A stretch of 35,802 nucleotides of DNA from an uncultured Alphaproteobacteria bacterium (GTDB lineage: Bacteria > Pseudomonadota > Alphaproteobacteria > RF32 > CAG-239): NCBI GenBank assembly GCA_947630965.1, contig CANRJO010000009.1, forward strand, positions 1-35,802. The letters are read 5' to 3'. Every line of letters starts with the position of its first letter. Positions within the stretch are counted from its first letter, which is position 1. The notes under the pieces were generated by a model that worked only from the letters and a program-made list of their open reading frames with translations, had not been told where the DNA came from and ran no database searches. Both the position numbers and the translations under genes were made by a program. This document shows positions 1 through 35,802 of this stretch, in pieces.

Positions 1-423
1 CTTAATGGAAGTTATAAGGAACACTCAGAAGAATACAACAAGTATTGTCAAGCCACGGCGGCAAAGGCGACGCTTGCCTTTTATCCGCCTGATGTGTCGC
101 CTGAAAACAACATTGTCGGCCAAGGAAGGTGGTTTATGCCGACATTTGCCGATTTATTTTATATGCAGGGGTTTGATGCCACTAAAGTGATTTGGGGAGC
201 ATATGACAATTCCGGTATTATCGGCGATGTCCGCGAAAAGCTCAATAAAACATTTTCTCTATTAGAAAACAAAGGTGTTAAGGTTGAAAATTTAACTGGC
301 TTTTGGCAATGCATCACGGAAGAGAATGAAAGGGTCGTGTTCAGCATGAAGATGGATGACGGTACGAAAAATGACCATTATAAAACAACATCCATGATAA
401 CAAGAGCCATTATGGCCTTTTAG
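1..423 (+). CDS. C-terminal fragment of a protein with an Lcl/DUF1566-like domain (5' truncated)
   Basis: The reading frame is open from the first base of the window and stops at 421-423, so the true start lies upstream; 140 residues are visible. The visible part resembles the Lcl C-terminal (DUF1566) fold: a GRWFMPT segment like the family's G-W-x-L-P-T motif, then a FWQCITE segment like its YWSST(E) motif, and an ending RAIMAF like V-R-A-V-R-x-F. Such domains are often found at the C-termini of surface or pilin-like proteins. The N-terminal domain cannot be seen, so localisation is unknown. An internal GTG at 94 is possible but the upstream codons are coherent protein, so a truncated longer gene is preferred. 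The family call rests on motif memory only. A terminator follows directly. Confidence 0.5.
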   Translation, partial: LNGSYKEHSEEYNKYCQATAAKATLAFYPPDVSPENNIVGQGRWFMPTFADLFYMQGFDATKVIWGAYDNSGIIGDVREKLNKTFSLLENKGVKVENLTGFWQCITEENERVVFSMKMDDGTKNDHYKTTSMITRAIMAF

Positions 424-450
424 AAAAGCGCCCTCTTTTGAGGGCGTTTT
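424..450. terminator. Bidirectional intrinsic terminator
   Basis: CGCCCTC (429-435), a TTTT loop and GAGGGCG (440-446) form a GC-rich stem flanked by AAAA on the left and TTTT on the right, so it can act in both directions. It lies between the stop of the truncated plus-strand gene and the stop of the convergent glycyl-tRNA synthetase. Confidence 0.85.
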
Positions 451-461
451 CGTTAAGCCAT

Positions 462-1829
462 TTAGCCGATAAAATAGTCGCGTAGGTATTGCGGTAGGTC
501 GGCAATGTTGACGCGTGTTTGCGCCATGGTGTCGCGATCGCGCACCGTTACCGACTCGGGCTTTTGCTCTATGGTTTCAAAGTCCACCGTTAAGCAAAGC
601 GGCGTGCCGATTTCATCATGGCGGCGGTAAGCCTTGCCGATGTTGCCTGTGTTTTCAAGCGCAACACGCCCGATGCCAAGTTTTAAGAGACTGTTTTTTA
701 ACTCGTGGCATTTTTGCATAATCGCCTCATTGTTCTTTTTAAGCGGAATAACCGCCACTTTAATGGGCGCTAAATGCTTTTTGAGCTTTAAGACAATGCG
801 TGAATTGCCCTCACCTAAATCTTCCTCCTCGTAAGCTTCGGTCATAATTGCCAGCACCCCGCGGTCAATGCCCATGGAAGGCTCAATCACAAACGGAATA
901 ATCCACGTGTTTTTCTCTTCATCTCTGATGCAAAGCTTTGTTGTGGAATCGGGGTTTTGGTGGCAATGCGCCTCAAGGTTAAACTCTTCCTGCCCTTTGG
1001 TGTGATTGCCTAAATCGTAATCGCGGCGGTTGGCAATGCCCTCAAGCTCTTCCATACCGTGCGGGAATTGATATTCAATGTCGTAACAAGCTTTGGCATA
1101 ATGCGCTAAATCTGCCTCCGGCGTGGTGTAAATGTTGATATGTTCTCGTTTCAAGCCTTGTTGTTTCCACCACTTGATGCGCTCCTCTTTCCAGATTTCA
1201 TGCCATTTTTCATCTTCGCCAGGGTTTACAAAATATTCAAGCTCGGCTTGCTCAAACTCGCGCACGCGGAAAATAAAGTTGCGCGGGGTGATTTCGTTTC
1301 TAAAAGATTTGCCGATTTGCGCAATGCCAAACGGCAGTTTGCGCGATGTGGCATCTAAAACATTTTTAAATTGCGTAAAAATCGCCTGCGCGGTTTCAGG
1401 GCGCAGATAAGCCAAGTTTTCCTCGCTTTCCACAGGACCTGTTTGCGTTTTGAACATCAGGTTAAAGGGGCGCGGCTCGGTTAAATCTGTACTGCCGCAG
1501 TTGGGGCATTTGCCATCGGTTAAATGATCGGCGCGAAAACGCCCTTTGCACTTTTTACAATCCACCATCGGATCTGAAAATGTATCTTCATGTCCGGAAT
1601 ATTTCAGCACCTTGCGATTGGTTAAAATGGCGGCATCTAAGCCCTCAACATCATCACGTTCATAAACCATGGCGCGCCACCATGCCGCTTTGAGGTTATT
1701 TTTGAGCTCCACACCCAACGGACCGTAATCGTACACGCCTTGCATGCCGCCGTAAATGTCGGCGTTTTGAAAAATAAAGCCCCTCCTCTTGCAAAGAGAA
1801 ACAAGCTGATCCATTGTTGTTGCTACCAT
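462..1829 (-). CDS. glyQS: Glycyl-tRNA synthetase, alpha2 (single-chain) type
   Basis: Charges tRNA-Gly with glycine in the cytoplasm; class II synthetase. At 455 residues it matches the single-chain homodimeric form found in Firmicutes, Actinobacteria, archaea and eukaryotes, not the separate GlyQ and GlyS subunits usual in Proteobacteria. Visible signatures: an N-terminal [14 protein letters not shown] segment, a zinc-ribbon-like CKKC...CPNCG around residues 92-112, the family motif [10 protein letters not shown], class II motif 2 (FRNEITPR) and motif 3 (GIDRG) near residue 320. The C-terminal anticodon-binding domain is present. The start at 1829 has a GAGG sequence about 11 bases upstream on the minus strand; the Met at residue 6 is an alternative. 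It is monocistronic, convergent with the upstream fragment and divergent from the HAD gene. Function is near certain; origin by transfer is inferred. Confidence 0.95.
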
Positions 1830-1921
1830 TTTTTTATAAACCTCTATTATTGTTGATTAAATCTTAACTTCTTTGGTTTATCTTATTTGTTATCAAATTG
1901 CAAGAGGAGATTATAATTTAG

Positions 1922-2779
1922 ATGAAAAAAACAAAAGTTGCCCTTATTTATGACTTTGATGAAACTTTAAGCACAACCTATATGCAAGACTATGTTCTCA
2001 TTCCTGAACTCGGCATGAAACCCGAGACTTTTTGGAAAAAAGCGAACCAGTGGTCTGAAGAAAATTGTGCGGATCAGGTGACGGGCAGTATGTATTATTT
2101 TACCAAGGTTGCGCGGGAAAAAGGCATTAAAATGAGCCGCGAGAATCTGTTCAACTGCGGCGCGCTGATTGAATATTTTGAAGGCGTTAAAACTTGGTTT
2201 TCCCGTATCAACGCTTATGGACGCTACCTTGACTTGGATATTGAGCATTACATCATTTCCTCAGGCTATGAAGAAATTATTAATGGGTGCAGTATTCGGA
2301 AATATTTCAAAGACGTGTTCGGCTGTTCGTATGCCTTTGATGAGGACGGCTACCCTGTTTGGCCCGCCCGCGTGGTGAATTATTCCGCCAAGGTGCAGTA
2401 TTTATCCAAAATCAATAAGGGCTTGAAAAAAACAGACGATAAAGCCGTGAACGAATACACGCCCGATGAAGAACGCCGCATTCCGTTTCGGCGCATCATT
2501 TATTTTGGCGACGGTTTAACAGATATTCCGTCCATGAAAATGGTGAAAGAACGCGACGGCACCGCGATTGCGGTTTATAAACCTAAAAGTCGGCTGAAAG
2601 ATAAAGCAATGAAGCTTTTGCGCGATAATCGCGTCAATTTTGCCCTGCCTGCGGATTATTCCGAGGGTAAAGATATTGATAATGTGGTCAAAACGGTCTT
2701 AAATAAAATTGCCACCGAGCGCGATTTGGATCTTTTGAAAGAACGCGAGGAAAAGAAAAAGCAAAGTTTTACAGTCTAA
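1922..2779 (+). CDS. HAD-superfamily hydrolase
   Basis: A 285-residue cytosolic protein with HAD phosphohydrolase motifs: motif I DFDETL near residues 11-16 (nucleophile Asp and general acid Asp), motif II Ser in IISSGYE near residue 115, and motif IV GDGLTDIP near residues 202-209. These identify a Mg-dependent phosphatase/phosphotransferase fold; the long insert between motifs I and II suggests a helical C1-type cap, as in SerB-like enzymes. The substrate cannot be named. The C-terminus is a charged Lys/Glu-rich tail. An AGAGGAG ribosome site at about 1904-1909 supports the ATG at 1922. It is divergent from glyQS and separated by 65 bases from the next gene, which has its own promoter. Confidence 0.85.
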   Translation: MKKTKVALIYDFDETLSTTYMQDYVLIPELGMKPETFWKKANQWSEENCADQVTGSMYYFTKVAREKGIKMSRENLFNCGALIEYFEGVKTWFSRINAYGRYLDLDIEHYIISSGYEEIINGCSIRKYFKDVFGCSYAFDEDGYPVWPARVVNYSAKVQYLSKINKGLKKTDDKAVNEYTPDEERRIPFRRIIYFGDGLTDIPSMKMVKERDGTAIAVYKPKSRLKDKAMKLLRDNRVNFALPADYSEGKDIDNVVKTVLNKIATERDLDLLKEREEKKKQSFTV

Positions 2780-2813
2780 ATTTCCTTTTTTGATGGATTT
2801 TTCCATTTCTTTG

Positions 2814-2822
2814 TGCTATAAT
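2814..2822 (+). promoter_or_regulatory. Extended -10 promoter for the nuclease/immunity pair
   Basis: TGCTATAAT at 2814-2822 is a perfect extended -10 (TGn-TATAAT) placed 22 bases before the ATG at 2845. No good -35 lies at 17 bases (the nearest is TTGATG at 2790-2795, spacing 21), as is common for extended -10 promoters. It would start a short leader carrying the GAGAG ribosome site. Confidence 0.6.
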
Positions 2823-2844
2823 TTAGACAAAAGAGAGAATAAAA

Positions 2845-4080
2845 ATGGCATACACACATGACATAACGGGTATGAATGCTGCGCAAGGGGCTCATTTGAG
2901 CGCTGAAAAAAATGCCGAGCTCTTAAAACGTATTCAAGACCTTAAAAGGCAAAACACCGTTTTGCATCAAGGCTCTGTGCCCAATACAAAATCAGGTGAT
3001 GAAATTTATCAGGAAATCCTTGATTCTTGCAATAAATTCGTCAGTACGCCAACCGATGATACTGAAAACAAGTTAGCCAAAGTTTTGGAAGAAAATAACC
3101 TTGTCTTGCACTCGTACGTCTATGATAAAACCTCTCAAGATAAGCGCGATGTGGCACGTATGGCGTTTAACGGTTATGTTGACCGCCCGCCGGAGTTTAA
3201 GCTTTCGCCCATCATGCGCGAGATGAAAAACTACCCGCAGAAAAGAATGCAAACCAAGCCCGAGGATTATGACCTTTCTGCTTCAAGCGTTTGGAATGTG
3301 TTTAAGCAAGTGCCCGAGTTTGCCGCCACGGAAGAAAAAATTAAAAAAGGCCTTGCTCTTTATGGCATTCCTCCTGAAAAATTGCCCGAGCTTCAATGCA
3401 AGGATTTTTGCTTTATTTTGAATGATCAATACCGATCTTCTGGCAAAGACAGCGCTAAAGTCTTCCAAGAAGGTTATAAAGCCCGTTTTACAAAGCAGTT
3501 TATTGCAGAATATGAAAATGAGTTTCGCCAAGGCTTAATGAGTATGAAAGGCATTCGGAAAGATTATGTTGAATCACTTATATCTTCCATGAAAAGAGGC
3601 ATAACGGACATGAGTAAATCGCCTTATTGGAAGCCTGAATGGAGCAATCAGCCTGTGGTTGACGTGCACCATATCCTTAACATTAAAGACGCTTCTGTCC
3701 GCGAGGCGGAGGGCAAGAGCTTTGCCTCCATCAACTCTTATGAGAATATGTGCTTTATTGTCCGTCACCCGCAACATAACGCCATGCACGCCTTGGAGCA
3801 GGATTTGAATAATAATTATCATGAAGATATCTTTTATAACCGTGAAATTGACAAGAAATATATTTATCGTATTCAGCCGCCCGAGGGCGTAAAATGTATG
3901 CTCGGGTTTAACACGTTTATTTATGATCGGCAGAAGCTCGGCATTGAAAAGAGCATGCAACAGCAACAAAAACGTGAAAAGCCCCTTTCCGAGTGGCGCA
4001 ACCGTCGGGCTGAAGGGCCAAAGCATTTTCGCGGCAATCAAGCTTTTTCAAGGAACGGATATGACAGAAACGCTTTTTAA
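2845..4080 (+). CDS. Putative HNH-like nuclease (toxin candidate)
   Basis: A 411-residue protein of no recognised overall family, with no signal peptide or membrane segment. The C-terminal third carries an HNH-like pattern: VDVHH with His275-His276, Asn301 in NSYENM, then His311-x3-His315 (RHPQHNAMH). This spacing (HH, about 25 residues, N, about 10, HxxxH) is that of the treble-clef HNH endonucleases common at the C-termini of polymorphic toxins. The N-terminal two thirds are mostly charged and helical and could be a delivery or regulatory region. The last ~45 residues are basic with a QQQQ run. The gene has its own extended -10 promoter and overlaps by 20 bases a SUKH-family gene, a family known to neutralise nuclease toxins. 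The HNH pattern is seen directly; the toxin role is inferred. No conserved trafficking domain was recognised. Confidence 0.6.
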   Translation: MAYTHDITGMNAAQGAHLSAEKNAELLKRIQDLKRQNTVLHQGSVPNTKSGDEIYQEILDSCNKFVSTPTDDTENKLAKVLEENNLVLHSYVYDKTSQDKRDVARMAFNGYVDRPPEFKLSPIMREMKNYPQKRMQTKPEDYDLSASSVWNVFKQVPEFAATEEKIKKGLALYGIPPEKLPELQCKDFCFILNDQYRSSGKDSAKVFQEGYKARFTKQFIAEYENEFRQGLMSMKGIRKDYVESLISSMKRGITDMSKSPYWKPEWSNQPVVDVHHILNIKDASVREAEGKSFASINSYENMCFIVRHPQHNAMHALEQDLNNNYHEDIFYNREIDKKYIYRIQPPEGVKCMLGFNTFIYDRQKLGIEKSMQQQQKREKPLSEWRNRRAEGPKHFRGNQAFSRNGYDRNAF

Positions 4081-4471
4081 CAAACTCAAGGAAGTGGTCG
4101 GGTGCAATCTGCCTGCAAGCGAGGCACAAATTCGCGCTGCAAACCTTAAGCTTAAACAAGACGGGCTTCCGCCCCTGCCCGAGGAATTTGCCGCGCTTTT
4201 GAAATGTGCGAACGGCTTTTCCAACGATGATGTCCGTATTTTTGGCGCGGAGCTCAAAAATTCTTCGTATTTTGATGATTTGTTCACTTATAACCATAGC
4301 CTTTTTCATGGCAAACCCGCCAACTGGCTTGTTTTGGGGCGCGATGATTATTATTTCCTGATCTATATTCCTTCCATTCAAGCTTATCAGTTGGTGGATC
4401 AGGATACGTTGCAACCTGAAATGTCTACCGAAACATTGGAGACGCCTCTTCTTTCTATTTTGCGGATATAA
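4061..4471 (+). CDS. SMI1/KNR4 (SUKH)-family protein, probable immunity protein
   Basis: A 136-residue cytosolic protein starting at the ATG at 4061, within the 3' end of the nuclease gene (20-base overlap, different frame) and preceded by AAGGAA at about 4050-4055. A longer frame extends upstream inside the nuclease gene but has no ribosome site. Residues 36-53 (LPPLPEEFAALLKCANGF) match the SUKH signature LPxx(F/Y)xxLLxxxNG, followed by a hydrophobic strand around 90-104, as in SMI1/KNR4 and YrhA-type proteins. SUKH proteins are widespread immunity partners of nuclease toxins. Overlap with an HNH-bearing gene therefore makes an immunity role likely. It could instead be a stand-alone regulatory SUKH protein. 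Confidence 0.7.
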   Translation: MTETLFNKLKEVVGCNLPASEAQIRAANLKLKQDGLPPLPEEFAALLKCANGFSNDDVRIFGAELKNSSYFDDLFTYNHSLFHGKPANWLVLGRDDYYFLIYIPSIQAYQLVDQDTLQPEMSTETLETPLLSILRI

Positions 4472-4473
4472 AA

Positions 4474-4497
4474 AAAGCTCCCCTTTTGGGGAGCTTT
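4474..4497. terminator. Bidirectional intrinsic terminator
   Basis: AAAGCTCCCC (4474-4483), a TTTT loop and GGGGAGCTTT (4488-4497) form a perfect 10-bp stem with A-rich and T-rich flanks. It closes the nuclease/immunity operon and the convergent gene ending at 4500. Confidence 0.9.
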
Positions 4498-4499
4498 CA

Positions 4500-5408
4500 T
4501 CAGCAGAAGAATGTTTTGATCCATTTGCCGTAGTAACGGTGATCCCAAAGGAACTTACGCCTTTTGGCACGTGTCATGGCATCCACAAGATAGTGTCTGT
4601 CTTTCAAAGGGATAACCTTCCAAGCATCTTCATGGAAACGATCATAATAACCAATCCATTGCTCATCCGTGAAGTTCTTTTTACTTTCCTCACTTAGGCG
4701 TTGGTATGCACCGTAACCTCGATGTTCAAGGAAATAAGCCGGATTTTCCTTGTTCAAGAGCTCGTTAATCTGACTGCAATAATCCCTCTCGCCCCATTCA
4801 TACACTTCGGAAAACTCACCAACCTCAATCAGTTTTTGAGCATTTTCCAAGGTCGCCTTAAGGTGACGATATTCCTTTTTTGAAAAAAGGAAATCATCAG
4901 AAAGGGCTCCTGCGATTAGCCAAACCGCACTGGATTTCTTTGCTTCTTCGTAAACTTTTTCCTCGCCGTACAACTCGACAAGCCATTCTGCCTTTGGACC
5001 GTCGTAGGAGATAAATAAGTTAAAAAGGACTTGTGTAAAGCCTTCTTTCTCTACCCGCGCTTTCAGACTTTCCCGAGTGGCCTGCTCTTTAGCAGCTTTC
5101 TTTTCCTCACAAATTTTCTCTTGTCGAGCTTCAAACTCGATAAGCCAAGTGTTGTAAGGTTCCTCACCGAGATAAGCTTTCAAAAAGTGATGGGCATCTT
5201 CAGTAAATGTTGCCGTTTCTACCTTCAAAAGCTGCTTGATGTAACCGACACCTCTTGATAAAAGAAGCCACTCCAACATCCAAGAATCCACTTTGTAACC
5301 GTTTTGTACGGCTTCAAAGAATGAAACAAAATTTTTTTCTGCCAGTAAAAGGCAAATAACCAAATCTCTTCCTTTATCGGGGAGATTTTTTAAAAATTCA
5401 TAATCCAT
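4500..5408 (-). CDS. Protein of unknown function, helical
   Basis: A 302-residue soluble protein that I do not recognise. It has no signal peptide or membrane segment. The sequence looks alpha-helical: a Leu-rich N-terminal third, a Lys/Glu/Ala-rich segment around residues 93-120 that could form a coiled coil, then a Trp- and Tyr-rich second half (AEWLVELYGEE, GYYDRFHEDAW, RYYGKW) ending in a basic aromatic tail. No catalytic motif is apparent. The start at 5408 has no clear ribosome site and the upstream 74 bases are very AT-rich. It shares a terminator with the adjacent toxin-immunity candidate but is transcribed towards it, so no functional link is shown. Coding status is supported by length and coherent composition. 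Confidence 0.7.
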   Translation of the reverse strand: MDYEFLKNLPDKGRDLVICLLLAEKNFVSFFEAVQNGYKVDSWMLEWLLLSRGVGYIKQLLKVETATFTEDAHHFLKAYLGEEPYNTWLIEFEARQEKICEEKKAAKEQATRESLKARVEKEGFTQVLFNLFISYDGPKAEWLVELYGEEKVYEEAKKSSAVWLIAGALSDDFLFSKKEYRHLKATLENAQKLIEVGEFSEVYEWGERDYCSQINELLNKENPAYFLEHRGYGAYQRLSEESKKNFTDEQWIGYYDRFHEDAWKVIPLKDRHYLVDAMTRAKRRKFLWDHRYYGKWIKTFFC

Positions 5409-5482
5409 ACATGATAATTTTAAGAGTTAATAATATGTTTTCTGATTTCTTTTTATACAATTATTTTATTAAGTCAAGTCTT

Positions 5483-6238
5483 TTAACCTAAATTATGCTT
5501 GACCCATGGATATTTGTGAACCGCTTCTTCATTTAATTCTTTGCACTTTTCTTCAATGCGTTTTTCAAGTTCGCTCATAAAGGCATTTTTGTTCAAGCCT
5601 TTGGGCGCCTCCATCGGCTCTAAAAACTCAAACACCGCCGTGCCGGGGTAACGTAAAAATGAGTTTTTTGCCCAAAACAAGCCTGTATTGATGGCAACCG
5701 GCACCACCTTTAAGCCCAAGTTTTCCGCCACAAACAAAAAGCCTGACTTATAACCCTTTGTTGTGCCGGGCTTGCACCTTGTGCCTTCGGGGAAAACCAC
5801 AATCGGGCGGTTCTTTGCCACGCGATCAGCGCATTCTTTGAGCATCAGCTTCATGGCTTTGGCACCGCCTTTACGATCAATCGGGATCATACCGTAAAAA
5901 TATTGCCCCCAACCAAAAAACGGAATGTAGGTCAGCTCCTTTTTCATCACATAAGCCGTGGTTTCAACCGCATGCGTAAAAGCATAAGTTTCCATGGCGG
6001 ATTCGTGCTTGCAGGCATATAACGCCGGTGTTTTTGAAATGTTTTCCAGCCCTCTGAACTCCATTTTTAAGCCGGCAAATAACCTCACCCAAAAGAAAGC
6101 CACTCTCATAACCCCTCTATCCCACATCTTGATGTTCAGTCTTCTGGAAAAAGGTCCGACAAAAAGCGTTAAGACACAACCAATGCCAATGCTTCCAAAA
6201 AAGAAGATGTTTGCGAAAAGCGAGCGAACGTAAATCAT
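5483..6238 (-). CDS. plsC: 1-acyl-sn-glycerol-3-phosphate acyltransferase
   Basis: Transfers an acyl chain to lysophosphatidic acid to make phosphatidic acid, at the inner membrane. The ATG at 6238 is preferred (AAGGGA six bases upstream), giving 251 residues; a longer frame reaches into the preceding gene without support. An N-terminal hydrophobic segment is followed by acyltransferase motif I KHESAMET (H-x4-E, a variant of H-x4-D that I recall from alphaproteobacterial PlsC), a basic IPIDRKGG motif II, and motif III FPEGTR. It is the last gene of ftsE-ftsX-ydcF-plsC and starts one base after the ydcF stop codon, so it is probably translationally coupled. Confidence 0.93.
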   Translation of the reverse strand: MIYVRSLFANIFFFGSIGIGCVLTLFVGPFSRRLNIKMWDRGVMRVAFFWVRLFAGLKMEFRGLENISKTPALYACKHESAMETYAFTHAVETTAYVMKKELTYIPFFGWGQYFYGMIPIDRKGGAKAMKLMLKECADRVAKNRPIVVFPEGTRCKPGTTKGYKSGFLFVAENLGLKVVPVAINTGLFWAKNSFLRYPGTAVFEFLEPMEAPKGLNKNAFMSELEKRIEEKCKELNEEAVHKYPWVKHNLG

Positions 6239-6239
6239 A

Positions 6240-6836
6240 TTAGTCCCTTTCAAAAATTCGGTGTAATGTGTTTTTGAAGTACACAAACAAAAACTTGTTA
6301 TATTCCGCTGCAATCAGATAAAAACTCTTCGGGCGGCGCCACCATTTGCTGGAAACATTTTGCGAAAAAACGGGGTGCGGAATAATCTTCAGATCCGGAT
6401 TATGTGCTAAAATTTCCTCTTTGCTCCGGGGCATGTGGTAATAAGAGGTCACCAAGCGCACGCTTTGAATGCCGCGACGGCGGATGATTTCCGAAACTTC
6501 AATGGCGTTTTCTATGGTGTTTGTGGCTTCAATGCCTAAAATGACCTCGCCATCTTCACGTTCAAGCGCGGCGTTGTTCTGCTTTTCAAGATCTTCTAAA
6601 GTGGCCTCCGGTGCCACACCCGAGATAATCAAAACCTTACCCAAGCCCTCGTTATATAGCCTCAGAGCTTCAGAAATGCGGTTTCTGCCACCTGTCAAAA
6701 CAACCACGGCATCCGCAGGTTCCGTGCTTTCTGATGTCTTTGTGCGGATGTGCTGATGAAAGGCAATAAAACCGCCGAGCCATACCAAAAAAGCCGCACA
6801 TAAACCGTTTAACAAAACAAAACCGACACGTTGCAT
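6240..6836 (-). CDS. YdcF/ElyC-family (DUF218) membrane-anchored protein
   Basis: A 198-residue protein with one N-terminal membrane segment (about residues 5-27) and a DUF218 domain. Family signatures are VVLTGGRNRISEAL near residue 45 (the G-G-x-x-R motif), the central LIISGVAPE and LGIEATNTIENA (E-x-x-S/T-x-x-T-x-x-N-A) motifs and the TSYYHMPRS segment. Members such as ElyC and SanA affect envelope or peptidoglycan homeostasis; the reaction is not established. The start immediately follows the ftsX stop, and plsC begins right after its own stop. This ftsEX-DUF218-plsC order recurs in Alphaproteobacteria, which fits an envelope role. Confidence 0.85.
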   Translation of the reverse strand: MQRVGFVLLNGLCAAFLVWLGGFIAFHQHIRTKTSESTEPADAVVVLTGGRNRISEALRLYNEGLGKVLIISGVAPEATLEDLEKQNNAALEREDGEVILGIEATNTIENAIEVSEIIRRRGIQSVRLVTSYYHMPRSKEEILAHNPDLKIIPHPVFSQNVSSKWWRRPKSFYLIAAEYNKFLFVYFKNTLHRIFERD

Positions 6837-7748
6837 TTAAACCATCTTTCTTAAAGTTCTTTTCACACTTAACCAAGCGGTTATCATGGAAAGTAAAGCC
6901 GACCATAAGGGCAATGTGGCAATGAAAAACCAATCCAGTGTATCAAGCGATAAATTGCCCAAAAGCGCCGTGTTTAAAACAGATGCCACACGGCTGATGC
7001 CTAAAATGCCCGACACACCTAAAAGCATGCCGACAAGCCCTGCCCCAAAGCCAATATCAAAACTCCGTCTGGCATATTGCGCAGCAATATAATTGTCTTT
7101 GGCGCCCATGATGTGCAAAATTGAAATGATTTCACGGTGCACGCCCAAGCTTGTGCAAACCGCGTAAAAAATGGATAATGCGCTCACAGTTAGCACCATT
7201 AACAATACAATCAGCGCCAAAAGCCTTAAAACAGATGCAAATTTCACAAGGCGACCTAACCATAAACGATGATTATCAAAGGTGGCATAGGGTGCCGTTT
7301 CGGCAAGCTCTGCCGCCATTGCCTCAAAATCAGGCGAAGCTTCCGCTTTGAGTTTGACATCTAAAAGCGCGGGCAACGGCAAAACAGACAAATCAGCCTT
7401 TGCACCCAACCAGGGCGACATCAGTTTTTGCATTTCCTCGTCAGGGATCAGCCGCACACTTTCCACCGAATCCAAATTTTCAAAAAATGCCAAAACTTTC
7501 TGCCTGCGGGCATCTTCTTCCTTTTTCGGCAAGGCTTCTTCTGATGGCATCATTTGCACGGTTAAAGTGTTGTCCATACCTTCACGCCAGTTTTGAGCCA
7601 CACCGTCTAAAACCAAAAATGCCGAAAACATCAGCGTAAATACAAATACGGAAACAGCCGTCATGATTTTTAAAAACACATTCGCGCCCTCTTTATGCAA
7701 AGGCAACTCTTCATGCATATGCGGCTTTAAGTTAATTTTAGGCTTCAT
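6837..7748 (-). CDS. ftsX: Cell division protein FtsX
   Basis: Integral membrane partner of FtsE; the complex signals from the divisome to peptidoglycan hydrolases at the septum. 303 residues from the ATG at 7748 (AAGGAGA seven bases upstream; the preceding TTG is in frame but less likely). Topology fits FtsX: a cytoplasmic N-terminus, a membrane segment near residues 25-47, a periplasmic domain to about residue 165, then three C-terminal membrane segments with the EIISILHIMGAKDNYIA cytoplasmic loop typical of the FtsX/permease domain. It overlaps the end of ftsE by 11 bases. Confidence 0.93.
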   Translation of the reverse strand: MKPKINLKPHMHEELPLHKEGANVFLKIMTAVSVFVFTLMFSAFLVLDGVAQNWREGMDNTLTVQMMPSEEALPKKEEDARRQKVLAFFENLDSVESVRLIPDEEMQKLMSPWLGAKADLSVLPLPALLDVKLKAEASPDFEAMAAELAETAPYATFDNHRLWLGRLVKFASVLRLLALIVLLMVLTVSALSIFYAVCTSLGVHREIISILHIMGAKDNYIAAQYARRSFDIGFGAGLVGMLLGVSGILGISRVASVLNTALLGNLSLDTLDWFFIATLPLWSALLSMITAWLSVKRTLRKMV

Positions 7749-8457
7749 CAAACTTTCTCCTTACCGCGGGAAAAATTTTAAGCATTTTGTTCTCTAAATG
7801 AATGCGCGGATACGGGTACTGCGTGATTAAATCTTGGCTATGCGTTGCAATCACCACCGTTGTGCCTAACCTGTTAAGCTCAATAAAAAGCTTCATAATC
7901 CGCCCGCCGATATCATCATCAACGCTTCCTGTGGGTTCGTCTGCCAACAAAATCTCAGGACGGTTAATGACGGCACGCGCTATAGCTACACGCTGTTTTT
8001 CACCGCCGGATAAGGTATTACAGATTTTATCGCGGCTTTTTTCTAAATCTACCCAACGCAAAAGCTCACCAACACGGCGCTTGATCTCTTTTTCGCCCAT
8101 GCCCCGAATGCGCAAAGGCACCGCCACATTATCATAAGCCGACAAATGTTCCAAAAGCCGAAACTCTTGAAACACAACTCCGATACGACGACGCATCAAA
8201 GCCATTTCATCACGATCGGCAAAGGCAACATTTTGACCAAAAACCGTGACTGTGCCCGCCGTTGGTTTTAACGCCAAGTACATCAGGCTTAACAAAGAGG
8301 TCTTGCCTGCGCCGCTTTTGCCTGTTAAAAAATGAAACGAGCCGTTTTCCAAGCTCAAATTGATGTCCGTCATAATTTCCGGTCCATCGTCGTAATGCAA
8401 ACCAACATGAAGCATATCTACAATCGGCTCACCGGATATTTCTCTTTGAAGCGGCAT
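7738..8457 (-). CDS. ftsE: Cell division ATP-binding protein FtsE
   Basis: ABC-type ATPase that works with FtsX at the division septum. Walker A GKSGAGKTS, Q-loop VVFQEFRLL, signature LSGGEKQR, Walker B ILLADEPTG and switch His in IATHSQ are all present. The first in-frame ATG (8490) lacks a ribosome site, whereas the ATG at 8457 has GGGAGGA five bases upstream, so 8457 is chosen, giving 239 residues, close to the usual ~220-230. First gene of a four-gene minus-strand operon, divergent from the zinc-ribbon gene across about 140 bases. Confidence 0.94.
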   Translation of the reverse strand: MPLQREISGEPIVDMLHVGLHYDDGPEIMTDINLSLENGSFHFLTGKSGAGKTSLLSLMYLALKPTAGTVTVFGQNVAFADRDEMALMRRRIGVVFQEFRLLEHLSAYDNVAVPLRIRGMGEKEIKRRVGELLRWVDLEKSRDKICNTLSGGEKQRVAIARAVINRPEILLADEPTGSVDDDIGGRIMKLFIELNRLGTTVVIATHSQDLITQYPYPRIHLENKMLKIFPAVRRKFDEA

Positions 8458-8525
8458 TTTTCCTCCCGTTTTAATCTTCTTTCTTACCATACAATAAGAA
8501 TATATTTAATAAAATACTTTTTTTC

Positions 8526-8554
8526 TTGGATTTCACCCCTTTTTTGTGCATAAT
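8526..8554 (+). promoter_or_regulatory. Promoter for the zinc-ribbon/yqeY/dnaG operon
   Basis: TTGGAT (8526-8531) and CATAAT (8549-8554) are separated by 17 bases, a good sigma-70-like pair, 43 bases before the ATG at 8598. It lies in the divergent region shared with ftsE. Confidence 0.6.
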
Positions 8555-8597
8555 GCCAATTATTGAACAGAATTAACATTTTGCAAACAGAGGTTCT

Positions 8598-9287
8598 ATG
8601 TTAATAAAATGCCCTAAATGCCGTTCGGTTTACGATCTGCCTGATAAGTTGATGCCTGCCGAAGGGCTTAAAATGCGCTGTGTCGAATGTGGCGAAATTT
8701 GGGTTGGACATAAGCGCGATGCCCTAAAAGCCCCGCAAGCTCCCTCCAAAGATATTCGGCAATTATTTGAAAGCGCCGCCCAACCTGCCGCCGAGCTTTT
8801 TAAAGAAGAAACTAATATTAGAGTCGTTCAAGTGCCTCAGGTGAAACATACGCTTAACTTGGCGTTGCTTACCTTGAGTATTGCCATCATTTTAATCACC
8901 TTGTTTGTTGCCCGTTATGATATTGTTCGGCTGATGCCCGGCGCCGAACACTTTTATAATGCGCTTTCTCTTCAAAGCATTCCGTTGGCGCAAAATCTAG
9001 AATTTAAAGATATTGCCACACGCGAATTTGTTGAAGATAACGTTTCCAAGTTGGAGATTAGCGGCAAAATTGTCAATACAGGATCTTCCTTAACCCTTGT
9101 TCCGCCCGTTAAAATTGATATTTCTGATAAGGACGGTAAGCCTTTGGTGCAAAAATTTTATCAGCCCACCATCACACGTTTGGAGGGTGGCTATGATATT
9201 TTATTTCAAACGGTGCTTGATAACCCAAGCCCGCAAAAAAAATCTATCTATCTTACATTCCACGATCATTTATCAGGAGAAAATTGA
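8598..9287 (+). CDS. MJ0042-type zinc-ribbon membrane protein
   Basis: A 229-residue protein whose first 40 residues form the MJ0042/zinc_ribbon_5 finger: CPKC at the start and CVEC about 24 residues later, with the usual Y-D-L-P segment between. One membrane segment (about residues 93-113) is followed by a ~115-residue extracytoplasmic domain like the DUF3426 region of related proteins. Function is unknown in the family, though in Alphaproteobacteria these genes recur divergent from ftsE, as here. The stop overlaps the start of yqeY by one base (TGATG), suggesting coupling. Confidence 0.85.
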   Translation: MLIKCPKCRSVYDLPDKLMPAEGLKMRCVECGEIWVGHKRDALKAPQAPSKDIRQLFESAAQPAAELFKEETNIRVVQVPQVKHTLNLALLTLSIAIILITLFVARYDIVRLMPGAEHFYNALSLQSIPLAQNLEFKDIATREFVEDNVSKLEISGKIVNTGSSLTLVPPVKIDISDKDGKPLVQKFYQPTITRLEGGYDILFQTVLDNPSPQKKSIYLTFHDHLSGEN

Positions 9288-9739
9288 TGTTACGTGAAGA
9301 TTTACAAAATGCTTTGAAAGAAGCGATGAAAGCTCAAAATGTTTTGGATACCAACGCTATCCGTATGATTATTGCCGGTCTTAAAGAAAAAGACGTGGAA
9401 GCCCGTGGCAAAGGCAAACCTCAAGCCGAAGATGCCGAGCTCCTTTCCATGATGCAGGGCATGATTAAGCAACGCAACGAATCCATTAAACTGTATATAG
9501 ATGGGCACCGTCCGGAGCTTGCCGAAAAGGAAAAAGCCGAGATTGCCGTGATTGAGCGTTTTCTGCCTAAGCAACTAAGCGAATCGGAAGCCTCAGCCAT
9601 TATTGAAGCCCTGATTAGAGATTTGCATGCCGAATCGATGAAAGATATGGGCAAGGTTATGGGCGCTTTGCGTGCCAAATATGCCGGTCAAATGGATTTT
9701 GGTGCCGCTTCGGGCATTATTAAAAAGCTTCTTTCCTAA
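9287..9739 (+). CDS. yqeY: GatB/YqeY domain-containing protein
   Basis: A 150-residue protein resembling the tail domain of GatB, the tRNA-dependent amidotransferase subunit that contacts tRNA. Stand-alone YqeY proteins are cytosolic and their role is not settled. Hallmarks: an N-terminal LREDLQNALKEAMK helix, IRMIIAGLKEKDVEARGK, IKQRNESIKLY and the C-terminal DMGKVMGALRAKYAGQMDFG segment. The ATG at 9287 is chosen (AGGAGA at 9275-9280) over an in-frame TTG three bases earlier. Located directly before dnaG, as I recall is common in Alphaproteobacteria. Confidence 0.92.
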   Translation: MLREDLQNALKEAMKAQNVLDTNAIRMIIAGLKEKDVEARGKGKPQAEDAELLSMMQGMIKQRNESIKLYIDGHRPELAEKEKAEIAVIERFLPKQLSESEASAIIEALIRDLHAESMKDMGKVMGALRAKYAGQMDFGAASGIIKKLLS

Positions 9740-9756
9740 AGGGCTTATGAGGTGTC

Positions 9757-11535
9757 ATGGAAGGCGATCTGCAAAGATTTTTGGAAGAACTCCGCGGAAG
9801 GCTTGCCGTTTCCGATGTGGTCGGGCAAAAAGTTAAGCTTGTTCGAAAAGGACGCGAGTTTTTAGGGCTCTGCCCTTTCCATAACGAGAAAACGCCTTCT
9901 TTCAGTGTGAATGATGCCAAAGGTTTCTATCACTGCTTTGGTTGTGGCGCGCACGGCGATATTGTGAAGTTTGAAATGGAAGCCAACGGTCTGCCTTTTA
10001 TGGAGGCTTTGGATAAATTGGCGCACCAAGCCGGTTTAACCGTGCCTCACTTTTCCAAAGCACGCGGCGCGGAAGTGGAAAAAAGGCAATCGCTTTTTGA
10101 TATTATGGAGCTTGCCGCTGCTTTTTACGAACGCACACTGTTTTTGCGCGAGGGGGCTCAAGGGTTGGAATATTTTCATCGACGCGGGCTTGATGATGCC
10201 CTGATTAAAAAATTTCGGCTCGGCTACGCCCCTTCTAACAATGCGCTTAAAGCTTATCTTTTAAGCAAAAAAGTTTCTGAAAACGATATGGTGGAGCTTG
10301 GGCTTTTGGCGATTCCGGAAGATAGGAACCGCTCCTCGCACGATTTTTTCCGCGACCGCGTGATGATCCCGATCCGTGATAAACGCGGGCGCGTGATTGC
10401 CTTTGGTGGGCGCATTATGGGCGATGGGCAACCTAAATATTTGAATTCGCCCGAGACACCTGTCTTTAACAAGCGCCGCATGCTTTATAACATCAACTTT
10501 GCCCGTGATAAAGGCTTTGAAGCCCGACAGTTTATTATCTGTGAAGGTTACATGGATGTGATTGCCTTGGATAAATTTGGCTTCGGGTTTGCCGCTGCGC
10601 CGATGGGAACGGCTTTGACCGAAGATCAGATTGCGGAAGCTTGGAAAATTGTGCCGGAACCGATTTTGTGCTTTGACGGCGATAACGCCGGCATTAAAGC
10701 CGCTTTGCGCGCCGTTGACCGCGTGTTGCCGATTTTGAAAGCCGGATATTCACTTAAATTTATGTTTTTGCCCGATAAAATGGATCCCGATGAATTTTTG
10801 CAAGCCAAAGGACGCGATGCCTTTTTGGAATTGATGAACCAAACCACGCCTCTGATGCAGCTTTTGTGGGATAAAAACGTGAAAAACGTCCCTTCAGCAA
10901 CACCTGAACAAAAAGCGTTGATTGAAAAGAATCTGCGCGCGGAAGTGGCACGCATTACCGATGCGCAAGTGCGCACTTATTACGCGCAGGAAATGCAAAA
11001 GCGTATTTATGAAAACTTGGGTGGCGGCACTGTCCAACGATTCTCTCGCTCGGGCTCAGCCCCTACCCCGCGGCGCACTCATTCCACCGTCAAGCCGCCG
11101 CTAAAAGATATGGATTTGCGCTTTATTCTTGCCGCGATGATTGTTTATCCAAAACTTATTGAAAACTTTGAAGAACGGCTTTTGATGTTTGATATTTCTA
11201 AATTTAACGGTTATTCCCTTCTTCAGCGTTTGATTGAACTTTCTCACCAACAAGAAAATCTGACATTTAACGCCCTTGTATCACAGCTTACGCAAGAAGG
11301 CTTTGGCAAAGATATTCAAAATTTGTGGGAAATTCAGATGCTTCAAAAACAAAAGCCAGACATTCACGATTTGCGCCGGCAAATTCAGGGTTTGATGGCC
11401 GCCGTACAGATTAAGCAATTGGATCGGGATTTGCATGAGCTTAGGCTTAAACTGGACGAGGGCGATAATCTTTCTCTTTATAAACAGCTTAAAGAAGAAC
11501 GCGATACGCTGATTTTGGAAAATGAACCTCTTTAA
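9757..11535 (+). CDS. dnaG: DNA primase
   Basis: Makes RNA primers at the replication fork. 592 residues, near the usual length. The N-terminal CHC2 zinc finger is visible (CPFH then CFGC around residues 40-66); the primase core follows, with the FGGRIMGDGQPKYLNSPETPVF segment, and the TOPRIM domain carries ICEGYMDVIAL and CFDGDNAG (catalytic acidic residues) near residues 262-310. The C-terminal DnaB-interacting region is helical and less conserved. GAGG lies four bases before the ATG. It follows yqeY by 17 bases. The sigma-70 gene rpoD, which often follows dnaG, is not the next gene here. Confidence 0.96.
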   Translation: MEGDLQRFLEELRGRLAVSDVVGQKVKLVRKGREFLGLCPFHNEKTPSFSVNDAKGFYHCFGCGAHGDIVKFEMEANGLPFMEALDKLAHQAGLTVPHFSKARGAEVEKRQSLFDIMELAAAFYERTLFLREGAQGLEYFHRRGLDDALIKKFRLGYAPSNNALKAYLLSKKVSENDMVELGLLAIPEDRNRSSHDFFRDRVMIPIRDKRGRVIAFGGRIMGDGQPKYLNSPETPVFNKRRMLYNINFARDKGFEARQFIICEGYMDVIALDKFGFGFAAAPMGTALTEDQIAEAWKIVPEPILCFDGDNAGIKAALRAVDRVLPILKAGYSLKFMFLPDKMDPDEFLQAKGRDAFLELMNQTTPLMQLLWDKNVKNVPSATPEQKALIEKNLRAEVARITDAQVRTYYAQEMQKRIYENLGGGTVQRFSRSGSAPTPRRTHSTVKPPLKDMDLRFILAAMIVYPKLIENFEERLLMFDISKFNGYSLLQRLIELSHQQENLTFNALVSQLTQEGFGKDIQNLWEIQMLQKQKPDIHDLRRQIQGLMAAVQIKQLDRDLHELRLKLDEGDNLSLYKQLKEERDTLILENEPL

Positions 11536-11591
11536 GGGCTTGACTTTTTGATTTGCGCCATTATCTCACTTAAAAAATTAAGGAGTTCTCA

Positions 11592-12794
11592 ATGGCGGGT
11601 TTTGCAACATATAAGAAAAAAGACTTGGATTTGCTCAATGTGGTTTCCTTGGGCTTGGGCTCTATTATCGGCGCCGGTATTTTTGCCCTTTTGGGTCAGG
11701 TTATTTTGCTTGCCGGTTATCATACTTACACAGCCTTTATTATTGCCGGCATTGCCGCAATTTTCTCGGGCTATTCTTATGCCAAGCTTGCCGGACGTTA
11801 TCCGCAATCCGGCGGCTTAACGGACTACTTTCACATTGCTTTTAAGCATCGCTTTGTTTCGGGCGGATTATCTTTGATTTATATGATTGCTTCCGCCGTT
11901 TCTATTGCGATGCTTGCAAAATCGTTCGGGATTTATGCGGTGCAGTTTTTTCATGGGCTTCCGCCAACGCATTTATGGATTAACAGCTTTGCCGTTGCCA
12001 TGATTGTGGTTTTGGCGTTTTTAAATATGCAAAGCGCCGGTGAGGTCGGTTGGGCGGAAACGGTGATTGTTATCCTTAAAATCTCCATTCTCATCATTAT
12101 TATCGGCGCGGCGTACCTTAACCCTAGTTTAAAATTGCCCCCGATTTCCTTTGATAAAATCAGACATTTGGACTTTTTTAGAAGTGTTGGCGTTACCTTT
12201 TTTGCCTATGCCGGCTATGGTGTGATTACCAATGCCGCTGCGAATGTTAAAAATCCGAAGTTGACGATGTCTTTGGGTATCTATATCACGCTTTTCCTTG
12301 TGATGTTAATTTATCTTAATTTGGCTTATGTGGTGCTCAACTATACCCCGCATGCGGAGCTTTTGAAAAACACGGAAACCGCTGTTGCTTCCGTTGCTGA
12401 TAAGCTTTTGGGCGGATTCGGGTATAACTTTTTATATCTGGCGGCAGTCTTGGCCTTTATTTCAGGCATTAACGCTACCTTTTTCAGCATGTTCCGTATT
12501 TCGCAGGCGCTTGGCAAATTTAAGGTGTTACCCAAAATTTATATTACGCCTTTTTTCAAAAACGGTAGTATCGGCAACGCTTTGACCACCGTTCTGATTA
12601 TTTTAGCCGTGATATTTATGGATTTTTCCGCTATTGTTAACCTCTCTAGCGCAGCTTTTTTGGCAAGCTATATCGGCATTTTTGCCGCCAACTGGAAACT
12701 CCGCAAAGAAACAGGCTCAAGCCCTGCCGTTATTTTGCTTGGCTCAGGGCTGATGCTTATTATTTTAATCGGATTTATCGTGAGTTTGTTTTAA
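11592..12794 (+). CDS. APC-family amino acid permease
   Basis: An inner-membrane secondary transporter of 400 residues with about 11-12 hydrophobic segments. The first helix carries GLGSIIGAGIF, the substrate-binding G-S-x-I-G-x-G-I-F motif of the amino acid-polyamine-organocation family, and GRYPQSGG follows near residue 75. The substrate cannot be deduced. AAGGAG eight bases upstream supports the ATG at 11592. It lies 56 bases after dnaG, so may be co-transcribed, though it is not part of the primase pathway. Its last 20 bases overlap the convergent GNAT gene. Confidence 0.88.
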   Translation: MAGFATYKKKDLDLLNVVSLGLGSIIGAGIFALLGQVILLAGYHTYTAFIIAGIAAIFSGYSYAKLAGRYPQSGGLTDYFHIAFKHRFVSGGLSLIYMIASAVSIAMLAKSFGIYAVQFFHGLPPTHLWINSFAVAMIVVLAFLNMQSAGEVGWAETVIVILKISILIIIIGAAYLNPSLKLPPISFDKIRHLDFFRSVGVTFFAYAGYGVITNAAANVKNPKLTMSLGIYITLFLVMLIYLNLAYVVLNYTPHAELLKNTETAVASVADKLLGGFGYNFLYLAAVLAFISGINATFFSMFRISQALGKFKVLPKIYITPFFKNGSIGNALTTVLIILAVIFMDFSAIVNLSSAAFLASYIGIFAANWKLRKETGSSPAVILLGSGLMLIILIGFIVSLF

Positions 12795-13431
12795 TTTTGT
12801 TAATAACAGAAGCATTTTGATCAACATAAGGTGCCTTTGCGGGCAAACTTTTTTGATCTAAAGCTGTAAAACGAGACAGTAATTTTTTGACACGCGACAA
12901 TTCTTTTTCGGTTTTATTTGAAAACCACTCGCCTTCTTTGGCATTTAAGATTTCCGGCGATGTTTCAAGACTGATGCTCTTTTCTGTTTGAGGCAGCGGG
13001 CACATCACCGGCACTAAAGTCATACCATTTTGGATGGTAGGCGAAACATTCGGGATGGGCTCAAAACCGTTCCTCTTCCAACGCGGTAAAAGCTCTTTTT
13101 TACAAACGCCATAAACTTTATCATAACCCTTTTCAGCACAAAAATGCATGCCTTTTTGCATAATTTGCTCGGAAATATCCGTTTTTCTAAACGCCGGCAG
13201 AACGCACATGCGCTCAAATTTCACAAACCCGTTGAAATAACGTATACGCATAGTACCGACAGGCTTGCCGTCCGCTAATGCCAAAATGTGCGTGGCGCAA
13301 TGGTCATTGCCGTCAAACTCTTTTTGTTTTGCAATCCCTTGCTCTTCTACAAAAACATGCTCGCGGACTTCCATGGCTTGGGCGTAGTCCGTATCGGATG
13401 ATACAATTTTTATTTCAAGCGTTTTATTCAT
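12775..13431 (-). CDS. GNAT-family N-acetyltransferase
   Basis: 218 residues. The first ~150 form a GNAT domain: an N-terminal VREHVFVEEQGI segment typical of the ElaA/YjcF-like branch, a central THILALADGKPVGTMRI strand pair, then MCVLPAFRKTDISEQIM, the acetyl-CoA pyrophosphate-binding region (a variant of R-x-x-G-x-G/A). An extra ~65-residue C-terminal tail is charged and probably not part of the fold. Substrate unknown. It converges on the permease with a 20-base overlap and is divergent from the short LysR-like gene. Confidence 0.8.
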   Translation of the reverse strand: MNKTLEIKIVSSDTDYAQAMEVREHVFVEEQGIAKQKEFDGNDHCATHILALADGKPVGTMRIRYFNGFVKFERMCVLPAFRKTDISEQIMQKGMHFCAEKGYDKVYGVCKKELLPRWKRNGFEPIPNVSPTIQNGMTLVPVMCPLPQTEKSISLETSPEILNAKEGEWFSNKTEKELSRVKKLLSRFTALDQKSLPAKAPYVDQNASVINKIKTNSR

Positions 13432-13527
13432 AATGATTCATTATAACTTGACTCCGCTTTTTTGAGAATGTACTACTTTAATAAACATCTATATATTTTG
13501 AGTCATAACTTTATAGGATTTTAAAAA

Positions 13528-14088
13528 ATGTCAGTGAAGTCAAAAATAGCTCTCTTCCGTGATTTGCTTTATTTTAAAGAAGTTGTCAGCGCCAAACAAA
13601 TTTCGGCAGCTGCGTCAAAAAACGGCATTAAGCCCTCAAATTTAAGTAAAATTATTCAAAGTCTTGAAAAAAGCGCTTCTAAAAAGTTATTTCTCCGCAA
13701 TTCCAGAGGCTTGGAGCCAACAAGCGAAGCCCTCAAAATTGCTGAACTCATCAGCGGTGCCGAAAAACATTTTGATACTTGTGTGCAAAAAATTTCTAAA
13801 AAAAATACACCCGGCATTCTGAATTTATACTTGCCGCCTAATCTTAAAATTAAAAATCTTAACCGCTTTTGCAAAGACCACGAAGGGCTCACCCTTATTC
13901 TTTGCACGACAACCGTTGAAGCGGATGTTTGGGTTGATTATGAACCACCTGTTCAAACAGACGGTTGGATCAGTGTCCAAAACCATATCGGGCGCAATTT
14001 TGACCAAAGTATTTGGATTTGCGCCGTCAATGAAAAAATTCCGGTTGAATTGGCACAGTTTATAATTTCTGAGATGTATGATCGATAA
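13528..14088 (+). CDS. Short LysR-like DNA-binding protein
   Basis: 186 residues. Residues about 8-68 resemble the LysR winged helix-turn-helix: a recognition-helix segment NGIKPSNLSKIIQSLEKSASKKLFLRNSRGLEPTSEA, read in two parts, with the usual L-E-x-x-x-x-x-x-L-F-x-R pattern. After a linker helix the remaining ~100 residues are too short for a complete periplasmic-binding-protein-like effector domain (normally ~200), so at most one half-domain is present. No frameshift is seen; the frame ends cleanly. It may be a degenerate or stand-alone regulator. Its 3' end overlaps the convergent full-length LysR gene by 29 bases. The ribosome site is weak (TAGGA about 11 bases upstream). Confidence 0.65.
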   Translation: MSVKSKIALFRDLLYFKEVVSAKQISAAASKNGIKPSNLSKIIQSLEKSASKKLFLRNSRGLEPTSEALKIAELISGAEKHFDTCVQKISKKNTPGILNLYLPPNLKIKNLNRFCKDHEGLTLILCTTTVEADVWVDYEPPVQTDGWISVQNHIGRNFDQSIWICAVNEKIPVELAQFIISEMYDR

Positions 14089-14944
14089 ACCCTGTCAATG
14101 CTTTGACTTTATCCATATTTTGAACATCTGATCGGACAACCAACCAAAATTGATGTTTGAGGCTTAACCTGATTTTTGAAAGGTGTGTCAGGTTGTTTTC
14201 CTCTTGCGCTGTGCCCAAAGGTAACAGGCCTATGCCGATACCGCACTTTATTAAATTTAATAACATGGATGAAGAATTTGTCGTGCTGCAAACATTTTGC
14301 GAGCCATCTAAAAATTCTTTCCATTTATCCCATACCTCGGCATAATTTTCACGTGTGCAAATCCGATGATTTTCCTGAATGTCCTTTATGCTTTTGGGAT
14401 AACCGAATCGGGATAAATATTCCTTAGAGGCAAATAAGCCAAACTTTAGGGTATATTTACCTATAACTTTCCAACTAGAATCCGTAGGTAAGTCATAAAC
14501 AACTGCCATGTCAAAAAGCTCAGGTTGTGGCATATCTAGCGAACAGGTCACGTCAATCTTGACATTGGGGTAGGAAAGATAAAACTCCGGAAAACACTCC
14601 GAAACATAGCTTGCTGCCAACCCGTCAGATGTCCATAAGCGTATGGCGCCGGACATTTGAACAGACTTTAAGCTCATCCGATTCGTTTTGTTTAAGATGT
14701 TATATAAATCACACGCAATCGGATAAATTTCCTTTCCGGCCTCCGTTAACTTGACACCGTTGTGAATGCGCGTTAAAAGCTTCTCTCCAACACAATCCTC
14801 CAATTCTTTGATTTGAACGGAGAGGTTAGATTGTTTCATAAAGCTCTTTTGCGCAGCTTGCGTGATTGAGCCATACCGAATGGCAGCCTCAAAACATAAA
14901 AGCTGCCGTGCTTTGATCAATGCTTCTTTTAATTTAATCCCCAT
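14060..14944 (-). CDS. LysR-family transcriptional regulator
   Basis: 294 residues, the standard LysR length. The N-terminal winged helix-turn-helix is clear (CFEAAIRYGSITQAAQ, then the recognition helix SNLSVQIKELE and L-L-T-R), followed by an effector-binding domain from about residue 90 with IRLWTSDGLAASYVSE at its start. It acts as a cytosolic DNA-binding regulator, usually autoregulating itself and a divergent target. Here a perfect 8-bp inverted repeat overlaps its own start codon and a small gene lies divergent at 15059. The effector is unknown. Confidence 0.9.
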   Translation of the reverse strand: MGIKLKEALIKARQLLCFEAAIRYGSITQAAQKSFMKQSNLSVQIKELEDCVGEKLLTRIHNGVKLTEAGKEIYPIACDLYNILNKTNRMSLKSVQMSGAIRLWTSDGLAASYVSECFPEFYLSYPNVKIDVTCSLDMPQPELFDMAVVYDLPTDSSWKVIGKYTLKFGLFASKEYLSRFGYPKSIKDIQENHRICTRENYAEVWDKWKEFLDGSQNVCSTTNSSSMLLNLIKCGIGIGLLPLGTAQEENNLTHLSKIRLSLKHQFWLVVRSDVQNMDKVKALTGFIDHTSQKL

Positions 14945-14966
14945 TTTATATGCCTTCTATATAAAA
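14944..14966. promoter_or_regulatory. LysR-type operator candidate
   Basis: TTTTATAT (14944-14951) and ATATAAAA (14959-14966) are perfect 8-bp inverted arms around a 7-base spacer, containing a T-N11-A LysR box. It starts on the A of the LysR start codon, so binding would occlude its own translation-start region and promoter. A second, looser ATAT-N13-ATAT site lies at about 14990-15016, nearer the divergent small gene. Confidence 0.55.
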
Positions 14967-15058
14967 GTAGATTCTTCTTTTTTTTATTTTTACATATAAG
15001 ATGTCATACCATATAAAAACAAACACACACAAAATGTCAAGAACAAAGGAACAGAAAA

Positions 15059-15235
15059 ATGAATAATTTTAACAACCATGATTACAATATGTCCTTAAAA
15101 TATATCAATACAACCCTTTATGGGCTTATCAAAATCCTTCAAATTTTCTCTTTTTTCAAAACTTCTCAAGCTTTGAAAAAAGCATATCAAGTTTATGCCC
15201 GAGAACTCTCCGACAAATGTGGTAAAACAAATTGA
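15059..15235 (+). CDS. Small protein (58 residues) divergent from LysR
   Basis: A short frame of 58 codons with an ATG at 15059, AAGGAA at about 15045-15051 (spacing about 7) and stop at 15233-15235. The predicted product is basic, with a hydrophobic/aromatic central stretch (LYGLIKILQIFSFF, about residues 21-34) followed by a basic helix KKAYQVYARELSDK. It could bind a membrane or be an amphipathic regulator; I recognise no family. The divergent position next to a LysR gene with an operator palindrome makes it the most likely regulated target. Coding status rests on the ribosome site and context, not on homology. Confidence 0.5.
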   Translation: MNNFNNHDYNMSLKYINTTLYGLIKILQIFSFFKTSQALKKAYQVYARELSDKCGKTN

Positions 15236-15319
15236 GGTTAAAATTAAAAAAAACGACTCCGTGTTGATGGTGTTCTTCATTTTTCTTTCAGAACACCCCT
15301 CAAAACAGTTTTAAGCGTC

Positions 15320-16060
15320 TTAACGATTAACTTTTAAGCGATTCCAACCGCTTGAAGATTCCAATTTTTTGGACTTTTCTGCAGATTCTTTTTCAACTTC
15401 CCATTTTTTTACCGGCTTTTGAATGGTCTTTTCGCGAATCAGCTTGCGATGCTCTTCCGTTTGCGGCACACCAACAGGTAACACCTGCCCTAAAAGGGCG
15501 GGCGATACAAAGTTTATCTGACGTTTCTCATAAGCCTCTATGACGCTGTTTACAACTTCTGCCCCAGGCGCTAAATTAAACGACTTTATCTCCCCTGCGT
15601 AAAAGACTGAAAAAGAATGACACGGCGAAGATAACAAAACATCCGTATTATCTATGCCGTTGATAAAACGTAACATAATGCGCGGGCGAATAATGCAGTT
15701 GGCAACAACCGATGAAATGTTTTCTTCCTTTTTTAAGAACTCGTTTAAAATAAAATCTAATTCAGCTTGTCCCAAAATGCCGCAGAAGCCTTTGACTTTC
15801 ATGTTATCTAGCGTATATCCGTCATAGCCCGACTCCGCCATATCTACCGTATAACAAAAAGCCAACTCGGAATTGGTTATGTTTTTGAGCGCATTTTTTG
15901 AAATGCCGTCCCGAATCGAGGGCAAAACTTCTGCCTTTTCCGTTTTGGCATTTTGAGAAGCAGGCAAGGCCTTGGAAGAAGCCCCCAACGGGTTTTGCGC
16001 TTGCGCGTCAACAACCATTGCCGATAACATGAACATTATACTTAAACAGATCTTCTTCAT
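15320..16060 (-). CDS. Secreted protein of unknown function
   Basis: 246 residues with a typical Sec signal peptide (MKK, hydrophobic core, likely cleavage after VDAQA around residue 21). The mature part has cysteines at FCYTV, FCGIL, NCIIR and PCHSF, an even number suggesting two periplasmic disulfides. The C-terminal ~45 residues are Lys/Glu-rich and probably disordered. No family recognised. AAGGAGA lies about eight bases before the ATG at 16060. The beta-barrel gene upstream on the same strand ends at a terminator, so this gene is probably transcribed separately. Confidence 0.72.
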   Translation of the reverse strand: MKKICLSIMFMLSAMVVDAQAQNPLGASSKALPASQNAKTEKAEVLPSIRDGISKNALKNITNSELAFCYTVDMAESGYDGYTLDNMKVKGFCGILGQAELDFILNEFLKKEENISSVVANCIIRPRIMLRFINGIDNTDVLLSSPCHSFSVFYAGEIKSFNLAPGAEVVNSVIEAYEKRQINFVSPALLGQVLPVGVPQTEEHRKLIREKTIQKPVKKWEVEKESAEKSKKLESSSGWNRLKVNR

Positions 16061-16130
16061 CGGGATTCTCCTTAATTGTTTAATATAAACAAACCTTGCC
16101 TAAACTTCAATCAGTTTTTCAGGTTCTTTT

Positions 16131-16163
16131 TCTAAAAAAGCCCCGAAGGGCTCTTTTTTAGAA
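16131..16163 (-). terminator. Intrinsic terminator of the beta-barrel gene
   Basis: Reading the minus strand, TCTAAAAAAGAGCCC, TTCG tetraloop and GGGCTTTTTTAGA make a long near-perfect hairpin with T-rich 3' arm. The stop codon of the gene ending at 16158 lies inside the 5' arm. UUCG loops are typical of stable terminators. Confidence 0.88.
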
Positions 16164-17042
16164 AAATTGGTAACTTGTGTTATAGCCAAGTGCCACACCG
16201 ACTGTTGTATCGCTCCGGCTTTTCTTGGCACCGCGCGTTTTGGCATTGCGGTAATCCACAAACGGCGCAAAAGAAAAACCGTTGACGATCGCCACATCAA
16301 TGCGGTTATTTGTCTCCGCCTCATATTCGTAATCCGTGCGCTCATATTTATCATATTCAAAGAAACGACGATAATAACCATCAGAAACAAACTTGACGCC
16401 ATCGCGGAGTTCGTATTCATATTGGTAACCCACTTCACCGCCTGTTTTCATCACGGCGCTGCCGTAGGTGAAATCTGCTTCTTCCACAAGCGCAGCATAA
16501 AGTTCTTTGAAATGCTTACCTTCATAAAGTTTCATACCAGCTTTGGCACGAACAATCTGCGTTCTGTAATCATCGCCGTCTGCACCTTCAAAGGTTGTGA
16601 ACTCTGTTTGGTAACCTAAATTGACGAATGGTCCGACAAAGCCTTCTTCCAAAAGCCATACTTTATGTGTGTAATCCGTTGTGAACAAAATTTTATCAGC
16701 ATTTTCGCTATCTGTTGTCACTCCCTTTTCCGTTGTTTTACTCTTGCCGTATTCCATAAACAAACTGTTGAGCCAAACCATACTCTGGGTGGCGTATTCA
16801 ATGTTGCCGTCAAAAAGGCCTGTGAAATTTTCCTGCTCATCAGAATTAAACGTTCCGGGGTAATCATCATCTTCGTCTTTATTGCTAACACTATTTTGAT
16901 TATATTCCAAAGCCACACGCTTCAAATTTGCTTTCAGGCTTGAAGCGCTTTCTTCAGGCGTTGCGGATTCTTCAGCGCTGACTGTGAGTGCCGGTAAAAC
17001 ACAAAGCATGGTTGCTAAAGCTAATTTTGTAATACGATTCAT
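16158..17042 (-). CDS. Outer-membrane beta-barrel protein (DUF481-like)
   Basis: 294 residues with a Sec signal peptide (cleavage likely after TVSA, about residue 23), a short acidic region, then alternating amphipathic strands rich in Tyr, Phe and Gly to the end, finishing in YNTSYQFF with the C-terminal Phe typical of barrels inserted by BamA. The pattern (FVGPFVNLGYQTEF, KAGMKLYEG, TVGVALGYN) resembles DUF481/DUF3078-type salt-induced outer-membrane proteins, but the family call is uncertain. A GGAGAG ribosome site precedes the ATG and a -10 TATAAT with an adjoining palindrome lies about 40 bases upstream. Confidence 0.75.
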   Translation of the reverse strand: MNRITKLALATMLCVLPALTVSAEESATPEESASSLKANLKRVALEYNQNSVSNKDEDDDYPGTFNSDEQENFTGLFDGNIEYATQSMVWLNSLFMEYGKSKTTEKGVTTDSENADKILFTTDYTHKVWLLEEGFVGPFVNLGYQTEFTTFEGADGDDYRTQIVRAKAGMKLYEGKHFKELYAALVEEADFTYGSAVMKTGGEVGYQYEYELRDGVKFVSDGYYRRFFEYDKYERTDYEYEAETNNRIDVAIVNGFSFAPFVDYRNAKTRGAKKSRSDTTVGVALGYNTSYQFF

Positions 17043-17082
17043 TTTTCTCTCCTTTATGAAATTGCTGTTTTAAGCATAAAGG

Positions 17083-17104
17083 ATTATACGCTTTCATAAA
17101 GCGT
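17083..17104 (-). promoter_or_regulatory. -10 element with palindromic operator candidate
   Basis: On the minus strand TATAAT (17083-17088) is preceded directly by ACGCTTTATGAAAGCGT (17088-17104), a perfect 7-bp inverted repeat filling the spacer where a repressor would block RNA polymerase. On the plus strand the same repeat is followed by TTTTTTT and could pass for a terminator, but no plus-strand gene ends nearby. Confidence 0.45.
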
Positions 17105-17127
17105 TTTTTTATTTTCCTCACAATATA

Positions 17128-17961
17128 TTATTTATCTTTGAAGGTGTGGCAGATAATTGAAATTTTATCTGAAAGTTTCATCTCAGGTTTTGGCGACATA
17201 ATCTCCCAACCGCGATGGTGCATAATATCAAAGAAGCATTTATATATGTTCAAGATAAAGCGTAAAGGACGGGTTTGTTTTTGATCCGTTTTGGTCATGT
17301 AAGCAAAGGCTTTGTCAAAATCTTCCAAAGCTGTTTTCGCAAGCTTTTCACGCACGGGGATCAGGTTTTTATCAGTTACCACAGCCAAAGGCTCCCGGCT
17401 TTTAATTCCTGCCGCTTCCAAAAGCTCAGCCGGCGCATACAAATGCCCACTTTGCGCATCTTCCTTAACATCTTTTAAAATATTTGTCAGATGCATTGCC
17501 CGACCGTAACAATACGCTAAATCGCGCATGTCTTTTTCTTTCATGCCACCGATAATATGTAAGGCAATGTAAACCGGTATGACTGAAGAGCCGTAACAAT
17601 ATTTTTCAAGCGTTTTCAGCTTGGGCGCCTGCAAAGGTTTGGGAAAATCTAGCAAGGCGCTGTCTAAAATGGCGCCAAAATCTTCCTTATCTATCTTAAA
17701 GCGCATGCAGTTTTTGTAAATTTTGCGCCCGATATCGGTTTGAGGGACTTTTTTTACATAAATATTTTCAAGCTCTTGATGCCATGCCTCTAAAAGCTCT
17801 TTCTTTTCTACTTCAGGCAAACTGCCGTCAATGAGGGTATCTATATGACGACAAAAAGCATAAAGCGTGTAAATTGCTTCACGCTTTGCTTTTGGAAGAC
17901 CTCTCATGCACCAAAACAATGATGCCTGAGATTTTCGTACAAGTTTACCGATGGCACTCAT
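17128..17961 (-). CDS. Squalene/phytoene synthase family protein
   Basis: 277 residues from the ATG at 17961 (AAGGA six bases upstream; an ATG 18 bases earlier lacks a site). The family condenses two prenyl diphosphates head to head. Both Asp-rich regions are recognisable: RHIDTLID (a D-x-x-x-D form) near residue 40 and NILKDVKEDAQSGHLYAP (N-x-x-x-D-x-x-E-D) near residue 165, so catalysis is plausible, for example presqualene diphosphate synthesis like HpnD. No other hopanoid or carotenoid gene is in the window. An alternative is the NDUFAF6-like branch associated with complex I assembly, though that usually loses the Asp motifs. It lies 51 bases after trmFO on the same strand. Confidence 0.82.
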   Translation of the reverse strand: MSAIGKLVRKSQASLFWCMRGLPKAKREAIYTLYAFCRHIDTLIDGSLPEVEKKELLEAWHQELENIYVKKVPQTDIGRKIYKNCMRFKIDKEDFGAILDSALLDFPKPLQAPKLKTLEKYCYGSSVIPVYIALHIIGGMKEKDMRDLAYCYGRAMHLTNILKDVKEDAQSGHLYAPAELLEAAGIKSREPLAVVTDKNLIPVREKLAKTALEDFDKAFAYMTKTDQKQTRPLRFILNIYKCFFDIMHHRGWEIMSPKPEMKLSDKISIICHTFKDK

Positions 17962-18012
17962 CTCAAGTCCTTTTCTCATTTAGCGGTAACATAAAACATT
18001 TTTTTTGTGTCG

Positions 18013-19356
18013 TCAATATCTGATTTTTTCCAACCATCCCGTTAAGTCCGAAAGCGCGCGGCGAGCATAGGCTTCTTTGCGCTCTGCCCCTTTCAGTTTG
18101 CGCTTTTTGCCGTTTGGCGTTATTTCTAAAGGAATTTCGGGAAACAAGCCAAAATTAATATTCATCGGCTGAAAATCCGCCTGTGTATTGCCCAAATGCC
18201 CCAACATTGCCCCAAACGCTGTTGTCGGCGGCGGGCGCAAAGGTTCTTCCCCTTTCACAAGACTCGCAGCAAAAACACCTGCCAAGAAGCCGATAGAGGC
18301 ACTTTCCACATAGCCCTCACATCCGCTGATTTGCCCGGCAAACATAATGTTCTTTTGCTTTTTCAAGCGCAAGTAGGAATCTAATAAAACAGGGCTGTTG
18401 ATGAAAGTGTTTTTGTGAATGCCGCCAAAACGTGCAAATTCGGCGTTTTCAAGCCCCGGAATCAGTCTGAAAACTTCTGCCTGCGCGCCATGTTTGAGTT
18501 TTGTTTGAAAACCAACCATATTGCGCAACGTGTCTTCTTTATTGTCCTGGCGTAATTGAACAACGGCATAGGGCTTTTCGCTTTTATGTGGATTTGTCAG
18601 CCCAATCGGCTTCATGGGGCCAAAAGCCAAGGTTTCCCGCCCTCTTTGCGCCATCACCTCAATCGGAAGGCAACCGTCAAAGAACTGTGGCTTTTCAAAG
18701 GCGTGAAACTCTGTCTGTGGTGCGCTTAAAAGTGCATCCACGAACTGCTCATATTCGTCTTTGGTTAGCGGGCAATTAATGTAATCTTTGCCATCGCCTT
18801 TATCATAACGCGACTGATACCACGCTTTTTCAAAATCAATGCTCTCTTTGTAAACCACCGGTGCAATCGCGTCATAAAACGAAAGCGCTTTATTTTCCAC
18901 CTTTTCCAAAATGGATTTTGCCAACTTTTCCGAGGTGAGTGGACCTGTTGCGATGATGCAAATTTCTTCTTCTGCCGTTGAAATTTCCTCAACTTCTGCC
19001 GTTTCAACCTCAATTAAGGGCTCGTTTTGAATTTGATGCGTGATATATTCGGCAAATTTGTCACGATCAACCGCTAAAGCTCCGCCTGCCGGCACTTTTG
19101 TGGCATCTGCCGCTTCCATCACGAGCGCGCCCGCTTTCCGCATTTCCTCGTGCATCAGGCCAACGGCATTATGCGCATAATCATCCGCGCGCAATGAATT
19201 GGAGCAGACAAGTTCCGCAAACAATGGGCTTTTGTGCGCTGCTGAAAATTTTTGAGGCTTCATTTCCGTTAGTTTAACATGAACACCGCGCCTTGCAAGT
19301 TGCCAAGCCGCTTCTGTTCCCGCCAAACCTGCCCCAATGATATGAACTTTTTGCAT
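18013..19356 (-). CDS. trmFO: Methylenetetrahydrofolate-tRNA-(uracil-54-C5)-methyltransferase TrmFO
   Basis: Forms ribothymidine at tRNA position 54 using methylene-THF and FADH2. 447 residues. The N-terminus has the FAD dinucleotide-binding motif [20 protein letters not shown]; then LTEMKP, the SNSLRADD segment (with the family cysteine VCSNSLR), and a central IATGPLTS. The C-terminal half contains [23 protein letters not shown], a TrmFO/GidA signature read here in two parts. GGAG lies seven bases before the ATG. First gene of a pair with the squalene/phytoene synthase family gene. Confidence 0.95.
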
Positions 19357-19467
19357 TTTTTTCTCCGCTATGGTTGTATTTTATTTTTTAACCGATGTAA
19401 ACATCTTTATTAAATCTTTTTTAAGTCTGCCGCGTTATACTTTTATCAGTTTATTTGGGGGATTTCT

Positions 19468-20331
19468 ATGAAAAAAGGAATTTTGCTTTCTTTGTGTGCG
19501 CTTACACTCTTACCGATGTCAGCGGTTTTTGCCGATGATGAGGTGACAGTTGATACAACGCAATCATTGACCGAAAACCTTAAAGATAACGCACCTGAGC
19601 AAATGCAAGAGTTTGAGGTTCCTAAAACGGACAAAAACTGGCTTAATCAGCTTATTGGTTCAGCTTCTGAAAAAATCGGCTTAACGCATAATGAATCTCA
19701 TGATAAACCTGAAAATATTCCTCAGCCTCGTTCCAATGCTTCCGTTTTTGATATTGCGGGCGCGATGCTTAGAATGGACTATAATCAAGCAGAGGCGGCT
19801 CTTTTAAGGCGCGGTTATCGCAAAACAACCCAAAAAATGGATATTCCGAACTTTATCCGGTGGCGTGGGGAAGATATGTGTCGTAATCGGGGTGTGATTG
19901 GCTATGAACGCTTGGAAAATTGCGTGATTAAAATGGCTAAAAAAGAGGGGTATCAATTCATTTCCGAAGCACAGTTTAATAAATATGACACCCAGGAAAC
20001 TGTGCATATTTATCTTACAAGCAACTTTACCGGCAATAAAGTTTATAAAATTACTTATCGGTCGGAAGCCGCTAATTTGACGGGTAACAGCGCCAAAGCC
20101 CGCTATTTGCGCAATATTAAAGTTTATGACTTTTGGAAGAAAATTAACCAAAAATACGGCGCGCCCGATAATAAAGACGATGTTATCTGGGGATTAGGCA
20201 ACAATCAGGCTTATATGAAAGGCGAAACAGGACGTTTGCTTTTGGAAGATCCGATGCTGCGCGAGCTTGATTTTACCCGTATGTCCCGCGAAGATCAGCG
20301 CTTTATCAACACCGATGTTTATACTTTTTAG
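19468..20331 (+). CDS. Secreted protein of unknown function upstream of chpT
   Basis: 287 residues with a Sec signal peptide (MKKG, hydrophobic core, cleavage likely after VFA near residue 22). The mature N-terminal 70 residues are polar and probably flexible; the remainder looks globular, with an ALLRRGYRKT segment, two Cys (MCRNRG, NCVIK) and a possible disulfide, and a basic C-terminal domain ending in DVYTF. No family recognised. A GGGGG ribosome-site-like run lies just upstream of the ATG. It sits 11 bases before chpT, so the two are likely co-transcribed, although one product is exported and the other cytosolic. Confidence 0.72.
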   Translation: MKKGILLSLCALTLLPMSAVFADDEVTVDTTQSLTENLKDNAPEQMQEFEVPKTDKNWLNQLIGSASEKIGLTHNESHDKPENIPQPRSNASVFDIAGAMLRMDYNQAEAALLRRGYRKTTQKMDIPNFIRWRGEDMCRNRGVIGYERLENCVIKMAKKEGYQFISEAQFNKYDTQETVHIYLTSNFTGNKVYKITYRSEAANLTGNSAKARYLRNIKVYDFWKKINQKYGAPDNKDDVIWGLGNNQAYMKGETGRLLLEDPMLRELDFTRMSREDQRFINTDVYTF

Positions 20332-20342
20332 GAGTTTCCCTG

Positions 20343-20951
20343 ATGCAGATTTCATCTGATGTCCTTTCAGAAATTATTACCACCCGCTTAAGTCACGATT
20401 TAATCGGCAATATCGGCGCTGTTTCTAACGCCGTGGAGCTTTTGGAAGAAGACGATTCTCTTGACGAGGTGAAACCTATCTTGCAAACAAGCGCTTTCAC
20501 TCTGACCTCAAGGCTTAAGTTTTTTCGTTTGGCTTTCGGTTTGAGCAATGCCGCCCCGCAAAATATATCAGATGTTGAGGAAACGGCACGGAACTATCTT
20601 CAAACCATTGGCAACCGCAACACCCCCATCATACTTGACTTTCAGGCACACACCCCTGCCCTTTATAAGCTCATCCTCTTGAGTGTTATGGCTTTGGGTG
20701 ATGTTTTTATTCGGGGTGGCAAATTAAGTGTTTTGGAAAAAGCGGACGGGCTTTTTATTTTGGCAGAATCGCCTACGGCATTGGCGGCACCAAAACTTGC
20801 CGTGATCCAAAATTCATTAAAAGGAAAGCTCTCGGAAGATAACCCCGCTCAAGCTGCACCTGCAGCTTATATGTGCAGTCTTTTAGATACAGTCGGTGTT
20901 TCGGCAACGCTGCAATATGGCGAAAAATCCGCTGAGCTTAAAATTGGGTAA
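20343..20951 (+). CDS. chpT: ChpT-type histidine phosphotransferase
   Basis: 202 residues. In Alphaproteobacteria ChpT relays phosphate from the hybrid kinase CckA to CtrA and CpdR, controlling the cell cycle. The N-terminal helix carries SHDLIGNIGAVSNAVELLEE with the phosphorylatable His near residue 18, followed by a second hairpin helix and a degenerate Bergerat-like ATPase domain, the arrangement typical of ChpT. AGGAG lies seven bases upstream. CckA and CtrA are not in the window. The 3' end overlaps the convergent GDYXXLXY gene by 14 bases. Confidence 0.85.
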   Translation: MQISSDVLSEIITTRLSHDLIGNIGAVSNAVELLEEDDSLDEVKPILQTSAFTLTSRLKFFRLAFGLSNAAPQNISDVEETARNYLQTIGNRNTPIILDFQAHTPALYKLILLSVMALGDVFIRGGKLSVLEKADGLFILAESPTALAAPKLAVIQNSLKGKLSEDNPAQAAPAAYMCSLLDTVGVSATLQYGEKSAELKIG

Positions 20952-21342
20952 GCGCTTCTTCCCAAGGAAGATTGTTTATCAGCAAATTTTTCAAGCGCGG
21001 TGTTTGCCCTTCTTTATAACCAAAAACAAGCATCATTGAGGGATTTTGTGTTTCAATCAGCTTTTCCAAACGGTTTGCCTTGTCTTCGGGGACATAAAAA
21101 TGATAAGTTTTTTCAAACGCCTTTTGCGGGCAAATTTCTGCCGGGAATTGCGCACAATTTGTTTTTTGCCAATTCAGGCGCAAATTGATATATCTGCCCG
21201 ATAAAAAATCGCGCGGATCAAAGCCCTCTGCTGCAATTTGGACCTCTTTTTCAAAGCTCTCCGATTGCAAATTCAGCGTCCAAAACGTTAAGAATGAAAT
21301 CGGCATCATCAGAAAAAATATCAGGAAAAGCTTATTTCTCAT
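20938..21342 (-). CDS. GDYXXLXY-family membrane-anchored protein
   Basis: 134 residues with a single N-terminal membrane segment (about residues 4-24) and an extracytoplasmic domain. The motif FDPRDFLSGRYINLRL matches the family signature D-P-R-D-x-x-x-G-x-Y-x-x-L. Family role unknown; its genes commonly pair with DUF2157 membrane proteins, as here, with an 11-base overlap. Two Cys in the domain could be oxidised. Confidence 0.85.
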   Translation of the reverse strand: MRNKLFLIFFLMMPISFLTFWTLNLQSESFEKEVQIAAEGFDPRDFLSGRYINLRLNWQKTNCAQFPAEICPQKAFEKTYHFYVPEDKANRLEKLIETQNPSMMLVFGYKEGQTPRLKNLLINNLPWEEALTQF

Positions 21343-22453
21343 TTTTCTTCCTTCCTAATTTATTGAGCACCAAACGGCTTAACATCAGGCATATTAAAAC
21401 ACTCAAGCCCGCCACCAACAAACTAATGCCTGTTTTTTCCAACCCGTTGAAGATTTCTACATAAAAGATAAACAACCTTAACGCAGCAAGCCCTAATGCC
21501 GTGTTAAACCAAACAATCTGTCCTTTCAGGCCACTTTCAATGCCTAAAACAACCAGTGCCGCTAAGGATAAAACCAAAGGCAAATGGATAACGCTCCCGA
21601 TTAAAACAATGACCATTAAAGAGGGCAGTAAATAGCTTTCTTTCCAGAATTTTGATAAAAATGCGCTTAAAAACGTTAAGCCTGTGGCTATGCCAAAAAG
21701 AAGAACAAACGTTGCCGTGTAAGAAAACTCTAGCTCAAAAATGTTTATCTTCGTTTCTATAATATAATCTTGATCCAAAGCGTAAATCAAGGCTCCGAGC
21801 GCGATGGCGAGCCAAAAATCAAGCGCCTTGCGCAAGCCGCCCGAAGGTGCATAACGGACAAGCACTCTTTGAAGAATGATTGCGCCGAAAATAAGCAAAA
21901 CAGGCATAGATGCCGACCATGCCCATGATGCCTTTTGCCAAAGTGCAAACAGATATTCATGTCCAAAAATCAAATCTAGCAAGGAAAAACCAAAAACAGG
22001 CAAACTGACAAGTGGTAAAATGTATCCTTTTGCAAAAAAACATAGCGGCAAACTTAAAACTGACCACAAAAACAACGCTGATAACGAATCGGGCGAAAGC
22101 TGATAAATCTGCCCAATTAAACCGATTGATGCCAATAACAAAAGCTCAAAAAAGATGAGAAAAATATCAAAAAGAACATTCTTTTGCCGCCGGTAAGTTT
22201 CAAAAGTTGCCAAAGCGGAAGCTAAGAGCAAGCTCAAAGCCCCTCCAAGCTTGGCAGAGGGCGCTATAAATGCCCAATTTGCCGCCACAAGTGCTATGAT
22301 GCCCAACCCTATGCAGAAAACAGCAAGCGTCATTAAACCGTAAAAAATATATTTTTTGTTGTTTTTTAGCTCAAATTCTAAAATTTGTTCGGACTGATAA
22401 GCTGTAATCAGGCCTTTTTGTTGCCATTTGCCAAGTTTTTTAGTTATTTTCAT
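21332..22453 (-). CDS. DUF2157 integral membrane protein
   Basis: 373 residues with an N-terminal cytosolic DUF2157 segment (KLGKWQQKGLITAYQSEQIL) and about 10-11 membrane helices to the end. The N-terminal pattern (a short helix-turn-helix-like stretch with G-L-I-x-x-x-Q) is the family hallmark. Function unknown. AAGGAG six bases upstream supports the ATG at 22453. Forms a two-gene operon with the GDYXXLXY gene. Confidence 0.87.
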   Translation of the reverse strand: MKITKKLGKWQQKGLITAYQSEQILEFELKNNKKYIFYGLMTLAVFCIGLGIIALVAANWAFIAPSAKLGGALSLLLASALATFETYRRQKNVLFDIFLIFFELLLLASIGLIGQIYQLSPDSLSALFLWSVLSLPLCFFAKGYILPLVSLPVFGFSLLDLIFGHEYLFALWQKASWAWSASMPVLLIFGAIILQRVLVRYAPSGGLRKALDFWLAIALGALIYALDQDYIIETKINIFELEFSYTATFVLLFGIATGLTFLSAFLSKFWKESYLLPSLMVIVLIGSVIHLPLVLSLAALVVLGIESGLKGQIVWFNTALGLAALRLFIFYVEIFNGLEKTGISLLVAGLSVLICLMLSRLVLNKLGRKKNEK

Positions 22454-22524
22454 GTTATTCTCCTTGCTTCAAAATAAGCATGAATCTTGAACTTAGCAAG
22501 CTTTAATTTCCGTTAGGCACACAA

Positions 22525-22553
22525 AAACCCCGTGCAACATCTGCACGGGGTTT
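22525..22553 (-). terminator. Intrinsic terminator for fadL
   Basis: Minus strand: AACCCCGTGCA, a 5-base loop and TGCACGGGGTT followed by TTTG. An 11-bp perfect stem, 14 bases past the fadL stop. Confidence 0.9.
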
Positions 22554-22566
22554 CTTGTAAGCTTAA

Positions 22567-23817
22567 TTAGAACTTGTAGTTCAGCGACAGACCGAACAAT
22601 TGCACCGAGTTTGAATACGTTGCCATTGCATCTCTGCCTTCGTTTCCAGTTCGCTGTGTATCCAAATGAGCGTCATGCGCATAAATGTAAGTATATGCGA
22701 AATCAAAGCTCAAGCGGTCGGAATATTGATAATTCAGACCTGTGGAGTACCATACGCGATCCGAATCCGGAATACGCGGCGTACGGTGCTGCAAGCGGAC
22801 AGCGCTTTGGTCATAAGCCAAGCCCAAACGCCACTTCCATTGGTTATCAAGCTGATAACTTGCACCGATGGCATAAAAGTTTGTATCGCGCCAGCTTTCT
22901 TTCACAGAGCTCACGTATCCTGTCGCGGGATTATTCATTTTTTCACCGCGAATATTAAGCTTCGCAAATGAGCTCCAGAACACACGTTGATATTCCGCCA
23001 TTAAGGCCAACTTGTCGTTCACTTCATGATACACGCCCATAGAGAGCATCGCCGGTGTTGTTAAACGCGCATTGATGTCTTGGTTAACCAAGGCACTTAC
23101 CGTTGGTACTATTGCCGAGCCTGAAATATCGCCACTTAATTTATGTTTGACTTCACTTCTGTAAGCCAAGCCTACGCGTGTTTGAGGCGTAAATTCATAC
23201 AAAGCACCCAAAGCATAGCCTAAGTCATAGGCATCGCCTTCCATGGCCGACGAACCGCCGCCAACGTATTTCAGCGTGTTGGTCAGTCTTGCTTTCACAT
23301 ACTGCATTTGCAAGCCTGCGCCCAACGAGAGTTTGTCCGTTGCCTTATAAGCAAACATCGGCGTTGCGGAAATGGCTCTAACCTTGGAGGTAACGCCATG
23401 ATCTGAACCCGCCCAATCGCGGTCATACTTTGTAATCATGCCAAATGGCACATTCAAACCTAAGCCGATGAAAGCTTTTTCATTAATCTGATGCGAAATA
23501 TTCATATTGGGCGACCAAGAAGCATGCACAATGTTGTTGATGTCCGAACCACGATTGCCTGCTATATCCTGCACCTCGGAAGCTTGCGCTTTCGGGGCGA
23601 TGTAGGTGGCGCCCAAGTTCAGTTGTGTGCCCTTCTGGCGCGTTAAACCCGCCACGTTAAAATAAGAATAAGACGCATTTTCAGCGCCGGCTGTTGCGCC
23701 GGCAAAAGCGTTGCCTTGTGCCGCGGCTGATTGCTCACGCAAATGAAAACCTGCGGCGTAAACGTTGGAAGCAAGCATCACTGTTCCCAACGCCGTTAAT
23801 GTCAAAAGTTTTTTCAT
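22567..23817 (-). CDS. fadL: FadL/OmpP1-family outer membrane fatty-acid transporter
   Basis: 416 residues. FadL barrels pass long-chain fatty acids and other hydrophobic compounds across the outer membrane. The signal peptide ends after VYA (about residue 21) and the mature protein begins AGFHLREQSAAAQGNAFAG, matching the family's plug motif (A-x-A-x-G-x-A-x-A-G). The repeated Tyr/Trp/Gly strands and the C-terminal LSLNYKF fit a 14-strand barrel. Ribosome site weak (AGAAG). Divergent from an Aas-like gene across 316 bases carrying paired palindromes, which suggests joint control of lipid uptake. Confidence 0.9.
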   Translation of the reverse strand: MKKLLTLTALGTVMLASNVYAAGFHLREQSAAAQGNAFAGATAGAENASYSYFNVAGLTRQKGTQLNLGATYIAPKAQASEVQDIAGNRGSDINNIVHASWSPNMNISHQINEKAFIGLGLNVPFGMITKYDRDWAGSDHGVTSKVRAISATPMFAYKATDKLSLGAGLQMQYVKARLTNTLKYVGGGSSAMEGDAYDLGYALGALYEFTPQTRVGLAYRSEVKHKLSGDISGSAIVPTVSALVNQDINARLTTPAMLSMGVYHEVNDKLALMAEYQRVFWSSFAKLNIRGEKMNNPATGYVSSVKESWRDTNFYAIGASYQLDNQWKWRLGLAYDQSAVRLQHRTPRIPDSDRVWYSTGLNYQYSDRLSFDFAYTYIYAHDAHLDTQRTGNEGRDAMATYSNSVQLFGLSLNYKF

Positions 23818-24133
23818 AAATTTTCACTTCTGTTGTTAATCCAAAGCAACATAATATGTGAGATGCCTTCTTTTTTTATTATTGTCATATTTTGTAACAC
23901 TCTCGGCATATTTGTCATAAATGTACATAATATGTTACCAAAACGGTATACAAAAACTTTTCTTTAAAAGCAACACCTTCCGTTTTTTGCAGCGTATAAA
24001 ATTTTATATTTTTCGTAAAAACAACATGTTATATGCGCTCATTTGGTTAACGTTGTATTAAACCATTTTTTAGCTTTACAACAAAGCCCCTTTAAGATAC
24101 AAATTATTATATCTGTAACAACGGAGAACGATT
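23818..24133. promoter_or_regulatory. fadL/aas divergent intergenic region with paired palindromes
   Basis: This 316-base gene-free stretch is AT-rich. The 11-bp palindrome ACATAATATGT occurs twice, at 23849-23859 and 23925-23935, 76 bases apart. The first overlaps a minus-strand TATTAT that could be the fadL -10. A wider inverted repeat TTTTGTAACA (23890-23899) / TGTTACCAAAA (from 23933) brackets the region between them. No coding potential is seen. Confidence 0.45.
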
Positions 24134-26326
24134 TTGAATAATCTGATAAAACTTTGTCTGCGTGCCTTTTTTCTTATTTTTAAAGTACGTTGCTATATTG
24201 AGTTTGATCTTAAAAAATTGCCCAAAAAAGGTGTTTATGTTTGTAACCATGTTTCTTATTTAGACCCCGTTATGCTTTATGCTTTTCTGCCGGGGAACCC
24301 TGTGTTTGCCTTAAACGGACATTTGTATCGGCGCCATTGGATACGCTCGTTGATGCGCTATGCCGATGTTGAGCTTTTTAACCCGATTGAACCTGCTGAT
24401 ATTAAAAATATGATTGCCAAGGTTGACAGCGGTCGTCTGGTGGTGATTTTTGCCGAAGGGCGTATGACTGAAAACGGCGGTTTGATGAAGATTTATGAAG
24501 CGCCGGGGCTGATTGTTGATAAATCCAAGGCGCCGATTATTCCTGTGTGGATTGATGGTCCGCAATATGGCTATTTCTCGCGCACAACAGGTAAACTGCC
24601 GCATAGACCACTGCCTAAAATTAAGATTACGGTCGGCGCACCTCGTCCCTTTAAGCTGAAAGACGAACTCCGCCGTCAACGCGACCATATCAGCAACGAG
24701 GTTTATCAGATTTTGCGCGATATGCACTTTAAAATTAATTATAATCCGAAAATCTCGCTTTTCGCGCAGTTGATGAAAACTTCCAAAGTTTACTCCAAAA
24801 AAGGCTTCTTTTTCAAGCGTCCGCGCGTGATTGAAGATATTAACCGCAAGCCAAACTCGTTTAAAGATTTGATTGTGAAATCTTTTGTTTTGGGTAAGTT
24901 TTTTAAGAGAAAAACCTTTCATTTTGAACGTGTGGGCATTTTGTTGCCGAATGTGATTGCCAATGTCTGCACATTCTTCGGGCTTTCCGCTTATGAGCGT
25001 GTGCCGGTGATGCTGAACTTTTCAGTCGGGGCTAAAAACATTGTTTCCATGTGTAAAACCGCGCAAGTAAAGCTTGTGATTACATCGCTTGCCTTTATCA
25101 AAAATGCCAAACTTGAAGCGGTTGTTGATGTGTTAAAGGCTAACAACGTGGAAGTGTTTTATTTGGAGTCTTTGGCTAAAAAAATCTGCCTTTGGGATAA
25201 GATTAATGCCTTTTTGCGTTATAAAATCAAGCGTGTGCCGCATAAAATCGGTGGCGATAAAGAAGCTGTGATTTTATTTACATCGGGTTCAGAGGGCGCG
25301 CCAAAAGCCGTGGTCTTGAGCCATGCCAACATTATGGCAAACATCAAGCAAATGGCATCGTTGGAAACCCTTAACCAAACAGATTTGATGTTTAACGCGA
25401 TGCCGATGTTTCACAGTTTCGGGCTTACGGTCGGTACGCTTTTCCCGCTTTTTGAAGGGTCGCGTGTATTTTTATATCCCTCACCTTTGCATTACCGCAT
25501 TGTGGCGGAGCTTGTTTATGAGCTTTCCGCCACTGTTATGCTCGGCACAGACACGTTCTTTAGGGGGTATGGCAAGATTGCTCACCCGTACGACTTCCAC
25601 AATGTCCGCTTTATGTATGGTGGCGCGGAAGCCGTGAAGCGCGATACGCGCAATATTTGGATGGAGCGCATGGGCGTGCGTATGATGGAAGCTTATGGCG
25701 CCACGGAATGCGCCCCCGTTGTGACCGCCAACAACCGCATTTTCAACCGTTTTGGCTCTATCGGCAAGCTTTTGCCGGCGATTGAATATCGCCTTGAGCC
25801 TGTCCCTGGCATTGAAAAAGGTGGCGAGCTTGTGGTGAAAGGGCCGAACATTATGACCGGCTACATTATGCCTGACAACCCCGGGGTAGTTGTGCCTTTG
25901 GATGGTGGTTGGTATCATACTGGTGATGTTGTGGAGATTGATGAAATCGGTTTTGTTTATATTAAAGACCGCATTAAGCGTTTTGCGAAAATCGGCGGGG
26001 AAATGGTTTCCTTAAATGCCGTGCAGGAAATGGTGATGAAAGCCTATGAATGGATGGGGGCTGAATTTAATTATGGCGTTGTGGCTATTCCGCATGAAAG
26101 CAAAGGGGAACAGATTGTTTTGGTAACCAATAACCCGAAAGTGGAATCGGACGTTTTGCATGACTACATCAAAAATAATGGCATGTCGGAGCTGTTTTTG
26201 CCGCGCGTTATTCTGCACAAAGAATCTATTCCTGTTTTAGCAACGGGAAAAACGGATAATGTAACCTTAAAGAAGATGGTATTAGAAGAGCTGAGTGCAT
26301 CTGAGGTATCAGCTAAAGCCGCTTAA
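24134..26326 (+). CDS. aas: Bifunctional acyltransferase / acyl-[ACP] synthetase (Aas-like)
   Basis: 730 residues, close to Aas (~719), which activates free fatty acids and reacylates lysophospholipids at the inner membrane. The N-terminal PlsC-type domain has NHVSYLD (H-x4-D) near residue 38 and FAEGRM (motif III) near 115. The AMP-binding domain follows: LFTSGSEGAPKAVVLSH near 385, YGATECAP near 530, and YHTGDVVEIDEIGFVYIKDR near 595, then IKRFAKIGGEMVS with the reactive C-terminal subdomain. The start is TTG at 24134, supported by GGAGA six bases upstream. No LplT/MFS domain is fused. Divergence from fadL supports a lipid-scavenging role; medium-chain acyl-CoA synthetase use is an alternative. 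Confidence 0.9.
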   Translation: MNNLIKLCLRAFFLIFKVRCYIEFDLKKLPKKGVYVCNHVSYLDPVMLYAFLPGNPVFALNGHLYRRHWIRSLMRYADVELFNPIEPADIKNMIAKVDSGRLVVIFAEGRMTENGGLMKIYEAPGLIVDKSKAPIIPVWIDGPQYGYFSRTTGKLPHRPLPKIKITVGAPRPFKLKDELRRQRDHISNEVYQILRDMHFKINYNPKISLFAQLMKTSKVYSKKGFFFKRPRVIEDINRKPNSFKDLIVKSFVLGKFFKRKTFHFERVGILLPNVIANVCTFFGLSAYERVPVMLNFSVGAKNIVSMCKTAQVKLVITSLAFIKNAKLEAVVDVLKANNVEVFYLESLAKKICLWDKINAFLRYKIKRVPHKIGGDKEAVILFTSGSEGAPKAVVLSHANIMANIKQMASLETLNQTDLMFNAMPMFHSFGLTVGTLFPLFEGSRVFLYPSPLHYRIVAELVYELSATVMLGTDTFFRGYGKIAHPYDFHNVRFMYGGAEAVKRDTRNIWMERMGVRMMEAYGATECAPVVTANNRIFNRFGSIGKLLPAIEYRLEPVPGIEKGGELVVKGPNIMTGYIMPDNPGVVVPLDGGWYHTGDVVEIDEIGFVYIKDRIKRFAKIGGEMVSLNAVQEMVMKAYEWMGAEFNYGVVAIPHESKGEQIVLVTNNPKVESDVLHDYIKNNGMSELFLPRVILHKESIPVLATGKTDNVTLKKMVLEELSASEVSAKAA

Positions 26327-26329
26327 ATA

Positions 26330-26456
26330 GGGAATGCGTATAACCGCTCATCTAGAGGTGTTTTTGCAGGTCTCGGGAAATTCATGTACTATTTTTGTAC
26401 ACTAGAATTTCCCTCGCCCTTAAAACACCTCTATCTAAACGGTTCTCCGCATTCCC
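26330..26456. repeat. MITE-like ~127-bp imperfect palindrome
   Basis: GGGAATGCG at the left end is mirrored by CGCATTCCC at the right. Nested arms continue inward: AACCG/CGGTT, TAGAGGTGTTTT/AAAACACCTCTA and GGGAAATT/AATTTCCC around a central GTAC...GTAC. The whole segment can fold into one long hairpin. It begins four bases after the aas stop, so may also act in transcription termination. A related element with the same end sequence is at 35352-35475. No clear target-site duplication. Confidence 0.7.
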
Positions 26457-26477
26457 AGATAGCTATATTTTCTCTTT

Positions 26478-26535
26478 GTCATGCTGAATTTATTTCAGCA
26501 TCTCTTATGAGATCCCGAAACAAGTTCGGGATGAC
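26478..26535. repeat. Double palindromic repeat (REP/BIME-like)
   Basis: GTCATGCTGAA...TTCAGCATCTC is followed by GAGATCCCGAA...TTCGGGATGAC: two adjacent hairpins whose outer ends also pair (GTCAT/ATGAC). This resembles the dispersed 'GTCAT-CCTGAA' palindromes seen in many proteobacterial genomes. Confidence 0.6.
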
Positions 26536-26570
26536 AATATGGATTTAATTATTGTCCTGGATGCTTCCTC

Positions 26571-26723
26571 TTGCTCGTAAGTTTTGCGTTAAGCGCAAAA
26601 CTAACTCGCTTCGGTCACCGCTCTGTAACGCTTGCAGCGGTGTCTATCGCCACCTCGCAAGCTAACAGTCGCGTGATGTCGCCTAAAAAACAACAATTAC
26701 TTTTGTTGTTTTTTAAGGCTCCA
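26571..26723 (+). repeat. Dispersed ~150-bp repeat, copy A
   Basis: Runs from TTGCTCGTAA to GGCTCCA; nearly identical to 29986-30138 and 30140-30285 in the same orientation. Internally it has ACCGCT/AGCGGT inverted arms, a GTTTTGCG...CGCAAAAC palindrome and a poly-A/T hairpin (AAACAACA...TTGTTGTTT). Any open frame across it is a by-product of the repeat. Confidence 0.85.
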
Positions 26724-26751
26724 CCGTCTTTCCTAGAATCAGTGCAAATTA

Positions 26752-26793
26752 AAAAAAGACAGCTTAACGTGAAACGTTAAGCTGCCTTTTTCT
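26752..26793. terminator. Bidirectional intrinsic terminator
   Basis: AGCTTAACGT (26761-26770), GAA loop, ACGTTAAGCT (26774-26783), an extended perfect stem, with CTTTTTCTCT on the plus side and TCTTTTTTTAA on the minus side. Confidence 0.8.
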
Positions 26794-26877
26794 CTATAAA
26801 GGAATTCATAATAATATGTTTCTTTTAATTAAATTAAGGAATATCAATGAATAGTATAATAATTAAATCCAAGTTTC

Positions 26878-26905
26878 GGGAAGGCGGCAGTCGCGCCGCC
26901 TTCCC
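26878..26905 (-). terminator. GC-rich hairpin after the autotransporter
   Basis: GGGAAGGCGGC and GCCGCCTTCCC form a perfect 11-bp stem six bases past the stop codon. No long T-tract follows on the minus strand, so it may stabilise the mRNA 3' end or work with the terminator at 26752-26793. Confidence 0.55.
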
Positions 26906-26911
26906 ATGCCA

Positions 26912-29581
26912 TTAGAACTTGTATTTGGCTGACAAGATTCCTGAGTGGTCTTGGTACTCATCACGGAACCGACCCTCATAACCGGCGGACACTTCCCATT
27001 GAGAAGTGATGTCGGTGGCGAGTTTCGCGCCGAGTTCATAGCCAAAGCGTTCCAGTTTTTCGCCGTTCACGCGGTATGACGTGTTGCCCATGGTCACAAT
27101 AGAATCATTGTTGTCAGCATCCAAATCATACGTTAATGCGGCACGAACTTCCGGACGAATCGTCAGGCTGTCTGTTAAAGCAAAGTTCTTCGCAACTTTT
27201 ACGCCGGCAACTGCCGTTAACACATCAATGTCACGAGCTTTCACGCGAACACCTAAAGCATTCGTTGAGGCGTCTTGCGAGGCACGCAAGTATCTCAAAC
27301 CTGCTTCAGGCGTGACGTCGTAATCGTTTTCAACATGGAAGTTGTAACTGAACATGCCTTGCAATGCCAAAGTGTCGACATCGTATTTTGAATCGGCATT
27401 TTCGCCCAAGACAGATTTCTTCTCTTTATAGTCTGACCAACTGTAAGCGGCGACGCCTTTAACGTACCAGTCTGCCGGTTGATATTGACCATAAACAAAA
27501 GCAGTGTGTGTTTTGACGTCTGTGTTGCGGGTGTAGCCGTCAATGTCCGACTTGCTGTAGGCATAACCTAAGCCGACCTTGCCGTTGCCGACTTCTTTAT
27601 CAACACCCATGGCGGCGCCATAAGTATCCATGTCAAAACCGTGTGCTTTGGAAGTGTCGTCTTTGTCGGCGTAATTGAACAAGCCTTTGACCCAGATTTT
27701 GGCTTTTTCAAAGACGCTATCGCCTGAGGATTGACCGACTGTAGCGTTTTGAAGTGTATTACTCAAAGCCTCATCAGCAGTGTCAAAAATCATGTTGCTC
27801 AACATGGTTGCATGCGTGCGAACCACGGGAGCACCGTCAGCGCCTAAAGCATCTGTCGCACGGCTAACAGCTTCAGAATTGACATTCGTGTCTTGCGCCA
27901 TATCTGCCAAAGTGTTTTGAAGTTCATTTAACTTTTCATTGGTTGATTTGGTACGCATGATACCTAAAAGCGTATCAGCTTCGACTTTCTTCACGCCCAA
28001 ACCAGAAGCCACTTCACCGGCGGATTTTTCTTCAGATGTGTATGTGCCGTCTTCAGTTTCCGTATATCTGAAAAGACCATTTTCGGTTTTGAGATGTTTT
28101 TCTAAGTCTGAATATTTCTCTTCGCCAAAGATATCTTTTAGCGAAAATCCACTCTCACCCGCTCTGAGCTTGACATTGATGTTCGTGCCTTCCGACTTAT
28201 CCTCTACTGTTACTTTGGATGCAATTGTCGTATTGCTGTGAACATTTAAGATTGAACCTTCCTCAAGCGTGAATGTGCCACCACTACCCGTGATACCACC
28301 GTCTAAGGTTAACGAAGAACCGTCTTTAACGGTTATTTTACCTGTTGTGTGATTGTAAATATCGTTTAACTTGCCATTGGCTGAATTGTTAGAAAATACT
28401 GTATTCCCGTCAAATTCTAACTTACCGGCGTTAAAAATGGCACCGCCATATTGAGCGGAGTTGTCGGTAAAGGTTGCATCTTTCTCAAATGTAATATTTC
28501 CGTTTTCGGCGAGTGAGTAAATCGCCCCGCCAAATTGGTCAGCATTGTTATGATCAAAGATGGCATTATCTTTAAATGTAAGTGTGGATTTACCTTCTGT
28601 AAAAATAGCGCCACCATAATCAAGACTGTTATTTTTTCTAAAAGTTGAAGTACCACCAAATTCAAGGGTACCGCCATTATTATAAATGGCACCACCTCTG
28701 GAGCCCATTTGCTGACTACCTTGAGTCGCCCCGCCTTTTTGCGTTGTGCTATTATTTTCAAATAAAGCATTTCCGTTAAAGGTAATTTTGCCCCCATTAG
28801 AAATTGCGCCACCATTATTTTTTGCCTTATTTCCCGAGAATGTTGTATTTTCTCCAAAGGTAAGTGTACTTGCGTTATTGTCAATGCTGACTGCCGCGCC
28901 AAAAGTTGCCTCATTTCTCGCAAACAAGGCGTTGTTACCGATAGTTACGTCATTTTTTCCTGCCAATGTTAAAACGCCAGTACCGCTAATAGGGTTTTCT
29001 TCTGACTTTGTTGCATGGCTAAGCTCTACACCCATTTTATTATCAACAAAGGAAACATTGTCGCCAATCGTGGCTGTCACGCCATTATAAAGGTAAACAA
29101 TACCATTGGCTGCTGTGTTTCCAGAAAAAGTTGCATTTTTACCGATTGTAAGGATATTTCCTTCCCCTTTATAGTTTGTGCCTTCAACATAAATAGCGCC
29201 ACCCATTTCAGTCTTTGTTTTGCCATTATTGTCATTAAACTTTGGATCTGTTTCGTTCATAATGCTTGTGTTATTTTTGAAAGTGACATTGTCGCCAATA
29301 ACAAGTTTATCGTAAGCGGAAATTGCGCCACCCGTGCGTTGAGCAGAGTTGCCTGAAAAAGTAACACCGTCTTTTACGGTTAATGTGCCTTTTGTGTGAT
29401 AAACGGCACCACCTTGCGCATCAGTTTTATCGCCGGCATGCAGACCGTCCAGATTTTCACTGATGGTTTCATCTGCCGTCGTTACTTTATGTGTTGCATC
29501 TCCAGTTTCAGCCCAAGCGTTTGCGGTAAAGGCAAAAGCCACGCTGACAAGAGCTGTTGTTAATAAAAGATTGTTTTTCAT
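26912..29581 (-). CDS. Pmp-repeat autotransporter adhesin
   Basis: 889 residues. A signal peptide (cleavage near residues 22-25) is followed by a passenger of about 400 residues with many GGAI and FxxN motifs (for example FSGNSAQRTGGAIS, FRKNNSLDYGGAIF, FTDNSAQYGGAIF), the paired hallmarks of Chlamydia-type polymorphic membrane protein repeats that form a right-handed beta-helix. A linker precedes a C-terminal autotransporter beta-domain of roughly 270 residues (from about WVKGLFNYADKDD), ending in SAKYKF with the terminal Phe. It is exported by Sec and anchored in the outer membrane; likely a surface adhesin. No protease or passenger catalytic site seen. It has an unusual structured leader with an intrinsic terminator and lies between direct repeats. 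Confidence 0.9.
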   Translation of the reverse strand: MKNNLLLTTALVSVAFAFTANAWAETGDATHKVTTADETISENLDGLHAGDKTDAQGGAVYHTKGTLTVKDGVTFSGNSAQRTGGAISAYDKLVIGDNVTFKNNTSIMNETDPKFNDNNGKTKTEMGGAIYVEGTNYKGEGNILTIGKNATFSGNTAANGIVYLYNGVTATIGDNVSFVDNKMGVELSHATKSEENPISGTGVLTLAGKNDVTIGNNALFARNEATFGAAVSIDNNASTLTFGENTTFSGNKAKNNGGAISNGGKITFNGNALFENNSTTQKGGATQGSQQMGSRGGAIYNNGGTLEFGGTSTFRKNNSLDYGGAIFTEGKSTLTFKDNAIFDHNNADQFGGAIYSLAENGNITFEKDATFTDNSAQYGGAIFNAGKLEFDGNTVFSNNSANGKLNDIYNHTTGKITVKDGSSLTLDGGITGSGGTFTLEEGSILNVHSNTTIASKVTVEDKSEGTNINVKLRAGESGFSLKDIFGEEKYSDLEKHLKTENGLFRYTETEDGTYTSEEKSAGEVASGLGVKKVEADTLLGIMRTKSTNEKLNELQNTLADMAQDTNVNSEAVSRATDALGADGAPVVRTHATMLSNMIFDTADEALSNTLQNATVGQSSGDSVFEKAKIWVKGLFNYADKDDTSKAHGFDMDTYGAAMGVDKEVGNGKVGLGYAYSKSDIDGYTRNTDVKTHTAFVYGQYQPADWYVKGVAAYSWSDYKEKKSVLGENADSKYDVDTLALQGMFSYNFHVENDYDVTPEAGLRYLRASQDASTNALGVRVKARDIDVLTAVAGVKVAKNFALTDSLTIRPEVRAALTYDLDADNNDSIVTMGNTSYRVNGEKLERFGYELGAKLATDITSQWEVSAGYEGRFRDEYQDHSGILSAKYKF

Positions 29582-29612
29582 ATGAATGAACCTTTCTTTT
29601 TAATCAATTGTT

Positions 29613-29639
29613 AAAAGAAAAACCACCTTAAGAGGCGGT
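29613..29639 (-). terminator. Intrinsic terminator/attenuator in the autotransporter leader
   Basis: On the minus strand ACCGCCU, loop CUUA and AGGUGGU form a 7-bp stem (one G-U pair) followed by UUUUCUUUU. The G-U pair becomes A-C on the plus strand, so it is specific to minus-strand RNA. It ends only about 32 bases before the autotransporter start. Confidence 0.7.
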
Positions 29640-29868
29640 CGGAGAGTTCATCAATCATACTACATAAAATGACTCTTTTAGCCTTTGAGCCGAAGCTTTG
29701 GACATTCGCTAAAAGCTCCCCGACCATAGGACTATGAATCGGGGATATATATACTATCAGCCAAACTTGTAGCTGACAATATGACGACATTATATCCTAA
29801 CGCCGTATGTAGTTGAGCCGATGAAAGCTCCGTACCACTCGGGTACTAAGCATGAAAAAGTTTTCATG
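29640..29868 (-). ncRNA. Structured leader or small RNA candidate upstream of the autotransporter
   Basis: Read on the minus strand, this segment has several hairpins in series before the terminator at 29613-29639: CATGAAAA/TTTTCATG (29851-29868 region), GTACC/GGTAC (about 29832-29846), TCAGC/GCTGA (29757-29776), CCCCGA+CATA/TATG+TCGGGG (29718-29744) and CTTTTAGC/GCTAAAAG (29675-29715). A short motif TTGAGCCGA...AAGCT occurs twice (29807-29831 and 29682-29703, plus-strand reading). No convincing protein frame is seen. No known RNA family was recognised. Bases 29869-29950 hold nothing I can identify. Confidence 0.45.
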
Positions 29869-29950
29869 CCTGAAGGCACTGTAGGATATTATTTTAGAAA
29901 ATGCAAGGGGAAAATTAAAAGAATGTGTATTATGAGTAATGAGCTATATT

Positions 29951-30138
29951 TTCCTGGATCCTTCGCGAATGCCCTTCGGGCTTTCTTGCTCGTAAGTGTT
30001 GCGCTTAACGCAAAACTAACTCGCTTCGGTCACCGCTCTGTAACGCTTGCAGCGGTGTCTATCGCCACCTCGCAAGCTAACAATCGCGTGATGTCGCCTA
30101 AAAAACAACAATTACTTTTGTTGTTTTTATAGGCTCCA
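29951..30138 (+). repeat. Dispersed repeat, copy B, with CCTGGATCC leader
   Basis: 29986-30138 repeats 26571-26723 almost base for base. It is preceded at 29951-29985 by TCCTGGATCCTTCGCGAATG and a CCCTTCGGG hairpin that recur at 35656-35698, so the full unit appears to be about 190 bp. Confidence 0.85.
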
Positions 30139-30139
30139 C

Positions 30140-30285
30140 TTGCTCGTAAGTGTTGCGCTTAACGCAAAACTAACTCGCTTCGGTCACCGCTCTGTAACGC
30201 TTGCAGCGGTGTCTATCGCCACCTCGCAAGCTAACAATCGCGTTATCTCGCTTTCAAAACACCGATTATTTTTATTTTTTCATAG
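30140..30285 (+). repeat. Dispersed repeat, copy C (tandem to B)
   Basis: Directly follows copy B in the same orientation. Matches it to about 30244 and then diverges, ending in a T-rich tail before the lipoprotein promoter. Confidence 0.82.
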
Positions 30286-30304
30286 ACAGAAAGAAAATTT
30301 TGTC

Positions 30305-30333
30305 TTGATTTATTAAGAATGATGTGCTAGAGT
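30305..30333 (+). promoter_or_regulatory. Promoter of the lipoprotein gene
   Basis: TTGATT (30305-30310) and extended -10 TGCTAGAGT (30325-30333) have a 17-base spacer. Transcription would begin near 30340, giving a ~40-base leader. Confidence 0.5.
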
Positions 30334-30381
30334 AACTTTGTTTCAAAACAATTATTCTAACACCTTATTTTTTTTACAATT

Positions 30382-31098
30382 ATGAAAAAGCTTGTTTTTT
30401 TGGCATTCGTTGCCATGTTGTTTGTAGCTTGCGGCTACAAGTCGGTTGAAACACCGATCGGAGAAAATTACGTGAAGTTTACCGAAAAGGTAAATGAGCA
30501 GATTTTTGTTGGCGTCCGCAACGTGAACACTTCTGCAGTTTTGATTGAGCCAACGTCCGGCTTTTCGGATATTCAGCTCAAGCATGATCTTTTCTTCATT
30601 TCGCACAAGAATGGCAAATGGAGTATCTTTAACCTTAATGGAAAGCCCTGTTTCAAAGATGCGTTTGCTTCCATTTCGATTGGGCAAAACGCTAAGTACC
30701 TTATCCCTAAGAAAGAGGACGGCTCCTGTTATTACCTTTCGGACAAATGCTTCTTCGGGCCGTATGTTAATATTGACCTGAGGACCGCGGATCAGTTTGC
30801 TTTTGTTAACGATGGCTCTTCTTACGCTATGCTTAGTTTGGAAAGCGGACAAGCCTTGATCCCCGGCACTTGGAAGCAAATTGTGATTGCTCATGATGCG
30901 AAAGGAAAAGTCGGCTATTATGTGACTGATTCCCAAGGCATGCGGTTGCTTGATCTTCAGGCTCAAAACGAAAAGGTTAAAGTGAAATATTTGAAATCTT
31001 GGGTTATTAAGAGCCTCCAGAATGAAGCAAAAGACAACAACACGCCGTGGCCTGCTGATGGTCAGTGCGGGATTGTTAAGGTGAAAACTTTACGCTAA
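30382..31098 (+). CDS. Lipoprotein of unknown function
   Basis: 238 residues. MKKLVFLAFVAMLFVACGYK is a lipoprotein signal with lipobox (V-A-C) and Cys17 as the lipidated residue. The mature part is rich in beta-strand, with three further Cys (PCFKD, SCYYL, KCFFG) and a C-terminal GQCGIVKVKTLR. Segments such as HKNGKWSIFNLNGK recall WG/KWG-like beta-propeller repeats (N-G-K-W-G-x-x-D/N-x-x-G), though only one copy is clear. No ribosome site precedes the ATG, where the leader is T-rich. A strong terminator follows. Confidence 0.78.
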   Translation: MKKLVFLAFVAMLFVACGYKSVETPIGENYVKFTEKVNEQIFVGVRNVNTSAVLIEPTSGFSDIQLKHDLFFISHKNGKWSIFNLNGKPCFKDAFASISIGQNAKYLIPKKEDGSCYYLSDKCFFGPYVNIDLRTADQFAFVNDGSSYAMLSLESGQALIPGTWKQIVIAHDAKGKVGYYVTDSQGMRLLDLQAQNEKVKVKYLKSWVIKSLQNEAKDNNTPWPADGQCGIVKVKTLR

Positions 31099-31102
31099 CT
31101 TT

Positions 31103-31132
31103 AAAGCCTGTGCATTTGCACAGGCTTTTTAT
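31103..31132. terminator. Bidirectional intrinsic terminator
   Basis: AAGCCTGTGCA (31104-31114), TT, TGCACAGGCTT (31117-31127) and TTTATTT. Closes the lipoprotein gene and the convergent yacG operon ending at 31133. Confidence 0.92.
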
Positions 31133-31333
31133 TTATGCGTCTTCATTTTTATTTTCGGCAATTTTTTCAAGCTCGGCATAATCAGCATCATCAAGTTCCT
31201 CTGCCGGCACATTATAACTGCCGTTAAACCAACGCCCCAAGTCAATATCAGCGCAACGCTTGGAGCAGAACGGACGGTATTTTTCATTTTCCGTCAGTTC
31301 ACCGCATATCGGGCATTTATGGCTCTTGACCAT
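31133..31333 (-). CDS. yacG: DNA gyrase inhibitor YacG
   Basis: A 66-residue zinc-binding protein that in E. coli binds GyrB and blocks DNA binding. The zinc site is CPIC then CSKRC (C-x2-C-x15-C-x3-C), followed by ADIDLGRWFNGSY, the family signature. The start is the ATG at 31333, which overlaps the rng stop by one base (TAATG) and has GGTGGA upstream; an earlier in-frame ATG lies inside rng. Last gene of the dksA-maf-rng-yacG operon. Confidence 0.93.
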   Translation of the reverse strand: MVKSHKCPICGELTENEKYRPFCSKRCADIDLGRWFNGSYNVPAEELDDADYAELEKIAENKNEDA

Positions 31334-32496
31334 TATTTTTCCACCCTGCCCGTCCCTTGGCAAGTGGGGCATTCTTCCGTATAAGTATCCAAAAGCGAGG
31401 GACGACGACGCTGACGCAACATTTCAATGTTGCCGGCCTTACTTAAGCCTAAAACACGCGCTCGGCAAGGATCATCAGCTAAATCCGATGATAAAATATC
31501 CATCAGTGAACGCATATAGCGATATTCAGACGAACCTGCAAAATCAATCAAAATTTTGCCCGAAAGGTTTTTTAGCCTGATTTGGCGCGCAATCTCGTGG
31601 GCGGCTTCTTCATTGAGGCTATTGACAGCACCGCCCTCATGGCTGCCGCTATCAACATCAATCGTGACAAACGCATGCGTCTGCTCAATGTGGATTTCGC
31701 CACCGTTTGGAAGCTTAACAGTCCGGTTTAAGGCCTCAACAATTTCATCTTCTAAGCCAAATTTTTCAAACGGTTCAGCCTCAAAAACAGCCATTGTTGT
31801 TCCGGCTGCCTCGTTGATTTTTTCTTCCAAATGATGATCATTGACCACAATTTTTTCCAAAGCGTCTTTATAACGACGAATATATTCAAACAACGGATTT
31901 TCCCGCACATATAACAAAGCCGGGGCTGTCGCCTGACGCGCTTTGACGCGGATGTCCTCGTAAATGCCACGGAGCTTGACCATTTCTTCCAAGACTTCCT
32001 CAACCGGATAATCCACAGCCGCCGTGCGTACCGCCCAACCTTCCTGCCCTGTGGTGTTTTCCCAAACGGCACTACGGTACTTCTGCGCCAAGGTTTTATC
32101 TTCAATTTTGGAGGAAACATCCACATTCATGTAAAACGGCCGATACACTAAAGTTGTGCCGACAATTTGAATGTTACGCACCACTTTGGCACCTTTTTCA
32201 GCGCGGCGCTCCTGCGTGACTTGCACCACAACGCTTTGACCTTCCGCCATGTTGCATTCTTTCAAATCCGGCTCCCAACCGTTTAAGAAGGCATCTTCAG
32301 CATCGCCGATATTGACCTTGAAGCCGAAACGATCGTTCGCGAGTTCTATTTTACGCGTGATTTTGCCTAAATAGACATTGCCTTCGCCGGCGCGCGTATC
32401 ATCATATAAATCAAGCTCGGCGAGTTTGCCGCCGTTTAACGCCGCCAAGCGCACGTTATTGCCCTTTTTCTCATAAACCAAAGTATCTGCTTTCAT
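31333..32496 (-). CDS. rng: Ribonuclease G/E family endoribonuclease
   Basis: 387 residues, shorter than E. coli RNase G (489) but complete at both ends. It carries an S1-like region (GNVYLGKITRKIELANDRFG), the catalytic acidic residues in VTIDVDSG and ILIDFAGS that bind Mg, the RNase G/E motif GLSKAGNIEMLRQRRRPSL (in two parts), and a C-terminal CPTC zinc-link (CPTCQGTG) for oligomerisation. Processes rRNA and mRNA 5' ends. The start overlaps the maf stop (ATGA), implying coupling. The short form resembles alphaproteobacterial Rng proteins found with maf and yacG. Confidence 0.92.
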   Translation of the reverse strand: MKADTLVYEKKGNNVRLAALNGGKLAELDLYDDTRAGEGNVYLGKITRKIELANDRFGFKVNIGDAEDAFLNGWEPDLKECNMAEGQSVVVQVTQERRAEKGAKVVRNIQIVGTTLVYRPFYMNVDVSSKIEDKTLAQKYRSAVWENTTGQEGWAVRTAAVDYPVEEVLEEMVKLRGIYEDIRVKARQATAPALLYVRENPLFEYIRRYKDALEKIVVNDHHLEEKINEAAGTTMAVFEAEPFEKFGLEDEIVEALNRTVKLPNGGEIHIEQTHAFVTIDVDSGSHEGGAVNSLNEEAAHEIARQIRLKNLSGKILIDFAGSSEYRYMRSLMDILSSDLADDPCRARVLGLSKAGNIEMLRQRRRPSLLDTYTEECPTCQGTGRVEK

Positions 32497-33065
32497 TTTA
32501 TTCCCGCTCCTATCAATAAGTTTTTCGTTTCATATAAAGGCAAGCCCACCACGCCGGAATAAGATCCGACCATGTTTTTGACATAACCTCCCAACAAACC
32601 ATCTATTTTATAACCGCAAACCCCAACCCATTCTTTACTTTCCAGATACGACTTTATCTCGCCCTCGTTTAAGGTTTTCATCGCTATCCGCGTTGATACG
32701 CAACGCTCGGTTAAGCGGCCGTTTTTATCAATCAGGCAAACTGCGCTGATCACTTTATGGTTGCGTCCCGAAATCAGCCGCATCACTTTTTCCTGCTCTG
32801 CCGCTGATTTTGATTTTTGGATAATCCGCAAGCCGACTGTTACCACCGTATCACCTGCCAAGATATTTTCATTCGGGTGCTTTTTTGCCGCTGCCAAAGC
32901 TTTTTCTCGCGCCATACGGCACACATAAGGTAACGGACGTTCGTGCGGATGCCGCGATTCATCAATATCTGCCGGATCTACCAGTTTCGGTTGATAACCA
33001 ATCTGCTCCAAAAGTTTTAATCTGTCCTTGGAGCCGGAAGCTAATATAAAGTCTTTCAGGGGCAT
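32493..33065 (-). CDS. maf: Maf-like nucleoside-triphosphate pyrophosphatase
   Basis: 190 residues from the ATG at 33065 (longer frame rejected because it lies inside dksA). Hydrolyses dTTP/UTP or modified nucleotides to monophosphates. Signature ILASGSKDR (A-S-x-S-x-x-R) at the N-terminus, AGDTVV near residue 70, and the C-terminal YKIDGLLGGYVKNMVGSYSGVVGLPL, read in two parts (the G-S-Y-x-x-V-x-G-L-P motif). It starts one base after the dksA stop and its stop overlaps rng. Confidence 0.93.
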   Translation of the reverse strand: MPLKDFILASGSKDRLKLLEQIGYQPKLVDPADIDESRHPHERPLPYVCRMAREKALAAAKKHPNENILAGDTVVTVGLRIIQKSKSAAEQEKVMRLISGRNHKVISAVCLIDKNGRLTERCVSTRIAMKTLNEGEIKSYLESKEWVGVCGYKIDGLLGGYVKNMVGSYSGVVGLPLYETKNLLIGAGIK

Positions 33066-33066
33066 T

Positions 33067-33492
33067 TTACGCTTCGTCGTCGTAAGTTTTTTCCATGCGT
33101 TCGTGACGTTCCTGCGCATCTATGGAAAGTGTTGCAATCGGGCGGGCTTCCAAGCGTTCCAAGCCAATCGGCTCGCCGGTTTCCTCGCAATAACCATAAG
33201 TGCCGTCTTCAATGCGATCTAATGCCTCATTAATCTTGGAAATTAATTTGCGGGCACGGTCTTTGGTGCGTAAATCTAAAGATTTATCCGTTTCAAGCGA
33301 AGCACGGTCAATTTCATCAGGCTGATTAAGCCCGCCTTGACGCAAATCATCAAGCGTATCCTCAGATTGTGCCACCAAAGACTTTTTCCACTCCAAAAGC
33401 TTTTGGCGAAAATATTCCAACTGCATATCGTTCATATATTCTTCTTTGGCGGAAGGTTTGTAATCCGGCGGAAGTATGATAGAATCAACCAT
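33067..33492 (-). CDS. dksA: DksA-family RNA polymerase-binding protein
   Basis: 141 residues from the ATG at 33492 (AAGGAG eight bases upstream). DksA enters the polymerase secondary channel with ppGpp to control initiation. The coiled-coil tip motif is visible as DEIDRAS (D-x-x-D-x-A) near residue 72. The C-terminal zinc-finger region GTYGYCEETGEPIGLERLEARP keeps only one of the four canonical cysteines, a change I recall from other alphaproteobacterial DksA proteins and which implies a zinc-independent fold. First gene of the operon. Confidence 0.93.
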   Translation of the reverse strand: MVDSIILPPDYKPSAKEEYMNDMQLEYFRQKLLEWKKSLVAQSEDTLDDLRQGGLNQPDEIDRASLETDKSLDLRTKDRARKLISKINEALDRIEDGTYGYCEETGEPIGLERLEARPIATLSIDAQERHERMEKTYDDEA

Positions 33493-33578
33493 TGTTTGTC
33501 TCCTTTTAAATGAATATATCAAAACTTAACAATTCGGCACTTAAAGTTCAAGCAATTTGCGTATTTAACCACAACAAT

Positions 33579-34157
33579 CTAGTTGAAATGCCAAGTGATG
33601 ACATTTTGCTTTTTTTCACAAGCTTTCATGACATCTGCTGTTTTTGCCGGCAATAAATGATTTGTGGATCTTTCCGTATCTGAAAATTCCCATTTCCACG
33701 TTATGCCGTTAATATCCATCCAGTCTAAGTCTGAGCCATCATTAATAACCCATACCATGGAGCCGAGCTCGGCACAAACCATGGATGGAAGATCACTAAA
33801 CTTAATAAAGAATGTTTTGCCATCATCGTTACCGATTTCCACATCGCCACCCATGATGTGCCGCCCTTTTTGGTTGCAGCCTTTCTTTTTGCTCGGCACA
33901 ACGTTTGCCGGACCAATGCCCTCTTCACAAAGCGTGGCCATTTTGACCCCTGAATAATCCGTTGCGGCGACATAACGTTGGCTGATAACCTTTTTTAGAT
34001 CCATCAGCTCTTGATGAACCCGGCTCATCCGAAACTTTCCTAACCCGCTGTTAACCAAAGATGCCGCCGTAAAAGTGACCATAATCATAATCATGATATA
34101 CCCTAGCGCTTCCAACATGGTGCGTCCGCTTTGATTGCTATAAACCTGATTACGCAT
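33579..34157 (-). CDS. Type IV pilin-like protein
   Basis: 192 residues from the ATG at 34157, which has GGAGGA six bases upstream (an ATG 18 bases earlier lacks one). A short basic leader ends in NQSG, followed by RTMLEALGY with Glu at +5 and a long hydrophobic helix (IMIMIMVTFTAASLV): the prepilin pattern G|xTxxE. The globular part has four Cys (TLCEEG, GCNQKG, MVCAEL, ACEKK) that can form two disulfides, and a Trp-rich C-terminal WMDINGITWKWEFS region. No pilus assembly gene is in the window. A minor pilin or pseudopilin is equally possible. Confidence 0.8.
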   Translation of the reverse strand: MRNQVYSNQSGRTMLEALGYIMIMIMVTFTAASLVNSGLGKFRMSRVHQELMDLKKVISQRYVAATDYSGVKMATLCEEGIGPANVVPSKKKGCNQKGRHIMGGDVEIGNDDGKTFFIKFSDLPSMVCAELGSMVWVINDGSDLDWMDINGITWKWEFSDTERSTNHLLPAKTADVMKACEKKQNVITWHFN

Positions 34158-34281
34158 ATTTTCCTCCGTTTTCAAGCATTATACACTTTTTTTTATTATC
34201 TTTTCAAGATTTACTTTGCTTTTTTCGTAAATGTTATTATTATGCTTAAAGAGTTTAATTATCATTAAAAAAGGAGGGACG

Positions 34282-34824
34282 ATGAAAAATATTTTACCCG
34301 CGACCATCGGAACTTTGGCTTTGTGCTTTGCAAACACTGTTTCAGCACGCGAATATGTGCCTTATATCGGGGCGGATTATACTTATGTCACAGCGCACGC
34401 TTCTGAAGGTCTTAGGCCACATTATCAAGTTTTTGATTTCAATGTCGGCACCAAATATAACCCCTACTTCGGCACAGAAGTTTTTTATGCCCAAAGCGCT
34501 TCGGAACATAAAAAAATTGAGGATGACAAGCTCAAAACTTCTTATCGCGCCTATGGCTTGGATTTGGCGGCGTATCTTCCCTGCACAACACATGCCGATT
34601 TTTTCCTGACCGGCGGGCTTGGCGAATATGTGTTTAAATATCATTTTGCCGGTCAAAAGCATCAAAAAGATACTGGCATCGGTTACCGGATTGGTGGCGG
34701 GCTGATGCTTAACCTGAGCGAACATTTCAGCTTGCGTTTTCTTGCGCGCTATGTGGGGCTTGACCAAGTGTCTGATATCAACCACCTCACAGAATACGGC
34801 ATCGGGTTGCGTTATCACTTTTAA
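34282..34824 (+). CDS. Small outer-membrane beta-barrel protein
   Basis: 180 residues from the ATG at 34282 (AAGGAGGG upstream; the frame continues upstream without a site). A signal peptide ends near TVSA (about residue 20). The mature protein begins REYVPYIGADYTYV and has alternating strands ending in YGIGLRYHF, with the C-terminal Phe of barrels, like 8-stranded OmpA/OmpW-type or acyloxyacyl-hydrolase-like porins. Probably structural or adhesive. Followed after 12 bases by a membrane-anchored gene, likely an operon. Confidence 0.78.
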   Translation: MKNILPATIGTLALCFANTVSAREYVPYIGADYTYVTAHASEGLRPHYQVFDFNVGTKYNPYFGTEVFYAQSASEHKKIEDDKLKTSYRAYGLDLAAYLPCTTHADFFLTGGLGEYVFKYHFAGQKHQKDTGIGYRIGGGLMLNLSEHFSLRFLARYVGLDQVSDINHLTEYGIGLRYHF

Positions 34825-34836
34825 GGAGAAAATATC

Positions 34837-35325
34837 ATGAAAAAAATTGTTTTAGGCTTTTTCTTAATGCTCATATTACTTATCGGGCTCTATTTTGTGA
34901 AAAACAAGTTTTACTCTGCCATGCCTGAGAAGGCTCCTACGTCTGCCCTTGAAGATCAGGTCTTTTCTTATCAAAAAGATAACTTATCGCCCGCCTGCCC
35001 TGCCGAAAGCGCCATGATCTGCGCGCTTGATCAGGCGGTGAAATGCACACTGAACCCTGATTTTGAAGGCTGCGCTGTGGCAAAACTTCCTAAATTTATC
35101 TTTATGGAAGACGAATCGCTCGGGCGCCCTACGGAAATGAGCTTCAAAATTGTTAAAATCAAGCCTATTTCTACCGATCTTGTAGAAATCCACACCCAAA
35201 GCACTTGTAACGGCAATTGGTTTGGACTTTGTCAGGGTTATGTGATTTATGTACTTGTTCCCACGCCGAAAGAGGGGGAAGAGGAAGAGTGGCGTGTTAA
35301 AGACGTATACGCCATGACTGAATAA
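34837..35325 (+). CDS. Membrane-anchored protein of unknown function
   Basis: 162 residues. One N-terminal hydrophobic segment (about residues 5-21) is followed by KNKFY and an extracytoplasmic domain with six Cys (PACPA, MICAL, VKCTL, EGCAV, STCNG, GLCQG), which suggests a disulfide-rich fold. Ends in a Glu-rich stretch and VKDVYAMTE. No family recognised. AAGGAGA lies nine bases upstream of the ATG. Confidence 0.72.
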   Translation: MKKIVLGFFLMLILLIGLYFVKNKFYSAMPEKAPTSALEDQVFSYQKDNLSPACPAESAMICALDQAVKCTLNPDFEGCAVAKLPKFIFMEDESLGRPTEMSFKIVKIKPISTDLVEIHTQSTCNGNWFGLCQGYVIYVLVPTPKEGEEEEWRVKDVYAMTE

Positions 35326-35351
35326 CTTTTTGGAAAGGCGTCTAACCACAA

Positions 35352-35475
35352 GGGAACGCGTCTAATGGGCGCCTAGAGCAATTTTTTGCTCAAAAGTGTC
35401 CTCACGTACACTTTTAGTACGCTGCGGTACTTTTGAGCAAACAATCACTCCAATCGCCTCATTATACGCATTCCC
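35352..35475. repeat. MITE-like ~124-bp imperfect palindrome (second copy)
   Basis: Left end GGGAACGCGTCTAATGGGCG and right end CGCCTCATTATACGCATTCCC are imperfect inverted copies. Inside, TTGCTCAAAAGT (35386-35397) and ACTTTTGAGCAA (35429-35440) are a perfect 12-bp pair. The end sequence GGGAAyGCGT matches the 26330-26456 element and the length is almost the same, while the middle differs. Confidence 0.7.
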
Positions 35476-35484
35476 GAGAGCGAG

Positions 35485-35576
35485 GAAAAAAATAAGGATT
35501 CCTTTTTATCTGCGTTCCTTTGGGTTAGGTGAAAAAAATAAAGATTCCTTTTTATCCGCGTTCCTTAGAATTAGTG
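35485..35576 (+). repeat. Tandem repeat, two 46-bp units
   Basis: Units 35485-35530 and 35531-35576 each begin GAAAAAAATAA, contain ATTCCTTTTTATC and GCGTTCCTT, and differ at a few positions. The end of unit 2 (TTCCTTAGAATTAGTGCAAA) recurs in diverged form at about 26729-26749. Confidence 0.75.
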
Positions 35577-35599
35577 CAAAGGGGTGAAATAGCCTACTG

Positions 35600-35698
35600 A
35601 CGTCATTCTGAGGCGAAGCCGAAGAATCCAGGTGAAAATAAACAAAGCTACTTTTTTCCTGGATCCTTCGCAAATGCCCTTCGGGCTTTCTTGCTCGT
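35600..35698. repeat. Palindromic dispersed repeat with CCTGGATCC unit
   Basis: ACGTCATTCTGAGG starts a REP-like palindrome. CGAAGAATCCAGG (35620-35632) and CCTGGATCCTTCG (35658-35670) are inverted with one mismatch. 35656-35698 copies 29951-29993, so this is a truncated member of the dispersed repeat family. Confidence 0.65.
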
Positions 35699-35703
35699 GA
35701 ACT

Positions 35704-35771
35704 ATGAGGGCATAAGGATTTGTCTTAAAATTCAAGGCTTGCCCGAGCATAATTATCTAGAGCGCCCTCAT
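35704..35771. repeat. Inverted repeat with 8-bp perfect arms
   Basis: ATGAGGGC (35704-35711) and GCCCTCAT (35764-35771) bracket a 52-base AT-rich middle. Nature unknown; no gene is seen from 35326 to the end of the window. Confidence 0.4.
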
Positions 35772-35802
35772 CCCGCGATCCATTTACCATGCTCAATTTA
35801 AA

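Follow-up and report, generated by a model that had tools for sequence, protein, structure and literature searches.

The window, i.e. the whole analysed stretch of 35,802 nucleotides, carries on its minus strand a structured leader RNA followed by the gene for a Pmp-repeat autotransporter. On this strand the segment 29582–29890 has a minimum free energy of −109.8 kcal/mol, compared with −70.5 ± 4.8 kcal/mol for shuffled sequences (z −8.2, 0/100). The plus strand of the same segment folds more weakly (z −3.5). A terminator-like hairpin of 8 bp (29640–29621) has its T-run on the minus strand and ends about 32 nt before the ATG (29581–29579). The structured leader with a strand-specific terminator that was described in the initial annotation is thus confirmed, and it is more extensive than was noted there. 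The following features were assigned.

29878–29906, minus strand: predicted promoter TTGCAT-17-TACAGT, expected start near 29872 (7/12 match in the window)
29613–29872, minus strand: whole leader RNA, about 260 nt (fold z −8.2 and homologues)
29847–29871, minus strand: P1, 5' hairpin of variable sequence (fold prediction, also in homologues)
29832–29846, minus strand: P2 hairpin GUACC/GGUAC (fold; covarying variants by eye)
29815–29830, minus strand: P3 hairpin (95.7% paired) with decoy strand b (29824–29820) in its loop
29806–29812, minus strand: decoy strand a, partner of a' (95.1% paired; 7/7 pairs change on both sides)
29785–29805, minus strand: P4 hairpin, whose loop GGAUA forms a pseudoknot with UAUCC at 29747–29743 (94.8% and 97.9% paired)
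29718–29744, minus strand: P6 hairpin CCCCGAU/GUCGGGG, mutually exclusive with P7 (99.6% paired)
29637–29725, minus strand: core closed by P7, 29725–29716 with 29646–29637 (P7 99.8% paired, almost invariant)
Between 29726 and 29725, minus strand: predicted RNase P cut
29675–29715, minus strand: H5 helix, 29715–29708 with 29682–29675, and inner hairpin (98.7% paired; 6 pairs change on both sides)
29655–29672, minus strand: H6 hairpin with a' (29666–29660) in its loop (97.3% paired)
29641–29652, minus strand: b' (29652–29648), then anti-Shine-Dalgarno CUCUCC (across the clade, complementary to the start site of the same locus)
29636–29634, minus strand: GCC after P7 (RCC at the stem end)
29613–29640, minus strand: intrinsic terminator (97.6% paired; 2 pairs change on both sides)
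29579–29597, minus strand: target T, AAAGGUUCAUUCAUAUG across the start codon (interrupted duplex with own S3, −11.0 kcal/mol)
26912–29581, minus strand: Pmp-repeat autotransporter, 889 aa (PF03797 3.6e-46, PF02415 1.1e-18)

The leader RNA and its fold

Hairpins in series had been proposed for this leader. The hairpins are present, but they do not form a simple series. The long-range helices a:a' and b:b' and the loop pseudoknot join them into one global pseudoknotted fold. This fold is backed by strong covariation in an alignment of 47 homologues (A2). In this alignment 97.0% of 2,521 cells are paired, compared with 34–46% when the partners are slid. Both-side change is seen in 25 pairs, and the covariation score is 0.334 (shuffled 0.147). 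Helix a:a' (7 bp) shows both-side change at every position, and b:b' is 96.6% paired with both-side change in four of its five pairs. P6 is nearly invariant and hence shows no covariation. A covariance search in homologues was the check suggested with the initial annotation, and its outcome supports a leader upstream of the adhesin gene that is structured and ends at a terminator.

P6 and P7 have GGUCGGGG in common and cannot coexist. Folding of the core by itself, beginning at the predicted cut, leaves a' and b' unpaired. Of 102 distinct loci, 51 have a promoter-like site (at least 8/12) in the region ahead of the RNA, compared with 27% expected, and these sites cluster at the position of the predicted leader promoter.

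The motif TTGAGCCGA...AAGCT is indeed present twice, in the P3 hairpin (29830–29815) and in a small hairpin within H5 (~29697–29687). This repeat is not conserved in paralogues (e.g. locus L003). Its repetition therefore looks incidental, and it was dropped as a meaningful motif. A simple repeat finder detected no repeat in 29400–30100. An interspersed repeat of about 100 bp with 46 matches in the genome is found at 29985–30085 and 30139–30239, just upstream of the predicted promoter of the leader, and at 26570–26670, just past the 3' end of the autotransporter gene.

Distribution of the family and kinship with sRNA-Xcc1

By DNA search, the sequence is found at nine places of its own genome, and 24 of the 55 genomes searched contain matches. 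Within the bacterial family of the window, R1, a covariance model built on the leader core, detects the RNA in 117 of 126 genomes. Across the class the figure is 33 of 289 sampled genomes. The number of copies per genome ranges from one to at least 35; two genomes have at least 35, with all scored candidates matching. Most of the carriers with a name are assemblies of uncultured Alphaproteobacteria, and gut or rumen is given as the sample source for several. The exact core pattern was not found in viral contigs. A 7.5-kb scaffold from human faeces, recorded as unverified 'Bacteriophage sp.' (MT837206.1), contains one RNA of the window-clade type (L185:2501–2644).

In nearly all loci the RNA is placed shortly before a start codon, as assigned by a simple rule, and the gene just downstream usually encodes a surface, secreted or accessory protein. 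The 75 downstream proteins comprise outer-membrane barrels, surface antigens, Pmp repeats, pilins, glycosyltransferases, nucleases, methylases and helix-turn-helix regulators. A flagellin-like protein was identified by eye at L021. The genes served are, by predicted product, surface and accessory genes without a shared metabolite. Tandem copies of the RNA are present at L007:1227–1626 and L028:1476–2134. Two copies at L028 each precede a short reading frame; the two frames are near-identical and begin with M(I/T)SKNKNL.

The Rfam scan of the window returned no family at the gathering threshold and none plausible at E up to 10 in 29400–30200; the window also matches none of the Rfam riboswitch models. 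The initial statement that no known riboswitch or sRNA family is recognizable is therefore valid for the window when the Rfam thresholds are applied. It does not extend to the wider relatives, among which there are matches to sRNA-Xcc1 (RF02221, cut-off 53 bits). A divergent alphaproteobacterial homologue (L149) scores with both models on the same DNA (36.4 bits with R1, 56.2 bits with RF02221). The window itself is below the RF02221 cut-off, and the best RF02221 score in its genome is 40 bits, at other loci. Across the phylum, 47 of 249 sampled genomes match RF02221, 32 of them above the cut-off.

The architecture of the window agrees with RF02221 in the closing helix at the foot (P7), the inner, H5-like hairpin, a' in a hairpin loop and the b' strand. 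Decoy strands upstream and a gene start just downstream are likewise common to both. RF02221 loci follow a common order: first a hairpin that carries b in its loop, next strand a and a variable middle part, then the core containing a' and b', and finally the gene start. The window clade differs by another 5' domain (P4, P6 and the loop pseudoknot), a longer H5 and a true terminator, in addition to its score under the Rfam cut-off. From these sequence comparisons the leader is filed as a new alphaproteobacterial variant related to sRNA-Xcc1.

In Xanthomonas the mature form of sRNA-Xcc1 has 88 nt by RACE (PMC2996969). The Rfam model is of about the same length (87 positions); it begins at the closing helix and lacks the decoy half. 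sRNA-Xcc1 is found upstream of symE and in an integron setting in Xanthomonas, and its mechanism was left open by the authors (PMC12444791). In phages Aaphi23 and Rac-SA53 an RF02221 member is located directly before a gene annotated ant (antirepressor), and in Acinetobacter phage 4316 directly before a KilA-N gene (78–86 bits for the three RNAs). At phage RF02221 loci in general, the next gene is often an antirepressor. Among 5,426 E. coli genomes, 158 have a match to the Rac-SA53-type RNA region. A second sub-type, under the RF02221 cut-off, occurs in the same genome as the window (L153–L159), likewise before autotransporter-like and regulator genes. Several start sites there read GGATGTT, the complement of AACATCC in the RNA.

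Complementarity to the next gene

For 57 diverse RF02221 loci, a' and b' were scored as two colinear segments while the downstream sequences were permuted among loci. Complementarity to the own downstream sequence is 11.0 nt, compared with 6.46 ± 0.44 nt after permutation (0/5,000), although in this and the following permutation tests related loci are not fully independent and shared ancestry is not fully removed. Complementarity to the own upstream decoy is 13.6 against 8.0 (0/5,000), and mid-core control segments gave a null result. This two-way match implies two alternative pairing partners for the RF02221 RNA: its upstream decoy and the start site of the gene that follows. Energy ranking alone was abandoned for RF02221 in favour of two-segment complementarity, as it scored poorly (own target best in 1/17). 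A permutation of duplex energies across GC-rich and AT-rich genomes inflated the own pairing and was replaced by a within-family test.

In the window clade (62 loci), b' and the anti-Shine-Dalgarno pair with the own start site at −11.35 kcal/mol, compared with −10.33 ± 0.21 kcal/mol for permuted loci (0/10,000). This signal stays after removal of row and column effects. For a' against the target the same loci gave no signal, and the control was null. The a'-to-target match of phage-type loci is absent from this clade. The duplex of the window's own RNA with target T (−11.0 kcal/mol) is not significant alone (shuffle p 0.053), and 36 of 83 targets pair better. Sequences complementary to the core are found both upstream and downstream of it, in the manner of seqA and seqC (see below), the downstream part being weak in the window clade.

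Matched changes are visible within the genome. In the window, P3 contains UCAUC, b' contains GAUGAA and the start site reads GUUCAU. In the paralogue L004 the corresponding sequences are UCAAC, GUUGAA and GUUCAA. The paralogue L003 is an exception, with GUUCUA at the start site.

The initial annotation had offered an attenuated leader or a separate small RNA. This interpretation is partly supported, and the terminated leader is retained. The relatives are leaders with a known small RNA, sRNA-Xcc1, as their 3' half, and this half matches the next start site. Leader and small RNA therefore need not be alternatives.

A putative antisense control RNA

Two antisense systems resemble this arrangement. 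For C4 RNA of phages P1/P7 (RF01695), RNase P cleavage at the base of the P1 stem, on the 5' side, yields an active form of about 77 nt; its a'/b' loops then contact the target, and b' covers part of the ribosome-binding site (PMC5320573). The likeness to C4 concerns a'/b' segments that would be antisense to a ribosome-binding region. RF02221 relatives match the downstream ribosome-binding region with both segments, the window clade only with b' and the anti-Shine-Dalgarno. One of the two C4-type contacts is thus missing in the window clade, because a' has no match to the target. The window further differs from C4 by its intrinsic terminator, and the C4 model has no match in the own genome at E up to 10.

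The second system is P4 CI, which acts by transcription termination. Its plan is seqA–CI–seqC, with a processed RNA between upstream and downstream sequences that both pair with it (PMC4825925). P4 CI RNA and IsrK of Gifsy-1 share the order of decoy, antisense core and target with the window; the likeness seen is one of layout. By analogy, the window appears to follow the P4 plan and to work like C4, yet it is outside the C4 family by model.

Directly after the closing stem, an RCC is present in 73 of 85 R1-type and 13 of 21 RF02221-type loci (either of two registers), against a background of 1.7% per position. In the window clade this RCC is also inside the terminator stem, so that its conservation could serve the terminator. 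It is therefore only suggestive of an RNase P cut at the foot of P7.

The best reading of these sequences is a domesticated C4/CI-like antisense RNA that represses the autotransporter. We hold it, with somewhat more confidence than doubt, to be a cis-encoded control RNA of the C4/P4-CI type, from an alphaproteobacterial branch related to sRNA-Xcc1. Transcription would start near 29872, decoys a and b would pair with a' and b', and most transcripts would end at the terminator. Cleavage at the 5' base of P7, carried out by RNase P by analogy with C4, would strip off the decoys and expose a' and b' on the remaining core. The freed b' and the adjoining anti-Shine-Dalgarno could then pair with the autotransporter start site on read-through mRNA, while a' and b' could pair with decoys of new transcripts. 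As a consequence of these two pairings, expression of the autotransporter would be low and self-limited. The leader probably turns down its neighbour by base pairing, since its relatives carry segments that match the start site of the next gene. All of this evidence is drawn from sequence, which shows the RNA family with its fold, complementarity in two directions for the Xcc1 branch and at one site for the window clade; the promoter, the cut, the repression and its direction are inferred.

An intramolecular switch, such as a riboswitch or a protein-sensing attenuator, is considered unlikely. Here a ligand or protein would set P6 against P7 and a:a'/b:b' against the start site, and the terminator or the start site would be freed accordingly without a separate RNA. 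The mutual exclusion of the nearly invariant P6 and P7 through GGUCGGGG, the terminator directly downstream and the use of the same leader on many surface and accessory genes of one genome agree with such a switch. It is disfavoured by the lack of a match to any riboswitch family, by target genes without a common metabolic theme and by the Xcc1 relatives, which are a stable 88-nt RNA (PMC2996969) with two-site antisense matches.

A trans-acting small RNA that is terminated here and aimed at distant mRNAs, the next gene being incidental, is less probable still. It does not fit well with the placement of almost every copy a short way ahead of a start codon, nor with the complementarity to the own next gene in RF02221 and, for b', in the window clade. 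It would explain the terminator with its own predicted promoter and an a' without a target in the next gene of the window clade, and sRNA-Xcc1 is called trans-acting in a title cited by PMC8876359. A mobile or recombination element in which folded DNA rather than RNA matters (like attC) is suggested by at least 35 copies in some genomes, tandem copies (L028) and the integron setting of sRNA-Xcc1 in Xanthomonas (PMC12444791), but is very improbable given the strand-specific terminator, the kept G-U pairs, the promoter-like site and the fixed orientation toward the next gene.

With the cis-encoded antisense RNA, sRNA-Xcc1, which is widely annotated with an unsettled target, gains a testable function, as the gene immediately downstream appears to be its partner. 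Such cis targeting of sRNA-Xcc1 may already be stated in a 2011 RNA Biology paper. The same RNA logic would be spread across dozens of surface-gene leaders in uncultured gut bacteria, in which, to our knowledge, adhesin control is unstudied. More tentatively, a phage immunity RNA might have been turned, in gut Alphaproteobacteria, into a genome-wide set of up to 35 or more leaders that are addressed individually by a/a' codes of their own. Processed RNAs would then act on decoys or start sites of other copies, so that surface proteins would be expressed selectively.

In two genomes, three RNA copies (L021:1–100, L036:1–63 and L037:1–99) break off at an identical base, before CTTTTAGCG, where they are joined to a common sequence that contains a long palindrome and ends in GCAATATACAAG. 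This junction looks like an element or a rearrangement aimed at the leader RNA.
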